A DNA stretch of 64,000 nt from Clostridia bacterium. GTDB taxonomy: Bacteria; Bacillota; Clostridia; Christensenellales; Borkfalkiaceae. Under the pieces are notes generated by a model. That model did not search any database, was not told where the DNA came from, and saw only the letters and a list, made by a program, of their open reading frames with translations. The stretch covers positions 1 through 64,000 of the forward strand of contig JAFWBP010000013.1 of the NCBI GenBank assembly GCA_017507045.1, in the 5' to 3' direction. A program made the translations under genes and the position numbers. Below are positions 1 through 64,000 of this stretch, in pieces. Positions within the stretch are counted from its first letter, which is position 1; the number at the start of each line of letters is the position of its first letter.

Positions 1-32
1 AATGCGAATATTAAACCGTATGCGATAGCCAT
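1..32 (-). CDS. Truncated CDS, first ten codons only
   Basis: Only MAIAYGLIFA is inside the window; the gene runs off the left edge. The start at base 32 is fixed by a strong ribosome site AAGGAGG at 39-45 and a consensus promoter further upstream at 66-94. The hydrophobic start would suit a membrane protein, but no family can be named from ten residues. Confidence 0.6.
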   Translation of the reverse strand, partial: MAIAYGLIFA

Positions 33-65
33 TGTCGTCCTCCTTTTGTTACGTTTTGATACTTA

Positions 66-94
66 ATTATAGCAATTTTCCCCAAAAAAATCAA
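66..94 (-). promoter_or_regulatory. Sigma-A promoter of the truncated left-edge gene
   Basis: On the minus strand, -35 TTGATT (89-94) and -10 TATAAT (66-71) are 17 bases apart, followed by a short leader with AAGGAGG and the start codon at 32. Confidence 0.7.
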
Positions 95-194
95 GGTGTT
101 TTGATATATGAGCGAAAAATAGTACTATCCTTTACGAATTTTCTTTATTTTATTACTTTTTGTTCATAGCCACGATTTTTTGTCCTAAAAGAAA

Positions 195-220
195 AATCAG
201 ACCCCGTGTGGAATCTGATT
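195..220 (-). terminator. Intrinsic terminator after the frameshifted regulator gene
   Basis: Inverted repeat AATCAGA (195-201) / TCTGATT (214-220). On the minus strand the hairpin is followed by TTTTTCTTTT. It lies 100 bases beyond the end of the 321-931 gene; the intervening 221-320 is AT-rich with no gene. Confidence 0.6.
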
Positions 221-320
221 ATTTCTTTTGACCGCTTGAAAGTGCAATTTCCTATAAATTTTTAATGTTTCAAAAAATCCCTTATAGGGAACGCCTTTTG
301 CCCGACTTTTTTATTTGAAT

Positions 321-931
321 TTATTTTTTACTTATAACTTTCTTCTGCCACGATTTTTTATTGCAATTCGGGCATTTCATATATCGCGTTCTCATCATGT
401 GCATTGCCCACAGCACATTGCTGTACGTTGGAACGTATTTATGCCCACACTTGCCACATTCGTAGTATCCCGCCTTCTGCTCGATTCGAATTGCCCAAGC
501 TATGCCGATAATAAACGGAATGAACCCTATCACGATCAGCAAAACTCTAAGCCAATCCTCCATTTGAACGTAAGATGCAACGAATACCAGGCTTAAAAGA
601 ATTGCGCTCACCAATACCCCGATAAAAATTTCTAAGGATAGAAGTCTTTATCCGCTTCCTCTTTTTGCTTCACCATTTCAAGTAAGCTTTGCTCTAATTT
701 TTCGCTATAGTTTTCCATTGTTACGACCTCCCCGTTTAATAAATCGTTTACGTTGATTTTAAGTACGCAACACAGATCGAGCATAATGGAAGAATCGGGC
801 ATTGCTTTTCCGTTTTCCCATTTCGATACAGCCCTATCGGTAACGTTTAGCTTTTCTGCCAACTGCATTTGAGTGAGATTATTCTTTTTTCTGCATTCGG
901 CGATAAATTTTCCGATTTTCACTTGATCCAT
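321..931 (-). pseudogene. Frameshifted XRE regulator with membrane helix and zinc ribbon
   Basis: Two reading frames here look like one broken gene. The first (931 to 632) is an XRE helix-turn-helix domain with the LTQMQLAEKLNVTDRAVSKW core, ending in the odd tail KDFYP. Reading on one frame over, from about base 648, gives RLLSLEIFIGVLVSAILL, a membrane segment, then a C-terminal zinc ribbon with CGKC and CPNC pairs. From general knowledge of clostridial proteins, these parts normally form a single regulator of about 200 residues. One missing A in the run at 647-649 explains the break. It is either a true frameshift mutation or a homopolymer sequencing error. If intact, it would be a membrane-tethered, zinc-binding transcription factor. 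The second half has only a TTG or GTG start and no clear ribosome site, which argues against a separate gene. Confidence 0.8.
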
Positions 932-942
932 ATCGCACCTCT

Positions 943-980
943 TATACTAAAAGTATACACGCAACAATTTAAAAAGTCAA
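943..980 (-). promoter_or_regulatory. Promoter and likely operator of the XRE regulator
   Basis: On the minus strand, -35 TTGACT (975-980) and -10 TATACT (952-957) are 17 bases apart. The -10 is one arm of an inverted repeat, TATACT (943-948), three A, AGTATA (952-957), so a dimeric repressor bound there would block the promoter. Autoregulation by the adjacent XRE protein is inferred. Confidence 0.65.
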
Positions 981-1073
981 CATTCCTTTGGTAGAGTGGA
1001 AAAACTCAACCAACGGTAGAGTAAAATATGCCCGCAAAGCAATAAAAAATGAAAGCGATTTGCTTATATAAAA

Positions 1074-1096
1074 AATTCGGGCAGCTTACCCGAATT
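1074..1096 (-). terminator. Intrinsic terminator after the TVP38-family gene
   Basis: Eight-base-pair stem AATTCGGG / CCCGAATT with a seven-base loop. On the minus strand it runs into TTTTTTATAT, 24 bases past the stop codon of the 1120-2133 gene. Confidence 0.8.
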
Positions 1097-1119
1097 AACC
1101 TGAAACAAGAATTGAAAGA

Positions 1120-2133
1120 TTATTCCCCTTCGCCTCCCTCTTTTTTCACGCCTTTTGTTACGATCGCGCCGTCCGGGCCGATCACTTCCATGGAGAACTC
1201 CCCTTTTACAGGCTTCGTTTCGATGCGCGTTTCGCGGTGGAATTTTTTTTCGAACCAGCCGAGAATGGCATCTGATTTCTTATAAAGCAAGATAAAGAGC
1301 GCTATCACGAGCGCAAGCAAAATTGCCCAAATGAGAAGCCCCCACCACGTGTTAAAGGGAATGAGGGTAATAGAATAGCTCGTTACGAAGATGGCGAGTA
1401 TGCGAGAGATCAAGATGACGGCGAGGAAATACCCGAGCGACATCGAAGAAATCCCTGCGATGAAGCAGAGCACGTCGTCTGGGAAAACGGGCAGAAGAAA
1501 CATTGCCGTAAGTAGAAGTTTATCCTTTCCCTTGATCTTTTTCAGCCACTTTTCGAGGGTTTCCTTCCCCACCAACCAAGCAACGACGCGCGTTCCCGCA
1601 TACCTTCCCACAAGAAAGGCTACGAGCGAGCCGATTAAAATGCCAAGCAGACTCAAAAGGCTACCGTAGAGCGGGCCGAAGAGCGCAGCGCCTGCAACCA
1701 CAGTCACCGTGCTGGGAATGGGCAGAACAACAACCTGTAAAAATTGCAGGGTGGTGAAAAGAAAGCCCATCCACCCCCCCGAACGCTCAAGATAAGCTTG
1801 AAGGCTGGCTCCATCGCGCACCACGGCGAAAAAGCCGGTTGCGATAAGCGCGTAGGCGAGCGCTCCGAAGCAGACGAGCATCACGTAGAGGGTGATGCAC
1901 GCCTTATAAATGAGCTCTTTACCCTTAAAATACGCGAAAACATCAGTGGCGAGAATTACGGCGTTCAAAACGCTTCCGCCGATTACCAAAAATAGCCAAA
2001 GCGAATTTCCCCATTCGGCGCGGAAGAAGGAAAGCGAGAGCAGCAAAAACAGCTCAACGGCTACCGCCGCAAGCGCTGTAAGCGTAATATGAATGAACGT
2101 GTAAACCGCCCTCTTTTTCCCTTGCGTTTCCAT
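1120..2133 (-). CDS. TVP38/TMEM64 (VTT-domain) integral membrane protein
   Basis: A 337-residue protein with about eight hydrophobic segments. The first two helices (about residues 10-75) precede the VTT/SNARE-associated core (about 125-275), which has the family features PIPSTVTVVAGAALFGP, a glycine-rich stretch with LVGRYAG, and LPVFPDDVLCFIAG. The charged C-terminal 50 residues should be cytoplasmic. Proteins of this family (DedA/TVP38) are linked to lipid scrambling or carrier-lipid recycling and proton-dependent membrane homeostasis; the substrate here is unknown. It is transcribed alone, with a terminator just downstream. The family call is firm; the physiological role is not known. Confidence 0.85.
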   Translation of the reverse strand: METQGKKRAVYTFIHITLTALAAVAVELFLLLSLSFFRAEWGNSLWLFLVIGGSVLNAVILATDVFAYFKGKELIYKACITLYVMLVCFGALAYALIATGFFAVVRDGASLQAYLERSGGWMGFLFTTLQFLQVVVLPIPSTVTVVAGAALFGPLYGSLLSLLGILIGSLVAFLVGRYAGTRVVAWLVGKETLEKWLKKIKGKDKLLLTAMFLLPVFPDDVLCFIAGISSMSLGYFLAVILISRILAIFVTSYSITLIPFNTWWGLLIWAILLALVIALFILLYKKSDAILGWFEKKFHRETRIETKPVKGEFSMEVIGPDGAIVTKGVKKEGGEGE

Positions 2134-2251
2134 TTCTAATATAGTATATACCCGATTGCAAAAAAATATTTGCGAAAGCCCTTTTGCAAACTTCGCAATA
2201 GAGGATCTTTATGAGTGCTTCGCACCCATTCTGGAAAGTTTTGTCCTCCCA

Positions 2252-2686
2252 TCATTCCCGCAAAATCGCCGCCCGTGCGAGCTCATCGCAGCGGTTGTTG
2301 AGTTCGTTATCCGCGTGCCCTTTCACCTTGTGGAAGGTTACCGCGTGCGTACGGGTGAGTGCAAGCAGGCGCTGCCAAAGGTCCACGTTCAAAACGGGCT
2401 TTTTATCCGCCTTCTTCCAAGCGCTTTTCTCCCATTCGTACACCCAGCCCTCTTCAAAGGCACGCACGGTGTAGGCGGAATCGGAATACACATCCACCCT
2501 GCACGGATATTTGAGGCGCTCCAGCCCGGCGATTACGGCAAACAGCTCCATGCGGTTGTTGGTGGTTTCCACCTCACCGCCCGAAAGCTCCAGCCGATGC
2601 GCGCCGTAAAGGAGCACGCAGCCCCATCCTCCCGCACCCGGATTGCCCGAGCACGCGCCGTCGGTATATAACGTTACTTGTTTCAT
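2252..2686 (-). CDS. rnhA: Ribonuclease HI
   Basis: Degrades the RNA strand of RNA-DNA hybrids in the cytoplasm, for example R-loops and Okazaki primers. The 144-residue length is normal for RNase HI. All four acidic catalytic positions are visible: Asp in TDGACSGNPGAGGW, Glu in TNNRMELFAV, Asp in VYSDSAYT and Asp in KGHADNELNNRCDELAR. The start at 2686 follows AAGGAA; an open frame continues upstream to 2782 but those residues overlap the tRNA and its terminator and are not coding. It sits downstream of the tRNA-Trp terminator, so it probably has its own, unidentified promoter. Confidence 0.95.
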   Translation of the reverse strand: MKQVTLYTDGACSGNPGAGGWGCVLLYGAHRLELSGGEVETTNNRMELFAVIAGLERLKYPCRVDVYSDSAYTVRAFEEGWVYEWEKSAWKKADKKPVLNVDLWQRLLALTRTHAVTFHKVKGHADNELNNRCDELARAAILRE

Positions 2687-2720
2687 ACAGTTCCTTTTTA
2701 CGCGACATCGATCATAAGAA

Positions 2721-2752
2721 AGAGCCGCCGCAACGGTCGTTGCGGCGGCTCT
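2721..2752 (-). terminator. Terminator of the tRNA-Trp transcript
   Basis: Perfect 14-base-pair stem, AGAGCCGCCGCAAC (2721-2734) and its complement (2739-2752), four-base loop, then TTTCTTAT on the minus strand. It begins immediately after the encoded CCA of the tRNA. Confidence 0.85.
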
Positions 2753-2827
2753 TGGCAGGGGAGACGCGACTCGAACACGCAACAGACGGTTTTGGAGACC
2801 GTTGCTCTACCATTGAACTACTCCCCT
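2753..2827 (-). tRNA. tRNA-Trp (anticodon CCA)
   Basis: The minus strand folds as a tRNA. The acceptor stem is AGGGGAG (2821-2827) with CTCCCCT (2757-2763), then discriminator G and an encoded CCA (2753-2755). The D arm contains GTTCAATGGTAGAGC. The anticodon stem ACGGT/ACCGT has loop CTCCAAA, giving anticodon CCA. The T arm contains GTTCGAGTC. It is a single-gene transcript flanked by its own promoter and terminator. Confidence 0.97.
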
Positions 2828-2840
2828 GTGCGCTTTTTGT

Positions 2841-2869
2841 ATTATATACTATTTTTACACGCTCGTCAA
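2841..2869 (-). promoter_or_regulatory. Consensus promoter of tRNA-Trp
   Basis: On the minus strand, -35 TTGACG (2864-2869), 17-base spacer, -10 TATAAT (2841-2846), 13 bases ahead of the mature tRNA 5' end. Confidence 0.9.
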
Positions 2870-2965
2870 GAAGTTTTCGGGAAAAATCCGCAAATTCTTT
2901 TTCATTCTTGCCGCGCGCAGAAAGAGAACGTTGAAGTGCCAAATGAAAAAATGCAAGAAGCGGCG

Positions 2966-4213
2966 TCACTCCTCGTGATGCCCGGCAGGATGAATGATAT
3001 GCGCCCCTTTTACATCCAACTCCTTGAGGCGATCATCTTGCAGCACCGTTGCCCGCCGGATGGCAAGGTTGCCGTATTTTTCACGGATCTTCATCACGGC
3101 GTCGTCTGCGCGTTCCAGCTTCTCCTCGCGCGCGCTTTTACCGAAGAGATCAAGCTGTTCCACCTCGGAAAACTCTGAAACGGAAACACCCAACGCACGC
3201 ACGGGCTTTCCGTTCGTGGAAAGGGCGCGGAAAAGCACCATGGCGCAATCGGCAATCTCTTTTGCGTTGCGCGTCATCACGGGAAGCTTGCCCTGCTTTC
3301 CAAAGTGGGTGAGATCGTTATCGGTTACCGAAATTTTTACGGTGCGCGCACGCCCCAGCCCGCGCTCGGCTAGCCTTCCGGCAACACTATCGGCAAGCAG
3401 AAGGAAGAGCATATAAATTTCGTCCTCTTCGGAAAGATCGCGGTAGCAGGTGAGGCTGTTACCCACGCTTTTCACTTCACACGCCTCTCCGCTCGCCCTC
3501 ACGGGCGAGGATTCCAGCCCGTTGGCGTAATCGTAGAGCACCTTCCCCCATTTCCCCAGCTCCTGCACAAGGCGCCCTTCATCGGCACAGGCGAGATCGC
3601 CGATCGTGGAGATTCCGAAAAAGGCGAGTTTTTTCGCCGTTGCTTTGCCCACGTAGAGAAGATCGCTTGCAGGCAACTTCCACGCCGTTTCGCGGTAGTT
3701 TTCGGGGGAAATTACGGTGACGGCATCCGGCTTTTTCATATCTGAGCCGAGCTTTGCAAAGATCTTATTCCAGCTCACACCCACGCTCACCGTAACGCCG
3801 CACTCGCGCTTGATCGTTTCGCGAATGGATTGTGCGATCGTTTCCCCATCGCCGAAGAGGTTGCGGGAAGCAGTTACATCCAGCCAGCACTCGTCGATGC
3901 CAAACGGCTCGATAAGATCGGTATAGCGCGCGTATATTTCTCGCACTGCACGCGAAACGTGCAAATAAGCAGGAAAATCGGCGGGAACGGCAACGATTCC
4001 GGGGCACTTTTGCTTGGCTTGCCAGAGCACGTCGCCCGTTTTCACGCCCGCTTTCTTTGCCTGCATGTTTTTTGCAAGCACCACGCCGTGGCGATCCTTC
4101 ACGCTCCCCGTAACGGCGAGGGGCACTCCCTTCAGCTCGGGATGGCGAAGCGTTTCCACCGAGGCGTAAAAATTGTTGAGATCGCTGTGCAGAATACAGC
4201 GGCGCGTGTTCAT
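2966..4213 (-). CDS. dinB: DNA polymerase IV (Y-family translesion polymerase)
   Basis: Error-prone polymerase that copies past damaged bases. The 415 residues begin with the palm-domain motif HSDLNNFYASVE and contain the catalytic acidic pair in GIDECWLDVT near residue 105. A helix-hairpin-helix thumb (VGKATAKKLAFFGISTIGDL) and the little-finger domain follow. EQLDLFG near the C-terminus resembles a beta-clamp binding peptide. The start at 4213 (MNTRRCILHSD) is chosen over a longer frame to 4486, because the extra residues duplicate the space of the upstream gene. Start and upstream stop overlap in ATGA, so it is translationally coupled to the small 4210-4461 gene. Confidence 0.93.
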   Translation of the reverse strand: MNTRRCILHSDLNNFYASVETLRHPELKGVPLAVTGSVKDRHGVVLAKNMQAKKAGVKTGDVLWQAKQKCPGIVAVPADFPAYLHVSRAVREIYARYTDLIEPFGIDECWLDVTASRNLFGDGETIAQSIRETIKRECGVTVSVGVSWNKIFAKLGSDMKKPDAVTVISPENYRETAWKLPASDLLYVGKATAKKLAFFGISTIGDLACADEGRLVQELGKWGKVLYDYANGLESSPVRASGEACEVKSVGNSLTCYRDLSEEDEIYMLFLLLADSVAGRLAERGLGRARTVKISVTDNDLTHFGKQGKLPVMTRNAKEIADCAMVLFRALSTNGKPVRALGVSVSEFSEVEQLDLFGKSAREEKLERADDAVMKIREKYGNLAIRRATVLQDDRLKELDVKGAHIIHPAGHHEE

Positions 4214-4461
4214 TCGCGTTTTACCTCCACAAACCAGCGCATCAACTCGGGCTCGAACCAAAGAAATTTCTCCTTCCCCCCGATGATACAAGTGAACCGA
4301 ACGGGTAGAATCGCGCTCACGCGGGCGGGTGCCCGTTCGATGAATTTCACCCGCTCCACGGGATACTTTGCGCCGTTCTCCCAAAGGATAGCGGCAGGGC
4401 GCACCCCACCTTCTTTCAAAAATTTTGCCTCGATCTCCACGCACACCTTTTCGTATTGCAT
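4210..4461 (-). CDS. Small conserved hypothetical protein coupled to dinB
   Basis: An 83-residue soluble, beta-rich protein with no signal peptide or membrane segment. Visible features are the start MQYEKVCVEIEAKF, a basic middle region and RFTCIIGGKEKFLWFE followed by RWFVEVKRE. Its stop overlaps the dinB start by four bases (ATGA), so the two are made together. This suggests a role tied to DNA polymerase IV, but I cannot assign a function or a named domain with confidence. Confidence 0.75.
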   Translation of the reverse strand: MQYEKVCVEIEAKFLKEGGVRPAAILWENGAKYPVERVKFIERAPARVSAILPVRFTCIIGGKEKFLWFEPELMRWFVEVKRE

Positions 4462-4478
4462 GCAGGTAGTATGGGCAG

Positions 4479-4505
4479 AAAAGCACGGCGTTACGCCGTG
4501 CTTTT
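4479..4505 (-). terminator. Terminator after purB, before the dinB pair
   Basis: Twelve-base-pair stem AAAAGCACGGCG (4479-4490) / CGCCGTGCTTTT (4494-4505) with a three-base loop. The U-tract is strongest on the plus strand (TTTTATTATATTAT) and shorter on the minus strand, where it should end the comEB-ppi-purB transcript. Confidence 0.7.
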
Positions 4506-4507
4506 AT

Positions 4508-4530
4508 TATATTATGCCATGCATAGTACC
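4508..4530 (+). repeat. Palindromic motif, copy 1 (intergenic)
   Basis: Arms TATATTATGC and GCATAGTACC around CAT. This is one of seven copies of a motif whose consensus arms are AGTAYTATGC and GCAYAGTACT. It starts three bases after the purB terminator. Confidence 0.75.
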
Positions 4531-4577
4531 TTGCAAACCGCTAAAAATACGGATTTCGCGCCTAAACGCGTTACCGT

Positions 4578-6014
4578 TTACACGCGCACTTCGCCCGTTG
4601 CACCGAGATCTTTTTCGTGCCTTTTGAGAATGGGCAAAATTTCCGCTTCGATGAATTCCAATGTTTGCGCAGGTGCTCTACCCACAAATTTTTTCGCATC
4701 GAGGATTTCAAAAAGCCTGCCGTGAACGGGCGCGAACTGCGCATCCGCTTCGATGAGCTCTAAGAGATTGTTCTCCCTGCCCTCTTGCTTCACGTTTCTG
4801 CCTGCTTCCATGGAGAGCACGCGAATACGCTCGTGCAGCTCTTGGCGATTGCCGCCCGCCTTCACGCACTCCATCATGATATTTTCCGTAGCCATAAAGG
4901 GAAGCTCCGCGGCAACGTGCTTTGCAATTACCTTCTCGTATACGACGAGGTTCTCCGCAACGTTCATATAGATATTGAGAATGGCATCTACCGTGAGGAA
5001 GGCCTGCGCGTTGACGATGCGCCGATTCGCCGAATCATCGAGCGTGCGCTCGAACCACTGCGTTCCTGCCGTGAAAGCGGAATTGGTGGGAAGGGAAAGC
5101 ATGTAACGGCAGAGGCTTCCCATGCGCTCCGAGCGCATTGGATTGCGCTTATACGCCATCGCGGAAGAGCCGATTTGGCTCTTTTCGAAGGGTTCTTCGA
5201 TCTCCTTCATATTTTGTAGGATACGGATATCGTTGGAGAACTTATAGGCACTCTGCGCGATCTGCGATAGTACGCAAAGCACGTTGTAATCGAATTTTCT
5301 CGAATAAGTTTGCCCTGTTACGCCGTAAACCATGGTGTAACCGAGCTTTTCCACCACCTTCTTTTCCAGCGCCTTCACCTTGTTCTCATCGCCATCGAAC
5401 AGCTCTAAAAAGCTTGCCTGCGTGCCCGTCGTACCCTTTACACCGCGTAAACGGAACTTTTCGAGCAGGTTTTGCAGGTTTTCGTAATCGAGCATTAGAT
5501 CCTGAAGCCAAAGCGTGGCACGCTTGCCCACCGTGGTGAGCTGGGCGGGCTGTAAGTGCGTGAAGCCGAGCGTGGGGACGCTGCGATATTTCAAAGCGAA
5601 ATTCTTGAGCTTCTCCATTACGTTTACAAGCTTCTTTTGCAAAATCTCAAGCCCATCCTTCATGATGATTAGCTCGGAGTTGCAATCCACATAGCAGCTC
5701 GTTGCACCGAGGTGAATGATGCCGGCGGCAACAGGTGCAACGTCGCCATAGGCCTTTACGTGTGCCATTACGTCGTGCCGAACCTGGCGTTCATATTCCT
5801 CCGCCCTTTCGTAATTGATATCCTCCGCGTGCGCTTTCAGCTCCTCTACCTGTGCCTGCGTTACGGGAAGACCCAGCTCCATTTCGCTCTCGGCGAGCGC
5901 GATCCACAGCTTACGCCACAGACGGAAACGTTTCTCATCGCCAAAGTTTTCCTGCATTTCGCGGCTTGCATACCGCGTGTTTAAGGGATTTTCATAGAAA
6001 AGTTTATCTGACAT
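4578..6014 (-). CDS. purB: Adenylosuccinate lyase
   Basis: Catalyses two fumarate-releasing steps of purine synthesis: SAICAR to AICAR and adenylosuccinate to AMP. The 478 residues show the fumarase/aspartase superfamily fold, with HLGATSCYVDCN near residue 100, the histidine-containing TLGFTHLQPAQ and the signature loop GSSAMAYKRNPMRSE. The loop has Ala where most relatives have Pro (SSAMPYKRNP), while the catalytic Ser is kept. The protein is closer in style to the longer animal-like ADSL form than to the short Bacillus form. It is the last gene of comEB-ppi-purB, 23 bases after the cyclophilin gene. Its start codon overlaps a half-copy of the palindromic motif (ACATAGTACT at 6011-6020). 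Confidence 0.96.
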   Translation of the reverse strand: MSDKLFYENPLNTRYASREMQENFGDEKRFRLWRKLWIALAESEMELGLPVTQAQVEELKAHAEDINYERAEEYERQVRHDVMAHVKAYGDVAPVAAGIIHLGATSCYVDCNSELIIMKDGLEILQKKLVNVMEKLKNFALKYRSVPTLGFTHLQPAQLTTVGKRATLWLQDLMLDYENLQNLLEKFRLRGVKGTTGTQASFLELFDGDENKVKALEKKVVEKLGYTMVYGVTGQTYSRKFDYNVLCVLSQIAQSAYKFSNDIRILQNMKEIEEPFEKSQIGSSAMAYKRNPMRSERMGSLCRYMLSLPTNSAFTAGTQWFERTLDDSANRRIVNAQAFLTVDAILNIYMNVAENLVVYEKVIAKHVAAELPFMATENIMMECVKAGGNRQELHERIRVLSMEAGRNVKQEGRENNLLELIEADAQFAPVHGRLFEILDAKKFVGRAPAQTLEFIEAEILPILKRHEKDLGATGEVRV

Positions 6015-6037
6015 AGTACTTCATTCCTTTGCTATTT

Positions 6038-6553
6038 TTACACTTTTTCGGGTTCGGGATAGGCTACGCCGAAGGTTTCTGCCGTAACTTTTTTCATGCG
6101 CTGAACGGATACGGGGCGATCGCGGAAATCCGTTTGCGTGGTTGCAATTTCATCCACAACCTCCATTCCCTCAATTACCTTGCCGAAAGCGGCGTACTGC
6201 CGATCGAGATAGAACGCATCTTCGTGCATCACGAAAAACTGCGAGCCGGCAGAGTTGGGGTGTTGGGCGCGCGCCATGGAAAGCACACCGCGCGTGTGCT
6301 TTAAGCTGTTTTCAAAGCCGTTCGCGGCAAATTCCCCCTTGATATGATAGCCGGGGCCGCCCGTACCCGTGCCGGTGGGATCCCCACCCTGAATCATGAA
6401 GCCCTCGATCACGCGGTGGAAGATAAGCCCATCGTAAAATCCATTCTTCACGAGAGAGAGAAAGCTATGCACCGTATTGGGCGCGATTTCGGGATATAGC
6501 TCTGCCTTGAAAATTTTGCCGTTTTCCATTTCAAACGTAATAATCGGATTCAT
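6038..6553 (-). CDS. Cyclophilin-type peptidyl-prolyl cis-trans isomerase
   Basis: Catalyses proline isomerisation during protein folding. The 171 residues have no signal peptide, so it is cytoplasmic. Canonical cyclophilin blocks are present: FHRVIEGFMIQGGDPTGTGTGGPGY (active-site Arg, Phe and Gln), SMARAQHPNSAGSQFFV and the terminal YAAFGKVIEGMEVVD. It lies two bases after comEB and 23 bases before purB, within one operon. There is no clear metabolic link to either neighbour. Confidence 0.93.
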   Translation of the reverse strand: MNPIITFEMENGKIFKAELYPEIAPNTVHSFLSLVKNGFYDGLIFHRVIEGFMIQGGDPTGTGTGGPGYHIKGEFAANGFENSLKHTRGVLSMARAQHPNSAGSQFFVMHEDAFYLDRQYAAFGKVIEGMEVVDEIATTQTDFRDRPVSVQRMKKVTAETFGVAYPEPEKV

Positions 6554-6555
6554 TT

Positions 6556-7005
6556 TTATTCCTCTTTTTCAAATTTTTCTACCCTCGTTCCTGCCTCTAA
6601 AAAGAGCTGCATGGAAAATGCATCGGGATAGCCCTCTTTATATACCACGCGTGCAATTCCGGCGTTGATGATCATCTTCGCGCATATCACGCAGGGCTGA
6701 TGGGTGCAATAGAGCGTTGCACCACTGATGTTCACGCCGTATTTCGCCGCTTGAATGATGGCGTTTTGCTCGGCGTGAGCGGCGTAACACGTTTCGTGAT
6801 GGGTGCCGCTGGCGATATTGAGCTTTTCGCGCAGGCACTCACCGCGCTCCACGCACGATTGTATACCGGAAGGCGCGCCGTTATAGCCCGTTGCCATCAC
6901 GCGCTTATCGCGCACGATGATCGCGCCAACCTTTCTTCTTAAACAACTCGCCCAAGTGCCCACTTCTTCCGTGAGCGCCATGAAGCGGATATCCCATTTA
7001 TCCAT
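6556..7005 (-). CDS. comEB: dCMP deaminase (ComEB type)
   Basis: Deaminates dCMP to dUMP, supplying thymidylate synthesis. The 149 residues match the zinc-dependent deoxycytidylate deaminase family, with zinc ligands in HAEQNAI (about 77) and PCVICAKMII (about 104-113). The start at 7005 (MDKWDIRFMAL) is set by GGAGGAAAATC directly upstream and by the promoter at 7024-7052. It is the first gene of the comEB-cyclophilin-purB operon, which joins pyrimidine and purine nucleotide steps. Confidence 0.93.
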   Translation of the reverse strand: MDKWDIRFMALTEEVGTWASCLRRKVGAIIVRDKRVMATGYNGAPSGIQSCVERGECLREKLNIASGTHHETCYAAHAEQNAIIQAAKYGVNISGATLYCTHQPCVICAKMIINAGIARVVYKEGYPDAFSMQLFLEAGTRVEKFEKEE

Positions 7006-7023
7006 GATTTTCCTCCAAACGGT

Positions 7024-7052
7024 ATTATAGCATAATCGGAAGAAAAATGCAA
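7024..7052 (-). promoter_or_regulatory. Promoter of comEB-ppi-purB
   Basis: On the minus strand, -35 TTGCAT (7047-7052), 17-base spacer, -10 TATAAT (7024-7029). It is divergent from the groES promoter 72 bases away. Confidence 0.8.
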
Positions 7053-7123
7053 GAGAATCGCGCAGAACGCGGAAAGGAAATACAAAAACCAAAAAATCTT
7101 GGAAAATTCTTCCGTTTTTCTGT

Positions 7124-7151
7124 TTGACTTCCCTGCTTTTGCGGTTATAAT
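7124..7151 (+). promoter_or_regulatory. Promoter of groES (no CIRCE element)
   Basis: -35 TTGACT (7124-7129), 16-base spacer, -10 TATAAT (7146-7151). The usual HrcA target (TTAGCACTC-N9-GAGTGCTAA) is absent between promoter and start codon, so heat control, if any, must work differently. Confidence 0.85.
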
Positions 7152-7180
7152 ATATAGGAAAACAAAACGGAGGTTCTCTC

Positions 7181-7465
7181 ATGAATATTAAACCATTGTT
7201 CGATAAGGTGGTGGTGGAAGCCCTCACCGTGGAGGAAAAAACGAAGAGCGGATTCTTCCTTCCCTCTTCCGCACAGGAAAAGCCGCAAACGTGCATCGTT
7301 GTTGCCGTTGGCCCGGGCGGAAACGTAGATGGAAAGGAAGTTGCTATGCAGGTGAAGGTGGGCGATAAGGTGCTCTGCGCCAAGTACGCCGGCACCGAAT
7401 TTAAGGTGGACGGCAAGGAATTTACCATCATCAAGCAAAGCGATATCCTCGCAATCGTAGAGTAA
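7181..7465 (+). CDS. groES: Co-chaperonin GroES
   Basis: Heptameric lid of the GroEL folding chamber. The 94 residues begin MNIKPLFDKVVVEAL, followed by the mobile-loop region (about residues 18-33, KTKSGFFLPSSAQEKP) that docks on GroEL. The roof segment and the C-terminal DILAIVE are typical. The start is preceded by ACGGAGG. groEL follows only after an unusually long 244-base spacer, so the pair may not be expressed in simple equal ratio. Confidence 0.96.
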   Translation: MNIKPLFDKVVVEALTVEEKTKSGFFLPSSAQEKPQTCIVVAVGPGGNVDGKEVAMQVKVGDKVLCAKYAGTEFKVDGKEFTIIKQSDILAIVE

Positions 7466-7544
7466 TCTTCAAGGCGGAAGCCGTTATTGAAAGAATTTTT
7501 TGAATCACTCAAACGCGGCGCAAGCAAAACCATGCTTTTGCGCC

Positions 7545-7571
7545 AGCGCACTCAATTTGCGCGTGAGCGCT
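7545..7571 (+). promoter_or_regulatory. Imperfect inverted repeat in the groES-groEL spacer
   Basis: AGCGCACTC, nine bases, GTGAGCGCT: seven of nine positions pair. The nine-base spacing and the CACTC/GAGCGCT core loosely recall a CIRCE element, but the match is poor and the position, between the genes, is unusual. It is followed by TTTTAAAAAAG, so it could also act as a weak attenuator. Confidence 0.3.
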
Positions 7572-7640
7572 TTTAAAAAAGTATCATATTCCATCTTATT
7601 AGCGGGCGAACCGTTTGTGAGAAGAAAAAAAGCTTACCCC

Positions 7641-7689
7641 TCACAAAATTCTTTGCCCTTTGAAAATTGCGATGGAAAGAATTTTGTGA
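7641..7689 (+). promoter_or_regulatory. Long inverted repeat just upstream of groEL
   Basis: Perfect 14-base arms TCACAAAATTCTTT (7641-7654) and its complement (7676-7689) around a 21-base loop. The structure ends about eight bases before the groEL ribosome site (AAGGAG), where it could alter translation, mRNA processing or stability. The element is seen directly; its role is inferred. Confidence 0.55.
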
Positions 7690-7694
7690 ATTAA

Positions 7695-9338
<1,644 letters not shown>

Positions 9339-9363
9339 TTTCGATTAAAAACCTAAAACAAAT

Positions 9364-9396
9364 AGCGCCCGAACGCTTGCTTTGCGTTCGGGCGCT
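9364..9396 (+). terminator. Bidirectional terminator between groEL and the phosphonate operon
   Basis: Thirteen-base-pair stem AGCGCCCGAACGC (9364-9376) / complement (9384-9396) with a seven-base loop, followed on the plus strand by TTCATTTTCTTTTTT. It sits between convergent groEL and the 9410-10135 gene and probably ends both transcripts. Confidence 0.85.
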
Positions 9397-9409
9397 TTCA
9401 TTTTCTTTT

Positions 9410-10135
9410 TTATAGTTCTTTGCGGTATTTCAGCTCGCCGCGCATAAGGCGCGCTTCGGCGGCAAAAAGTTCTTCCGGCGTATCGATCTCCACGAGGCTC
9501 CCCTCTTGCACGGGATGCACCAAAAGGTTGAGTGCGGAAAGATTTTCGTTCACGACGTCGTCCCAAAAGAGCTGCTCTGCACCTCCCCCTTCGAAGCGGC
9601 GGGCGATCGCCTCTGCGAGGATCTTCCCCTCCTGCGCTTTGAGGTAGGCGATACCAACCATATTGTAAAGGTCTTTTCCCCCTTTTCCAACGCGCGTGAT
9701 AAAGCCCCGTGCATCGCGTTCGAATACCCAGTCCTCCGAGCGGCCGGGCGTGAATCTGCCGAAGTAGCAGGAATGCTCTAATTGTGCCGTGAAGATGGTG
9801 GGATCGGCAACGAAGAGATCTGCCTCGCACACGAAGCAATCCCCTGCTTTGAGCAGTTCGCGCGCCACGTACACCGAGGAGATATTATTGACGGTGGCGT
9901 AGTATGGATTTTCAACGATGCGCACGGCGGGATATTTTTGGGCAAGCGGCTGAAATTGCTCGCCAAGATACCCCACCACGACAGCGATCTCCTGCACGCC
10001 GCGAAGAAGCAGCCCTTCGATCACCGTTTCGATCATCGGTTTTTTTCCTACGGGAATGAGCGGCTTGGGCGTTTTTTCGGTGAGCGGACGCATGCGACTC
10101 CCCAGCCCGGAGGCCATTAAAATGGCGCGTTCCAT
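9410..10135 (-). CDS. Nucleotidyltransferase, probable CTP:2-aminoethylphosphonate cytidylyltransferase
   Basis: The 241-residue protein has the sugar-nucleotidyltransferase signature MASGLGSRMRPLTEKTPKPLIPVG at its start, as in LicC (CTP:phosphocholine cytidylyltransferase) and PntC. Downstream it has EADLF for metal and nucleotide binding and DDVVNENL near residue 195. It is the last gene of the operon that makes AEP. Cytidylyl activation of AEP by PntC-type enzymes is established for bacterial phosphonate pathways, so the likely reaction is AEP + CTP to CMP-AEP, the donor for LicD. A phosphocholine or sugar phosphate substrate cannot be excluded from sequence. Its start overlaps the aepX stop by one base (TAATG). 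Confidence 0.8.
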   Translation of the reverse strand: MERAILMASGLGSRMRPLTEKTPKPLIPVGKKPMIETVIEGLLLRGVQEIAVVVGYLGEQFQPLAQKYPAVRIVENPYYATVNNISSVYVARELLKAGDCFVCEADLFVADPTIFTAQLEHSCYFGRFTPGRSEDWVFERDARGFITRVGKGGKDLYNMVGIAYLKAQEGKILAEAIARRFEGGGAEQLFWDDVVNENLSALNLLVHPVQEGSLVEIDTPEELFAAEARLMRGELKYRKEL

Positions 10136-11430
10136 TAAAGCTCCTCGATGAGGCGGATGATATCCTTAATGGACATCAGGCGGGAATCTACCTCTTTTGC
10201 CCTGTGATAGCGCAAAATATCGCGCGCCGTTTCTTCCATGGCGGGGAAGGCGCTGCGGGTGAGTTGGTTCGCATAGATCACGATGTTTACGCCGTGCGCG
10301 GCAAGTTCCGCCTCGGTAACCGAATTAAAGGAGGTGGGAACGACGACGATAGGCGTAATTTTATCCTCTCTGCGGAAGGCATCGCAGAAGGCGAAGATCT
10401 CATCGGGCTGTTTTTTGCGGCTGTGGATCATGATGCCGTCTGCCCCCGCCTTTACGTATGCACGCGCACGTGTGAGCGCATCCTCCATGCCCTGCTCAAG
10501 AATGAGGCTCTCGATGCGCGCGATGATCATGAAATCCTCGGTGAGCTGAATACGCTTGCCTGCCGCAATTTTCTCGCAGAAGTGCTCGATGGTATCCTGC
10601 GTCTGCTCCACCTCAACGCCGAAGAGGGAGTTCTTTTTAAGCCCCACTTTATCCTCGATGATCACGGCGGAAACCCCCATGCGCTCGAGGGAACGAACGG
10701 TGTACACGAAGTGCTCGGTGAGACCGCCCGTATCGCCATCAAAGATGATGGGCTTCGTGGTAACTTCCATTACGTCGTCGATCGTTCTTAAGCGGGAAGT
10801 GAGATCAACGAGTTCGATATCGGGCTTGCCCTTTGCCGTGGAATCGCAGAGCGAACTGATCCACATGGCATCAAACTGATCGTATTCCCCCTCGTGCTCA
10901 ACGACGGTTTTTTCCGCGATTAAGCCCGTAAGTCCGCTATGTACTTCCAGGGTTTTCACTACGGGGCGCAGGGAAAGGAGCTTTTTCAGCCGTCCGCGCC
11001 GAAGCTCAGGCATAGCGAGCTTTTCCTTGTTGCGAAGATCGATTCTGCGCACCGCCTCGTTATAGGTGTACGGCACATCGATAATCTCTCCGCCGAAAAC
11101 GGAGAGCAATTTTTCCACGTTATCGCGGATCGCCTTCATGGGGCTACGCTTCCAGTTATCGCCGTGGATCACGTAATCGGGGCGAAGCGTTTCGATCATC
11201 TTATCGTACATTACTTCCTCTTGTACGACGACGCGGCTCACCCCTTCAATTTCGCGCACCATACGGAGGCGCTCCTCAAAGGAGACGCTGGGAAAGCGGT
11301 TGAAGCGCACCATCGCCTCATCGCTGAGCACGCCTACGGTAACTTCTCCGTACTTCCTCGCCTCGCGAATGATGTTGAGGTGCCCCTCGTGAATAACGCT
11401 CGTGCAAAAACAGGTGTAAACGGTTTTCAT
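10135..11430 (-). CDS. aepX: Phosphoenolpyruvate mutase with N-terminal cytidylyltransferase-like domain
   Basis: Converts phosphoenolpyruvate to phosphonopyruvate, forming the C-P bond. Of 431 residues, about 1-130 form a cytidylyltransferase-like domain with the HxGH motif (VIHEGHLNII) and YVIHGDNWK. Residues about 140-430 are the PEP mutase barrel of the isocitrate lyase superfamily, with DGDTGG and the mutase signature EDKVGLKKNSLF, whose KxNS separates mutases from lyases. The start at 11430 follows AGAGGAAGCAT and overlaps the upstream aminotransferase stop (ATGA). The substrate of the N-terminal domain is unknown; two-domain PEP mutases of this kind do occur in surface phosphonate clusters. 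Confidence 0.9.
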   Translation of the reverse strand: MKTVYTCFCTSVIHEGHLNIIREARKYGEVTVGVLSDEAMVRFNRFPSVSFEERLRMVREIEGVSRVVVQEEVMYDKMIETLRPDYVIHGDNWKRSPMKAIRDNVEKLLSVFGGEIIDVPYTYNEAVRRIDLRNKEKLAMPELRRGRLKKLLSLRPVVKTLEVHSGLTGLIAEKTVVEHEGEYDQFDAMWISSLCDSTAKGKPDIELVDLTSRLRTIDDVMEVTTKPIIFDGDTGGLTEHFVYTVRSLERMGVSAVIIEDKVGLKKNSLFGVEVEQTQDTIEHFCEKIAAGKRIQLTEDFMIIARIESLILEQGMEDALTRARAYVKAGADGIMIHSRKKQPDEIFAFCDAFRREDKITPIVVVPTSFNSVTEAELAAHGVNIVIYANQLTRSAFPAMEETARDILRYHRAKEVDSRLMSIKDIIRLIEEL

Positions 11431-12578
11431 ATGCTTCCTCTGATCGTTTCCTGGTTGTAGCGGACGGGAATCTGCACGCCGCAAACGTTAAGCGCCTCGC
11501 GGAATACCTTGAAAAACGCTTGGATATCTTCTTCGTCGATCGCGCCGAGCGCGCATAGGCGGAAGGTATTCGTAGTAGAAACCTTGCCGGGATAGATGGT
11601 GAAGCCGCGCTCGTAGCAATAATCGTGTACCTTTTCAAAATCCCATTTGGGATCATCCGGATAGATCGCCGAAGCAACGAGCCCTGCCTGCAGCTCGCGG
11701 CGGATCAATTCGCAAAAACCCAGCTCCTCTAGCCCACGGTGAATTGCTTCCATCACGCGCGTATGCCGCGCCCACTTCTCCTCTTCGCCCTCGGCGAAGT
11801 ATTCTTTGAGCGCCTGCATTGTTGCGTAAATCGTTTGCACGGGCGGCGTGAAATGCATTTCGCCCGTCTTTTCAAAGTATTCGTACTGCAGATAGAGGTT
11901 GCAATAGTAGGAACGCTTGGGGTAGTTTTTGGATTTTTCGATCTCCGCTTTGTTTCCGATGATGAAGGAAAGCCCCGTCATTGCCGTAAGCCCCTTTTGC
12001 GCGGATGCCATGCAGAAATCCACGTTTTCGCGCTCAATATCAATGGGGCGCATGGCGAGCGTGGAGGTGGTATCCACGGTGAATATCGCGCCGTACTTAT
12101 GTGCCAGCGCGCCGATCTCGCGAATGGGATTCAAAAGCCCGGTGCCCGTTTCGTTGTGCGTGGTGTGCACGAGCGCGATATCGGGGTTCGCCTGCAAAAC
12201 CTCTTCCACGGCGGCAAGATCGGGCTGCTCATCTACGGGAAATTTGAGGTCGATAAAATCCAGCCCGTAATATGCGCAGATCTCTGCGGCTCGTGTGCTG
12301 TAAGCGCCGTTGTTCACAATGAGCGCCTTTTTGCCTGCAGGGAGCAGGGAATTGAGGCAAACATCGATATTCACCGTGCCCGAACCGCAAAAGAGCACCG
12401 ATGTGTACTTCGCGGGATCGGCGTGCACGATCTTCAATAAATCTGCCCGAAGCCCCTTCATCATGGAGGCGAATTCCTTTTCGCGCGGGCAGATATCGGG
12501 AACGATCTGTGCCAGCTTCACGGAATCCGTGGTGGTGGAAGGGCCGGGGTTCAACAGGATATTTCTCTTGATTTGCAT
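11427..12578 (-). CDS. aepZ: 2-aminoethylphosphonate aminotransferase (PhnW/AepZ type)
   Basis: PLP enzyme of the class V aminotransferase fold, 383 residues. It opens with LLNPGPSTTTDSVKLAQ, typical of the 2-aminoethylphosphonate-pyruvate transaminase family. It has the PLP-phosphate loop CGSGTVNIDVCLNSL and the Schiff-base lysine in MASAQKGLTAM near residue 194. In catabolism PhnW removes the amino group from AEP; next to aepX and aepY it should run in the other direction, making AEP from phosphonoacetaldehyde. It lies four bases after aepY and shares an ATGA overlap with aepX. Confidence 0.88.
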   Translation of the reverse strand: MQIKRNILLNPGPSTTTDSVKLAQIVPDICPREKEFASMMKGLRADLLKIVHADPAKYTSVLFCGSGTVNIDVCLNSLLPAGKKALIVNNGAYSTRAAEICAYYGLDFIDLKFPVDEQPDLAAVEEVLQANPDIALVHTTHNETGTGLLNPIREIGALAHKYGAIFTVDTTSTLAMRPIDIERENVDFCMASAQKGLTAMTGLSFIIGNKAEIEKSKNYPKRSYYCNLYLQYEYFEKTGEMHFTPPVQTIYATMQALKEYFAEGEEEKWARHTRVMEAIHRGLEELGFCELIRRELQAGLVASAIYPDDPKWDFEKVHDYCYERGFTIYPGKVSTTNTFRLCALGAIDEEDIQAFFKVFREALNVCGVQIPVRYNQETIRGSI

Positions 12579-12582
12579 AATT

Positions 12583-13722
12583 TTACCCTAAATTTTTAAG
12601 ATATTCCATAAAATCCGCCTTGTTCTGACGCGCCGTAGTAGTGGGGCGGCCGAGATCCTTGCGGGAGAAGAGGTTTGCGCGCGCTTCCAAGAAGGTGAGT
12701 TGATTGCTATTTTGGGCGATGCGAAGCGCCTCGTTTAGCTCTTCGTAGGTTTCTGCCCGCAATACGAGCGGATAGCCACAGCCCTCCGCAATCTTTGCAA
12801 GATCCACCTTGCCGATCGCCGTAGGCATGCCGCCCACCGTTTCATGAGCGCCGTTGTTTACGACGACGTGCACGAAATTATTCGGCTTTCGCGCACCGAC
12901 GACGGCCATCGCGCCCATGTGCATGAGCACCGCGCCATCTCCATCAACGCACCACACCCGCACGTTTGGTTTTTCAAGTGCGATGCCGAGCGCGATCGAG
13001 GAGGCGTGCCCCATGGAGCCAACGGTGAGGAAATCCATGCCGTGCCCTTCGCCACGCTTTTCGCGAATTTCAAACAGCTCGCGCGAAGCTTTTCCCGTGG
13101 TGGAAACGATGGGATCTCCCCCACTCGCCTCGGCTATGAGCCGCACGATCTCCTCACGCACCATCGCGTTTTCGCTCGCGTAAGTGGGCGTGAACTCCCC
13201 CTCTAGCGCTCCCTTTTTTATTACGATCGCCGCGCATTTTCCTTCCTTTGCGAGCGCACACGCGCGCGCGATAAAGGCGGAAAGCTCCTCAATTGAGGTG
13301 GTTTTGGAAAGCACGGTATGCTCGATCTCCAAAAGCTCCAAAAGGCGTTCGGTGATAACGCCTTGATAGATGTGTTGCGGCTCATCATGCACGCCCGGTT
13401 CTCCTCGCCAGCCCACGAGAAAGAGGCTGGGAACGGCGTAAACCTGCTCGTGCAGAAGGGATGCCGCAGGATTTACGATATTGCCCTCTCCGCTGTTTTG
13501 CATGTAAACGACGGGCACTTTTCCCGTTGCGAGATGATAGCCCGCAGCGATTGCCGCCGCGTTGCCCTCGTTCGCCGCAACAACGTGCCGTTTCCCCTCC
13601 GTGCCGAAGGTTGCAAAGAGTGCATCGCACAGCGGTTTTAAGAGGGAATCAGGCACTCCCGTAAAGAAGGGCTCGTTGCTCGTAAGCGGTTCTAAAATAC
13701 GAAAAAATTCGGAAATTTTCAT
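12583..13722 (-). CDS. aepY: Phosphonopyruvate decarboxylase
   Basis: Thiamine-diphosphate enzyme that decarboxylates phosphonopyruvate to phosphonoacetaldehyde, pulling the unfavourable PEP mutase reaction forward. The 379 residues are the usual length for this short ThDP family. The N-terminal Pyr domain contains NEGNAAAIAAGYHLATGK with the activating Glu. The C-terminal PP domain has the cofactor motif starting GDGAVLMHMGAM and ending in VVNNGAHETVGG (about residues 255-290). It lies 22 bases after the dehydrogenase gene and 4 bases before aepZ. Confidence 0.93.
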   Translation of the reverse strand: MKISEFFRILEPLTSNEPFFTGVPDSLLKPLCDALFATFGTEGKRHVVAANEGNAAAIAAGYHLATGKVPVVYMQNSGEGNIVNPAASLLHEQVYAVPSLFLVGWRGEPGVHDEPQHIYQGVITERLLELLEIEHTVLSKTTSIEELSAFIARACALAKEGKCAAIVIKKGALEGEFTPTYASENAMVREEIVRLIAEASGGDPIVSTTGKASRELFEIREKRGEGHGMDFLTVGSMGHASSIALGIALEKPNVRVWCVDGDGAVLMHMGAMAVVGARKPNNFVHVVVNNGAHETVGGMPTAIGKVDLAKIAEGCGYPLVLRAETYEELNEALRIAQNSNQLTFLEARANLFSRKDLGRPTTTARQNKADFMEYLKNLG

Positions 13723-13744
13723 AGATTACCGATACCTTTGTAGA

Positions 13745-14818
13745 TCATTGAGAATAGAACTTGATAAATTCCGCTTTGCTGAAAATCGCATAATCGGAAA
13801 AACGGAATTTCCTGTGCGGCCCTACGATCGCTTCGTACCAACCGTAAACTTCCTCCATGGCGGAGCTTTCTGCTCCTGCAAATGCGGCGATTTGCTGCAG
13901 AATCGCCAACCCGTAAGGGAAGTCTGCCGTGAAATAACGGGAATTGAAATCGGGAATATACCCCCCCTCCACTTCTACGTATGGTGTTTGGATACCGCGA
14001 AAGCTCGCAATGCTTCTGATCTTTTGCGTGAGTGCTTCGGGCGTTGCGCTTTCGTAATGCTCCTTCAAAGAGCGCACGGCGGTGAGATCGAATTCTCCAA
14101 GCAAGCGGCAGAGGTTTTGCACCTCGCCGTCGCAAGCAAAGAGACATTTTGAGGATTCATCGCTCCACTCCTCGTAAAAGAGCGGAATTTGGGAATATTT
14201 CTTCCCCGTACGGTAATCCGCAAACAGCGTTTTAAGGCGCGTAGTATGCAGAATGGGATTAGAGGGCGTGAGCGTTACGTTGAGATAGCCGGGAAGCGCT
14301 TCGCAACGCATGGAAAGCAGCTCTTCCACGAGCCTTCTGCATCGCTCTATTTCTTTGTTCGGCAGAGCCGCAACGTGAAGCTTTTCGCGATATCCGGATG
14401 CACATACAGTGCGGCCGTACTCTTTGAGACGCGCCACCGATGGCACGCGTTGTAGCCCAAACAATACGCAGCCGCGCGCAAGCGCCCCGCGAAAAACGCA
14501 TTCCATACCCCCCGTTCCGGGAATAAGACCGATCAGCGTTCCGGCATGAAGTTTGGGAACAATCTGCTCTGCTACGCGCTCTGCCATGAACGAAGGCGTC
14601 GTTACGAAGATGAGCTCCGCTTTGGCGAAAATATTTTCATCGTCGGTTGCGCAAACGGCGCCGCGGCGGAGCACTTCTCCTCGCTCGTTCACAATGGAAA
14701 GCTCGCTAGAAAACTCTTGCGGTTTGGAGGTGAAAATCGTAACGGCGTGCCCCTTTTCCGCGCAGTGTACCGCAAACTGCGTGCCCACATTTCCGCCTCC
14801 GACAATTGCGATATTCAT
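13745..14818 (-). CDS. Opine (octopine/nopaline)-dehydrogenase-family protein
   Basis: The 357-residue protein starts with a Rossmann nucleotide-binding motif, MNIAIVGGGNVGTQFAVHCAEKGH. The C-terminal half fits the octopine/nopaline dehydrogenase domain, with LTPSNPILHTTRL near residue 185 carrying the His expected in the catalytic region. Family members reductively join an amino group to an alpha-keto acid using NAD(P)H. It sits between licD and aepY in the AEP operon, which suggests it acts on AEP, phosphonopyruvate or a related intermediate. An N-carboxyalkyl-AEP product is possible but purely inferred. The family call is good; substrate and product are unknown. Confidence 0.75.
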   Translation of the reverse strand: MNIAIVGGGNVGTQFAVHCAEKGHAVTIFTSKPQEFSSELSIVNERGEVLRRGAVCATDDENIFAKAELIFVTTPSFMAERVAEQIVPKLHAGTLIGLIPGTGGMECVFRGALARGCVLFGLQRVPSVARLKEYGRTVCASGYREKLHVAALPNKEIERCRRLVEELLSMRCEALPGYLNVTLTPSNPILHTTRLKTLFADYRTGKKYSQIPLFYEEWSDESSKCLFACDGEVQNLCRLLGEFDLTAVRSLKEHYESATPEALTQKIRSIASFRGIQTPYVEVEGGYIPDFNSRYFTADFPYGLAILQQIAAFAGAESSAMEEVYGWYEAIVGPHRKFRFSDYAIFSKAEFIKFYSQ

Positions 14819-14819
14819 A

Positions 14820-15683
14820 TTATAGTTCCTCGCGTAAAAAAGCTTTTACACAGTGCGTCTGCCGCTTATCCTCGGGCGGAATCTGCATATAATCGCCGTA
14901 AATTCTGCGCAGCCATATATCGTAATCGGCAATCACACGGAAGGATTTATCCTCGAAAGGCACGTCGATATACTCCTCGAAGCTCGCACGCGGCATCTTC
15001 CACTTTGCCTGGCAATAGCAAAATACGCCGCAATCCCCGTGCGCTTCGTAGGCATGCCTTTGCGCATTTTCGCGCGCCTTTTTCGCGGCGCGGTGCGCAC
15101 CGTACACCGTAGCGAAGAGGTAGACGGGAAAACCGAACACGCGCAGTAGCACGCTCCACTTACTCTCAAGCGTATACCAAAGAGCAAGCACGTTAAGCGC
15201 GTTATAGCGAAGGCGGCGCTTATAGATCTTTTCCATTGATTTTTCATCAGTGGGCGCACCGTCTAACGGGAAGATATCGATGAAGAGATACGGCACTTCC
15301 TTATGCGAATGGCTGCGAACGGAAAAGCGATCGTCCATGAGTTTTAAAAAGGGATAAAGTGCCTTCTTGCCACGATCTTCCGAGAGAAGGAAATGCTCGG
15401 AAAAAGTGATCATCCCCTCTTTTACGAGCGCATAAAACTTCTCGTAATCGGGGCGAGGCATTACAACGTCTACGTCATCATCCCACGGAATGAACCCCTT
15501 ATGGCGAATGGCGCCGATGAGAGTGCCGTATGCAAGTGAATATTTTAAATCGTGCTCTCTGCAAACGCGATCGAACTCCGTGAGAATGCCGAGCAGCGCA
15601 GTATGTACTTCATTTAGCGTAAGGTATGCCACGCATAGTACCTCGTAAAATGTTCTAAAACGGTTTTTCGCTCCCATTTTCAC
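14820..15683 (-). CDS. licD: LicD-family phosphotransferase
   Basis: LicD enzymes move phosphocholine or similar groups from a CDP/CMP donor onto teichoic acid or other surface glycans. The diagnostic block is near residue 50: AYGTLIGAIRHKGFIPWDDDVDV, with the DDD metal site, followed by MPRPDYEKFYALV. Here the donor is probably CMP-AEP made by the same operon. The start is uncertain. GTG at 15683 (287 residues) follows AAGGG; GTG at 15632 (270 residues, MAYLTLNEVHTALL) follows GAGG and fits the usual LicD start better. The second start codon is the centre of palindromic motif copy 2. First gene of the operon, 88 bases behind ftsZ. Confidence 0.9.
   Translation of the reverse strand: MKMGAKNRFRTFYEVLCVAYLTLNEVHTALLGILTEFDRVCREHDLKYSLAYGTLIGAIRHKGFIPWDDDVDVVMPRPDYEKFYALVKEGMITFSEHFLLSEDRGKKALYPFLKLMDDRFSVRSHSHKEVPYLFIDIFPLDGAPTDEKSMEKIYKRRLRYNALNVLALWYTLESKWSVLLRVFGFPVYLFATVYGAHRAAKKARENAQRHAYEAHGDCGVFCYCQAKWKMPRASFEEYIDVPFEDKSFRVIADYDIWLRRIYGDYMQIPPEDKRQTHCVKAFLREEL
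15620..15642 (+). repeat. Palindromic motif, copy 2 (5' region of licD)
   Basis: Arms TAAGGTATGC and GCATAGTACC around CAC. TATGC-CAC-GCATA is a perfect inner palindrome. The centre codon reads GTG on the licD strand, and the outer flank supplies GAGG upstream of it. Confidence 0.75.
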
Positions 15684-15727
15684 GCAACGATTCCCTTCGC
15701 GAACGAAATGAGAGCCTGAAACGACAA

Positions 15728-15754
15728 AATCGGCGCGCGCGAAACGTGCCGATT
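15728..15754 (-). terminator. Probable terminator after ftsZ
   Basis: Stem AATCGGC (15728-15734) / GCCGATT (15748-15754), GC-rich 13-base loop, then TTGTCGTTT on the minus strand. The U-tract is broken, so read-through into the licD operon is likely. Confidence 0.5.
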
Positions 15755-15770
15755 GCCGTATTGAATAAAT

Positions 15771-17135
15771 TTACTTCTTTTTGCCGAGCAAGCGACGCAC
15801 GAAGGGCGGCAAATTATCGTCATCCTCCTCATCGGAGGCCGCAGGCGCTTCGTACCCCCTCTGCGGTGCCTCGTAGCTACGGCCCTCAGCGTAAGGATTT
15901 GCCGGCTGATTGGGCGCAGATTGCGTGTAGGCACTCTGCTGATAGCCGCCCTGCTGGCCGTAAGGATTGCCCTGCGATTGCTGAACGGGGCGCCCGTAGA
16001 GAAGGTTTTGCGCTTCGCGCGGATCAATGGATTGGCGAGGCTGAGCCGCTACCGCTGCAGGCGCAGACTGTTGGCGCAGCTGCGGCGTTTTACGCGGTTC
16101 TTCCACCACCTCCGGGAAGCCCGTTGCAATCACAGTAACTTCTACCTCTTCCTTAATGTTGGGATCAATGCATGCACCGGGAATGATCATAGCGTTGAAA
16201 TCAACTACGCCGTGAATCAGATCCATTGCCGTTCCCACTTCATCGAGCGTAAGATCGGGCCCACCTACAACGTTTACAATAATGCCCATTGCTCCTTTGA
16301 TGGTCGTTTCAAGCAGAGGGCTGTTTACGGCGAGCTTTATCGCCTCCACTATGCGATTCTCCCCCTTAGCAACACCAACGCCCATGTGTGCGAGGCCCTT
16401 ATCCTCGAGCACCGTTCTCACGTCGGCAAAGTCACAATTGATGAGACCGGGCGTAACGATGAGATCGGCAATGCCGCGAATGCCCTGGCGAAGCACGTCG
16501 TCAGCAATTGAAAACGCCTCGTTTACAGTGGCGCTTCGATCAACGACTTCGCGGATCTTTTCGTTGGGAATGATTACGAGAGTATCAACGTATTTTCTTA
16601 AATTTTCAATGCCTTTGAGTGCGTTTTCCATCTTTCTTCTGCCCTCGAAGGCGAAGGGACGGGTGACGACTGCAACGGTAAGGATATGTTTATCGCGCGC
16701 AAGCTTTGCGATGACGGGAGCCGCACCCGTGCCGGTGCCGCCGCCCATACCTGCGGTGATGAAGAGAAGATCGGTGCCATCAATCGTTTTGGCAAGGATA
16801 TCCTTGCTTTCCTCTGCCGCCTCTCTGCCCACTTCGGGATCGGCCCCTGCGCCGAGGCCGCGTGTGCGCTTCACGCCGATTTGGATCTTAACGGGCGCTT
16901 TGTTGCAAAGGAGTACTTGCGCATCCGTATTGACAGCGACGTACTCTGCGCTCGTGATTCCTGCCTCGATCATACGGTTGACGGCATTGTTTCCTGCACC
17001 GCCCACGCCGATCACGCGGATCTTGGGAATACCGCTCGAAACGATATCGGCATAGCCGTTATTCTGTTGCGGTGCTCTCATATAGCTACTTTCTCCGCCA
17101 AAGAAGGGCGTTTCATCGTTGTAATTCATATTCAT
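15771..17135 (-). CDS. ftsZ: Cell division tubulin homologue FtsZ
   Basis: GTPase that polymerises into the division ring. The 454 residues start with a roughly 35-residue leader and then the GTPase domain with IGVGGAGNNAVNRM and the tubulin signature GGGTGTGAAPVIA near residue 133. A T7-loop acidic site (NCDFADVRT) and the C-terminal core follow. A Gln/Pro/Tyr-rich linker (about 355-435) leads to the conserved tail DNLPPFVRRLLGKKK, which binds FtsA. The first ATG overlaps the ftsA stop (TAATG); GGAGG is better spaced for the second ATG, two codons in (17129). Transcribed with ftsA from the promoter at 18419-18447. Confidence 0.97.
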   Translation of the reverse strand: MNMNYNDETPFFGGESSYMRAPQQNNGYADIVSSGIPKIRVIGVGGAGNNAVNRMIEAGITSAEYVAVNTDAQVLLCNKAPVKIQIGVKRTRGLGAGADPEVGREAAEESKDILAKTIDGTDLLFITAGMGGGTGTGAAPVIAKLARDKHILTVAVVTRPFAFEGRRKMENALKGIENLRKYVDTLVIIPNEKIREVVDRSATVNEAFSIADDVLRQGIRGIADLIVTPGLINCDFADVRTVLEDKGLAHMGVGVAKGENRIVEAIKLAVNSPLLETTIKGAMGIIVNVVGGPDLTLDEVGTAMDLIHGVVDFNAMIIPGACIDPNIKEEVEVTVIATGFPEVVEEPRKTPQLRQQSAPAAVAAQPRQSIDPREAQNLLYGRPVQQSQGNPYGQQGGYQQSAYTQSAPNQPANPYAEGRSYEAPQRGYEAPAASDEEDDDNLPPFVRRLLGKKK

Positions 17136-18289
17136 TAACCTCCGAATGTGTTAAATAATCTGCGGAAAAATCCGCCGCTTGTGAGGTTGTCCTCATATGC
17201 CATATCAATGAGCGCGATCCGCGAACTCATCGCAGGTTTGTTGTAGTAGGGAAGATCGGGTGCGAGCGGCTCGCACATGCGGCTGATGCGCTTCGTAACG
17301 TGCTCTAAGGCGCCGCGGATCTCCGCAATGCCCTCACCGGTTACGTAAAGCGGTTTGAACTCAAGCTCTCTGCCCGTGCATTCATCTAAAAATCCGGCAA
17401 TCTGCTCGCAGAGCTCATCCAATCCTTCTTTCACAACGTCTGCCAGGCGAGCGGGATCAATCTCGTAAATTTCACCCTCGAAGAGGAATTCCTGTTTTTC
17501 CCCTCCGTCCTTCACATATAGATTCGCTTTTTTAAGCAGCGCACAGGCGGCGTCGTAGGAAAGCTCAAATGCCTGCATCACACGGGCAGCGATTTGCCCT
17601 TTGCCCACCCAATAGCTCTTCTGCGCCAGCACGCCGCCTCCGAGCACCACGCACACCGTGGAGGAGAGGTATCCTGAATCGAGGAAAAGGCAGTACTCAT
17701 CGCGCGTTTCTGCGGGGATGAGGTAGGATGCCACGGCAAATTCCGTGGGTAGATATTTGAGCGCGATCTTCCTCTCTTGGAAAATGGATTCCATGGTCTC
17801 GGCGAAATAATTGTTGCAATAGAAGTAGGAGAAGAGTCCGCGGAGCGACGTCGTCGTGAGACCGTGCGGACGAACGACGCGGCGGTTATCCGCCGTAACG
17901 TAGATCATGCTTGTGGCTACAATGGGGCGGTAGCCCTCAAGAGGTAATTTCCCGCCCTCGGAAAGTGCCTCCGTTTCCCTTTCCGAAATCTTCCGCTTTG
18001 CCGAATAGCCCGCAACCTGTTCACGCGGCACAACGCTCGTAAATTCGCCGGGCACGCCGATATACAGCTTTGTGAGGCGCCTGTTCATCGTTTTTTCCAC
18101 GGAACTTACGCACTTTAGAATCGCCTCTTTGAGATTTTCTGTATCGTAAAAGGCGCCCTCTTGGTAACCAAAATACGGTTCCGTATGGCTTGCACCCACA
18201 ACGAAGGTGTTATTCACGCCACGCTCACCGATGATCGCCGTGATCTCGGAGGAGCGCACGTCTAGCACCGCTACGCTTTTGCGTCCCAT
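17135..18289 (-). CDS. ftsA: Cell division protein FtsA (membrane anchor of FtsZ)
   Basis: Actin-like ATPase that tethers FtsZ to the membrane and recruits later division proteins. About 384 residues with an N-terminal phosphate-binding segment (AVLDVRSSEITAII), the 1C insertion region, LFLDSGYLSSTVCV as second phosphate site and a C-terminal amphipathic helix SGGFFRRLFNTFGG for membrane binding. The ATG at 18289 follows TGAGGAATTTT and is preferred over a TTG at 18328. Sequence conservation is moderate, and the call rests on domain order plus position directly upstream of ftsZ. Confidence 0.88.
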   Translation of the reverse strand: MGRKSVAVLDVRSSEITAIIGERGVNNTFVVGASHTEPYFGYQEGAFYDTENLKEAILKCVSSVEKTMNRRLTKLYIGVPGEFTSVVPREQVAGYSAKRKISERETEALSEGGKLPLEGYRPIVATSMIYVTADNRRVVRPHGLTTTSLRGLFSYFYCNNYFAETMESIFQERKIALKYLPTEFAVASYLIPAETRDEYCLFLDSGYLSSTVCVVLGGGVLAQKSYWVGKGQIAARVMQAFELSYDAACALLKKANLYVKDGGEKQEFLFEGEIYEIDPARLADVVKEGLDELCEQIAGFLDECTGRELEFKPLYVTGEGIAEIRGALEHVTKRISRMCEPLAPDLPYYNKPAMSSRIALIDMAYEDNLTSGGFFRRLFNTFGG

Positions 18290-18418
18290 AAAATTCCTCA
18301 ATCGTAATTGCTCATTCAAACTTCCCAAAGGGAGAGAATGTAAGCGTTTTATTCCCCCTTTCTTCCCTTCTTTCGGGGAAGGTTTTCCACATAGGTGGAG
18401 GAGGTTTTTCTATTCCCT

Positions 18419-18447
18419 ATTATAGCAGAATGCGGCCACCATGTCAA
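18419..18447 (-). promoter_or_regulatory. Strong promoter of ftsA-ftsZ
   Basis: On the minus strand, -35 TTGACA (18442-18447) and -10 TATAAT (18419-18424), both perfect consensus, with 17 bases between. The leader to ftsA is about 120 bases and has no further obvious structure. This gives ftsAZ expression independent of the upstream dcw promoter. Confidence 0.9.
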
Positions 18448-18485
18448 GAGAAACGTGAAATTTTTTGTGAAAGGGCGAAAAAATA

Positions 18486-18530
18486 CCGCTAAAATAAAGC
18501 TTCCCCCTCAACGCAAGGGGGAAGTAGCGG
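18486..18530 (-). terminator. Terminator between ftsQ and ftsA
   Basis: Inner stem CTTCCCCCT (18500-18508) / AGGGGGAAG (18516-18524) inside an outer stem CCGCTA (18486-18491) / TAGCGG (18525-18530). On the minus strand it is followed by TATTTTTT. It separates the mraZ-to-ftsQ transcript from the ftsAZ promoter just downstream. Confidence 0.65.
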
Positions 18531-18565
18531 CATCGCGCCGAATATCTTTAAGAATGAGGAGGCTC

Positions 18566-19357
18566 TCAGCTCAATCTGCTATTGCGCGTATAATCGGTTT
18601 CCGCGCCCTCTGCCCCATCGAAAGCGGTGATAAAGCCGAAGGTGCGCTCCTCATCGGAGAGAGTGAGATAGCGGGCAATGGCTGCCGCACTCTTTTCGCG
18701 CATCCCCTCGCTCGGCTTGGCGATATCTATCACCACCCCCTCTTGCATCCGAAGGCGGAAGAAATCGCTTCGCACATTTGAAGTGGGTTGAACGAGCGTA
18801 ATGGAGAGAATGTTCGCACGTATCTCCCCGAACGTTTCCTGGAAGGCAGCCGCCATCTCAAGAAGAGCGGGCAAATAGCTACCCGAAACGTGCCCCTCGG
18901 AAACGGTGAAGTGGAAATCTTCAAGCAAGATATTTTCCCCTGCAGAGCGGTTCTTGGCCGTTTCCTTATCGTAAAGGTACGTTCCCACTTCATCGAGAAT
19001 TGCATATCCGCCCTCTTCGCGCACGGCCGCGAATGTTTCCCTTCGCTCGGTGATGGCGAGGCGGATTGTTGTAGGATTTGCCTTTTCAATAAGATCCAGC
19101 CGCATGCAGGGATACTTTTCCACAACGGCGGCTACGTCATCAAGATCGAGAAACGCGGTGCTTTTTCCGATGAACGTATCGAGATCTTCACGAAGGGATT
19201 GCGCATCTGCGCTACCCTGCTCCGTATAGGGCTGGAACTCTAAGCGGACGTACGTAACCGTGAAGATGGCGTTAAGCCCTGCCGCAACTGCCGCGACGAG
19301 AATCACAAAGGCAACGATCGTTGTGAGAAGTACTTTTTTCCTCATTGGTAACTCCAT
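18566..19357 (-). CDS. ftsQ: Division protein of the FtsQ/DivIB family
   Basis: A 263-residue bitopic protein with a short basic N-terminus, one membrane helix (about residues 8-30), then an extracytoplasmic POTRA-like region (about 35-110) and a beta domain. The segment KYPCMRLDLIEKANPTTIRLAITERRETFAAV is characteristic of FtsQ/DivIB (family pattern: P.V..a.V....P.tl.I.v.Er.p.A). It would link FtsL and other septal proteins to the PBP-FtsW pair. The call relies on this pattern and on its position between murA and ftsA. An alternative ATG lies at 19345 with GGAG upstream. Confidence 0.85.
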   Translation of the reverse strand: MELPMRKKVLLTTIVAFVILVAAVAAGLNAIFTVTYVRLEFQPYTEQGSADAQSLREDLDTFIGKSTAFLDLDDVAAVVEKYPCMRLDLIEKANPTTIRLAITERRETFAAVREEGGYAILDEVGTYLYDKETAKNRSAGENILLEDFHFTVSEGHVSGSYLPALLEMAAAFQETFGEIRANILSITLVQPTSNVRSDFFRLRMQEGVVIDIAKPSEGMREKSAAAIARYLTLSDEERTFGFITAFDGAEGAETDYTRNSRLS

Positions 19358-19382
19358 TTTTTCCTACGGCGTGAAAGAGTGC

Positions 19383-20639
19383 TCACATCCGCACACGCTT
19401 GATCCGGGCGCCGAGCGCGCGAAGCTTGCCCTCGAGATCAGCGTAGCCGCGATCCACGTGAATAAGCTCGGTCACCTCGGAAGTGCCCTCTGCGCCGAGC
19501 GCCGCCAAAACGAGCGCCGCGCCGCCCCTCAAATCTCCGCATACGAGGGAAGCTTCATGCAAACGCCCTACGCCACGTACGAACGCCGTTCTTCCGCGCA
19601 CCTCGATATCCGCACCCATCTTCTGAAGTTCGGGCACGTATTTGAAGCGCGTTTCAAAAAGATTTTCCACTACGAGCGCACCGCCCTCCGCGCCTGCGTT
19701 GAGCGCAGTCATTTGCGCTTGCAAGTCGGTGGGAAAGCCGGGGAAGGGCATCGTTTCAATTCGCCGATTGCAGCGAAGCTTGCCGGTGCTTGCTATTCTT
19801 ATTTTATCATTTTTTGTATGGATTTTGCAACCATTTTCACGCAATTTATGTAAAAGTAATGCGAGCGTTTCCCCCTTTACGCCGAGCACCTCTGCCTCTC
19901 CGCCGCATACGGCGCAGGCGATGAGGTAGCTACCTGCTTCAATTCTATCCTTCATGGGCAGATATTCAGCGCCCGATAGCCTTTCCACGCCCTCGATTTC
20001 GATAACGTCCGTTCCCGCGCCCCTCACCTTCGCGCCCATCGCGTTGAGGAAATTTTGCAGATCTACGATCTCCGGTTCCTTGGCGGCACCGCCCAAAACC
20101 GTTCTCCCCTCCGCTTTCACGGCGGCGAGCATCACGTTCTCCGTAGCACCAACGCTGGGGAAATCGAGCACGATTTCCGCGCCCTGCATGTGTTGACATT
20201 CGCAGAAGATGTAGCCCTCACGCTCAACGATATGCACTCCCAGTCGCTTCAAAGCGTTAAGGTGAAGATCAATAGGTCTTAGCCCGATATCGCAGCCGCC
20301 CGGATATGCACACGCCGCCCGATGGAAGCGGGCGAGCAGCGAGCCGAGCATAAATACGGAAGAGCGCAACTCCCGCGTGAGACGTGAAGGAATCACGTGG
20401 CTCGTGGCGCCCTCACTCTCGATCACGGCGTCGCCTTCCGTAAACGTTACGCGTGCGCCCAAACCGCGCAAGATCTCCGCCATGCAGGCAACATCGCTAA
20501 TTGCAGGGACTTCGCGAATCGTGACCTTTTTCTCCGTTAAAACGGAAGCGGCAAGAAGGGGTAGCACGGAATTTTTCGCAGACTGCACGCGAACGCTTCC
20601 GCAAAGCCTCTTCCCGCCCTCTATCACTAACTTATCCAT
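19383..20639 (-). CDS. murA: UDP-N-acetylglucosamine 1-carboxyvinyltransferase
   Basis: First committed step of peptidoglycan synthesis: transfers enolpyruvate from PEP to UDP-GlcNAc. Target of fosfomycin. The 418 residues show the substrate-binding Lys22-Asn23 (SAKNSVLP) and the catalytic loop PGGCDIGLRPIDLH with Cys116, the residue fosfomycin modifies. The terminal RGGAALVLAAL block is typical. It lies between ftsW and ftsQ, the slot where many Firmicutes place murB or murA. Confidence 0.96.
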   Translation of the reverse strand: MDKLVIEGGKRLCGSVRVQSAKNSVLPLLAASVLTEKKVTIREVPAISDVACMAEILRGLGARVTFTEGDAVIESEGATSHVIPSRLTRELRSSVFMLGSLLARFHRAACAYPGGCDIGLRPIDLHLNALKRLGVHIVEREGYIFCECQHMQGAEIVLDFPSVGATENVMLAAVKAEGRTVLGGAAKEPEIVDLQNFLNAMGAKVRGAGTDVIEIEGVERLSGAEYLPMKDRIEAGSYLIACAVCGGEAEVLGVKGETLALLLHKLRENGCKIHTKNDKIRIASTGKLRCNRRIETMPFPGFPTDLQAQMTALNAGAEGGALVVENLFETRFKYVPELQKMGADIEVRGRTAFVRGVGRLHEASLVCGDLRGGAALVLAALGAEGTSEVTELIHVDRGYADLEGKLRALGARIKRVRM

Positions 20640-20673
20640 AGGATTCTCCTTCAGTATTTCACGAAACGCGGCA

Positions 20674-20692
20674 AAGCCCGAAGCTCGGGCTT
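20674..20692 (-). other. Short hairpin between ftsW and murA
   Basis: Perfect eight-base-pair stem AAGCCCGA (20674-20681) / TCGGGCTT (20685-20692) with a three-base loop, in the 81-base gap. No U-tract follows, so it is more likely a stability or processing element than a terminator. Confidence 0.4.
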
Positions 20693-20720
20693 GCGCTATT
20701 TCGTCTGTATATCCTATGAA

Positions 20721-21860
20721 TTAGCGGCGTTCGTTGTGCCTGGATACGGCGTACACCAGCCCCATTCCCGCCATTGTAACAACGAGCGAGGTGTTGCCTG
20801 CAGAGATGAGCGGAAGGGGCAACCCCGTGGGTGGAATGCAACCGCTCACGACGAGTGCGTTGAGCGCCGATTGCACTGCAAAGACGAGCGTGATGCCCGA
20901 AGCGAGCATGTAGCCGTAGAAATTATCGCATGCGTTGGCGATAGAAAAGCCTCGGTATACCACGAACGCAATCACGGCAAAGAGCAAAATTACACCGAAA
21001 AAGCCCGTTTCCTCGGCGATTACCGAAAGGATAAAATCGCTCTCCGAAAAGGGAAGGAAGCGAAATTTTTGGCGGGAGTTGAATAGCCCCGTGCCGAAAA
21101 ATTTGCCGTTTGCAAGCGCATAGAGCGATTGAATTAGCTGGTACCCCTCCTCCTTAGGCGATGCCCACGGATCAACGAACGCCGAAAGCCTTTGCAGGCG
21201 GTACGGCTCCATTGCGATGAGCACGGGCACCAAAAGGAGCACGGGAACGGAGATCGCCGCGATCCCTTTCTTTGAGATGCCGGCAAGAAAGATCATGCCG
21301 ATCATCACCGCACCTACGCACATCGTAACGGACATATTCGGCTCGAGCATGATGAGCACGCACACACATCCGCCTGCGCCGAGCACGGGGAGCACTCCCA
21401 CGAGGGTGCGCATGCGGGCAGGGTCTTTGGCAAAATACCACGCCGTGAAGAGCACGAATCCGTATTTTGCAATTTCGGAGGGCTGCACGGTGAAGCTACC
21501 GAAGCCTATCCATCTGGTTGCCCCGTAATTGCTCTTTCCGAGCCCGGGCACGAACACGAGCGCAAGCAGAACGAGGGAGAGAACAAGCGCGGGAATCCCC
21601 AGCTTTTTGAGTTTGCGATAATCAAGAAAGGCGATCCCCGCCACTGCGCCCAACCCTAAAATAAATCCGATAAGCTGTTTTTTGAAAAAATAGAGGCTAT
21701 CTCCATACTGCACCTCGGCGTTATACGAGCTTGCGGAATACACGGAAAGCACGCCGTAAGCTGCCAAAAAAATAACGGCGGCAAGGAAGAGAATATCTCC
21801 CTTGCCTTTCGCCTTTTTTGCTCCCCTATCCTCTTTTTGAAAAAAAAACTTACTCTTCAA
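20721..21860 (-). CDS. ftsW: Septal peptidoglycan glycosyltransferase FtsW (SEDS)
   Basis: Polymerises lipid II into glycan strands at the septum together with the class B PBP. About 379 residues with ten predicted membrane helices. SEDS landmarks are present: SVYSASSY in the first loop, WIGFGSFTVQPSEIAKYG, MLEPNMSVTM, and the C-terminal SDFILSVIAEETGFFG and PTGLPLPLISAGNTSLVV. The TTG at 21860 overlaps the murD stop region and has GGAGGAG at good spacing; a GTG at 21905 is possible but poorly placed. I prefer FtsW over RodA because of the cluster context. Confidence 0.93.
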   Translation of the reverse strand: MKSKFFFQKEDRGAKKAKGKGDILFLAAVIFLAAYGVLSVYSASSYNAEVQYGDSLYFFKKQLIGFILGLGAVAGIAFLDYRKLKKLGIPALVLSLVLLALVFVPGLGKSNYGATRWIGFGSFTVQPSEIAKYGFVLFTAWYFAKDPARMRTLVGVLPVLGAGGCVCVLIMLEPNMSVTMCVGAVMIGMIFLAGISKKGIAAISVPVLLLVPVLIAMEPYRLQRLSAFVDPWASPKEEGYQLIQSLYALANGKFFGTGLFNSRQKFRFLPFSESDFILSVIAEETGFFGVILLFAVIAFVVYRGFSIANACDNFYGYMLASGITLVFAVQSALNALVVSGCIPPTGLPLPLISAGNTSLVVTMAGMGLVYAVSRHNERR

Positions 21861-23277
21861 ACAACTCCTCCGCCCGCGCCGAGAGTTTGCCCTTAGATTC
21901 TTCACTCACAGCCGCCACCTCGAAAGCGCTTTCGGCGCAGAATTCTTCGAATAGCTGCGCAAAGCGATCGCCCCGCTCTTCGTAGCTCTTAAAGCAATCG
22001 AAGCTCGCGGAAGCCGGCGAAAGTAGCACGCTCTGCCCTTTTTTTGCAAGCATATACGCCACGCGCACCGCCATATCGAAGGGGCGAACGAGTGTTATCG
22101 CCGTGAATCCGCACTTTACGGCGGCGTTTAAGATGCGGAAGGCGTTCTCTCCGTAGATTACCGCTTGCACGATACCCGAGTTCTTTAGCTCATCAAAGAG
22201 CGGCTCGTAGGAATAGCCCTTATCCTTTCCGCCCAGTAGCAGCACGCTCTCGCCGCGCACGCTTTTGATCGCCTTTACGGCGGAATCCACGTTGGTTGCC
22301 TTGGAATCATCAATGAAGGTGACGCCACCAATTTCGCCGATGCGTTGCAGGCGATGCTTCACACCCCGAAAATTTTTGAGTGCGGCGGCAATTGCTGTGT
22401 TTTCCACGCCAAAAAGCTTCGCCGCGCAAATTGCAGCAAGGGCGTTCATGCGATTGTGCTCGCCTCCGATGGAAAGCTCCTCTTCCGCACACACCCTTTC
22501 TCCTTGAAAATAGAAATACCCCTCCGCGAGGTAGCCGCCCTCCACGCGCTCGAAGGCGGAAAACCACACGATGTGTGCCTTCGTACGCTCGGCAAACGAG
22601 CGCACCACGGGATCATCGTAGTTGAGAACGGCGTACTCGCTTTCCGTGCAGTTTTTGAGAATGCGCGATTTCAGATATATGTAATTTTCCAGCGTGTAGT
22701 GGCGGTTGAGGTGATCTTCCGTCACGTTTAAAACGATGGCAACATGCGGACGAAAGGAAGTGAGTGTTTCCAGCTGAAAGGAAGAAATTTCCGCAACAGC
22801 TACGCCGCTCTCGCCCAGCTCTTCAAGGCAGGATGTGATAGGTTTTCCCACGTTTCCGCAGGAAACGGCGTTTTTACCCGCCTCCTTTAGGATGCTCTCG
22901 AGCATCGTAACGGTGGTGGTTTTTCCGTTCGTTCCCGTTATACCAACGGCAGGGCAACGCAGAGCGAGCGCACCCAGCTCTGCCTCGCCAAGAATGCGCT
23001 TTTTCGCTCGCCTGAAAGAAAGGGCGAGCGGATGATCAATGGGAATCCCCGGGCTTAAAACGAGACAATCGCACTGCGCCGCACTCCTTTCAAGCTCCTC
23101 TTTAGAAAAAGAGGTGCAACCGAGCACTTCCAGCCTCTTTCTTGCATCTTGCACGGTTTCACTATCCACGTCGTCATACAAAAACACGGTTGCGCCCCGC
23201 GCTCTTAAAAATTCCGCACTTGCGATTCCCGAGCGGGAAAGCCCCGCCACGAGAAAGGTTTGCTTTTCAAATAACAT
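21850..23277 (-). CDS. murD: UDP-N-acetylmuramoyl-L-alanine:D-glutamate ligase
   Basis: Adds D-glutamate to UDP-MurNAc-L-Ala in the cytoplasm. The 475 residues have an N-terminal Rossmann domain (FLVAGLSRSGIASAEFL), the Mur ligase P-loop GITGTNGKTTTVTMLE near residue 106, LNVTEDHLNRH and a C-terminal domain with DDSKATNVDSAVKAI. The start at 23277 follows AAGGAGGCAGT. D-glutamate would come from MurI (29708-30496). It lies between mraY and ftsW. Confidence 0.96.
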   Translation of the reverse strand: MLFEKQTFLVAGLSRSGIASAEFLRARGATVFLYDDVDSETVQDARKRLEVLGCTSFSKEELERSAAQCDCLVLSPGIPIDHPLALSFRRAKKRILGEAELGALALRCPAVGITGTNGKTTTVTMLESILKEAGKNAVSCGNVGKPITSCLEELGESGVAVAEISSFQLETLTSFRPHVAIVLNVTEDHLNRHYTLENYIYLKSRILKNCTESEYAVLNYDDPVVRSFAERTKAHIVWFSAFERVEGGYLAEGYFYFQGERVCAEEELSIGGEHNRMNALAAICAAKLFGVENTAIAAALKNFRGVKHRLQRIGEIGGVTFIDDSKATNVDSAVKAIKSVRGESVLLLGGKDKGYSYEPLFDELKNSGIVQAVIYGENAFRILNAAVKCGFTAITLVRPFDMAVRVAYMLAKKGQSVLLSPASASFDCFKSYEERGDRFAQLFEEFCAESAFEVAAVSEESKGKLSARAEELFEE

Positions 23278-23300
23278 ACTGCCTCCTTGCTTCACGCTTT

Positions 23301-24251
23301 TTAGGCAAACGGAATGAGTAGCGTTGCCCCTGCCACCGCCGTGAAAACGGCGTAAACGAAGGAGATCTTCCCCTCCGAGTACCCCTTCTTTTGAAAGTGG
23401 TGGTGAATGGGCGCCATTAAAAAGATGCGTTTGCCCGTTTTTTTATAGTATATTACTTGAAGGATAACGGATATGCTTGAAAGGACGAACGCTCCCCCGA
23501 GAATGGGAATTGCAAGGGCGTTGCCCGTGAAAAGCGCTACGCTCGCCGCAAATCCACCAAGGGAAAGAGAGCCGGTATCGCCCATGAAGATACTTGCGCG
23601 GTTGGTGTTGAAGATGAGAAACCCTGCGAGCGCGCCCGTGAGCGCAAAACAAAGGCGCGCGCTATCCCCTCCGCCGCCAAGGGAAATCATCAGCCCGAGA
23701 AAGAGAAAAAATACCGCCGAAACGGAGCCGGCAAGGCCATCTAACCCATCGGTGAGGTTCACGCCGTTCACCGTTGCAAGAAACACGAAAACGGCAAGCG
23801 GAAGCATCCACCAGCCGATATCAAAGGAAAAATTCGTGTAGGGCACGGCGAGCACGGTGAGCCCCTCGTTGCAGCAATAAACGCCTGCTATCACGGCGAT
23901 GGCGAGCTGAAAGATGATCTTCTGATAAGCGCGTAAGCCGAGGTTGTCCGCTCTGAGCTTTTTTAAAAGATCATCTAAAAAGCCCACAGCGAGGTAGGCG
24001 AGCCCCACGGCAAGGGCTACGAGATAGGGCTTATCCCCTCCCCCAGTAAAGGCGATGGCAACAATGCACGCAACCGGCACGAAGGCAAGGCCGCCCATCG
24101 TGGGCGTGCCTTTTTTTTTCGCGTGCTCCGTTACGTAGGAGAGGATATTCTGCCCCGCACCCAAGCGCCTTAAAAGGGGCACGGCGAGCGCGCAGAGCAC
24201 GAGGGAGAGCGCAAAGGAAAAGAGAAGGATGAAGATAATTTCCCGCATCAC
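23301..24251 (-). CDS. mraY: Phospho-N-acetylmuramoyl-pentapeptide transferase
   Basis: Makes lipid I by moving phospho-MurNAc-pentapeptide to undecaprenyl phosphate. The 316 residues form about ten membrane helices with all signature blocks: KKGTPTMGGL, the catalytic Asp pair in VGFLDDLLKK, VNLTDGLDGLAG, FMGDTGSLSLG and the MraY-specific IHHHFQKKG. Its ATG overlaps the murE stop by four bases. murF, normally between murE and mraY, is not here. Confidence 0.96.
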   Translation of the reverse strand: MMREIIFILLFSFALSLVLCALAVPLLRRLGAGQNILSYVTEHAKKKGTPTMGGLAFVPVACIVAIAFTGGGDKPYLVALAVGLAYLAVGFLDDLLKKLRADNLGLRAYQKIIFQLAIAVIAGVYCCNEGLTVLAVPYTNFSFDIGWWMLPLAVFVFLATVNGVNLTDGLDGLAGSVSAVFFLFLGLMISLGGGGDSARLCFALTGALAGFLIFNTNRASIFMGDTGSLSLGGFAASVALFTGNALAIPILGGAFVLSSISVILQVIYYKKTGKRIFLMAPIHHHFQKKGYSEGKISFVYAVFTAVAGATLLIPFA

Positions 24252-25675
24252 AGTTTCTCCAAAATGGATTTTACGATAGCTTTGTCGTTATAGGAATACT
24301 TTATTCCCATGATTTCCTGATCTGTTTCTCCGCCCTTGCCGGCAATCAAAAGAATATCCCCTTTTTGCAGGAGAGAAATTGCGTACTTCGTTGCCTGCTC
24401 GCGCTCCTCTACGGCAACGTACTGCTCAGAGTACTTGCGGAAGCCCGCCTCTATTTCCGAAATGATGGAAACGGGATCTTCGTAGCGGGGATTATCAGAG
24501 GTGAGCACGGCAAAATCGGCAAACCTTGCCGCACGTTCCCCCATGAGCGAACGCTTTTTTCGATCGCGGTTGCCTCCGCAACCGAAGAGAATGATAAGCC
24601 GCCTCTTGCAGTGAGGGCGAAGGGACAGGAGCGATTTTTCAATACCATCGGGCGTGTGCGCGAAATCGATGAAGATATCCGCTCCGTGAAAACTCCCCAC
24701 ACGCTCCAACCGGCCTTCCACGCGCACCTTTAAAAGTCCTGATGCAATTACCTCACCTCTTACACCCAGTTTTTTTGCCGCCACGCCTGCAGCGAGCGCA
24801 TTATAAACGTTGTGCCGCCCCGTTGTGAGAAGGCGCGCTTCAATGAGATCATCCTCAAGATTCAAAAGAATGCGCGTTTCGGTGAGTGATTCGTGTTCGA
24901 TGAGTGCAAAGCTATCGGCTGGGCATTCCAGCCCGTAGGAAGTGGCAGGCACACCGCCCTCGATGGTTCGCGAAAAGGCGTCGTCTGCATTGAGGATCGC
25001 CTCGCGGCACATGTTAAGAAAAAGGCGGCGCTTTGCTTCGCCGTACGACGCCATATCGCCGAAGAAATCGAGGTGATCCTGCGTGAGGTTGGTGAAGATC
25101 GCAAGCTCGAAGAGAATGGGCTCAACCTTTTTGAGCGCAAGCGCATGCGCCGAAACTTCCATCACAACGTACTCCACCCCTCTCTTTTGCATATCAAAAA
25201 GCAATGCGAAGAGCGCGGTGGGATCGGGTGTGGTGAGCGCGGGCGGAACGAAGGTAGAAGCGTAACGCGCGCCGAGGGTGCCGATGATCCCTGCGCGCCT
25301 TCCTGCCTCGCTGAGAATGGAATAGAGCATATGGGCAACCGTCGTTTTACCGTTGGTGCCCGTTATGCCGATAATCTTCATTTTTCGCTCGGGATGGCCG
25401 TAAAAAGCCGCCGAAATGCGCGCCATCCCCTCTCGCGCTTCGGGCACGACGAGTTGCGGAATGCGAACGCCCGTATCCCGTTCGCACACAATTGCCGCCG
25501 CACCTCTCTCCTCCGCTTCTTTTGCAAAGTCGTGTGAATCGGTGCGCGTGCCGGGAATGCAGAAAAAGAGATCGCCCGCACCGGCAACGCGGCTATCCGC
25601 CGTGAGGGACGTGATCTCCACGTCTTCCCCGAACAGCGTTCCCCTTCCTTCCTTTGCAAGCTCGGATAGTTTCAT
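24248..25675 (-). CDS. murE: UDP-MurNAc-tripeptide synthetase, meso-diaminopimelate adding
   Basis: Adds the third residue of the stem peptide. The 475 residues include the P-loop GITGTNGKTTVAHML near residue 105, NLTQDHLDFFG and the C-terminal specificity motif DNPR in TSDNPRYEDP near residue 400. DNPR marks ligases that use meso-diaminopimelate rather than lysine, so the cell wall should be meso-DAP type and need DapF activity. It overlaps the PBP gene and mraY by four bases each. Confidence 0.96.
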   Translation of the reverse strand: MKLSELAKEGRGTLFGEDVEITSLTADSRVAGAGDLFFCIPGTRTDSHDFAKEAEERGAAAIVCERDTGVRIPQLVVPEAREGMARISAAFYGHPERKMKIIGITGTNGKTTVAHMLYSILSEAGRRAGIIGTLGARYASTFVPPALTTPDPTALFALLFDMQKRGVEYVVMEVSAHALALKKVEPILFELAIFTNLTQDHLDFFGDMASYGEAKRRLFLNMCREAILNADDAFSRTIEGGVPATSYGLECPADSFALIEHESLTETRILLNLEDDLIEARLLTTGRHNVYNALAAGVAAKKLGVRGEVIASGLLKVRVEGRLERVGSFHGADIFIDFAHTPDGIEKSLLSLRPHCKRRLIILFGCGGNRDRKKRSLMGERAARFADFAVLTSDNPRYEDPVSIISEIEAGFRKYSEQYVAVEEREQATKYAISLLQKGDILLIAGKGGETDQEIMGIKYSYNDKAIVKSILEKL

Positions 25676-27420
25676 AATGCCTCCACGGGTGCAAGGTGCA
25701 TGATATCAATGATGCCCTCAAAAATTTGCTTGGCGCAGGGCGCGGCAACCGTTGAGCCGTAGTAGCTACCCTGCGGCTCATCTACGATCACGAGCGCAAG
25801 ATAGCGCGGATCGTTTGCAGGGAAATAACCCACGAAGGAGGAAACGTACTTCCCTTGCGCAATCACGCCGTTTTCGTACTTTTGGGCGGTTCCCGTTTTC
25901 CCGGCTACGCGGTAGCCCTCAATGTAGGCGTGCTTTCCGCTGCCATCACGCACCACTCCCTCGAGCATTCCCGAAAGAATGGCGGAAGCCTCGCGGCTTA
26001 CCGTTCTTCCGAGGAGTGCGGGCGAGGTTTTCTCGCGAACGGAGCCATCGCAAGAGAAGATCTCCGCAACGAGACGGGGCGCATAATAATAACCGCCGTT
26101 TACTGCGGAAGCCGCCGCACAAGCGAGCTGAAGCGGCGTTACCGCAATGGATTGCCCAAAGCCAACGCGCGCAAAATCCGCCGTTTTTAAGGTGCTTTCG
26201 GGAAGAAGCATGCCAATTGCCTCACCCGAAAAATCAATGCCCGTTGTCCGCCCGAAGCGGAAAGCGGCAAGATAATCGTAGAAAGTTTCTTTGCCGAGGG
26301 AGAGCGCGATATCCACGAAACAGGGATTGCAGCTGTTGTTGAGCGCCTCAGCGAGCGTTTCGTTCGCGTGTTTGCCGTTCTTATGATCGCTCCAACAGCG
26401 AATCGTAGTACCCTCCACGGTGCGCGTGCGGGAGCTGGAAAACACGTGGCGGTGCGGATCGAGCGCCCGTTTGTTCCCCTTCAGATGCTCCTCGATATCG
26501 GCTGCCGCGGTTACGATCTTAAAGGTAGAGCCGGGTTCGTAGATATCGGAAACAAGGCTGTTGCGCGAGAGCGCGTTGAGGGTATTTAGATCATCGCGCG
26601 GGATATCGTTGAGATCGTACGAAGGGAGATTGACCATTGCAAGTACGGAAAAATCCTGCGGATCGAGCACGATCGCGCGCGCCGCCTTTGCGGAAGTTTC
26701 CGAAAGCACCTTCCCCATTACGTCCTCAGCGATTGCCTGAATCCGATAATCGAGGGTAAGCTTCACGTTCAAGCCATCGGTAGCAGGAACGTAAGCAGCC
26801 GATGCTCCCTTTAGATCAATGCCCACGAGGTCGGTATCAAAGAGAATTTCTCCGTTTTTTCCAAAGAGATAGGAATTATAGTAGGCCTCAATGCCCGTCG
26901 TTCCCGAACGGTCGTAAGCGGTAAAGCCGATCACCTGGCTCGCGAGCGCGCCGTAAGGGTACACGCGCGCATCGTTTCTGGCGTAGTACACCCCTTTCAG
27001 CTCCGTTTGGGCGATGCGCTCAACCACGGATTTCTGCGTGCGCCGCGCAATCACGATCTCCGAGCGCGAGCGATCGGTAAGCTTTGCATACAGGCTTTCA
27101 TACGGTTCACTCAGTGCTTCGGAGAGTAGGCGCGCCGTCTTTTCGGGGGCGGCAACGGCACTTGCGCGCGCATAGATGCCGTAGCCTGCGCGGTTGCCTG
27201 CGAGAAGCTCTCCGTTTCTATCCACAATGAGCCCCCGCCCCGCATTTACGGGGATCTCCCTCGTCCATTGATCGAGCGCGCGATAGTGGAGCGTATCCTC
27301 CCAAACGAGCTGGATATAGAAGAATCTGCCCAAAAAAATGCAAAAAAGAAAGGTTATCGCCAAGATCACGGCAAATAACCTCTTTTGTAAGACAGAAAGT
27401 GAAAATTCCGCCTTTTTCAT
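25672..27420 (-). CDS. ftsI: Class B penicillin-binding protein (FtsI/SpoVD type)
   Basis: Septal transpeptidase that crosslinks glycan made by FtsW. About 582 residues: one N-terminal membrane helix (about 15-38), the PBP dimerisation domain, then the transpeptidase domain. The catalytic motifs are EPGSTFKIV (S-x-x-K), NNSCNPCF (S-C-N) and AGKTGTAQ (K-T-G). There is no PASTA repeat, so it resembles FtsI more than PBP2x or long SpoVD. I chose the ATG at 27420 (MKKAEFSLSVLQKR); an ATG at 27441 is also possible and neither has a clear ribosome site. Confidence 0.92.
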   Translation of the reverse strand: MKKAEFSLSVLQKRLFAVILAITFLFCIFLGRFFYIQLVWEDTLHYRALDQWTREIPVNAGRGLIVDRNGELLAGNRAGYGIYARASAVAAPEKTARLLSEALSEPYESLYAKLTDRSRSEIVIARRTQKSVVERIAQTELKGVYYARNDARVYPYGALASQVIGFTAYDRSGTTGIEAYYNSYLFGKNGEILFDTDLVGIDLKGASAAYVPATDGLNVKLTLDYRIQAIAEDVMGKVLSETSAKAARAIVLDPQDFSVLAMVNLPSYDLNDIPRDDLNTLNALSRNSLVSDIYEPGSTFKIVTAAADIEEHLKGNKRALDPHRHVFSSSRTRTVEGTTIRCWSDHKNGKHANETLAEALNNSCNPCFVDIALSLGKETFYDYLAAFRFGRTTGIDFSGEAIGMLLPESTLKTADFARVGFGQSIAVTPLQLACAAASAVNGGYYYAPRLVAEIFSCDGSVREKTSPALLGRTVSREASAILSGMLEGVVRDGSGKHAYIEGYRVAGKTGTAQKYENGVIAQGKYVSSFVGYFPANDPRYLALVIVDEPQGSYYGSTVAAPCAKQIFEGIIDIMHLAPVEAL

Positions 27421-27501
27421 ATGCTGTTGTTTTCTATGCATCGGCGCGTGCTTTTATGCCTAAAAGCAACTTCTTCACGCACCGCGGAGTTACAATTTCG
27501 C

Positions 27502-28206
27502 TTACTCTTTCACCATTCCGTTCTGCTGCGCCCACTCGCCAACGCTTTCCACATCGGTGAGATCCTCGATCTCCTGCTCAAGCTGCTGGGTTGCGTGGGC
27601 AATTCCGTTCAGGCGCGCCTGCTTTGCGGCGATATCTGCGTTGATGGAGTTGATAACGGCCGTGTTTACGCACACGATCATAACGGCAACGACGATTGCC
27701 ATTCCAACGGTGGCAAGGAGCAGCTTCGTTTTTGCCGAGAGTGCCGCCCAGAAACCAACGTGCACCTCCTCCGCGGCCGTGCGGTGAATCATTGTGGCAG
27801 CCGTGGGAATGGCTTCATCCTCAATAGGCGCTACCTGCTGCTTGGGCACAGGGTCGTACATAACGGGCAACTCATAACGCTCCTCTACAACCTCGCGAGA
27901 AGAAGTGTAATAGCCCTTCTTATACGTTACATCCTCGAAGAGAATTTCCTTGGTTTTCGCAGGTGCAGGCGGTTGCGTATAATCTGCAATGCGCGCGGCA
28001 CCGCTCGGTGCGTGCGGCTGAGCGCGCACAAACGCGGGCTTTTCAGGCGCGACAGGTGCGGTATAAACGGGGCGCGCTGCTTCACGTTCCCGTGTGGGAG
28101 ATGCCATATCAAGAAGTTTCTGGTAGTTTTGCGAAATGCGACGCTCGTGTTCGCGAGCCTCTTGTGTATTTTTTACATCTATTACTTGGATGGTAGCTTC
28201 GGCCAT
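27502..28206 (-). CDS. ftsL: FtsL-like septum protein with long N-terminal tail
   Basis: The 234-residue protein has about 150 hydrophilic, Pro/Ala-rich residues in the cytoplasm, one membrane helix (about 158-180) and a short external coiled coil (INADIAAKQARLNGIA, then LEQEIEDLTDVESV) ending EWAQQNGMVKE. The helix, coiled coil and terminal GMVK pattern, with the place between rsmH and the class B PBP, are what is expected of FtsL. FtsL is normally about 100-130 residues; the extra tail is unusual. FtsL would bridge FtsQ to the PBP-FtsW pair. Confidence 0.8.
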   Translation of the reverse strand: MAEATIQVIDVKNTQEAREHERRISQNYQKLLDMASPTREREAARPVYTAPVAPEKPAFVRAQPHAPSGAARIADYTQPPAPAKTKEILFEDVTYKKGYYTSSREVVEERYELPVMYDPVPKQQVAPIEDEAIPTAATMIHRTAAEEVHVGFWAALSAKTKLLLATVGMAIVVAVMIVCVNTAVINSINADIAAKQARLNGIAHATQQLEQEIEDLTDVESVGEWAQQNGMVKE

Positions 28207-28242
28207 GAATTCTCTCCTTATCGTTTTTTTGAATCCGCCCGT

Positions 28243-29178
28243 TCAGACTTCGAGTTTTCGAGCGATTCTCAGTTTTGCGCACTTACTGCGCGAATTTTCT
28301 CGAAGCTCCTCTTGCGTTGCCGTGAGGGGCTTTCTGGTAATGATCTCGATCTCCTGCTGCTTTCCGCATACGCACACGGGAAAGTTCTTGGGGCAGGTGC
28401 ACCCGCTCGCGAGGTCACGAAAGACCTCTTTCACTATGCGGTCCTCCAGCGAGTGGAAGGTGAGAATGCACGCTCTGCCACCCGGCTTCAGCCTTTGGGT
28501 GAGCCCCTTAACGCATTCTTTGAGCCCTTCGAGCTCGCCGTTCACTTCGATGCGGATCGCCTGAAATACCTTGCGGGCGCAGGCGGCGCCACGAAGCCTT
28601 TGCGGAAGCGCTTCCTCTACGATGGAGGAAAGCTCGCCCGCCGTGGTAATTTTTCCTTTTTCTCTTGTAAGGGCGATGCGCTTTGCGATCGGCCCCGCGA
28701 AGCTCTCTTCGCCATATTCGCGGAAGATCCGCTTGAGCGCTTCCTCCGAATAGCTGTTCACAACGTCTTCCGCCGTGATGCCTCCGCGCGTATCCATGCG
28801 CATATCGAGGGGTGCGTTCTTCAGGCGATAGGCAAAGCCTCGCTTCTCGTCGTCGATTTGGTGAGAGGAGATGCCGAAATCGAGCAAAAAACCATCTAAG
28901 GCATCGATCCCCTCCTCTTCGAGGACGCTTTCGTAATTCTTGTAATCGGTTCTGTAAAGGGCAAATCTCCCGGCAAAGGGCGCAAGACGCTCGTTTGCCT
29001 CGGCAATTGCTTCGCCATCCTTATCGGTGGCAACGAGGCGAACGCTCCCGTTTGCCGCCAGGATGGCACTGGAATGGCCGGCTCCTCCGCAAGTTCCGTC
29101 GAAATAAATACCGCCGTCTTTGATATCCAACCCCGCGATCACCTCATCGAGGAGAACGGGGCGGTGATACTCACGCAT
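28243..29178 (-). CDS. rsmH: 16S rRNA (cytosine1402-N4)-methyltransferase
   Basis: SAM-dependent methyltransferase acting on C1402 of 16S rRNA. The 311 residues open with YHRPVLLDEVIAGL and the SAM-binding DGTCGGAGHSSAIL. LDFGISSHQIDDEKRGFAYR, RVFQAIRIEVN-like KVFQAIRIEVNGELE and LTFHSLEDRIVKE are family signatures. The start at 29178 overlaps the mraZ end by eight bases; a longer frame to 29223 lies inside mraZ and is rejected. Confidence 0.96.
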   Translation of the reverse strand: MREYHRPVLLDEVIAGLDIKDGGIYFDGTCGGAGHSSAILAANGSVRLVATDKDGEAIAEANERLAPFAGRFALYRTDYKNYESVLEEEGIDALDGFLLDFGISSHQIDDEKRGFAYRLKNAPLDMRMDTRGGITAEDVVNSYSEEALKRIFREYGEESFAGPIAKRIALTREKGKITTAGELSSIVEEALPQRLRGAACARKVFQAIRIEVNGELEGLKECVKGLTQRLKPGGRACILTFHSLEDRIVKEVFRDLASGCTCPKNFPVCVCGKQQEIEIITRKPLTATQEELRENSRSKCAKLRIARKLEV

Positions 29179-29617
29179 CTTCGCCGCTCTTCTTTCTGCT
29201 GTAGTAACGCTTGTTTGCCTCACTCAGCGAGAGAGCGCTGTGCTTGAATTCGTAGCGGTCCTTATCCCAAACTTCAATGTAATCCATGAAGCCTACGGTA
29301 ACGATATCCTTCTTCAGTCCCGCAATTTCACGGAACATCTTGGGGATCTTGGTGCGGCCCTGATTATCCTTTTCAACGGGCATAATCGAGGAAAAGATTC
29401 TGCGTGCCGCATCCATCATCTCTTCATCTCCCGGGTTGAAATCCTCTAAGGGCGCCAAGCGCCGATCTCTTACCGATTGCGGCATGATGGAGATGCAACC
29501 GGGAGCATACTCAACGAAATAGAGCTCTTCCCCATTCGGGAACCCCTCAAGATACATCTTTGGAATGCGCATTCTGTTTTTCTCATCAAGCTGATGATCT
29601 ACTCTTCCGCCGAACAT
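29171..29617 (-). CDS. mraZ: Transcriptional regulator MraZ
   Basis: DNA-binding regulator of its own dcw operon. The 148 residues contain two MraZ/AbrB-like repeats: the first around DHQLDEKNRMRIPKMY, the second around VEKDNQGRTKIPKMF. The start at 29617 (MFGGRVDHQLDEKNR) follows GGAGGGAGAT; upstream in-frame codons cover the promoter and are not used. It heads the cluster running to ftsQ. Its likely DNA target is present 70-85 bases upstream. Confidence 0.95.
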   Translation of the reverse strand: MFGGRVDHQLDEKNRMRIPKMYLEGFPNGEELYFVEYAPGCISIMPQSVRDRRLAPLEDFNPGDEEMMDAARRIFSSIMPVEKDNQGRTKIPKMFREIAGLKKDIVTVGFMDYIEVWDKDRYEFKHSALSLSEANKRYYSRKKSGEDA

Positions 29618-29659
29618 ATCTCCCTCCGTTTTTTTGCCCTTTGCGGCATCACTGAAGTT

Positions 29660-29702
29660 ATTATAGCACATCAGAAAACCCGTGTCAACCACCTATGACC
29701 AC
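29660..29702 (-). promoter_or_regulatory. dcw promoter with MraZ-type boxes
   Basis: On the minus strand, -35 TTGACA (29683-29688), 17-base spacer, -10 TATAAT (29660-29665). Just upstream are two direct GTGG repeats (29699-29702 and 29689-29692) separated by six bases. Tandem GTGG/TGGG repeats at ten-base spacing are the known MraZ target, and here they abut the -35, so repression by MraZ is expected. Confidence 0.8.
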
Positions 29703-29707
29703 TTTTT

Positions 29708-30496
29708 TTATTCTTTTGGAATTTTTTTTCGAAAACATTGAAAACAAATGTTTGTATTATAGACATGCTCGTTCGTTTTTCGCGATTTTCCGAGAAATAT
29801 GACGGTTTTTTCAGAAAAGTGTAAAGTGGTCACAGCGGGATACGCGTGGTCACTCCGCCCTACGAAAAGCAGATTTTTTAAGCGCTTTGCCGTGCCTTCT
29901 GCCCCATCGTATACCGGGGCTTTGAAATAAGAGGCGATCTCCCCTTTCACGAGGCTGTAGTGCGTACAGCCGAGCACGATTCCTTCATAATTTGCACGGA
30001 GCGGCAAGTGCTCTTGAAGCGCGAGCATTTTTTTGCCAAGAAGATGCTCTTCGATCGCCGCTGCCAGCCTTTCTGCTGCAAACACGGTAAATGCCGTTTC
30101 GGGAAAACGGGCAACGAGCGCGGCGAGGCGCTCGCTCTCGGCGGTACGTGGCGTGGCAAGCACAAGAACGCGCCGGCACTGCTTTGCCGCCTGCTTGATC
30201 GCAGGCTCTACGCCAACGATAGGAAAGGTAAATTTTTTTCGCATCTCTTCTGCGCACACCGCCGTTGCCGTGTTACAAGCGAGAATGGCAGCATCTACGC
30301 CCAGCCCTTCAAACGCCCGGAGCGCCTCCTCAGTGAAGTTGGCAATTTCTTCCTTGGGGCGGCTACCGTAGGGCGCGCGCGCGTTATCGCCGTAATAGTA
30401 ATAGATCGGCTCGGGAAAGAGCCGCAAACACTCCGCGAGCACGGAAAGCCCGCCCATTCCACTATCAAATACGCCCACCTGTAACCGTTTTTCCAC
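29708..30496 (-). CDS. murI: Glutamate racemase
   Basis: Makes D-glutamate for MurD. The 262 residues contain both catalytic cysteines: ILACNTATAVC (about residue 73) and LGCTHYSLVK (about 175). The N-terminal substrate loop GVFDSGMGGLSV and YYGDNARAPYG are canonical. The last 40 residues (after LLFVGRSDHAY) extend slightly past the core fold. It ends just before the MraZ boxes, so it is upstream of, and separately expressed from, the dcw operon. Confidence 0.95.
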   Translation of the reverse strand: MEKRLQVGVFDSGMGGLSVLAECLRLFPEPIYYYYGDNARAPYGSRPKEEIANFTEEALRAFEGLGVDAAILACNTATAVCAEEMRKKFTFPIVGVEPAIKQAAKQCRRVLVLATPRTAESERLAALVARFPETAFTVFAAERLAAAIEEHLLGKKMLALQEHLPLRANYEGIVLGCTHYSLVKGEIASYFKAPVYDGAEGTAKRLKNLLFVGRSDHAYPAVTTLHFSEKTVIFLGKSRKTNEHVYNTNICFQCFRKKIPKE

Positions 30497-30555
30497 CTTT
30501 TTCCTCCTGTTTCGGAAAAAATTACGATTTTTTTGCGCTTTCCCTTGAAAAATAG

Positions 30556-30584
30556 TTTACAAGGGATTTATTTTATGCTAAAAT
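30556..30584 (+). promoter_or_regulatory. Promoter of rpsT
   Basis: -35 TTTACA (30556-30561), 17-base spacer, -10 TAAAAT (30579-30584), about 40 bases before the rpsT start. Confidence 0.7.
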
Positions 30585-30627
30585 AGCTTAGGTTATTCGA
30601 AGAAAGAAATCAAAGGAGTTATATACC

Positions 30628-30894
30628 GTGGCAAATATCAAGTCCGCAAAGAAGCGCATTCTGGTTACCGAGAAGAAAACGTTGGAGAATAAGATGATCA
30701 AATCCGCTCTCAAAACGCAGATCAAGAAGTTCCTCGCCGCCGTGAACGCAGGCGATAAGGCTCTTGCTGAGCAGCTCTATCCCGTAACGGTTTCCGCAAT
30801 CGATTCCGCCGCTTCCAAGGGTATCCTTCATAAGAACAATGCCGCTAACAAAAAGGCGAAGCTTGCAAAGAAGCTCGCTGCTGTTGCCGCATAA
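30628..30894 (+). CDS. rpsT: 30S ribosomal protein S20
   Basis: Binds 16S rRNA in the small subunit. The 88 residues are almost wholly helical, Lys/Ala-rich, with the family start [16 protein letters not shown] and [14 protein letters not shown] near the end. Translation begins at GTG, preceded by AAAGGAG. Non-AUG starts are common for S20 and are linked to autogenous translational control in E. coli; whether that applies here is inference. It is monocistronic with a strong terminator. Confidence 0.96.
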
Positions 30895-30927
30895 ATAAAG
30901 CGCGAAATCATTTCACAATCCATTCAT

Positions 30928-30955
30928 AAAGGGCGAGAATATGTTCTCGCCCTTT
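30928..30955 (+). terminator. Terminator of rpsT
   Basis: Twelve-base-pair stem AAAGGGCGAGAA (30928-30939) / complement (30944-30955), four-base loop, running into TTTTTT. Confidence 0.9.
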
Positions 30956-31077
30956 TTTGCTAACTGATTTAACAGCTCTTTCCAAACCTTTTTTTCCCCA
31001 TTTTCCTATTCGGATTTTTCGCGTGCGCGCGTGCGCATATTGCAATATATATTTTTATAAAAATTTTTTTAAAACGG
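30956..31077. other. Gene-free spacer with alternating purine-pyrimidine tract
   Basis: No gene is visible. Bases 31019-31036 alternate purine and pyrimidine (CGCGTGCGCGCGTGCGCA), a composition that favours Z-DNA. It passes directly into an A/T-only run (31039-31074 apart from a few bases) that could serve as an UP element for the promoter at 31078. Confidence 0.4.
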
Positions 31078-31106
31078 TTGACATTTTAGGAAAAAAGAAT
31101 TATACT
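31078..31106 (+). promoter_or_regulatory. Promoter of the regulator-potABCD region
   Basis: -35 TTGACA (31078-31083), 17-base spacer, -10 TATACT (31101-31106), with an A/T-rich upstream region. The leader of about 100 bases carries two inverted repeats. Confidence 0.85.
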
Positions 31107-31130
31107 TCATTTCGGTATGGTTTATTTTTA

Positions 31131-31147
31131 TTAAACTTTTCGTTTAA
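31131..31147 (+). promoter_or_regulatory. Operator-like inverted repeat 1
   Basis: TTAAAC (31131-31136), TTTTC, GTTTAA (31142-31147), about 25 bases after the -10. It shares the AAAC/GTTT core with the second repeat. Confidence 0.55.
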
Positions 31148-31175
31148 TTTTACGAGAGTTGGGTAAAAAGAGGCG

Positions 31176-31200
31176 AAAAGTTTAGAATCAGTAAACTTTT
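31176..31200 (+). promoter_or_regulatory. Operator-like inverted repeat 2
   Basis: Perfect nine-base arms AAAAGTTTA (31176-31184) and TAAACTTTT (31192-31200), seven-base spacer. It ends right at the ribosome site AAGGAG of the regulator gene. A dimeric XRE repressor bound here would shut off its own synthesis; this is inferred from position. Confidence 0.6.
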
Positions 31201-31211
31201 AAGGAGAATTT

Positions 31212-31745
31212 ATGGAACTCGGAGCAAAACTCAGGGATATGCGCCAGAGAAAAAATTTGACGCAGGAGGAGCTTGCAGATCGCTGCGAGCTCACGAAGGG
31301 CTATATTTCTCAGCTTGAGAACGATCTCACCAGCCCTTCCATTGCCACGCTTTGCGATCTTCTCAACGCCCTCGGCAGCAATCTTGCCGATTTTTTCCGC
31401 GCAGATGCAGAAGAGAAGATCGTGTTCAGCGAAGAAGAGTTCATTGAAAAACAATCGGATGGCATGATCTGGAATTGGGTAATTCCCAACGCCCAAAAGA
31501 ATATGATGGAGCCTGTGCTCGTGGTACTCGAGCCAGGCGCTTCCACCCAGCCAGATTTCCCCCACGAGGGCGAGGAATTCGGATTCGTGCTTGAAGGGAA
31601 AATTGCCATCGTACGGGCGGAAAAGAGCCAAACGGCGAAAAAGGGAGAGAGCTTTTATTTTACGGCGGATAAAGAGCACTACATTCTCAATAAAGGCAAG
31701 GGTAAAGCGAAGTTTTTGTGGATCTCCACCCCACCCAACTTTTAG
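31212..31745 (+). CDS. XRE-cupin transcriptional regulator (PuuR-like)
   Basis: Likely senses a small ligand and controls the polyamine transporter behind it. The 177 residues have an N-terminal helix-turn-helix (about 5-60: MRQRKNLTQEELADRCELTKGYISQLE) and a C-terminal cupin barrel (about 95-175), with FPHEGEEFGFVLEGKIAIV and GESFYFTADKEHYILNKG. This architecture is that of PuuR and related polyamine-responsive repressors. It lies 103 bases ahead of potA. The ligand is inferred from context. Confidence 0.88.
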   Translation: MELGAKLRDMRQRKNLTQEELADRCELTKGYISQLENDLTSPSIATLCDLLNALGSNLADFFRADAEEKIVFSEEEFIEKQSDGMIWNWVIPNAQKNMMEPVLVVLEPGASTQPDFPHEGEEFGFVLEGKIAIVRAEKSQTAKKGESFYFTADKEHYILNKGKGKAKFLWISTPPNF

Positions 31746-31784
31746 CCTCGAGATAGCCGCAAAGTACCAGTTTTGAGAATAAAC

Positions 31785-31813
31785 CGAAGTATTATGCCTC
31801 GCACAGTACTTCG
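31785..31813 (+). repeat. Palindromic motif, copy 3 (upstream of potA)
   Basis: Arms AGTATTATGC and GCACAGTACT around CTC, extended by CGA/TCG on the outside. In RNA it would form a stem of about 13 base pairs with one mismatch, in the spacer between the regulator and potA, so it may also influence readthrough or mRNA ends. Confidence 0.8.
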
Positions 31814-31848
31814 CTAACATAAGAAAATCATCAGCAAAGGAGCCTGTT

Positions 31849-33357
31849 ATGGCAGAAAAGATTATCGAACTCCAGAACGTTACCAAATATTACGACGATA
31901 ACCTCGTAATTGACGACGTGAGTTTTTACGTGAAAAAGGGTGAATTTATCACCTTTCTCGGGCCCTCCGGCTGCGGCAAGACGACGACGCTTCGCATGAT
32001 TGCGGGCTTCGATCTTCCTTCAAGCGGAAAGATCCTTCTGCACGGAGAGGATATCTCTCTGCTTCCACCCAACAAGCGCCCCGTGAACACCGTGTTCCAG
32101 CGTTATGCACTCTTCCCCCATCTCAACGTTTTTGAAAACATCGCCTTCGGCCTCAAGTGCAAGAAGGTGCAAAACACCTATGAAAACGTGAAAGGCGAAC
32201 GCTACACCAAAAAGGAAAAACTCTCCAAAAAGGAGATTGCCGAAAAGGTGCAAAAGGCGCTTGAGATCGTGGATCTTGAGGGCTTTGAAAAGCGCTCCAT
32301 TTCCACCCTTTCGGGCGGCCAACAGCAGCGTGTGGCAATTGCCCGCGCCATCGTAAACGAGCCGGAAATCCTTTTGCTCGATGAGCCGCTCGGCGCACTT
32401 GATCTCAAGATGCGAAAGGAGATGCAACTCGAACTTAAGGCGATGCATAAGCGCCTCGGCATCACCTTCATCTACGTAACGCACGATCAGGAGGAGGCGC
32501 TCACGATGTCGGATACCATCGTCGTTATGGCAGACGGCGTGGTGCAACAGATCGGCACCCCCACCAAGATCTATAACGAGCCTGCCAACACCTTCGTTGC
32601 CGATTTCATCGGCGAGAGCAATATCATTGCGGGCACCGTGGTTGGCGAAAAAAAGGTGCGTTTCTGTGGAAAAACCTTCGATTGCCTCGATAAATTTGAG
32701 CCAAACGAGCCGGTGGACGTGGTCGTTCGCCCTGAGGATATCCGTATGGTATCCCCCGAAGAAGGAACGCTCGTGGGCAAGGTCATCTCCGTAGTATTCA
32801 AGGGAATCCACTACGAGATCACCGTACAAGTAGGAAAATACGAGCTTGTGATCAGCTCCACCGAAAGCCGCGAGGTGGGCGAAAAAATCGGCATGACGGT
32901 TGCGCCCGACGGCATCCACCTCATGAAGCCCAATTACACAACGAACATCTTCGACGGCGTGATCACCAAGCACAACACCGTGGCGTTTGCCGATGGAGAA
33001 TTTGAATGCGATGTAACCCAACTCTATCCCGGCAGCTATATCGACGAGGAAGAATACCTCATCACGGCGAGCGGCGAGAAGGTCGATCTCACCGGTATGC
33101 AGGTGAAGGTGGAAGTTGGGCTGAACGATATCACGATCAGCGATGATCAGGATGCCGGCGGTACTATGGGGCGCATTATCTCCATTATCTATAAGGGCGA
33201 TCATTACCGCCTCATCGTGAGAACGGAAGAGGAAGAAGAAGATTTCGTGTTCTCCACCGAGGATCTTTGGAACGAGAACGACCTCGTATCCGTAATAATC
33301 CCTAAAGAGAAGATCAAACTCACGCGCAAGAACTTGGAGGAGAAGAAAAAGAGATGA
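31849..33357 (+). CDS. potA: Spermidine/putrescine ABC transporter ATP-binding protein
   Basis: Energises polyamine uptake. The ATPase domain (about 1-260) has Walker [10 protein letters not shown] (about 38-46), signature [15 protein letters not shown] and Walker [14 protein letters not shown] charged helical insert of about 25 residues ([21 protein letters not shown]) lies between the Q-loop and signature. At 502 residues it is about 130 longer than usual PotA, because the C-terminal regulatory part appears to be two TOBE-like units (about 270-350 and 425-495). First gene of potABCD; the start follows AAAGGAGCC. It overlaps potB by four bases. Confidence 0.94.
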
Positions 33358-34163
33358 AGTTCCCCCATTTTACGCGAAAAACGCTGTGCATTCCGTACGC
33401 CGTATTTTTGCTCTTTTTCGTGATCATTCCCATGCTCGTGATCCTCTTTTACGCTTTCACCGATCGGAATATGAATATTTCGCTCTCAAACTTCGTGCGA
33501 TTTTTCTCCGATCCCACGAAGCTCTCCACGATCGTCTATTCCATCGTGATTGCGTTGATCACCACCGTTATCTGCCTTCTCATCGCCTATCCCGTGGCGT
33601 ATATTCTCGCGCGAAGCAAAATGAAGAAGAAGTTCGTTATTTTAATGCTCTTCGTGCTTCCGATGTGGATCAACTTCGTGCTCCGCGTAAACGCTATTCG
33701 CGAACTTTTCAACCTGCTCGCCTCACTCGAGGGAATGGAATGGCTATCCGCCTCCAACTATTTCAAAACGGTGTTCGGCATGGTTTACGATTTCCTTCCC
33801 TTCATGATCCTCCCCCTTTATACGACGATGCTCAAGATCGATCATTCGCTCTATGAGGCAAGCGCCGATCTGGGTGCGAACGGTGTTACGACGTTCACGC
33901 GCGTAACCCTTCCCCTCTCGATGCCCGGCATCATGAGCGGGGTGACGATGGTATTTCTGCCTTCGATGACGAATTACGTCGTTTCCGATATGCTCGGCAA
34001 CGCGAAGGTGACCATCATCGGTAAGTTCATTTACGAATACTTCGGCACAGATTGGCACATGGGCTCGATGGTGGCGCTCGTGCTGCTCATCGTCGTATTC
34101 CTTTCCACCTGGCTCTCGGGCGGCTTTAGCTCGGAAGAAAACGTAAGGGGGGCAAACCTGTGA
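33354..34163 (+). CDS. potB: Polyamine ABC transporter permease PotB
   Basis: One of two inner-membrane permease subunits. The 269 residues form six predicted helices with the EAA loop for coupling to PotA in [28 protein letters not shown] (about 165-195). It overlaps potA (ATGA) and potC (GTGA) by four bases. Membrane start [15 protein letters not shown] and the [16 protein letters not shown] segment are typical PotB features. Confidence 0.94.
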
Positions 34164-34969
34164 GTAAAATTGCAAAAAATTGCCTTCAAGTTGCCTTCGT
34201 AGGGCTTGTGTTGCTGTTTTTATACCTGCCCATTCTGCTTTTGGCGGTGTATAGCTTCGATGCAACGGATATGATCGGCCGCTTCGAGGGTTTCTCTCTC
34301 ACTCACTACGCCGCTCTCTTTTCCGATCAGAAGGTGCTCGGCATGATCGGCAACACTTTCCTGCTCGCGTTCCTTGCGGCGGCGCTCTCTACCGTGCTCG
34401 GCACGGCAGGTGCACTCGGTATGTTTTACTGTAAAAAGCGCATGAAGGCGGCAATTCACGCCGTTTCGCAGATCCCCGTTATCAACGCGGAGATCGTTAC
34501 GGCGCTCGCGCTTGCCATCACCTTCGTTGCCGCAGGGCTGGGAAAATCCTACTTTACGCTTCTCATTGGGCATATGGTTATTTGCACGCCCTTCGTGGTG
34601 CTCTCCGTTTTACCCAAGCTCAAGCAAATGGATAATTCGCTCTACGAGGCAGCGCTCGATCTCGGCGCTTCCCCTGCAAAGGCGCTGTGGAAGGTGGTGC
34701 TTCCGCAAATCATTCCCGGCGTGATTTCCGGCTTCATGCTCGCCGTAACCCTCTCCTTGGATGATTATATCGTTACCGTATACACCCGCCCCACGGGCTT
34801 TGAAACGATTTCAACGTACGTTTTCAACGCCACAATGAAGGGCAACGCGCACACGGCGGTAACGCTTTCCTCCTTCTGGGCGCTCACAACGATCATCTTC
34901 GTGGTAATCGTGCTCTTCGTTGTGATCTCCAACCTCGCCTCGATGCGCAAAAAGGAGGCAAGCAAATGA
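34160..34969 (+). CDS. potC: Polyamine ABC transporter permease PotC
   Basis: Second permease subunit, 269 residues, six predicted helices. It has the EAA-type loop LYEAALDLGASPAKALWKVVLPQIIPGV and SLDDYIVTVYTRPTGFETISTYVF, a strong PotC signature. It starts with GTG inside the potB stop (GTGA) and overlaps potD by four bases, so the four subunits are translationally coupled. Confidence 0.94.
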   Translation: MSKIAKNCLQVAFVGLVLLFLYLPILLLAVYSFDATDMIGRFEGFSLTHYAALFSDQKVLGMIGNTFLLAFLAAALSTVLGTAGALGMFYCKKRMKAAIHAVSQIPVINAEIVTALALAITFVAAGLGKSYFTLLIGHMVICTPFVVLSVLPKLKQMDNSLYEAALDLGASPAKALWKVVLPQIIPGVISGFMLAVTLSLDDYIVTVYTRPTGFETISTYVFNATMKGNAHTAVTLSSFWALTTIIFVVIVLFVVISNLASMRKKEASK

Positions 34970-36657
34970 GATTTCGTAAAATTTTAGGTCTTGCCATAGC
35001 AGGCGCGATCCTACTCCCCACACTCCCCTCCCTCGGTGGCTGCGCGGCGTCAGAAGAGATCGTGCTGCGCGTTTACAATTGGGAGGAATATATTGATGAG
35101 GGCGGCGAGGGCGCGTTCATCTACGATGAGCTCCACCTCGAGGACGAATCGTATATCGTAAACGACGATTTCACAGATTGGTACGAGGAAACGATGGGCG
35201 AAAAGCTCGATGTGGAAGGCCCCACCGTGCTCGATGATTTCTGCCTCTGGTATGAGAAAGAATATGGGCAACCCATCCGCGTGGAATATTCCACCTTCGG
35301 CACCAACGAGGATATGTATAACGAGATCGTGCTCGGCAACGAATACGATCTGCTCTGCCCTTCCGATTACATGATCATGAAGCTCGCCGCAGAGGGCCGC
35401 CTGGAAAAGTACGATGAGAGCTTTTTCAACGAAGCCGACCCCAACAATTATTACGTACGCAACGTTTCCCCTTTCATTCGCGAGAAATTTGAAAACAACG
35501 CGGGGTTGGAGATTCGAACGGACGACGAAGGCGAACCCATTCTTTGGAGGGATTACGCCGCAGGCTACATGTGGGGCACTACGGGCTTCGTGTATAACCC
35601 CGAGCATGTAACGAGTGAAGATCTTGAAAGGCTAGGCTGGGAGATTTATACCGATTCGCTTTACTCCGGCAAGATCACCGCGAAGGATAACGTGCGCGAT
35701 ACCTACTTTGCCGCCCTCGGCGTTACCTACCAAAACGAGCTGCTTTCCTTAAAACACCGCTTTGAGCAAGGAAGCCTTTCGCAAGCGGATTATGTTTACG
35801 AGGTCACGCGCATCTTCAACGCGACGGATGAAGAAACGGTTTCCGAAGTAGAACCCGTTCTCATGGCGATCAAGAATAACATCTATAGCTTTGAAACGGA
35901 TACCGGAAAATCGGATATGGTGAAAGGCAACGTCTATTTGAACTACGCCTGGAGCGGCGATGCGGTGTACGCGCTTGATCTCGGCGAAGATTCGGAGGAC
36001 GGCGAGGGCTACGTGGAACTCAATTACTACGTACCCGAAGCAGGATCCAACCTCTGGTTCGATGGTTGGGTGATGCCCAAAGGTGCGAATAAGCAAGCGG
36101 CGCAGGCGTTCGTAAACTTTATGTCCATGCCCTACAACGCCATGCGCAATAGCTACTATATCGGGTACACCTCGGTGATTTCGGGCGAAAACTGCGAGAT
36201 GCTCGATTACGCCGATTACCTCTACGGCTACTACCCCGAAGAGGAATTCGAAGAGGGTGAGGAATATGAAGAAGCTGTGGATTACGATCTTACCTACTTC
36301 TTCCTCGGCGAAAACTACGATGAGAGCGAAGAGCCCATCACGATCCCTGCCGATCCCGTGCAGGCAACCTGCCGCCAGCTCTACGCGCAATTTCCGCCGC
36401 GCGAGGTAATTGCCAGAAGCGCCGTGATGGATTATTACGACGTGGAAGCAAACGAGCGCATCAACGAGCTATGGTCGCGCGTGAAAGCGGAAAGCCTCGA
36501 TGCGTGGGCGATCATCGTGCTCTGCGTTACGGCGGTTGCGATCGTATTCGGCGTGGTGTTTATCAAGTTCGGCGATAAGATCGATCTCCTCCACCCAAAG
36601 CCGAAGAAAGGATATCGCCTCGTAAAACAGGAAGAAGTGAACGATAAAGGAGCATAA
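34966..36657 (+). CDS. potD: Polyamine-binding lipoprotein PotD with extra C-terminal membrane anchor
   Basis: Captures polyamine outside the cell for PotBC. The 563 residues start with a lipoprotein signal whose lipobox LGGC puts the modified Cys at 26. The periplasmic-binding fold follows, starting LRVYNWEEYID and including STFGTNEDMYNEI, YDLLCPSDYMIMKLA, FDGWVMPKGAN and AQAFVNFM. Two features are unusual. First, an acidic insert of about 45 residues follows YNWEEYID. Second, after the binding domain comes a membrane helix (about 513-535, WAIIVLCVTAVAIVFGVVFI) and a basic 28-residue tail. PotD is usually about 350 residues. Both termini may therefore be membrane-attached. Confidence 0.88.
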   Translation: MRFRKILGLAIAGAILLPTLPSLGGCAASEEIVLRVYNWEEYIDEGGEGAFIYDELHLEDESYIVNDDFTDWYEETMGEKLDVEGPTVLDDFCLWYEKEYGQPIRVEYSTFGTNEDMYNEIVLGNEYDLLCPSDYMIMKLAAEGRLEKYDESFFNEADPNNYYVRNVSPFIREKFENNAGLEIRTDDEGEPILWRDYAAGYMWGTTGFVYNPEHVTSEDLERLGWEIYTDSLYSGKITAKDNVRDTYFAALGVTYQNELLSLKHRFEQGSLSQADYVYEVTRIFNATDEETVSEVEPVLMAIKNNIYSFETDTGKSDMVKGNVYLNYAWSGDAVYALDLGEDSEDGEGYVELNYYVPEAGSNLWFDGWVMPKGANKQAAQAFVNFMSMPYNAMRNSYYIGYTSVISGENCEMLDYADYLYGYYPEEEFEEGEEYEEAVDYDLTYFFLGENYDESEEPITIPADPVQATCRQLYAQFPPREVIARSAVMDYYDVEANERINELWSRVKAESLDAWAIIVLCVTAVAIVFGVVFIKFGDKIDLLHPKPKKGYRLVKQEEVNDKGA

Positions 36658-36665
36658 AAAGAACG

Positions 36666-36684
36666 CCCCCTCGCTTTGAGGGGG
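36666..36684 (+). terminator. Terminator of potABCD
   Basis: Stem CCCCCTC (36666-36672) / GAGGGGG (36678-36684) with a five-base loop, then TGCTTTTTACTTTTT. It lies between convergent potD and the 36698-36880 gene. Confidence 0.85.
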
Positions 36685-36697
36685 TGCTTTTTACTTT

Positions 36698-36880
36698 TTA
36701 GTTGCTCTTTTCTTCGCCCTTTCTGCCCTTCCTGCGCTTTCTCACGCATTCGGTGAGCAGAAACTCAATCTGCCCGTTCAGCGAGCGAAAGTCCGCTTCC
36801 GCCCACTGCATGAGCTCGGCATACAGCGTGGAAGAGAGCCGAAGCGGCACTTGTTTTTTCTGTTTTTCGGTTTCCTTCAT
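36698..36880 (-). CDS. Small ribbon-helix-helix (Arc-like) protein
   Basis: Sixty residues. KQVPLRLSSTLYAELMQWAEADFRSLNGQIEFLLTECVRKR fits a ribbon-helix-helix fold: a short beta strand (VPLRLS) followed by two helices, ending in a basic, Lys/Arg-rich tail. Such proteins bind palindromic DNA as dimers, and the SPFH gene upstream has a perfect 16-base palindrome in its leader, a plausible target. The gene lies 38 bases behind the SPFH gene in the same direction. A toxin partner is not seen. Function inferred from fold and context. Confidence 0.75.
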   Translation of the reverse strand: MKETEKQKKQVPLRLSSTLYAELMQWAEADFRSLNGQIEFLLTECVRKRRKGRKGEEKSN

Positions 36881-36918
36881 GCTCCCTCCTCTTTAATGAA
36901 ATGATTTTTCCGTTCGGA

Positions 36919-37872
36919 TTAATAGATGGAACCTGTACCTACTACGGGCTGCGCATCGCGATTGCCGCAAAGCACCACGAGAAGATTGCTCACCATTTGC
37001 GCTTTGCGCTCATCATCCAGCTCCACGATCTCTTCAGCGGAGAGCTTGTTGAGCGCCATTTGCACCATGGAAACGGCTCCTTCTACGATCTTCTGCCGCG
37101 CCGCAATGATTGCCGAAGCCTGCTGGCGCTGAAGCATTGCCGCCGCGATTTCAGGCGCGTACGCAAGGTGGGAAATGCGCGCTTCAATAATCTCGATCCC
37201 TGCCATTTCCGTGCGTTGCTGCAGCTCCTCTCTGAGCACCGCGGCAATCTCTTGCGCACTGCCGCGAAGGGATTTTTCATCGCCGTTATCGGATACGTCG
37301 TAAGGATATTGCCTTGCAACCTGGCGGATTGCCGCATCGCACTGCGTGGAAATATACGCCATGTAATTCTCCACGTTAAATACGGCGCGCGCCGTGTTGT
37401 GAATGCGCCAAATGACGACGACGGAAATCTCAATGGGATTGCCCTCTTCATCGTTTACCTTCTGCTTATCGTTGTTGAGCGTCATCGCCTTCAAGGAAAG
37501 TTTGCGAGAGGCGCCCATCGCAAAACGTGCAGGATTCACCGCCATACAAAAGGGATTTACCCAGTAAAAGCCATCGCGCTTGAGCGTGCCGTAGTACTTA
37601 CCGAAAAGGGTGAATACGTACGCCTCGTTGGGTTGCAACAACTTAAAGCCCGAAGCAAGAATTCCTGCCAAAACAAATATGAGCAGGCCAACGAAAATCA
37701 GGGGAATAAAAGCAGGATTTTCCTCCGCAAGCGCTGCCCCCACAGAAAAGAGCGCAATGGCCGCGATAAAGAGGAAAATAACGGCAAAAAGCATGCCCCA
37801 GCCAGTCTTTTCGCGAGCAGGAAGTTCGCTGATCTCATCGAATTCCTTTGTTTTGAGTTGATTGTTTTCCAT
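36919..37872 (-). CDS. SPFH (stomatin/prohibitin/flotillin) domain membrane protein
   Basis: The 317 residues carry two N-terminal membrane helices (about 28-55 and 57-80), then an SPFH domain (about 80-260: [72 protein letters not shown]). A helical C-terminal part follows with [27 protein letters not shown] proteins form ring-like oligomers at the membrane and organise other proteins. No specific partner is known here beyond the downstream ribbon-helix-helix gene. The start at 37872 follows AGGAGGGATCATT. Confidence 0.92.
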
Positions 37873-37886
37873 AATGATCCCTCCTG

Positions 37887-37940
37887 AAAGTGATATCACT
37901 TTGATATCATTATGATAATATAAATTTTTTGCCTTGTCAA
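37887..37940 (-). promoter_or_regulatory. Promoter and palindromic operator of the SPFH gene
   Basis: On the minus strand, -35 TTGACA (37935-37940) and -10 TATCAT (37912-37917) are 17 bases apart. Between the -10 and the ribosome site lies AAAGTGATATCACTTT (37887-37902), a perfect 16-base palindrome, and TGATATCA occurs again at 37902-37909. Repeated palindromes right after the -10 look like a repressor site. Confidence 0.75.
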
Positions 37941-37971
37941 GCGTTTGAAAAAAATTTTTTTCGATTTTAAT

Positions 37972-37998
37972 AAAAAAACCTCCCCCGTAAGGGGAAGG
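37972..37998 (-). terminator. Terminator after the methionine-gamma-lyase-family gene
   Basis: Stem CCTTCCCC / GGGGGAGG (37979-37998, one G-U pair), four-base loop, then TTTTTTT on the minus strand (37972-37978), 17 bases past the stop codon. Confidence 0.9.
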
Positions 37999-38014
37999 CT
38001 TTGCGTTGATTCTC

Positions 38015-39244
38015 TTATCTTTCTGACGTTAGCCGCTCTAAGATCTTTCGGCAGGCGATTTTGCAATGCTCGTAGGTGAGTCCGCCCTGAAAATAAGCAA
38101 TGTAGGGCGCGCGAACGGGCGCATCGGCGGAAAGTTCGATGCTTGCTCCCGCCACGAAAGTTCCTGCCGCCATGATCACCTTGGAATCGTAGCCCGGCAT
38201 ATCCCAAGGCTCAAGTTTTACGAAGGAATCAACGGGCGAAACTTCTTGCACCGATTGAATGAAGGCGATCAGCTCTCTATCCGTGTTGAATCGGATTGCA
38301 CGCGTGATATCGGCAAGCGGCACGTGGGTTGCAGGGAAATTCTCGTAGCCGAGCGCTTCCATGCACTTGCCGATGAGAAGCCCCCCTTTGAGCGCCTGCG
38401 CAACCACGTGGGGCGCAAGGAAAAATCCCTGATAAAATTGCTGATAGCCATAGGCATACGAGCCGATTTCCCCACCCACGGAGGGTGCGGTGAGGCGGTT
38501 TTCGCATTGCAGAACGTAATGCTCTTTGCCGGCAATATATCCGCCCGTGGGCGCAAGTCCCCCTCCGGGATTTTTAATGAGGCTACCCACGATGAGATCT
38601 GCCCCCACCTGCGTAGGCTCGCTCTTTTCCACGAACTCGCCGTAGCAATTATCCACGAAAATGCATCCGCCAAAGCCATTTTCGCGAACAAACGCACACA
38701 TTTTGCCGATTTCGGCAACTGTGAATGCATCACGGACCTCATAGCCGCGGGAACGCTGAATGTAAACCATGCGGTACTCTGCATGGCATAGCATTTCTTT
38801 TGCGGCGGAAAAATCCACCTTTCCCTCGGCGGTAAGGGGCAATACATCGGTTTTTACACCGAAATCCTTCAAGGAACCGTTTCCTTCCCCCCACACAACG
38901 CCGCGCAGCGTATCGTAAGGTTCGCCCGTGAGAAAGAGAATTTTATCGCCGGGGCGCAAAACGCCGAAGAGCGCAACCGTGAGCGCGTGCGTACCCGAAA
39001 GAATTGCAGGGGAAACGATCGCCCTTTCTGCACCGAAGGCGTACGCATATACCCTTGCAAGGGTATCACGCCCCTCATCGCCGTAGCCGTAGCCCGTGGA
39101 GGGCAAAAAGTGGCGGAGGGCGATCTGCTCTCTTTGGAAGGCTGTAAGCACCTTTTCCTGATTGAAAAGCGCGATTTCATCAACGCGCGCAAACTGTTTT
39201 GCAAGCGCTTCTTCCGCTCGCTTGATCTGCATTTCAACGTTCAT
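38015..39244 (-). CDS. Methionine gamma-lyase family PLP protein (YnbB type)
   Basis: The 409-residue protein belongs to the PLP-dependent group long annotated as aluminium resistance protein or methionine gamma-lyase family. Landmarks: HFLPSTGYGYGDEGRDTLARVYA, IVSPAILSGTHALTVALFGVLRPGD for PLP-phosphate binding, FVDNCYGEFVE with the ring-stacking Asp, and GSLIKNPGGGLAPTGGYIAG with the Schiff-base lysine near residue 230. The true substrate is not established for this family. The start at 39244 overlaps the end of miaA by 11 bases. In many Firmicutes this gene follows hfq or miaA, as here. Confidence 0.88.
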   Translation of the reverse strand: MNVEMQIKRAEEALAKQFARVDEIALFNQEKVLTAFQREQIALRHFLPSTGYGYGDEGRDTLARVYAYAFGAERAIVSPAILSGTHALTVALFGVLRPGDKILFLTGEPYDTLRGVVWGEGNGSLKDFGVKTDVLPLTAEGKVDFSAAKEMLCHAEYRMVYIQRSRGYEVRDAFTVAEIGKMCAFVRENGFGGCIFVDNCYGEFVEKSEPTQVGADLIVGSLIKNPGGGLAPTGGYIAGKEHYVLQCENRLTAPSVGGEIGSYAYGYQQFYQGFFLAPHVVAQALKGGLLIGKCMEALGYENFPATHVPLADITRAIRFNTDRELIAFIQSVQEVSPVDSFVKLEPWDMPGYDSKVIMAAGTFVAGASIELSADAPVRAPYIAYFQGGLTYEHCKIACRKILERLTSER

Positions 39245-40142
39245 AAATTTCCAAAACCTCCTGCGCCGCAGCGGCAATCTCTTTCGGTGCAATCCAATGC
39301 AAGTTGGGTGTGCGGCGGAAGAACGTGAGCTGACGCTTTGCGTAATTGCGCGTATTTTTCTCGATTATGTCTGACAGAGTACTTCGGTTATCGCCGTTTT
39401 TCAGCCATTCAACCACTTCTTTATACCCTATCCCCTGCATACTCTGTGCATTTTCGGGAATTCCTGCTTTTAAAAGTCCCTGCACTTCTTCTATAAGCCC
39501 GACCTTCAGCATCGCTTGCGCGCGCACCCCGATGCGGCGATACAGCTCTTCTCGAGGGAAATCGAAGGAAAACGCCTCGAAGGGAAAGCGCGGCGAATCG
39601 CCATCCGTTTGCTCCGATTTTTTTCTTCCCGTCTGCTCAAATATCTCAAGGGCGCGGATCACGCGCTTCACGTCGTTATAGTGGAGCTTTTCGGCGCTTT
39701 CGGGATCGACGGCGGCAAGCCTTGCATGCAGTGCCTCTCTCCCCTTTTCTTCGGCGAAAAGCTCGTATTTTTTGCGAATCTTTTCGCAGGCAGGCGCGGC
39801 GCCGTAGGCGTGTGAAAAAAGTACGGCGTTCATATAAAAGCCCGTACCGCCGCAAAGAATGGGAACCTTGCCGCGCGCAAAAATATCTTCTACAGCCGCA
39901 ATTGCCAGCCGCTCGTATTCACTCACGGAAAAGCTCTCCCACGGCTGGGCTACGTCGATTACGTGATGCGGCACACCCTGCCTCTCCTCTTCGTTCGGCT
40001 TTGCCGTGCCGATATTTAACCCTTTATAGATGAGGAATGCATCGCAGTTTACGATCTCTCCGCCAATCCGCTTGGCGCACTCCACGGCAAGCGCCGTTTT
40101 GCCAGAGGCGGTTGGCCCACAGATTACAAGTAATTTTTTCAT
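39234..40142 (-). CDS. miaA: tRNA dimethylallyltransferase
   Basis: Transfers a dimethylallyl group to A37 of tRNAs reading UNN codons, making i6A, the substrate of MiaB (44607-45911). The 302 residues start with the P-loop ICGPTASGKTALA and contain NCDAFLIYKGLNIGTAKP, VPHHVIDV, LCGGTGFYMNAVL and the terminal KRQLTFFR. The usual motif is D(S/A)xQ(V/I)Y; here it is DAFLIY, so a conserved Gln is replaced by Leu. It overlaps mutL by four bases. Copy 4 of the palindromic motif lies inside. Confidence 0.95.
   Translation of the reverse strand: MKKLLVICGPTASGKTALAVECAKRIGGEIVNCDAFLIYKGLNIGTAKPNEEERQGVPHHVIDVAQPWESFSVSEYERLAIAAVEDIFARGKVPILCGGTGFYMNAVLFSHAYGAAPACEKIRKKYELFAEEKGREALHARLAAVDPESAEKLHYNDVKRVIRALEIFEQTGRKKSEQTDGDSPRFPFEAFSFDFPREELYRRIGVRAQAMLKVGLIEEVQGLLKAGIPENAQSMQGIGYKEVVEWLKNGDNRSTLSDIIEKNTRNYAKRQLTFFRRTPNLHWIAPKEIAAAAQEVLEIYER
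39361..39383 (+). repeat. Palindromic motif, copy 4 (inside miaA)
   Basis: Arms TCGATTATGT and ACAGAGTACT around CTG, followed by TCG. It encodes RSTLSDII of MiaA on the opposite strand, without adding residues compared with normal MiaA length. Confidence 0.7.
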
Positions 40143-42001
40143 ACGATACGTTTAAAGAGCTTTTCCAGCTCGCTCTTTTTTACGTGCACGGCAACGGGTC
40201 GCCCGTGAGGGCACTTTAACCCCATATCTCCGTTCATCTTTTCAAGGAGTGCGCGAACTTCACCCTCCGAGAGTTTTTCGCCACCCTTGACTGCCGCCTT
40301 GCACGCGGCAGAGGCGAGCTTATCCTTCAAAAGATCAGCAAGCTTAATGGCGCGAAGGCTCTCGTAGCTCGCTAAAATTTCGGCGAAGAAGGCGGAAAGA
40401 TCAATGCTCGTAAGATCTGACGGCACGGAGGAAACCTTCACGGAGTTGCCGCCGAATTCATCAATTTCCAAGCCGATTTCACGAAGAAGTGTGAAATTAC
40501 GTTCCAAAAAAGCAAATTCCTGCGCGTTCACTTCAAGCACGAAGGGAACGAGCATGGGCTGAGAAACCACTGTGCGGCGCTCCATCTTTTCGCGTAGCTT
40601 ATCGTAGATGAGCCGCTCGTGCGCGGCGTGCTGATCTACTAGGTACGCATCGTTGCCACATTCGTAGATGAGATAGGTGCGAAAAAGCTCCCCTTTGAAT
40701 GCAAGCGTTGCAGGATCTAACTTTTGCTGTTTTTTCTTCTCCTGCTCGAGAAGGAATTTCTTGTTCTCTTCGAATGCATCCTCCGCAGGAGAAGGTGCGT
40801 GCACTTCGAGCGTTGTTTCATCATTGAAGGTGCGCCGAGGAACGCTTCCCCTCCCTGCCTGAATGGGAATCTCAAATTGAAGCTCTTTTTTTGCACGCTC
40901 GTAGGACATTTCCGCCCTCGGGAAGGCGACTTCCTGCTTGATAGGCGCTTTTTCTTCCAAAACGGCTACTTCCGTAGCGCTTGCAACGGTAGGCGTGGAA
41001 GCTAAATATTCGAGGGCGCGGGAATTTCCATCGAGCACCGAAGAAACTACGGAATATACGCTCCCGTAGATGATTTGATTATCCGCAAAGCGAACATCTG
41101 CCTTGTTGGGGTGCACGTTCACATCCACGATTTCGGGTGGAACCTCCAAAAAGAGCACGTAGAATGGATATTGCCGCTTCATGAGGTAGCCAGCGTAGGC
41201 GTTGGTGAGCGCCGCGGCAACCGTTTGGTTTACCACGTAGCGCCCGTTCACGAAGAGGCTTTGATAGGTGCGGTTAGGCTTAAAATAGTTGCGGTTGCCG
41301 ATGAACCCGCTGAGGTGAACGCCGTGCTTTTGGGCGTTGATTTCGTATAAATTTTGCAGGATATCCGCTCCGTACACGGCGGCGAGTGCCGCAGAAAGCC
41401 CATCGCCGAAGGAGCGATACTTTACTTTTCCGCCTGAAAGATAGGTGAAGGCGATCTCAGGGCGGGAGAGAATGAAACGCGCCATCATGGAAGCGACGTC
41501 CCCCTCCTCCTGGCTATCCGATTTTAAGAACTTGAGGCGTGCAGGCGTGTTGAAAAAGAGGTCTTCCACGGTAACTTCCGTGCCGTTTCCGCCTGCCGCC
41601 GGCGCAACCGACGCAAGTTTTCCGCCCTCGCAGGAAAGAGAATGGGCCTCGCCGGCAGGTGTTTTTGAGGTAATCTTCATCTTTGAAACGGAGGCGATGG
41701 AAGCGATTGCCTCGCCGCGGAAGCCCAGCGTTTTCACGCCGAACAGATCTTTCGCCTCTTTGAGCTTACTCGTTGCGTGGGGAAAGTAGGCGTACGGGAG
41801 ATCTTCGTGCTCGATGCCGCCGCCGTTATCCGTAACGCGAACGAGCTTCTTGCCGCCGCCCACGATCTCCACCGTGATCTCGGATGCACCTGCATCGATC
41901 GCGTTCTCCACGAGTTCTTTTACGACAGAGTACGGGCGATCTACCACCTCTCCTGCCGCGATTTGGTTATATACCTCTGCGGAAAGTACGTTGATTTTCA
42001 C
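40139..42001 (-). CDS. mutL: DNA mismatch repair protein MutL
   Basis: Couples mismatch recognition by MutS to strand incision. About 620 residues. The N-terminal GHKL ATPase has IAAGEVVDRPYSVVKELVENAIDAGA, DNGGGI, TLGFRGEAIASI. The C-terminal domain keeps the endonuclease motif as DQHAAHERLIYD, with Asp for the usual final Glu, plus CPHGRP. So it should be a nicking MutL, as in bacteria without MutH. GTG at 42001 follows AAGGAG and overlaps the mutS stop (GTGA); a GTG six codons upstream (42019) is less likely. Confidence 0.95.
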   Translation of the reverse strand: MKINVLSAEVYNQIAAGEVVDRPYSVVKELVENAIDAGASEITVEIVGGGKKLVRVTDNGGGIEHEDLPYAYFPHATSKLKEAKDLFGVKTLGFRGEAIASIASVSKMKITSKTPAGEAHSLSCEGGKLASVAPAAGGNGTEVTVEDLFFNTPARLKFLKSDSQEEGDVASMMARFILSRPEIAFTYLSGGKVKYRSFGDGLSAALAAVYGADILQNLYEINAQKHGVHLSGFIGNRNYFKPNRTYQSLFVNGRYVVNQTVAAALTNAYAGYLMKRQYPFYVLFLEVPPEIVDVNVHPNKADVRFADNQIIYGSVYSVVSSVLDGNSRALEYLASTPTVASATEVAVLEEKAPIKQEVAFPRAEMSYERAKKELQFEIPIQAGRGSVPRRTFNDETTLEVHAPSPAEDAFEENKKFLLEQEKKKQQKLDPATLAFKGELFRTYLIYECGNDAYLVDQHAAHERLIYDKLREKMERRTVVSQPMLVPFVLEVNAQEFAFLERNFTLLREIGLEIDEFGGNSVKVSSVPSDLTSIDLSAFFAEILASYESLRAIKLADLLKDKLASAACKAAVKGGEKLSEGEVRALLEKMNGDMGLKCPHGRPVAVHVKKSELEKLFKRIV

Positions 42002-44559
42002 TTTACTTTCTCCTTCCACTCAAAAATGAGCGCAAGCGCCTGCATGGGAGTGAGCAGGTTTACATCCAGCCCCGCAAGCTCCTCCATAAGGTTGAGGGCG
42101 GGCGCATTTGCCGTTTCTTCCACCTCTTCCATGGTTTCGGGGCGGTGCGTCTCCCTTTTTTCAAGCGTTTTTAAAATGATTTTCGCACGATCGGTAACCT
42201 CTTTGGGTACGCCGGCCAGCGATGCAACCTCTACACCAAAGGAGCGCGAAGCTCCGCCGCGCACGATCTTTCGAAGGAATACAATGGAGCCACCGATCTC
42301 GCGCACGTTGATTTTATAGTTTTTAATACCGTCTATCTTGCCTTCAAGCTCGGTTAGCTCGTGATAGTGCGTGGCAAAGAGCGTTTTGGCGCGCACCTTT
42401 TCGGTGAGGTGTTCAATGACGGCGCGCGCAATAGAGAGCCCATCGAAAGTGCTCGTTCCGCGCCCAACTTCATCGAGAATGAGCAGGCTCTTTTCCGTTG
42501 CGCCGCGCAAAATGCTGGCAACTTCCGTCATTTCCACCATGAATGTACTGCGATCGAGAATGAGATTATCGCTCGCGCCGATACGGGTGAAGATGCGATC
42601 GGTAAGCGGAATTTCCGCGCGCTTTGCAGGAACGAAACTGCCGATATGCGCCATGAATACGATGAGTGCAACCTGCCTTAAATAGGTGGATTTGCCTGCC
42701 ATGTTGGGGCCGGTGATCACCATAGTACGGTTTTCGCCGCCATCGAGCGTGCAATCGTTGGGAACGAACCGCTCTTTGGTGATCTTTTCCACAACAGGGT
42801 GCCGCCCCTCTTCGATCTTGAGCGCGCCTGCAGACAAAATCGCGGGGCGCGTATATTTATTTTCCTTTGCAACGACGGCAAGCGAAATGAAACAATCGAG
42901 GCTTGCAACAGCGGCCGCCACGCACTGAAGAACGGGAATATTCTTCGTGAGGATTTCGAGGATCTCTGCGAAGAGATGCTCTTCGAGGCGCTGGGCTTCT
43001 TCGTCGCTGCCTAAAATCTTCCTTTCAAGTTCTTTAAGCTCTTCGTTGATATACCGCTCGCCGCCTGCAAGCGTTTGCTTGCGAGTGTAGGAATAGGGTA
43101 CGCGATCTTTAAAGGAATTGCTTACTTCGATATAATAGCCGAACACGCGGTTGAAGCCCACTTTGAGGGTGCGAATGCCCGTGCGCTCGCGCTCGCGCGT
43201 TTCAAGCTCGGCAAGCAGCGCTTTGCCGTGCTCTTTCACGGTTTTCAGCTCATCCAGCCGCGTGTTGTAGCCCGCCTTGATGTATCCCCCCTCTTTCAGG
43301 GTGGTGGCACGCGGATCGATCGCGCTATCCAAAAGCGCGCAGATCGATTTGGTATCCACGAGATCTCGTGCGATCTCGCCCAAAAGGGGCGCGCTGAAGC
43401 CCGTGAGCTGAAATTTGAGGTTGGGCACAACGGAAAGCGAAGAAGAGAGTGCAAGGCAATCGTTCGGTTGCAAGTTGCCATTGGAAATTCTACCCGTGAG
43501 GCGCTCGATATCGCGAACGCCGGAGAGCATATCTCGAATACCCATTCTTACTACGGTTGCGTTAAACAATTCTTCTACCGCATCCAACCGCCGCTCGATC
43601 TCCTCCTTATCGGCGAGCGGGCTCGTTAACAGGTTTGCGAGCTTGCGTGCGCCCATACCCGTTTTCGTTTTATCGAGCAACCACAAGAGGGAGCCGTACT
43701 TCTTCCCCTCTGCGTTGTTTTTTAGGATCTCGAGATTTCTAACCGCGGTGGGATCGAGCTTCATCGCCCGATTGCCATCTGAATATTTGAGCGTGTTGAT
43801 ATTTTTTAGCGCGTGTTTTTGCGTATCTTTGAGGTATTCGATGAGCGCGCCTGCCGCTATCACCGCGCAGCATTCCTTTTCGAGGCCGAGCGCTTGCGTG
43901 GAAGAGGCGCCCATCTGCTCCAAGAGGTTTTTCTCCGCCTGTGCGCGCTGAAATGCCCAAGGAAGATAACAGGAAAAGGCAGGAAGTGCTCCTCGATCCA
44001 CTTCGGGGCGATCCTTTACGGCAAAGAAAAGTGCATCGTTGCAGATGATCTCCGCAATGGAGAGATTGAAGAGATCGGAAATAAGTTTTTCGGCGCTCTC
44101 CTCCTCGGTGGCGGCAAACTCACCCGTTGTAATATCCGCCCAAGCGAGCGCGTAGCGCTCTCCTTCAAGAACGGCGCAGGCAATATAGTTGCTTCGCTTT
44201 TCATCGAGCAGACTCCCCTCGATCACCGTGCCTGCCGAAGCAACACGGATAACATCTCGCTCCACCATTCCCTTGGAGGCTTTGGGATCGGAAAGCTGTT
44301 CGCAAACGGCAACGCGCTCCCCTGCTTCCACGAGCTTTTGAATATAGATATCGGCGGCGTGATGAGGAACGCCGCACATGGGCGCACGCTCCTTGAGGCC
44401 GCAATCTCTGCCCGTGAGCGTGAGATCGAGAATGGCACTCGCCTTCACGGCGTCTTCAAAGAACATCTCGTAGAAATCTCCGAGACGGTAGAAGATAATG
44501 CAGTTGGGATATTGCTCTTTTACGCTCTGCCAGTGCTCCATCATGGGAGAAAGTGCCAT
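41998..44559 (-). CDS. mutS: DNA mismatch repair protein MutS
   Basis: Recognises mismatches and small loops. The 853 residues have the mismatch-contact motif GDFYEMFFEDA near residue 30, and connector, lever and clamp domains. The C-terminal ATPase has Walker A GPNMAGKSTYLRQ, DEVGRGTSTFDG and LFATHYHEL. The segment between them reads GASDNLILDRSTFMVEM, where most MutS proteins have GQSTFM; the Gly is replaced. Heads the mutS-mutL-miaA group, 47 bases after miaB. Confidence 0.96.
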   Translation of the reverse strand: MALSPMMEHWQSVKEQYPNCIIFYRLGDFYEMFFEDAVKASAILDLTLTGRDCGLKERAPMCGVPHHAADIYIQKLVEAGERVAVCEQLSDPKASKGMVERDVIRVASAGTVIEGSLLDEKRSNYIACAVLEGERYALAWADITTGEFAATEEESAEKLISDLFNLSIAEIICNDALFFAVKDRPEVDRGALPAFSCYLPWAFQRAQAEKNLLEQMGASSTQALGLEKECCAVIAAGALIEYLKDTQKHALKNINTLKYSDGNRAMKLDPTAVRNLEILKNNAEGKKYGSLLWLLDKTKTGMGARKLANLLTSPLADKEEIERRLDAVEELFNATVVRMGIRDMLSGVRDIERLTGRISNGNLQPNDCLALSSSLSVVPNLKFQLTGFSAPLLGEIARDLVDTKSICALLDSAIDPRATTLKEGGYIKAGYNTRLDELKTVKEHGKALLAELETRERERTGIRTLKVGFNRVFGYYIEVSNSFKDRVPYSYTRKQTLAGGERYINEELKELERKILGSDEEAQRLEEHLFAEILEILTKNIPVLQCVAAAVASLDCFISLAVVAKENKYTRPAILSAGALKIEEGRHPVVEKITKERFVPNDCTLDGGENRTMVITGPNMAGKSTYLRQVALIVFMAHIGSFVPAKRAEIPLTDRIFTRIGASDNLILDRSTFMVEMTEVASILRGATEKSLLILDEVGRGTSTFDGLSIARAVIEHLTEKVRAKTLFATHYHELTELEGKIDGIKNYKINVREIGGSIVFLRKIVRGGASRSFGVEVASLAGVPKEVTDRAKIILKTLEKRETHRPETMEEVEETANAPALNLMEELAGLDVNLLTPMQALALIFEWKEKVK

Positions 44560-44606
44560 TGCGGTTCTCCTTTCTTTCGTATTTTTTCCTTGCCTGAAGG
44601 GGCGAA

Positions 44607-45911
44607 TTACACTTCTTCGCCGTACAGCGAAATGCCGTTTGCTTGCGTGATATTGAGGGTTACGAACTCGCCGATGCGATCTTTTTCCGATTTGAAGTAG
44701 CCCATTCTGCCGTACTCATCTCTGCCGAGATACATGCCCTTTTTCTCATCGTAATCCTCGCAGAGGATCTCCACCCGTTTTCCCACGTACTTTGCGCTCT
44801 TTTCGCGCGTTTTAGCGTTGACGAGGGAAATAAGGCGCGTTATTCTATCCTTTGCTACAGCTTCGGAAATTCTTCCTTCCATTGCCGCCGCCTTCGTACC
44901 CGTGCGCGGCGAATAGATGAAGGTGAACGCCGAAGAAAAATCTGCCGCTTCCACGAGCGATAGCGTTTCTTGAAATTCCTCCTCCGTTTCGGTGGGAAAG
45001 GCAACGATAAGATCGGTGGTTACCTCGCAATCGGGAATTTCTCTGCGCAAAATTGCGAGATCTTCGAGGTATTTTTCGCGCGTGTAGCGCCTGTTCATGA
45101 GCTTTAAGATGCGGTTGTTGCCTGCCTGCACGGGAAGATGCAGGTGCTTGCAGATCTTCTTGTGCTTTTTCATAACGGCAACGAGCTCTTCGGAAAAATC
45201 CTTGGGGTGCGACGTCATGAACCGAAGGCGGAAGTTTCCCTCGAGCGAAGCGATCATATCGAGCAGTTGGGCAAAATTCGTGCCGTTCTCTCCGCGATAG
45301 GAATCCACGTTCTGCCCCAAGAGAGTAATTTCTTTGTACCCTTCCTCCACGAGCGCTTGCACTTCGCGAAGTACGTCTTCGGCGCGGCGGGAGCGTTCAC
45401 GGCCGCGCACGTAGGGCACGATGCAGTAGGAGCAGAAGTTATTGCAGCCGTAAGTAATGTTCACCCACGCATTGGGATAGCTCGTGCGAACGGGCGTAAT
45501 CCCATCCTCCGTTTCTTTGCGTTCTTCAATGATGGAGATTACCGCTTTTTTTTGCGCCTTCTTTTTTTGAACAAGCGTTTTCAGCTCGGGCAAATTGTGC
45601 GTGCCGAAGAGAATATCAATGAAAGGAAATTTCTCTTTGAGGAGCTTTGCTTTCCCCTCTTCCTGCACCATACAGCCGCCTACGGCGATAATGAGCCCCT
45701 TTTTTTGCCGCTTGAGCTGTTTGAGCGCGCCGATGTTGCCGAAGGCGTGATTTTCTGCGTTCTCGCGAATGCAACAGGTGTTGAACACGATGATATCGGC
45801 ATCCTCGAGGGGCGCTTCTTCTAAATAGCCCTCCTCTTTGAGAATGCCTGCGATCTTCTCCGATTCGTGGAGATTCATTTGGCAGCCGTACGTTACAACG
45901 TGATATTTCAT
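44607..45911 (-). CDS. miaB: tRNA-2-methylthio-N6-dimethylallyladenosine synthase
   Basis: Radical-SAM methylthiotransferase converting i6A37 to ms2i6A37 in tRNA. The 434 residues have an N-terminal UPF0004 domain with three cluster cysteines (TYGCQMN, NTCCIRENAE, GGCMVQ) and the radical SAM motif CNNFCSYCIVPYVRG near residue 156. A C-terminal TRAM domain follows. The partner enzyme MiaA is encoded in the same operon. First gene of miaB-mutS-mutL-miaA; transcribed from 45990-46018. Confidence 0.96.
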   Translation of the reverse strand: MKYHVVTYGCQMNLHESEKIAGILKEEGYLEEAPLEDADIIVFNTCCIRENAENHAFGNIGALKQLKRQKKGLIIAVGGCMVQEEGKAKLLKEKFPFIDILFGTHNLPELKTLVQKKKAQKKAVISIIEERKETEDGITPVRTSYPNAWVNITYGCNNFCSYCIVPYVRGRERSRRAEDVLREVQALVEEGYKEITLLGQNVDSYRGENGTNFAQLLDMIASLEGNFRLRFMTSHPKDFSEELVAVMKKHKKICKHLHLPVQAGNNRILKLMNRRYTREKYLEDLAILRREIPDCEVTTDLIVAFPTETEEEFQETLSLVEAADFSSAFTFIYSPRTGTKAAAMEGRISEAVAKDRITRLISLVNAKTREKSAKYVGKRVEILCEDYDEKKGMYLGRDEYGRMGYFKSEKDRIGEFVTLNITQANGISLYGEEV

Positions 45912-45989
45912 AAGTTCACTGATTCTTTTCTTTTTCGGAATTTCACCGCTTTTTCCTTTGGAAAACGGAATAAACTCCTCCGATTCACT

Positions 45990-46018
45990 ATTATAGCATA
46001 GCCGTGGCGATTTTTCAA
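45990..46018 (-). promoter_or_regulatory. Promoter of miaB-mutS-mutL-miaA
   Basis: On the minus strand, -35 TTGAAA (46013-46018), 17-base spacer, -10 TATAAT (45990-45995). Confidence 0.8.
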
Positions 46019-46026
46019 CAAAAGAT

Positions 46027-46055
46027 ATGCAAATTTTTCGGAAATTACCAATACT
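46027..46055 (+). promoter_or_regulatory. Possible promoter of the class A PBP gene
   Basis: -10-like AATACT (46050-46055) with weak -35 ATGCAA (46027-46032), spacing 17. Only nine bases separate the -10 from the start codon, and no ribosome site is visible, so if real the mRNA would be nearly leaderless. Confidence 0.3.
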
Positions 46056-46064
46056 GCTTGTGAT

Positions 46065-48248
46065 ATGAAACGCGTGTTTACCGTATTTGGAATTATCTTC
46101 GGCGTTTTCGCCGTTATGCTGCTCGCCGCCTTTCTTTATTACATCGGCGTAACTTGGAGCGTTACGCTCGATCCCGCCAAACTTGCGTTGGAAACTTCTT
46201 CCGTAACCTTTTACGACGGCGCGAACCGTGAAATCGAACGCACGGCGCGCGAGGAGGATGTTCCTTTTTCTGAGTTCCCCGAATACCTTCCGAATGCGTT
46301 CGTAGCCGTGGAAGATAAGCGCTTCTTCTCACACGGCGGCTTCGATACAAAACGCATCGCCATGGCGGCTTTTAAAAATATTACTTCTTTTTCCTTCCGC
46401 GAAGGCGCTTCTACAATTTCCCAACAGCTCATCAAAAATACCCATCTCACGAGCGAAAAAACGGTGAACAGAAAGCTCAAAGAGTTTAAACTTACCCGTA
46501 TTCTCGAAGAAAATTATTCAAAAGAGGAGATTTTGGAGCTATACCTCAACTCCATTTACTTCGGGCACAGCGCCTTTGGAATCGGCGATGCGGCGCACTT
46601 CTACTTTGCAAAGCGGGCTAAAGAGCTTACGCCTGCCGAGAGCGCACTTCTTGCCGCACTTGTGAAATCTCCCAACCGCTACTCCCCTTTCAAGTCGCCC
46701 GATTCCTGCCTCGCGCGCAGAAACTTTGTGCTTTCGCTCATGCAAGAGCAGGGTTTTTTAGAAGAAGGAGAATACGAGGCCGCAGTGAAAGAGCCTCTCC
46801 CTCAAGAGGCACATCCACTCGGAAGGGGCAACTATTTCCTCGCACTTGCGCTCGATGAGCTTGCGGATCTATTCCCGGATGCAAAAGCAGGTGAGCTGGG
46901 CAATTTGCAGGTATTCACTGCATACGATCCCCTTCTGCAAGCGGAGCTTGAAAAGATCGAAGCGGAAAGCGATGTGATCGCCTTGGTTCGGGATAATAAA
47001 AGAAACGCCTTAAAAGCGCTCCACACAACGGCAGGGCTTTTAAGGCGGCTTCCGGCCTCCACGATCAAACCTCTTCTCGTGTACGGCCCGGCGATCGAAG
47101 AAAATCTTCTCTCCCCCGCCACGCCCATTCTCGATGAAAAGACGGATTTCGCCGGATATTCGCCGGACGATGCGGGCGGCGCTTCAGGGCGCTACGTAAG
47201 CGCGCGAGAGGCGCTTTCTCGAAGTGTGAACATTCCCGCAGTTAAGGTGCTAAATTCTCTCGGCATCGAGCGGGGCGCCCGCTATCTTGCGCGCATGCAC
47301 CTTCCCGTAGGGCAGGAGGATTATTCGCTCGCCTTGGCGCTTGGCGGCATGAAGGAGGGCTTCACTCTTAAAGAACTTGCCGACGGGTATTCTACATTCG
47401 CAAACGGTGGAAATTTCACGCCCTCTTCCATCATTTTGCGCATAGAGGACGGCACAGGCAGAACACTTTATAAACGGGAAGAGGCAGCTGAGCGTGTGTT
47501 TTCGGAGGATACAAGCTTTCTCATTACCGACATGCTGAAAAGCGCGGCAACGGAGGGCACGGCGCGAAAGCTCAAATCTCTCCCCTTTTCCGTTGCCGCT
47601 AAAACGGGCACACACGAAGGCGCACTCGGAAACCTCGATGCCTATACGATTGCTTATACGAAAGAGGATACCGTTGGCGTGTGGATGGGAAACGCCGATA
47701 ACTCCCCCCTTTCCGCAACGGGAGGCGGGCTGCCTGCAAACGCTGTAAAATCCATTTTGGAATATATCTATCGTGAGGGCGCGCCGGAAGAATTTTCTCA
47801 GCCAACGGGCGCCGTGAAGGTGGCGTTTGATCGGGAGGAATACGAAACAAATCACAACGTTTTGCTTGCTGATGCGCTTGCGCCGCCCATCACAACGCTC
47901 TCGGAATATTTCCGCGCGGAGAACGTGCCCGTGAAGCAAAGCACGAAATTTTCTCAACCAACGATCCAAAAACCGCAATTAAACGTGGATTTTGGAGGCG
48001 TTAACATAGTACTATGCGAGGCAGAGTACTATGATTATATTGTAAAAAGAGAAAATCGTGGCACTGTTGCCACGATTTACAGCGGTGCATTCCGCAAACA
48101 AATTTCAGATTATTCGGTGGTTCCAGGCGAAAGCTACACCTATACCGTGATCCCCGTTTACAAAGGGCGTGAAGGAGATGCGGTGGAGCTACCGCGTGTT
48201 AAGATTCCAAAAAACGCTCCCCTTCCCGATGCCTGGTGGGCAGAGTAA
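46065..48248 (+). CDS. Class A penicillin-binding protein (bifunctional)
   Basis: Polymerises and crosslinks peptidoglycan outside the membrane. The 727 residues have one N-terminal helix (about 5-30), a GT51 glycosyltransferase domain with the catalytic Glu in VAVEDKRFFSHGG, EGASTISQQLIKN and ILELYLNSIYFG. The transpeptidase domain follows, with PASTIKPL (S-x-x-K), SRSVNIPA and AAKTGTHEG (K-T-G). The C-terminal 130 residues (after QPTGAV) form a weakly conserved extension that contains palindromic motif copy 5, read as LCEAEYYD. It is divergent from miaB and ends 14 bases from thiI with no visible terminator between. Confidence 0.94.
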   Translation: MKRVFTVFGIIFGVFAVMLLAAFLYYIGVTWSVTLDPAKLALETSSVTFYDGANREIERTAREEDVPFSEFPEYLPNAFVAVEDKRFFSHGGFDTKRIAMAAFKNITSFSFREGASTISQQLIKNTHLTSEKTVNRKLKEFKLTRILEENYSKEEILELYLNSIYFGHSAFGIGDAAHFYFAKRAKELTPAESALLAALVKSPNRYSPFKSPDSCLARRNFVLSLMQEQGFLEEGEYEAAVKEPLPQEAHPLGRGNYFLALALDELADLFPDAKAGELGNLQVFTAYDPLLQAELEKIEAESDVIALVRDNKRNALKALHTTAGLLRRLPASTIKPLLVYGPAIEENLLSPATPILDEKTDFAGYSPDDAGGASGRYVSAREALSRSVNIPAVKVLNSLGIERGARYLARMHLPVGQEDYSLALALGGMKEGFTLKELADGYSTFANGGNFTPSSIILRIEDGTGRTLYKREEAAERVFSEDTSFLITDMLKSAATEGTARKLKSLPFSVAAKTGTHEGALGNLDAYTIAYTKEDTVGVWMGNADNSPLSATGGGLPANAVKSILEYIYREGAPEEFSQPTGAVKVAFDREEYETNHNVLLADALAPPITTLSEYFRAENVPVKQSTKFSQPTIQKPQLNVDFGGVNIVLCEAEYYDYIVKRENRGTVATIYSGAFRKQISDYSVVPGESYTYTVIPVYKGREGDAVELPRVKIPKNAPLPDAWWAE
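48005..48033 (+). repeat. Palindromic motif, copy 5 (inside the class A PBP)
   Basis: Arms AGTACTATGC (perfect consensus) and GCAGAGTACT around GAG, extended by CAT/ATG outside. It is one of the two most symmetric copies, with a single arm mismatch. Confidence 0.8.
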
Positions 48249-48262
48249 TTGGAAATTCTAAG

Positions 48263-49414
48263 TTAGAAGAAAATCTTCTCTGCCGTTTTCAGCGCTTCTT
48301 CAACGAGCGCTTCCACTTCAAGCTTTCCCTCCTCCCCTTCGATGAAGGAGAGCTTCGGCCTCGTTGCCGGGTGCTCGGGAAGGAACACCGTGCAGCAATC
48401 CTCGAAGGGCATGATCGAAGTTTCAAAGGTGCCGATCTTCTTTGCGCGCTCGATGATCTCATCCTTATCGAAGCCGACGAGCGGACGCAGAACGGGAAGA
48501 GTGACCACGGCGTTTGAAGAAGTCATCCCCTCGATCGTTTGGCTTGCTACCTGACCGAGGCTCTCACCCGTGATGAGGCACTGCATCCCCTCCCGCTTTG
48601 CAAAGCGCTCGGCGATGCGGAACATGAATCGGCGCAGTAGCGTAACATTGAGCTCGGCGGCACATTTTGCGTGGATCTCTTCTTGAATGTGCGTAACGCT
48701 CACCGTTGTGAGCTTTACTACCAGCGAGTATTGTGAAAGTATTTTGGCAAGTGTTACCACTTTTTCCTTTGCACCCTCGTTCGTGTAAGGGTAGCTGTGG
48801 AAGTGCAAAAGCTCTACGGTTAACCCGCGCTTTGCCATCATATAACCTGCAACGGGAGAATCGATGCCACCCGAGATCATGAGAAGCCCCTTACCCCCGG
48901 TGCCAACGGGCATTCCGCCCACACCGGGCTCGTAGCTTCCGAATACGAGCGCCGTATCGTTTTCGCGGATATCCACGTACACCGTGTGCTCCGGCTCGTG
49001 TACATCCACCTTCAGGGCAGGATTTTCCGAGAGCAATCTTCCACCGATCGCCGCGCTCACTTCCATTGAGGTGAGTGGATATTTTTTGTAGCCGCGGTGC
49101 GTAACCACCTTGAAGGTTCCGCTTGCAGGAGCAACGCACTTTACCGCGGCAAAGATTTCATCCATGCTGCTTCCCACCTGAAAACCTATAGAATAGGATT
49201 GCACGCCGAATACGCGGGAAATACGCTCAGCGATCTCTTCGGCAAGCTCCTCTTCGAAGTTTGCAACGAGCCAGCGCCCGCTCAGGCGATGCAGCTCGTG
49301 GCGAATACCTTTTAAACTCTTTTCAAGATTGATGGAAAACACGTGCTCAAAATAGCCGCGATTTTTGCCCTTTAAGTGAATTTCCGCATAGCGGATGATA
49401 ACGACCTTTTCCAT
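48263..49414 (-). CDS. thiI: tRNA 4-thiouridine synthase ThiI
   Basis: Transfers sulfur from a cysteine desulfurase to U8 of tRNA and can feed thiamine synthesis. The 383 residues have an N-terminal ferredoxin-like/THUMP region (about 1-165) and a PP-loop ATPase domain starting MISGGIDSPVAGYMMAKRG. There is no C-terminal rhodanese domain, as in Bacillus ThiI, so sulfur must come directly from a partner desulfurase. That partner is probably the adjacent 49448-50566 gene, 33 bases upstream in the same transcript. Confidence 0.96.
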   Translation of the reverse strand: MEKVVIIRYAEIHLKGKNRGYFEHVFSINLEKSLKGIRHELHRLSGRWLVANFEEELAEEIAERISRVFGVQSYSIGFQVGSSMDEIFAAVKCVAPASGTFKVVTHRGYKKYPLTSMEVSAAIGGRLLSENPALKVDVHEPEHTVYVDIRENDTALVFGSYEPGVGGMPVGTGGKGLLMISGGIDSPVAGYMMAKRGLTVELLHFHSYPYTNEGAKEKVVTLAKILSQYSLVVKLTTVSVTHIQEEIHAKCAAELNVTLLRRFMFRIAERFAKREGMQCLITGESLGQVASQTIEGMTSSNAVVTLPVLRPLVGFDKDEIIERAKKIGTFETSIMPFEDCCTVFLPEHPATRPKLSFIEGEEGKLEVEALVEEALKTAEKIFF

Positions 49415-49447
49415 AGTTACGTCCCTTTTTAATTCGAATCATTTGCT

Positions 49448-50566
49448 TCAATTCGTGAGATGAAGAAATTTTCCGGCAACCGTATTCATGATTTGCGCTG
49501 CCTTTACGCATTCTTCCATCGTGCTTTCAGGAGAAAAGCTCACGCGAAGCACGCCATCGAGTACTTTCTCGCCATAGCCGCACGCCTTGAGAACGCGGCT
49601 GTGACGGTTCTTTGAGGAACAGGCACTGCCCGTTCCCACGCATACGCCCATATCCCAGAGCATGCGCTGCAACACTTCGCCGCGCGCTCCCTCCACGGAA
49701 AGCGTGAGAACGTACGGTGAGCCGTTCTCAGGCGAAAGAATGGTGAAATTTTCGTTAAGATTTTTGCAAAATTGTGCTTTAAGTGCAGCAACGCGCGCGC
49801 CGTTTTCCTTTAACACGGCAAACCGTCTTTCTGCAGCATAGGCAAAATCGAGAATGCCAAGCACGTTTTCCGTGCCGCTGCGAAGCGCACTTTCCTGCCC
49901 GCCGCCGTGAATGAGAGGCGAAAGCGCGATGCTTTTGCGCTTGAAAAGTGCACCAACACCTTTGATCCCGCCGATCTTATGCGCGCTTACACTGTAAAGA
50001 TCAATTTCGGGGGCGAGCTTTACTTGGAGCTTTCCGAAAGCCTGCACGCCGTCTGCATGAAAAAGCGTGCGAGGATTTTTGCGCTTCACTTCTCTTGCAA
50101 TCGTGAAGATATCGTTCACCGCGCCCGTTTCGTTGCTCACATGCACCGCGGAAACCAAAGCGGTTTTCTCATCCACGAGCGAAAGAAGCTTTTCTATATT
50201 CACACTCCCATCTTTATGAAGGGGTGCGTAGCGAGGCTCCACACCGCGCGCCTTTAGCTCGTTAAAGCTTCGCTCTACGGCGGCGTGCTCCCCCGCCGTC
50301 GTTACGGCGTTGCCGCGCCGCGCGCCTGAAAAAATTGCGTGATTATCCGCTTCCGTGCCGCTCGAAGTGAAAATGAGCTCGAATTTGGAAGGATCGGCGA
50401 GGGTGGAAAGGATTTTCTTTCTTGCCTCTTCCAGCGCCGTATGCACGGCAAACCCTCCGCCGTAGCTTGCGGAGGGATTGAAGTAGCTTTCGCAATAAAA
50501 TTGCGTTGCGCGCGCGAGCGCCTCTTCATCAGGGCTCGTCGTAGCGGCGTTATCGAGATAAATCAT
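49448..50566 (-). CDS. Cysteine desulfurase (IscS/NifS family)
   Basis: PLP enzyme that takes sulfur from L-cysteine as a protein persulfide. The 372 residues contain the start MIYLDNAATTSP, SGTEADNHAIF, HADGVQAFGKL, the PLP lysine in SAHKIGGIKGVGAL near residue 200 and the catalytic Cys loop GTGSACSSKNRHSRV. It is paired with thiI, like the NifZ-ThiI pair of Bacillus, so tRNA thiolation is its likely main job rather than general Fe-S assembly. Confidence 0.94.
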   Translation of the reverse strand: MIYLDNAATTSPDEEALARATQFYCESYFNPSASYGGGFAVHTALEEARKKILSTLADPSKFELIFTSSGTEADNHAIFSGARRGNAVTTAGEHAAVERSFNELKARGVEPRYAPLHKDGSVNIEKLLSLVDEKTALVSAVHVSNETGAVNDIFTIAREVKRKNPRTLFHADGVQAFGKLQVKLAPEIDLYSVSAHKIGGIKGVGALFKRKSIALSPLIHGGGQESALRSGTENVLGILDFAYAAERRFAVLKENGARVAALKAQFCKNLNENFTILSPENGSPYVLTLSVEGARGEVLQRMLWDMGVCVGTGSACSSKNRHSRVLKACGYGEKVLDGVLRVSFSPESTMEECVKAAQIMNTVAGKFLHLTN

Positions 50567-50580
50567 ATCGTTACGATTTT

Positions 50581-50618
50581 GCGCCGTGCCGCGCGCGCTT
50601 TCACGCGCGGCACGGCGC
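50581..50618 (-). other. Very stable hairpin between carB-dapF and the desulfurase gene
   Basis: Fifteen-base-pair, nearly all G-C stem: GCGCCGTGCCGCGCG (50581-50595) and complement (50604-50618), eight-base loop. Neither strand has a U-tract after it, so it is not a standard intrinsic terminator. It ends 15 bases before the desulfurase start codon. Confidence 0.6.
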
Positions 50619-50623
50619 CTATA

Positions 50624-53600
50624 TTAAAATTCAACCTTTCCTTCGTAGATCTTGTGCACGTTGCCCGTGAGGGTGACCGTTCCATCTTCATTGTAGCGAA
50701 CGATGAGATCTCCTCCACGCACCTTTACTGTGATATCGGTGCCTTGCTTGCAGTGGCCGCCAAGCACGGCTGCAACTGCGGCGGCAGCAGCGCCTGTGCC
50801 GCAGGCGTACGTTTCACCGTTTCCGCGCTCCCATACGCGCATCTTAATCGTCGATTGGTTGACGACGCGGATGAACTCCACGTTGGTGCGCTGAGGGAAA
50901 TATTTGCTCGATTCAATGATGGGACCGAGCGTTTTTACGGGAACGTCGTCCACCTTATCCGTGAAGATTACGCAGTGCGGATTGCCAAGGTTCACGAGGG
51001 TAACCTTATACTCTTTGCCCTCGATTTCCATGGCCTGCTCCACGACGCGATCGCCCTTCCAAACAGAAGGGATCTTAGCGCCATTCAGCTCCGCGTGCCC
51101 GAGATTGGCGCTTGCAGAGGTAACGACACCGCCGAAGGAATACACGGTGACTTCGCGCACGCCCGAAAGCGTTTCAATCGTCATCGTTTCATTTTTTACG
51201 ATTCCTTGCTCGTAGAGATACTTCGCAACGCAGCGAATGGCGTTACCTGCACTCATCCCCTCGCTTCCATCTTGATTGAATAGGCGCATCTTGGCATCGG
51301 CGATCTCTGATTTTTCAATGAGAACGATGCCATCGCCACCGATGCCGTAATGGCGGCTTACGAAGTTGATTGCAAGCGATTCGGGGCAGGTGATCTTCCC
51401 CTCCATATCATCGAAGTAAATATAATCGTTTCCGCAGGATTGCATCTTCACGAAGGAAAGCTCCGTTTTCTTCGTTCTGAGGTTGTTAATATCAACAAGC
51501 TCGGTGTTGTATTCAGTGAACTTACTTGCGATGATATCGCAAAGCGCGTTCGCCGTATCGAGGGAGGTGAGCACCGTAATGCCCAAAAGAATGGCGTGGT
51601 GGTGCAGCTCAATGTAATCGGCAATGGAATCAACGTCCGTTTTTCCCGTGTACACGATATAATCGATTTTGCCCTCATCCATGAGCTTTGAAACCTGCTT
51701 CGTTGCCTTGAGCCGCTCGACGACGGTAACATCTACACCAAGATCTTCAATGACTTTTGCAGTGCCTGCCGTGGCGTATAGCTTACAGCCGAGATCGGCA
51801 AATTTTTTCGCAATGGAAACGAGCTCGAATTTATCCTGATCGTTGACGGTGAAGTACACGCCGACGGGCTTTTCCTTCGTGGGGTGGCACATTTTAAAGC
51901 CCGCGGAAACGAGCCCCTTGAAGAGCGCTTCCTCTATCGTTTTGCCGATGCCGAGTACTTCGCCCGTGGATTTCATTTCAGGACCGAGCTGAGAGTTTAC
52001 ATCGTTGAGCTTTTCGAAGGAGAACACGGGAACTTTCACGGCAACGTACGGCGAATCGGGATAGAGCCCTGTGCCGAACCCGAGCTTTTTGAGCTTTGCA
52101 CCTGCCATGATCTTGGTGGCAAGCTCTACCATGGGAACACCCGTTACCTTGGAGATGTACGGAATGGTGCGCGAGGCACGCGGATTAACTTCGATAACGT
52201 AGAGCTGATTTTGATAGATGAGGTACTGAATGTTGATCAGCCCCTTCGTTTTGAGCTCTAAAGCGAGCTGCGTGGAAACTTCAACGATGCGCCCCTTCAT
52301 CGCATCAGAGAGCTGGTACGGCGGATACACTGCGATGGAATCGCCGGAGTGTACGCCGGCACGCTCAACGTGCTGCATAATGCCGGGAATGAGTACATCT
52401 ACGCCGTCGGAAATGGCGTCTACTTCCAGCTCGCTACCCATGAGATACTTATCGCAAAGAACGGGATTTTCAATGTGCTGCGCGAGAATGACGTCCATAT
52501 AGCGCGAAATATCGTTTTCGGTGAAGGCGATCGTCATGTTCTGACCGCCGATAACGTACGAGGGACGCAGAAGCACGGGATAGCCTAGCGTTTCCGCCGC
52601 CTCGATCGCCTCTTGCTTCGTCATGACGGTGAGCCCCTTCGGGCGAGCGATACCGAAGCGTTCCAAAAGTGCATCGAAGCGCTCACGGTCCTCCGCCATA
52701 TCCACGCTATCTGCCGAGGTACCGAGAATGCGAACACCCGTTTGGGCAAGGTAGGCGCACAGCTTGATGGCGGTCTGTCCACCGAAGGTGATAACAACGC
52801 CGTAAGGCTTTTCCACGTCGATAACGTTTTGCACGTCTTCCGGCGTGAGCGGCTCGAAATACAGCCTGTCCGCCGTATCAAAATCGGTGGAAACTGTTTC
52901 GGGATTATTGTTGATGATAACGACTTCGTAGCCAAGCTCCTTCAATGTCCACACACAGTGAACGGAGGAATAATCGAATTCAATGCCCTGGCCGATGCGA
53001 ATGGGACCGGAGCCGATTACGATAACGCGCTTTTTCTTGCTCTTATCGACGAAGGGCTTCGCTTCGTCGTGCGCGATCTCATCGTACGTTGAGTAGAAGT
53101 ACGGCGTTTGCGCAGAGAATTCGGCGGCGCAGGTATCAACCATCTTGAACACCGCCCTTCTGTGTGCGGGCAACTTCTCGCCCGAAAGGCGTGCGATTGC
53201 CTTATCGGTAAAGCCGAGCCGCTTTCCCTCGAGATATTCCTTTTTCGAGAGTTTTTTGCCCGTGATCGCATTTTCGTATTTTACGAGATTGAGAAGCTTT
53301 TCAAGGAACCAGCCGTTGATCTTCGTGATATCGTAGATCTCATCTGCCGTGATGCCTGCCTTGAGGGCTGCGTACACGGCGAAGAGGCGCTCATCTGTTT
53401 GCTTATGAAGCTCGCCGTAGAGCGTTTCCTTGCTCATTGCTGTAAATTTCGGGTGATTAAGAGTATCGAGAGAGATCTCCGCACCGCGCACCGCCTTCAT
53501 GATCGCCTGCTCGAAGGAGGAGCCGATTGCCATAACCTCGCCCGTTGCCTTCATGCGCGAGCCTAAGCTTCTGCCTGCGTAGAGGAACTTATCGAAGGGC

Positions 53601-54679
53601 CATTTAGGAAGCTTGACGACGACGTAATCAATGGTAGGCTCAAAACAGACGAAGGTTTTGCCCGTAACATCGTTTCTGATCTCATCCAGCGTGTAGCCGA
53701 GCGCGATCTTCGTGGCGACCTTGGCGATCGGGTAGCCCGTTGCCTTACTTGCGAGGGCAGAGGAACGCGAAACGCGCGGATTGACTTCGATGACCGCATA
53801 TTCGGAGGTATCGGGATGCAAGGCGAATTGGCAATTGCAGCCACCCTCGATGCCGAGCTCATTGATGATATCGAGCGATGCCGTTCTGAGCATTTCGAAA
53901 TCGTGATCGGAAAGCGTTACGGCAGGCGCCATAACGATGGAATCACCCGTGTGTACGCCAACCGGATCGAAATTTTCCATGGAGCAGACGGTGAGTGCGT
54001 TGCCTGCACAATCGCGAATTACCTCAAACTCAATCTCCTTCCAACCGCCGATGTATTTTTCAATCAGCACCTGCGTGATGGGCGAAAGCATGAGTCCGTT
54101 GTGCGCGATGAGGCGAAGCTCTGCTTCATCGTGTGCAACGCCGCCGCCCGCGCCGCCCAGCGTAAAGGCAGGGCGCACGATAACGGGATAGCCCAACCTC
54201 TCTGCGATCTCCACGCAGCTATCCTCCGTGTACGCAATATCGGAAGGAACGACGGGCTGATTGATCTTCTCCATCGTCTGCTTGAAGAGCTCTCTATCCT
54301 CGGCACGGTCGATCGCATCGAGCTTCGTTCCGATGAGCTTTACCCCCCATTCGGCAAGGAATCCGCTTTTTGCAAGCTGGCAACCCATCGTAAGGCCCGT
54401 TTGCCCACCCAAAGAGGCGAGCAGGGAATCGGGGCGCTCTTTGATGATGATGCGCTTTAAGCTATCCTCGGTGAGCGGTTCGAGATAGATCTCATCTGCG
54501 AGCATCTTATCCGTCATGATCGTGGCGGGGTTGGAGTTGCAAAGCACAACATTCACGCCCGCATCCTTGAGCACACGGCACGCCTGTGCGCCGGCATAAT
54601 CAAATTCCGCCGCCTGACCGATCACGATGGGGCCGGAACCTATCACAAGTACTTTTTTAATATCACTTCTCTTCGGCAT
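50624..54679 (-). CDS. carB: Fusion: carbamoyl phosphate synthase large subunit (CarB) + diaminopimelate epimerase (DapF)
   Basis: The 1351 residues read as two enzymes. Residues about 1-1065 are CarB: first ATP-grasp half (KKVLVIGSGPIVIGQAAEFDYAG), second half near 555 (KRVIVIGSGPIRIGQGIEFDYSS) and a C-terminal MGS-like regulatory domain (about 940-1060). After a short linker (about 1064-1072), residues 1073-1351 are a full-length DapF: KMQSCGNDYIY, RHYGIGGDGIVLIE and CGTGAAAAA. In the DapF half the first catalytic Cys (normally in MCGNG) is Ala1144, read SAGNAIRC; the second, Cys1293, is kept. CarB makes carbamoyl phosphate for arginine and pyrimidines; DapF makes meso-DAP for the wall. The frame is open throughout. 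Last gene of the arg operon. Confidence 0.93.
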   Translation of the reverse strand: MPKRSDIKKVLVIGSGPIVIGQAAEFDYAGAQACRVLKDAGVNVVLCNSNPATIMTDKMLADEIYLEPLTEDSLKRIIIKERPDSLLASLGGQTGLTMGCQLAKSGFLAEWGVKLIGTKLDAIDRAEDRELFKQTMEKINQPVVPSDIAYTEDSCVEIAERLGYPVIVRPAFTLGGAGGGVAHDEAELRLIAHNGLMLSPITQVLIEKYIGGWKEIEFEVIRDCAGNALTVCSMENFDPVGVHTGDSIVMAPAVTLSDHDFEMLRTASLDIINELGIEGGCNCQFALHPDTSEYAVIEVNPRVSRSSALASKATGYPIAKVATKIALGYTLDEIRNDVTGKTFVCFEPTIDYVVVKLPKWPFDKFLYAGRSLGSRMKATGEVMAIGSSFEQAIMKAVRGAEISLDTLNHPKFTAMSKETLYGELHKQTDERLFAVYAALKAGITADEIYDITKINGWFLEKLLNLVKYENAITGKKLSKKEYLEGKRLGFTDKAIARLSGEKLPAHRRAVFKMVDTCAAEFSAQTPYFYSTYDEIAHDEAKPFVDKSKKKRVIVIGSGPIRIGQGIEFDYSSVHCVWTLKELGYEVVIINNNPETVSTDFDTADRLYFEPLTPEDVQNVIDVEKPYGVVITFGGQTAIKLCAYLAQTGVRILGTSADSVDMAEDRERFDALLERFGIARPKGLTVMTKQEAIEAAETLGYPVLLRPSYVIGGQNMTIAFTENDISRYMDVILAQHIENPVLCDKYLMGSELEVDAISDGVDVLIPGIMQHVERAGVHSGDSIAVYPPYQLSDAMKGRIVEVSTQLALELKTKGLINIQYLIYQNQLYVIEVNPRASRTIPYISKVTGVPMVELATKIMAGAKLKKLGFGTGLYPDSPYVAVKVPVFSFEKLNDVNSQLGPEMKSTGEVLGIGKTIEEALFKGLVSAGFKMCHPTKEKPVGVYFTVNDQDKFELVSIAKKFADLGCKLYATAGTAKVIEDLGVDVTVVERLKATKQVSKLMDEGKIDYIVYTGKTDVDSIADYIELHHHAILLGITVLTSLDTANALCDIIASKFTEYNTELVDINNLRTKKTELSFVKMQSCGNDYIYFDDMEGKITCPESLAINFVSRHYGIGGDGIVLIEKSEIADAKMRLFNQDGSEGMSAGNAIRCVAKYLYEQGIVKNETMTIETLSGVREVTVYSFGGVVTSASANLGHAELNGAKIPSVWKGDRVVEQAMEIEGKEYKVTLVNLGNPHCVIFTDKVDDVPVKTLGPIIESSKYFPQRTNVEFIRVVNQSTIKMRVWERGNGETYACGTGAAAAAVAAVLGGHCKQGTDITVKVRGGDLIVRYNEDGTVTLTGNVHKIYEGKVEF

Positions 54680-54745
54680 AATGTCACCTATTCTTTATAA
54701 AATGCACTCTTTGCATGATTTATTGCTTGGGAATTGTGAAGCAGC

Positions 54746-54775
54746 AAGCGCGTTTAAGCCGCAGGCTTAGCGCTT
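54746..54775 (-). other. Intercistronic hairpin at the carA stop codon
   Basis: AAGCGC (54746-54751) and TAAGCC (54755-54760) pair with GGCTTA (54764-54769) and GCGCTT (54770-54775), with a three-base bulge and three-base loop. It overlaps the carA stop. No U-tract; it may set the carA to carB expression ratio. Confidence 0.45.
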
Positions 54776-55822
54776 CATGCTCTCCATGAAATCATCGAAT
54801 AAAAAGTTCGTATCGAGCGGGCCGCCGCACGTTTCGGGGTGGAACTGCACGGTGAACGCATTGAGTTGAGGATATTCCAAGCCCTCGCAGGAACCATCGT
54901 TGGCGTTCACGTAGGAAAGCGTGGCACACTTTACGGATTCGTTCACCACTTCGTAGCCGTGATTCTGCAAGGAGATATACACCCTGCCGCTTGCAGTTTT
55001 CTTCACCGGCTGATTTGCACCGCGGTGGCCGTACTTCATCTTACGGGTAGCTCCGCCCATCGCAAGCGCGAAGAGCTGATGCCCGAGATCGATGCCGAAC
55101 ACAGGCTTTTTCCCTGCAAGCTTTTTGAGATTTTCGATGATATCTGTATTTTCCGCAGGATTGCCCGGGCCATCTGAAAGCACAATTCCATCAGGATCCA
55201 TCGCAAGCGCTTGCTCCGCAGGGAAGTTTGCAGGCACGACGATAACGCGGCAGCCGCGCTTTTCAAGCTCGCGCGCGATATTGCCCGATGCGCCGAAATC
55301 GTATAACACGACGCACGGCCCGTTGCTCTCTCCCATTTCATAGGGCGCTTCGCAAGAGGTCGCCTGCACCGCACCCTCTATCTTATAAGAGTTTAATGCG
55401 GAAGTATCCTTGAGCGGCTTGAAGGTGATTGCAGCGTTCATTACGCCCGCTTCCCGCACGATGCGGGTTAGCTCACGGGTATCAATGCCGTAAACGGCGG
55501 GAACACCCTGCTCCTTGAGGTACACCTCAAGCGTTTTTTCCGAGCGGTACTTTTCGGGCGAATCGTACTTTTCTCGCACGACGTACGCCGCGAGCCGGCA
55601 CTTTCTGCTTGCAAATTCGGGCGGAATTACGCCGAAATTTCCGATCAGCGGAAACGTTTGCGTTACGATCTGCCCAAAGTAGCTCGGATCGGTGAGCGTT
55701 TCAAGATAGCCGGACATGCCCGTTGTGAACACGAGCTCGCCAACAGCCTCTCTTTCAGCGCCGAAGGAATATCCTTCGAACACCTTTCCGTTTTGCAATG
55801 TGATGTAAACTTTTTTATCCAT
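54767..55822 (-). CDS. carA: Carbamoyl phosphate synthase small subunit, glutaminase nucleophile replaced
   Basis: CarA normally hydrolyses glutamine and channels ammonia to CarB. The 351 residues have the N-terminal CarA domain (SGYLETLTDPSYFGQIV) and a class I amidotransferase domain (about 168-351) with LSDGPGNP, KMKYGHRGANQPV and FHPETCGGP. The catalytic Cys of GICLGHQ is Asp245 here (FGIDLGHQL, codon GAT at 55088-55090), while His328 and Glu330 of the triad remain. Glutamine hydrolysis by the normal thioester route should be impossible, so the enzyme may use free ammonia. Located between argF and carB in the arg operon. Confidence 0.92.
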   Translation of the reverse strand: MDKKVYITLQNGKVFEGYSFGAEREAVGELVFTTGMSGYLETLTDPSYFGQIVTQTFPLIGNFGVIPPEFASRKCRLAAYVVREKYDSPEKYRSEKTLEVYLKEQGVPAVYGIDTRELTRIVREAGVMNAAITFKPLKDTSALNSYKIEGAVQATSCEAPYEMGESNGPCVVLYDFGASGNIARELEKRGCRVIVVPANFPAEQALAMDPDGIVLSDGPGNPAENTDIIENLKKLAGKKPVFGIDLGHQLFALAMGGATRKMKYGHRGANQPVKKTASGRVYISLQNHGYEVVNESVKCATLSYVNANDGSCEGLEYPQLNAFTVQFHPETCGGPLDTNFLFDDFMESMKR

Positions 55823-55860
55823 GAGTCACCTCTTGCTTTATCAGAATGTAATGTAATGTG

Positions 55861-56766
55861 TTATTTCAGCAGTTTTACAAGCACTGCTTTTTGCGCGTGC
55901 AGGCGGTTCTCCGCCTCATCGAAGATCTCGTTTGCGTGCGCCTCGAACACCTCTTCCGTGATCTCCTCGCCGCGGTGCGCCGGCAGGCAATGGAGCACCA
56001 TTGCATCCTTCTTTGCCGCATTCATAACAACTTCGTTCACGCAGAAATTTTTGAACACCTTCTCGCGGGCAGCCTTTTCCTCTTCCTGCCCCATGGAAGC
56101 CCAAACGTCCGTATAAATCACATCGGCATCCTTTGCTGCTTCTACCGGATCCTCCGTGATGAAGAAATCCCCCTCCTGCTTTGCCCATTCCATGAGGGCG
56201 GCATCGGGCTCGTACCCCTGCGGGCAGGCGATAGCAAACTTCATACCCATCTTCACGGCGCCCACCATGAGGGAATTTGCCATGTTATTGCCATCTCCGA
56301 TAAAGCACAGCTTAAGCCCCCTAAAAGAGCCTTTGTGCTCGCGGATCGTCATGAGGTCGGCAAGGACCTGGCAGGGATGGCAATAATCGGTAAGCCCGTT
56401 GATAACGGGAATGGAGCCGTACTTTGCAAGATCCTCCACCTCTTTTTGCTCAAAGGTGCGAATCATGATACCGCTGAGCATGCGCGAGAGCACGCGTGCG
56501 GTATCTTGCACCGGCTCGCCTCTGCCGATCTGCAGATCGCGCGAGGAGAGGAAGAGCGGCTGGCCGCCCAGATCGAACATGCCAACCTCGAAGGAAACGC
56601 GGGTGCGCGTGGAGGATTTTTGGAAGATCATGCCAAGCGATTTTCCCTTTAAGTAGCCCGATTGATCGATTCCGTTCTTCTTCTCGTACTTGAGTTGATC
56701 GGCAAGGTTGAGAAGGGAGAGAATTTCCTCGCGGGAAAGATCGGAGAGCTTCAAAAGATGTTTCAT
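55861..56766 (-). CDS. argF: Ornithine carbamoyltransferase
   Basis: Joins carbamoyl phosphate and ornithine to give citrulline. The 301 residues contain the carbamoyl phosphate loop SSTRTRVSFEVGM (about 51-63), HPCQVLADL, DVWASMGQE and the ornithine loop HCLPAHRGEEI, all as expected for the ornithine-specific enzyme. It overlaps argD by four bases and precedes carA by 38 bases, so supplier and user of carbamoyl phosphate are made from one mRNA. Confidence 0.96.
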   Translation of the reverse strand: MKHLLKLSDLSREEILSLLNLADQLKYEKKNGIDQSGYLKGKSLGMIFQKSSTRTRVSFEVGMFDLGGQPLFLSSRDLQIGRGEPVQDTARVLSRMLSGIMIRTFEQKEVEDLAKYGSIPVINGLTDYCHPCQVLADLMTIREHKGSFRGLKLCFIGDGNNMANSLMVGAVKMGMKFAIACPQGYEPDAALMEWAKQEGDFFITEDPVEAAKDADVIYTDVWASMGQEEEKAAREKVFKNFCVNEVVMNAAKKDAMVLHCLPAHRGEEITEEVFEAHANEIFDEAENRLHAQKAVLVKLLK

Positions 56767-57926
56767 TTTAATACCTCTTTGAGGATCGAAAGACCCTCGT
56801 CCATTTCTAATTTCGTGATGTTGAGCGGAGGAAGCAGGCGCACCTTTTCGTGCGCAGTGAGCACCAAAAGCCCCTTTTCAAGGCAGGCTTTTACGATCTC
56901 TTTCGAAGGCTTTTCCACCTCGATGCCGATCATCATACCAAGCCCGGAGAGCGCCTTTACCCCGTTGAACCCTTTGAGCTTTGCACGCATGTATTCCGCT
57001 TTTGCCTGCACTTCCAATAGGAATTCCTCCGTAAGGCGGGATACGACGTTCACCGCCGCCGCACAGGAGATGGGATTTCCGCCGAAGGTGGAGCCATGAT
57101 CGCCTGCCGCAAGCACACCTTCCGTGCTCTCAAAAAAGAGGCAGGCACCGATGGGAAGTCCGCCGGCGAGCCCTTTTGCCGTAGTTACGATATCGGGCTT
57201 GATCCCGTAGTGCTCGTATGCAAAAAATTTTCCCGTTCTGCCGTTCCCGGATTGCACTTCGTCGCAGATCAGAAGGATATTATGCGTGGCACAGTACTCT
57301 GCAAGCGCTGTTACAAAGCCCTTATTGAGGGCGTTAACGCCTCCTTCGCCTTGAATACATTCGATGATAACGGCGCAGGTGCTCTTATCGGCAACCCTCC
57401 GGATATCCGCCATATTCGCCTCTGCGTAGGCGATTTCCGGCACGAAAGGATGGAAGTATTTATGAAATTCATCCTGCCCGGTGGCGGTGAGCGTGAAGAG
57501 CGTTCTACCGTGGAAGCTCCCCTTTAAGGAAACGATTTTGCTCCGCCCCGCACCGTACTTCAAGAAGGAATATTTGCGCGCGGCTTTGAGTGCGCACTCG
57601 TTCGCCTCTGCGCCCGAGTTGGAAAAGAACACGCGCTTTGCGCCCGATCTTTTGCATAAAAGCTCTGCAAGGCGGGAGGCGGGCTCCGAATAATAATAGT
57701 TGCTGACGTGCTGAATTTTACCAAGCTGCTCGATGACGGCCGCCTTCCATTCTTCATCGTTCGCGCCGAAGCTGTTTACGGCGATTCCCGAACCGAAATC
57801 AACGTAGCGCTTGCCGTCTACCCCCTCGAGGGTAGCACCCTGGCCGCCTGAAAACGCCACGGGAAAGCGCGCGTACGTTTGCGCAATATACGCTTTATCA
57901 AGTAATTGGATTTCTTCAAAATTCAT
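56763..57926 (-). CDS. argD: Acetylornithine aminotransferase
   Basis: PLP class III aminotransferase of arginine synthesis; may also serve the diaminopimelate pathway as succinyl/acetyl-DAP aminotransferase. The 387 residues include SNSGAEANECALKAARKYS, GSFHGRTLFTLTATGQ, CDEVQSGNGRTGKFFA and the PLP lysine in TTAKGLAGGLPIGA near residue 245. Palindromic motif copy 6 encodes EYCATHNI within a normally aligned region, so it is not an insertion. Confidence 0.95.
   Translation of the reverse strand: MNFEEIQLLDKAYIAQTYARFPVAFSGGQGATLEGVDGKRYVDFGSGIAVNSFGANDEEWKAAVIEQLGKIQHVSNYYYSEPASRLAELLCKRSGAKRVFFSNSGAEANECALKAARKYSFLKYGAGRSKIVSLKGSFHGRTLFTLTATGQDEFHKYFHPFVPEIAYAEANMADIRRVADKSTCAVIIECIQGEGGVNALNKGFVTALAEYCATHNILLICDEVQSGNGRTGKFFAYEHYGIKPDIVTTAKGLAGGLPIGACLFFESTEGVLAAGDHGSTFGGNPISCAAAVNVVSRLTEEFLLEVQAKAEYMRAKLKGFNGVKALSGLGMMIGIEVEKPSKEIVKACLEKGLLVLTAHEKVRLLPPLNITKLEMDEGLSILKEVLK
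57276..57298 (+). repeat. Palindromic motif, copy 6 (inside argD)
   Basis: Arms GATATTATGC and GCACAGTACT around GTG. On the argD strand it reads GAG TAC TGT GCC ACG CAT AAT, coding EYCATHN. Confidence 0.75.
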
Positions 57927-57972
57927 GATATTTTCCTTGTGACTTTGTTAGAAAAAAGAGCTGATTCGAAAA

Positions 57973-58827
57973 TCAGTCTCCTTTTACGAACATCGTACCG
58001 GAGCCCTCATCCGAAAGGAGCTCCAACAAAATGGAATGCTTCACCCGTCCGTCGGTGATAAACACGCGGTTCACACCCTTACGGATGGCATCTTTGCAGC
58101 AATTAACTTTGGGGATCATTCCGCCCGAGATAATACCTTCGCCAATAAGCGACGAAATATCCGAAACGTACACCTTTTTCAAAAGACTCGTCTCATCCTC
58201 TTTATTTGCAAGAAGACCGGGGGTATCCGTCATGAGAATGAGGCTCTCTGCCTTGAGCGCGCCGGCAATTGCAGCGGCAGCCGTATCGGCGTTGATATTA
58301 TATATATTTCCCTGATCATCACCGCCTACGGTGGAAATAACGGGAAGATAGCCCTTCTCGAGACAATTGAGAATGAGCTCTGTATTCAAATGTTCGATTT
58401 TACCAACGAAGCCAAGCTCTTCCGATTCCTTGGAGCAGGAGATCATGTTGCCATCAATGCCCGAAAGCCCCACTGCCTTCGCGCCGAAAGCGCACAACAT
58501 ATGCACGAGTGATTTATTTACTTTTCCCGCAAGCACCATGCGAACGACTTCCGCCGTCTCCTCATCGGTATATCGGAGTCCGCCGATAAAGCGGGAAGCA
58601 ATGCCCATTCGCTTAAGCGTCTCGCTGATTTCGGGACCGCCTCCGTGAACGAGCACCACCTTGATGCCGACGAAGCTTAATAAGGTGAGATCGCGCATGA
58701 CGGATTCCTTGAGTTCCTCCGAAAGCATGGCGCTTCCACCGTATTTAATGACGAGAATTTTATCCTGGTATTTACGAATGTAGGGCATCGCTTCCAGAAG
58801 AAATTCCGCTTGTTGCTGTTTTATCAC
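57973..58827 (-). CDS. argB: Acetylglutamate kinase
   Basis: Phosphorylates N-acetylglutamate, usually the arginine-feedback step. The 284 residues have the amino acid kinase core: LVIKYGGSAM, VLVHGGGPEISETLKR, TVGGDDQGNIYNINADTAAAAIA and ISGGMIPKV. An N-terminal helix (KQQQAEFLLEAMPYIRKY) is present, as in arginine-sensitive enzymes. The start is a GTG at 58827 overlapping the argJ stop (GTGA); the longer open frame upstream lies inside argJ. Confidence 0.95.
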   Translation of the reverse strand: MIKQQQAEFLLEAMPYIRKYQDKILVIKYGGSAMLSEELKESVMRDLTLLSFVGIKVVLVHGGGPEISETLKRMGIASRFIGGLRYTDEETAEVVRMVLAGKVNKSLVHMLCAFGAKAVGLSGIDGNMISCSKESEELGFVGKIEHLNTELILNCLEKGYLPVISTVGGDDQGNIYNINADTAAAAIAGALKAESLILMTDTPGLLANKEDETSLLKKVYVSDISSLIGEGIISGGMIPKVNCCKDAIRKGVNRVFITDGRVKHSILLELLSDEGSGTMFVKGD

Positions 58828-60047
58828 GTTCTGTAATCTCCGTTGATTTTTACGTAGTCGTAGGTGAGGTCGCAACCCCAAGCCTGTGCGCTCTGCCTTC
58901 CTTGATTGAGGCGAATATCGATATTTATTTCCTTTTCGAGGAGAACTTTTTTCGCCTCTTCCTCGGAAAATTCCACGCCTGCACCGCCGCGACACACGCA
59001 AACTGTGCCTGCCGCAGAACGGAAATCTACATCGATCTTCCCGATATCCAATTTCGCACCCGAATAACCGAGCGCGCAGAGTACTCTGCCCCAATTGGCA
59101 TCAGCGCCAAATATCGCCGCCTTTAAAAGATCGGAACAAACCACCGATTTCGCCGCAAGACGGGCATCTTTCACCGTTTTTGCGCCCGAAACGGTGCATT
59201 CGATGAGCTTCGTAGCCCCTTCGCCATCAGAAGCAAGCATGCGGCAAAGCGCCACCGTAACTTGGTGGAGCGCCTTTTGGAAGGCAGTAAAATCTTTACC
59301 GGCAGCGGTAATTTCACGGTTGCCTGCAAGGCCGCTTGCCATGATGCAGAAAGTATCGTTGGTGGAGGTATCGCGATCAACGCTCAGCATGTTCATGGAG
59401 CTTTTCACGTCCTCAGAAAGTGCCTTTTGGAGCATGGCCGGAGAGATGGCAACATCCGTAGTAACGAACGCAAGCATCGTTGCCATATTCGGGCAGATCA
59501 TACCCACGCCCTTGGCGATCGCACCGATCGTACAGCGCACACCGCCCAGCTCGAAGGAAACGGCAACTTCTTTGGAGTAGGTATCCGTCGTCATGATCGC
59601 TTCTGCCGCGGCAGTGCTCCCCTCATCGGCGGAAGTAAGCCCATGGGCGAGCGCCGGCATACCGCCTGCGATCGGCTCTAAGGAGAGCTTTTGGCCGATA
59701 ACACCGGTGGAAGCCACGATCACATCGCAGGCAGGAATCCCTACGTGCTTTTCTACGAGGGCGCACATTCCGTTTGCGATCTCAACGCCGTTTGCGTTGC
59801 AGGTGTTGGCGTTGCCGCTGTTCACGATCACAGCGCGCGCGTAGCCATCGATAAGGTGCTCTTTCGTAACGAGAATGGGCGCGCCCTTCACAAGGTTGGT
59901 CGTATAAACCCCTGCGGCGGAACAACGCACATCGGAAATGATAAGCGCAAGATCCTTTTTGATTTTATTTTTACGGATTCCACAGTGTACGCCGTACGCC
60001 TTGAATCCCTTGGGCGCGCAAACGCCGCCCGCGATTTTTTCTATCAT
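58824..60047 (-). CDS. argJ: Ornithine acetyltransferase / N-acetylglutamate synthase
   Basis: Recycles the acetyl group from N-acetylornithine to glutamate. The 407-residue precursor cleaves itself into two chains at the Ala-Thr bond in KGVGMICPNMATMLAF near residue 185; the Thr becomes the nucleophile. Other landmarks: NSGNANTCNA, STGVIGQKL, DRDTSTNDTF and NWGRVLCALGYSG. With argJ present no separate argA or argE is needed. A half-site of the palindromic motif (GCAGAGTACT, 59080-59089) lies inside. Confidence 0.96.
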   Translation of the reverse strand: MIEKIAGGVCAPKGFKAYGVHCGIRKNKIKKDLALIISDVRCSAAGVYTTNLVKGAPILVTKEHLIDGYARAVIVNSGNANTCNANGVEIANGMCALVEKHVGIPACDVIVASTGVIGQKLSLEPIAGGMPALAHGLTSADEGSTAAAEAIMTTDTYSKEVAVSFELGGVRCTIGAIAKGVGMICPNMATMLAFVTTDVAISPAMLQKALSEDVKSSMNMLSVDRDTSTNDTFCIMASGLAGNREITAAGKDFTAFQKALHQVTVALCRMLASDGEGATKLIECTVSGAKTVKDARLAAKSVVCSDLLKAAIFGADANWGRVLCALGYSGAKLDIGKIDVDFRSAAGTVCVCRGGAGVEFSEEEAKKVLLEKEINIDIRLNQGRQSAQAWGCDLTYDYVKINGDYRT

Positions 60048-60064
60048 GTTACCGTTCCTTTCTA

Positions 60065-60997
60065 TTATAGCACAAGCGATAACGTTTCGTCAAGCGATGA
60101 AGCGATATTCATATTTTGAATTGCAGCACCTGAAGCACCCTTGCCGAGATTATCGAAACGGGCAGAAAGCAGGATGCGCTCATCGTTGCCGCCGATGAAG
60201 ATCTCCATGCCATCCTTCCCCTTGAGGGCGTTCGTTGCAAGGAATCCATCTTCACTTTTTCGCGTCACTTGAATAGTATTATGTGAGGCATAGTACTCTG
60301 TAAATAGCTCAAATATCCCGTTTGGGCCGATATTTTTTACTAATTTATCGCCGTAAAGCGGTACTGAAACGCACATTCCGCAATCGAAATCGGCGACGAT
60401 CGGAACAAAGATAGGAGCGCGAGAAAGGCGTGCGATCTTCGTCATTTCAGCAAGGTGCTTGTGATTTTGTGTGAGCGCATAAGTACGTGGAGAATCGAGA
60501 AGCGCACTCCTTTCCCCTTCTTCGTATTCCGCAATCATCTTTTTTCCGCCGCCCGAATAACCCGTGAGCGAATGGCACACGAAGGGATAATCGGGGGAGG
60601 CGATCCCCTTTTCAACGAGCGGATACACGAGCGCCAAAAAGCCGCTTGCATGGCAGCCGGGATTGGCGATTCTTTTGGAGCGTGCGATCGCTTCGCGGTG
60701 CGCTTTGGAAAGCTCTGCAAATCCGTATGCCCAGCCCTCTGCGGTGCGGTGCGCCGTGGAAGCATCGATTACGACGGTGTGAGGATTTTTCACGAGCGTT
60801 ACCGCCTTTCTCGCTACATCATCCGGCAGGCACAGGAAGGTTACATCGGAAGCATCCATCGCCTCCCCTCTTGCCGCCTCGTTCTTCCTTAAATCCTCGG
60901 AAAGCGAGATGATGCGAACATCATCTCGCTTTGAAAGCCGTTCATGGATGCGAAGACCGGTCGTCCCCGCGCTGCCATCTATAAATACGTTGAGCAT
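60065..60997 (-). CDS. argC: N-acetyl-gamma-glutamyl-phosphate reductase (short, type 2)
   Basis: NADPH-dependent reduction of acetylglutamyl phosphate. The 310 residues match the shorter class of ArgC: N-terminal Rossmann motif FIDGSAGTTGLRIHERL, DASTAHR and the catalytic Cys in ANPGCHASGF near residue 115, with SLTGYSGGGKKMI downstream. It overlaps argG by one base (TAATG). Palindromic motif copy 7 codes for EYYASHN near residue 240. Confidence 0.95.
   Translation of the reverse strand: MLNVFIDGSAGTTGLRIHERLSKRDDVRIISLSEDLRKNEAARGEAMDASDVTFLCLPDDVARKAVTLVKNPHTVVIDASTAHRTAEGWAYGFAELSKAHREAIARSKRIANPGCHASGFLALVYPLVEKGIASPDYPFVCHSLTGYSGGGKKMIAEYEEGERSALLDSPRTYALTQNHKHLAEMTKIARLSRAPIFVPIVADFDCGMCVSVPLYGDKLVKNIGPNGIFELFTEYYASHNTIQVTRKSEDGFLATNALKGKDGMEIFIGGNDERILLSARFDNLGKGASGAAIQNMNIASSLDETLSLVL
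60275..60297 (+). repeat. Palindromic motif, copy 7 (inside argC)
   Basis: Arms AGTATTATGT and GCATAGTACT (perfect consensus) around GAG. On the argC strand it codes EYYASHN in the same frame as copy 6 in argD. Confidence 0.78.
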
Positions 60998-62226
60998 TAC
61001 TTTAACTTCTTCTGATCGAGAAGCGCTTTCACCTTGATCGGAAGACCGAAGAGATTAATGAAGCCCTCGGAATCCTTCTGGGAGTAGGCGCCGCCGTCGT
61101 CATCAAAGGTGGCGATATTTTCGCTGTAGAGTGAGTACGGCGAAGTGACGCCTGCGTTGATAATGTTGCCCTTGTATATCTTCAGCTTAACGTCGCCGGT
61201 AACTGTTTCCTGCGTTTTTTCAACGAAGGCAGAGAGCGCCTCGCGCAGGGGGGTGAACCACTGGCCGTCGTATACCATTTCGCCGAACTTCACAGCAACA
61301 AGCTGCTTGTAATGAAGCGTTGCTTTATCGAGGCAGATCGTTTCGAGAATGCGGTGCGCCTCGTAAAGAATAGCGCCGCCGGGCGTTTCGTACACCCCTC
61401 TCGATTTCATGCCGACGAGCCGGTTTTCCACGATATCTGCAAGGCCAACACCGTTCCTTCCGCCCACTTCGTTGAGCTTTTCAATGAGCGCTACGGCGCC
61501 GAGTTCTTTTCCATCTACCGCCGTAGGAACGCCCTTTTCAAAGTGGATCGTAATATATTCGGGCGTATCGGGTGCCTGAAGGGGGGAAACGCCAAGCTCC
61601 AAAAAGCCTTCCTTTTCATACTGCGGCTCATTTGCGGGATCTTCAAGATCAAGCCCCTCGTGGGAGAGATGCCACAGGTTCTTATCCTTCGAATAGTTCG
61701 TTTCGCGGTTAATTTTGAGGGGGATGCCCTTCGCTTCTGCGTAAGCAATCTCTTCCTCACGCGATTTGATATCCCAAATTCTCCACGGAGCAATGATCGC
61801 CATTTCGGGAGCGAACGCCTTGATGGTAAGCTCAAAGCGCACCTGATCGTTCCCCTTGCCCGTGCAACCGTGGCAGATGGCATCTGCCCCTTCTTGCTTG
61901 GCGATCTCTACGAGCGCCTTTGCAATTGCAGGGCGTGCAAAGGACGTGCCGAGAAGATATTTATCTTCGTAAACGGCGCCCGCCTGCATGGTGGGGAAAA
62001 TGTAGTTCTCCACAAAATCCTGTTTTAAATCAAGCACGTAGAGCTTGGATGCACCCGTTTTTATCGCCTTTTCCTCAAGGCCATCAAGCTCGGTGCCCTG
62101 CCCAACATCGCCCGAAACGGCAACAACTTCGCAGTTATTATAATTCTCCTTGAGCCAGGGGATGATGATGGAGGTATCCAAACCTCCCGAGTACGCAAGA
62201 ACAACCTTTTTGATCTCTTTTGCCAT
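60997..62226 (-). CDS. argG: Argininosuccinate synthase
   Basis: Condenses citrulline and aspartate using ATP. The 409 residues start with the PP-loop [18 protein letters not shown] and contain [45 protein letters not shown] and [12 protein letters not shown]. It is the first gene of the eight-gene arg-car operon, from the promoter at 62259-62287. argH, for the last step to arginine, is not in the window. Confidence 0.97.
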
Positions 62227-62258
62227 AATAATTTTCCTCTTTGAAAGTATCCTTGGAT

Positions 62259-62287
62259 ATTATAAGGAAAGAGGGCGAAGCTGTCAA
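62259..62287 (-). promoter_or_regulatory. Promoter of the argG-to-carB operon
   Basis: On the minus strand, -35 TTGACA (62282-62287), 17-base spacer, -10 TATAAT (62259-62264), both perfect consensus. The leader to argG is about 30 bases. Confidence 0.9.
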
Positions 62288-62348
62288 GCATTTGCGCCCT
62301 CTTTGAAAAAATATTTTTTATAATTTTCGTATAAAAATCAGTAGTTTT

Positions 62349-62392
62349 CGAATTTATGCACGATTTATCGAAAATATGCGAATTTTTATGCA
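62349..62392 (-). promoter_or_regulatory. Candidate ArgR boxes upstream of the arg operon
   Basis: On the minus strand, TGCATAAAAATTCG (62379-62392) matches 12 of 14 positions of the ARG box core TGAATWWWWATTCA, and a shorter related TGCATAAATTCG lies at 62349-62360. They are 60-105 bases upstream of the -35. The outer one touches the 3' end of the thioesterase gene. No ArgR gene is in the window. Confidence 0.35.
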
Positions 62393-63117
62393 AACCAAAT
62401 ACGGAACTGCGAACAGAGCTCTCCGCCTGAACGCAGCTCACAGATTGCGCCGCGTTCGAGATCCTTTCTATAGAGCGCGAGCTCGGCTCCCTCTTTTACC
62501 TGCTTTGCGTACACGATCTGAAATGCCTTCACCTTTCTTGCGGCGAGTTCTTCCATCGTGAAGCAATCGAGGAAGAAATCTGCATAGCGAGCGTTGTTGG
62601 CGTGCAGATAGTGATCGCAATGGCTGCTTTTCACCGTTGTGCGGAAGGATTCTTTTGCGCTCTCGAGCTTGGGAATCTTCCAAGCGGGAACTTCTACCGC
62701 CTTTTCAGCTCTGTACGGACAGCTTTGATGGGAAAGCCCCAGCTTATCGGGAAGAAGCAAGTTGAAACTGTTGAGATCAACGAGGCACCAGCGGGAGGCG
62801 ACTGCTGCGACTTCCTCTCCGCGCGCATCGGTGAGACGATAATCACGCTCGAAAATGACGTGGCGGGGTGGAAGCGGCCACGTTTCCACCGTAACCTTAT
62901 CGCCGAGCGCTATGGGGCGCGTGTATTCGCAATAGGTGTTCACGATGATGAAGCCGAGGTTGTTGGGTTTAAGATCCGCATAACCGAAACCAAGCTCATC
63001 TGCACTGAGGCAGGCGGATTCCTGCGTAAGGGAGAGTAGAGAGGATAGCTTTAGCTCATCCTTGAAATCAAAATCGGAATAGCGAAGCTCGTATGTTTTG
63101 AAATGCGCGTAACTCAT
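62386..63117 (-). CDS. Acyl-ACP thioesterase
   Basis: Releases fatty acids from acyl carrier protein. The 243 residues form two hotdog-fold halves. The N-terminal half has KTYELRYSDFDFKDELKLSSLLSLTQESA and LGFIIVNTYCEYTRPIALGDKVTVETWP. The C-terminal half has SHCDHYLHANNARYADFFLDCF, the family Asn/His region. Bacterial members occur widely in Clostridia; the chain length released cannot be read from sequence. No ribosome site precedes the ATG, which lies nine bases after the -10, so the mRNA may be leaderless. Confidence 0.9.
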   Translation of the reverse strand: MSYAHFKTYELRYSDFDFKDELKLSSLLSLTQESACLSADELGFGYADLKPNNLGFIIVNTYCEYTRPIALGDKVTVETWPLPPRHVIFERDYRLTDARGEEVAAVASRWCLVDLNSFNLLLPDKLGLSHQSCPYRAEKAVEVPAWKIPKLESAKESFRTTVKSSHCDHYLHANNARYADFFLDCFTMEELAARKVKAFQIVYAKQVKEGAELALYRKDLERGAICELRSGGELCSQFRIWFA

Positions 63118-63126
63118 AACGGACTA

Positions 63127-63155
63127 AGTATAGCACCGTTTGGTGAAAAAGTCAA
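63127..63155 (-). promoter_or_regulatory. Promoter of the acyl-ACP thioesterase gene
   Basis: On the minus strand, -35 TTGACT (63150-63155), 17-base spacer, -10 TATACT (63127-63132). Only nine bases lie between -10 and ATG. Confidence 0.8.
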
Positions 63156-63203
63156 CGAATTGCGCGAACTGAGCCCAAGCGTCGCTTACAACCCGGTGCG
63201 ATT

Positions 63204-63902
63204 TTAAGCGGCAGTGGAGAGAAATGCGAGCGCGCCCTCTGCAATCGCCTTCACAAGCTTTTCCTGGTAAGATTTTTGTGTGAGCAGTTCCTCATCGGCA
63301 GGGTTGGATAAAAATCCGCACTCTACGATAACGGCAGGCACCCTCGCACAGTTGAGTACAAAATAATCTCCGGCGAGCGCCTCCGTTTTCTTTACACATT
63401 CAGGCATGGAATTTAGGGAGGTTTGTATGAGGCGCGCGAGATTGACAGATTCCTTCACATCCTCACGGAAAAATACCTGTGCCCCCCTTCTCGAGGTTTG
63501 CGAAAAGAAATTTTGGTGCACGGAGATCACAACGGCGGGCGAATTCTTCTTGATGATCTCGGCACGCTTTTCCATATCACGCCGCTTATAACCGGGCGTT
63601 GCCACGCCATACAGCCCCGCTTCCGTAGGACGTGTTTGCACGACATAGAAGCCGAGATCTTCAAATTCCTGTTGTAAAAGACGCGAGATCGAAAGGTTGA
63701 TATCGCTCTCTTTCGTACCCGTTACCGTTCCGGTTACACCGCCATCCACTCCGCCGTGCCCTGCATCGATTACAACGGTGAGCCGCAAAGATTGCGCCGC
63801 CGCCTTGGAGAGTGCAAAAAAGCAGAAGGCAAACGTTACGGCAACCGCCAGCAAAAGGCACGCGAAGCCCAGTGCAACACGGTGCTTATAAAAAAAACTC
63901 AT
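63204..63902 (-). CDS. N-acetylmuramoyl-L-alanine amidase (Amidase_3, CwlD-like)
   Basis: Zinc amidase that cuts the bond between MurNAc and the stem peptide outside the membrane. About 232 residues: a membrane or signal helix (about 8-35) and one Amidase_3 domain. Zinc ligands are visible in VVIDAGHGGVDGG (His), GTKESDINLSI (Glu) and VISVHQNFF (His). The catalytic Glu is in IVECGFLSNPADEELL. Size and single-domain layout match CwlD, which makes muramic-lactam in spore cortex, but a general cell-wall amidase is equally possible. Starts at 63902 or 63923 both lack a ribosome site and lie in or next to a terminator-like hairpin. Confidence 0.88.
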   Translation of the reverse strand: MSFFYKHRVALGFACLLLAVAVTFAFCFFALSKAAAQSLRLTVVIDAGHGGVDGGVTGTVTGTKESDINLSISRLLQQEFEDLGFYVVQTRPTEAGLYGVATPGYKRRDMEKRAEIIKKNSPAVVISVHQNFFSQTSRRGAQVFFREDVKESVNLARLIQTSLNSMPECVKKTEALAGDYFVLNCARVPAVIVECGFLSNPADEELLTQKSYQEKLVKAIAEGALAFLSTAA

Positions 63903-63920
63903 ACGGTATTGTATGAGTTT
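63895..63920 (-). terminator. Terminator-like hairpin across the amidase start
   Basis: Perfect ten-base-pair stem AAACTCATAC (63895-63904) / GTATGAGTTT (63911-63920) with a six-base loop. On the minus strand it is followed by a run of eight T including the stem end. The ATG at 63902 lies in the hairpin. It could end a transcript from beyond the right edge or act as an attenuator for the amidase gene. Confidence 0.6.
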
Positions 63921-63923
63921 CAT

Positions 63924-64000
63924 GGGATAATTTAGAAGTATTGTTTCACTCTACTTGAAACAAGCGTCATTTTGCAGAATTCGTGATATATTCATGAATT
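63924..64000. other. Right-edge non-coding stretch with an inverted repeat
   Basis: No gene is visible. TTGTTTCA (63941-63948) and TGAAACAA (63956-63963) form an eight-base inverted repeat with a seven-base spacer, about 20 bases upstream of the amidase frame. It could be an operator. Confidence 0.35.

Follow-up and report, generated by a model that had tools for sequence, protein, structure and literature searches.

In a 64,000-nucleotide stretch of DNA from a Clostridia bacterium (hereafter the window), a gene resembling those of opine dehydrogenases lies among genes for 2-aminoethylphosphonate (AEP), which raises the question of what such an enzyme would do in a phosphonate operon. The open reading frame (13745-14818, minus strand) starts with ATG and runs for 357 codons with no internal stop, and it is the single copy of this gene in the window's genome. 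The original prediction of an opine-dehydrogenase-like product was borne out. Residues 176-331 match Octopine_DH (PF02317; E=3.2e-26, 92.6 bits against a Pfam cut-off of 30), and this C-terminal domain follows an N-terminal Rossmann half that matches ApbA/F420_oxidored in Pfam, as in members of the Octopine_DH superfamily. By sequence, the nearest solved proteins are the Pecten octopine dehydrogenase (3c7a, 2.5e-19) and N-(1-D-carboxylethyl)-L-norvaline dehydrogenase (CENDH; 1bg6, 4.4e-5). None of the NCBIfam models passed its cut-off, and ketopantoate reductase (PanE, TIGR00745) scored 35.9 bits, under the curated cut-off of 141. An AlphaFold model built with 34 relatives (mean pLDDT 96) matched the folds 3iqd, 3c7d and 1bg6 in Foldseek, where octopine dehydrogenase and CENDH came first and staphylopine-type and ketopantoate-type enzymes ranked lower. 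Sequence and modelled fold place the protein, called ODH here, within the opine dehydrogenase superfamily; its activity is predicted.

Octopine dehydrogenase from Pecten maximus (3c7a/3c7d/3iqd) resembles ODH in its two-domain fold, His-Asp dyad and arginine sensor, at 21-22% identity in the fold comparison. It shares the NAD(P)H-binding N-terminus and condenses an amine with a 2-oxo acid reductively, the reaction predicted for ODH, but its amine is arginine whereas that predicted for ODH is a 2-aminoethyl phosph(on)ate. CENDH is of similar length and gives the best TM-score (0.80) at 19% identity; it acts on amino acids and, to our knowledge, has no surface-glycan context. The staphylopine and pseudopaline dehydrogenases are longer (~430 aa, against 357 aa for ODH) and superpose at an rmsd of 6.5-8.4 Å, and no metallophore genes occur among the ODH neighbours examined.

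The catalytic residues are conserved. H191, R294 and D299 of ODH align with H212, R324 and D329 of octopine dehydrogenase, the last of which we take to be its catalytic aspartate. Both D299 and R294 are found in 34 of the 34 aligned members and H191 in 32 of 34, so that the His-Asp dyad and the NADH-sensing arginine are retained across the subfamily. Octopine dehydrogenase employs a His-Asp relay with Arg324 as NADH sensor, its His212 touches the carboxylate of arginine, and agmatine, an amine lacking that carboxylate, is rejected (PMC2924402); to accept an amine that has no alpha-carboxylate, the active site would have to be altered. Two further arginines, R124 and R194, the latter three residues from the catalytic His191, are invariant in all 34 aligned ODHs and are also present in G665 and G686, from the window's genus, at positions where octopine dehydrogenase has Thr and Ile. 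The outgroup proteins L040 and L041, with no head-group genes among their visible neighbours, do not have them. Both arginines are also missing from L039 (G537), which adjoins a different cytidylyltransferase fusion and probably acts on another substrate. This distribution makes R124 and R194 candidate phosph(on)ate-binding residues. Coenzyme preference could not be read from the beta2 loop, where T30 and S31 are conserved and residue 32 is variable, and the attempt was dropped.

The placement of ODH inside a phosphonate operon was likewise upheld, since 1 nt separates it from the preceding licD and 22 nt from the following ppd, and its neighbours exceed curated cut-offs. Behind ftsZ, the order is licD-ODH-ppd-aepT-aepX-NTP (NTP being a nucleotidyltransferase gene), with all genes on the same strand and either overlapping slightly or separated by no more than 22 nt. 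The first gene, licD (14820-15683, minus strand; Pfam LicD 2.4e-45), encodes a LicD-family phosphocholine-type transferase predicted to attach the head group to a glycan of the cell surface; its true start probably lies some 20 codons into the listed frame, which opens with GTG, because homology begins at residue 20. After ODH come the phosphonopyruvate decarboxylase gene ppd (12583-13722, minus; TIGR03297, 442.7 bits, cut-off 312.5) and the 2-aminoethylphosphonate transaminase gene aepT (11427-12578, minus; TIGR03301, 457 bits, cut-off 361). Next is aepX (10135-11484, minus; TIGR02320, 413.8 bits, cut-off 319.6), a PEP mutase (PepM) with an N-terminal PF01467 cytidylyltransferase-like domain (CTP_transf_like, 2.8e-13). 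Its listed start, a TTG, gives an overlap of 58 nt with aepT; the ATG that opens MKTVYTCF, some 17 codons further downstream and near 11433, is probably the conserved one. The last gene (9410-10135, minus; NTP_transf_3, 1e-12) encodes a LicC/PntC-like nucleotidyltransferase, whose best solved relatives are LicC (1jyk, 3.6e-34) and PntC (6pd1, 1.5e-14) and whose predicted product is a CMP-activated head group. In the interval between the operon end and groEL, a two-way terminator-like hairpin (9364-9396, no strand assigned) consists of 13 base pairs flanked on either side by T-rich tails; the scan overall yielded no more hairpins than shuffled sequence.

The translation of aepX contains EDKVGLKKNS, an instance of the PEP-mutase motif EDKXXXXXNS (PMC6697681). 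With this PEP mutase, Ppd, AEP transaminase, a cytidylyltransferase and LicD all present, the operon has the composition of an AEP surface-tailoring (Pnt) operon. It shares with the Pnt pathway a PF01467-fused PepM, the AEP genes, a LicC/PntC-like cytidylyltransferase and LicD, and differs in adding a predicted imine-reducing tailoring step; the main text of the PntC paper mentions neither opines nor any dehydrogenase (PMC6697681).

The same ftsZ-linked locus varies within the window's genus in a way that narrows the role of ODH. Among 103 genomes of this genus, ODH is found in only 3, a protein of the ornithine-cyclodeaminase family (OCD) in 1, and PepM in 8. The window and G686 share the order licD-ODH-ppd-aepT-aepX-NTP. 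In G665, whose licD and ODH products are 68% and 64% identical to those of the window, licD-ODH is followed directly by a cytidylyltransferase/CobD-like fusion and then by groEL as in the window; PepM was not found in this genome, an assembly that is 83% complete. G117 has licD-OCD-ppd-aepT-aepX-NTP, then groEL. The AEP module occurs with neither ODH nor OCD in G042 and G092, so AEP can evidently be formed without ODH. In G692 the version is of the hydroxyethylphosphonate (HEP) type, which has no amine; an iron alcohol dehydrogenase is present and both reductases are missing. A 139-aa open reading frame occupies the licD-ppd gap of G092 (L054:5214-5633), the position of ODH or OCD in other genomes. 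At this locus, then, the supply module can change while ODH is kept, and the reductase can change while the supply module is kept.

OCD resembles pyrroline-carboxylate reductase, alanine dehydrogenase and SbnB, which act on a C=N bond next to a carboxylate, and by analogy it is predicted to perform a comparable imine reduction in ODH's place. In G025 and G023, from the family that includes the window's genus, OCD follows the fusion, the usual position of ODH. The two reductases are neighbours in L003, L024 and G537 (with OCD beside ODH at L003, L024:7189-7908 and L061:8780-9754), where they may differ in stereochemistry or serve a second substrate; the OCD product is perhaps of opposite configuration to that of ODH. 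The common denominator is a 2-aminoethyl phosph(on)ate together with imine-type reduction, not phosphonopyruvate or phosphonoacetaldehyde, and reductive N-alkylation of the head group is therefore favoured over a reaction on either of these intermediates.

GTDB genomes were scanned with the ODH sequence alone, so that gene neighbourhoods played no part in the selection. The scan found 35 ODH loci, most of them sharing 43-56% identity with the window protein. Their distribution over lineages is patchy: gut and rumen Bacillota predominate, joined by one spirochaete, one melainabacterium and a planctomycete bin. Cultured carriers include Bullifex porci and Lachnospiraceae XPB1003, the latter with PepM in its genome as well. 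ODH adjoins a fusion of ~600 aa in 22 of 36 loci (the 35 scanned plus the family member G064); the fusion joins a LicC-like nucleotidyltransferase at its N-terminus to a class I PLP domain at its C-terminus. Three other ODH loci (L009, L014 and L024) carry a LicC/choline-ethanolamine-kinase fusion, and four (L005, L031, L032 and L034) lack head-group genes nearby, in genomes with neither PepM nor the fusion. Against a phylum-wide background sample, unmatched for gut habitat or lineage and hence giving overstated Fisher p-values for a contrast that is still large, the fusion occurs in 23 of 35 ODH genomes and 0 of 249 background genomes (2e-25), and PepM in 11 of 35 ODH genomes and 7 of 248 others (4e-7).

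The PLP domain of the fusion points to the head group supplied in these loci. CobD was its top-scoring family (1e-51), and among PDB entries the threonine-phosphate-decarboxylase-like protein 6oux (3e-45) scored above CobD 1lc5 (1.6e-28) and HisC proteins. We take 6oux to be SMUL_1544, presumably the source of ethanolamine phosphate for norcobamides, and we assume a tie to phosphoserine decarboxylase. SMUL_1544 is a threonine-phosphate-decarboxylase-like enzyme linked to the synthesis of norcobamides, whose linker is ethanolamine. Because its PLP domain is nearest to CobD and 6oux, and in light of that linker, the fusion is predicted to make phosphoethanolamine and CDP-ethanolamine, leading from phosphoserine to CDP-ethanolamine in a single protein; aminopropanol phosphate or serinol phosphate are possible alternative products. 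Its layout parallels that of the PntC-AEP transaminase fusion, with a PLP domain of a different class. The fusion lies at L007:6169-8001 and in about 20 other loci, and also at L090:6381-8195 and L086:8163-9986.

A phosphonate is thus not the main association of ODH, although linkage to phosphonate genes recurs elsewhere, the point on which the original prediction could have failed. Besides G686 and the PepM enrichment above, L030 has an independent operon, licD-ODH-(YidC/sulfatase)-TagF-aepX-aepT-NTP. The ODH of the window and that of L030 are placed apart in the ODH tree, where starred branches force two changes, an indication that ODH and AEP supply came together on at least two occasions. 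In L027 and L028, ODH adjoins genes of the TagF and YidC/sulfatase types, paralogues of which each genome also carries inside its AEP operon. ODH or OCD is present in 4 of 13 AEP-type clusters (ODH in the window, G686 and L030; OCD in G117) and 0 of 7 HEP-type clusters, numbers too small for a stand-alone test. The HEP-type clusters L058, L059, L060, L079, L081, L082 and L098 have an iron alcohol dehydrogenase instead of ODH. Genes for proteins of ~880-960 aa, in which a 60KD_IMP domain of the YidC type is fused to one of the sulfatase/LtaS type, repeatedly neighbour TagF-type genes at AEP and ODH loci (L030:9225-11990, L027:10750-13524, L075:4688-7582, L078:9789-12437).

Taken with this genomic context, on which the substrate assignment is based, ODH probably catalyses the NAD(P)H-dependent condensation of the AEP amino group with a 2-oxo acid and the reduction of the imine to a secondary amine. 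A related reaction is known from tauropine dehydrogenase, an invertebrate enzyme of anaerobic metabolism that joins taurine, the sulfonate analogue of AEP and likewise devoid of an alpha-carboxylate, to pyruvate. In the window, PepM, Ppd and AepT would produce AEP, ODH would attach a carboxyalkyl group before or after CMP activation, the LicC/PntC-like enzyme would form the CMP ester, and LicD would move the head group onto a surface glycan; in the fusion-bearing loci, the same ODH subfamily would modify phosphoethanolamine likewise. Of the parts of this proposal, the keto acid is the one of which we are least sure. Pyruvate is the most likely partner, yielding N-(1-carboxyethyl)-AEP, because carboxyethyl and opine precedents exist in O-antigens: N-[(R)-1-carboxyethyl]ethanolamine phosphate in Proteus O-polysaccharides, the phosphate ester counterpart of the predicted phosphonate (PMC9630907), and alanine and lysine opines in Providencia (PMC10609480).

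More tentatively, we propose that the ODH subfamily builds an N-(1-carboxyalkyl)-2-aminoethylphosphonate surface head group, interchangeably with OCD and across both the phosphonate and phosphoethanolamine pathways of gut bacteria, a statement to which we give slightly less than even weight. The likely result of ODH action is a surface decoration of a new kind. If so, a reductive N-alkylation step would be added to an otherwise known AEP surface-tailoring pathway, with a phosphonate opine as product; opine chemistry joined to AEP was not found in the literature searched. The subfamily would also be a candidate for the enzyme that makes N-(1-carboxyethyl)ethanolamine phosphate in Proteus, for which, as for carboxyethyl O-antigens generally, the literature searched gave no relevant biosynthetic gene. 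The added carboxylate would place more negative charge on a zwitterionic head group, which should alter the appearance of gut bacteria to host lectins, antibodies and phages.

Four other roles for ODH were weighed against this reductive N-alkylation of the head group. It is unlikely that ODH forms an opine from another amine, such as an amino acid of the surface polymer or free alanine or lysine, ODH then being housed with the head-group genes only because both decorate one polymer. Such opines do occur in enterobacterial O-antigens (PMC10609480), and the few ODH loci lacking head-group genes would suit this role, but ODH directly adjoins genes that specifically supply 2-aminoethyl phosph(on)ates or choline/ethanolamine-type phosphates, and its subfamily-specific arginines suit a dianionic substrate.

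Known opine dehydrogenases serve redox balance or metal uptake, and the patchy spread of ODH over lineages would fit an enzyme making a free opine for such ends that entered the operon by chance; the strong and repeated linkage to head-group genes, together with the fold rank of the staphylopine and pseudopaline dehydrogenases, far below octopine dehydrogenase and CENDH, renders this improbable. It is, if anything, a shade more improbable that ODH works oxidatively in salvage or editing, stripping an N-carboxyalkyl group to leave plain AEP as the final head group. Opine dehydrogenases are generally reversible, and the OCD family, which alternates with ODH, includes by family match SbnB, an enzyme that works in the oxidative direction. 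Against this stand an operon with no transporter or catabolic genes, the position of ODH between licD and biosynthetic genes, and the AEP operons of G042 and G092 that manage with no ODH.

Most doubtful of all is a role as carbonyl reductase that would convert phosphonoacetaldehyde or phosphonopyruvate to hydroxyethylphosphonate or phosphonolactate: both intermediates occur in the operon and the Rossmann domain is also ketopantoate-reductase-like, but the C-terminal domain is Octopine_DH, AepT is retained in the window, most close homologues lie in loci devoid of such intermediates beside the predicted CDP-ethanolamine enzyme, G665 keeps licD-ODH with the whole phosphonate module replaced by the fusion, and HEP-type clusters use the iron alcohol dehydrogenase. 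The last two observations led us to reject it. Of the three reactions first envisaged for ODH, formation of an N-(1-carboxyalkyl)-AEP is thus supported by genomic context, while reduction of an aldehyde or keto intermediate and further processing of phosphonopyruvate are disfavoured.

A further phosphonate cluster recurs at L055:8278-14368, L056:100-6165, L074:6872-12975 and L078:3610-9784, with no AEP transaminase or iron alcohol dehydrogenase. It comprises genes for PepM, Ppd, a phosphoesterase, an epimerase and a DUF6564 protein with a nucleotidyltransferase-like N-terminus, along with a weakly saccharopine-dehydrogenase-like protein of 386-399 aa, and possibly represents another imine-reducing head-group pathway.
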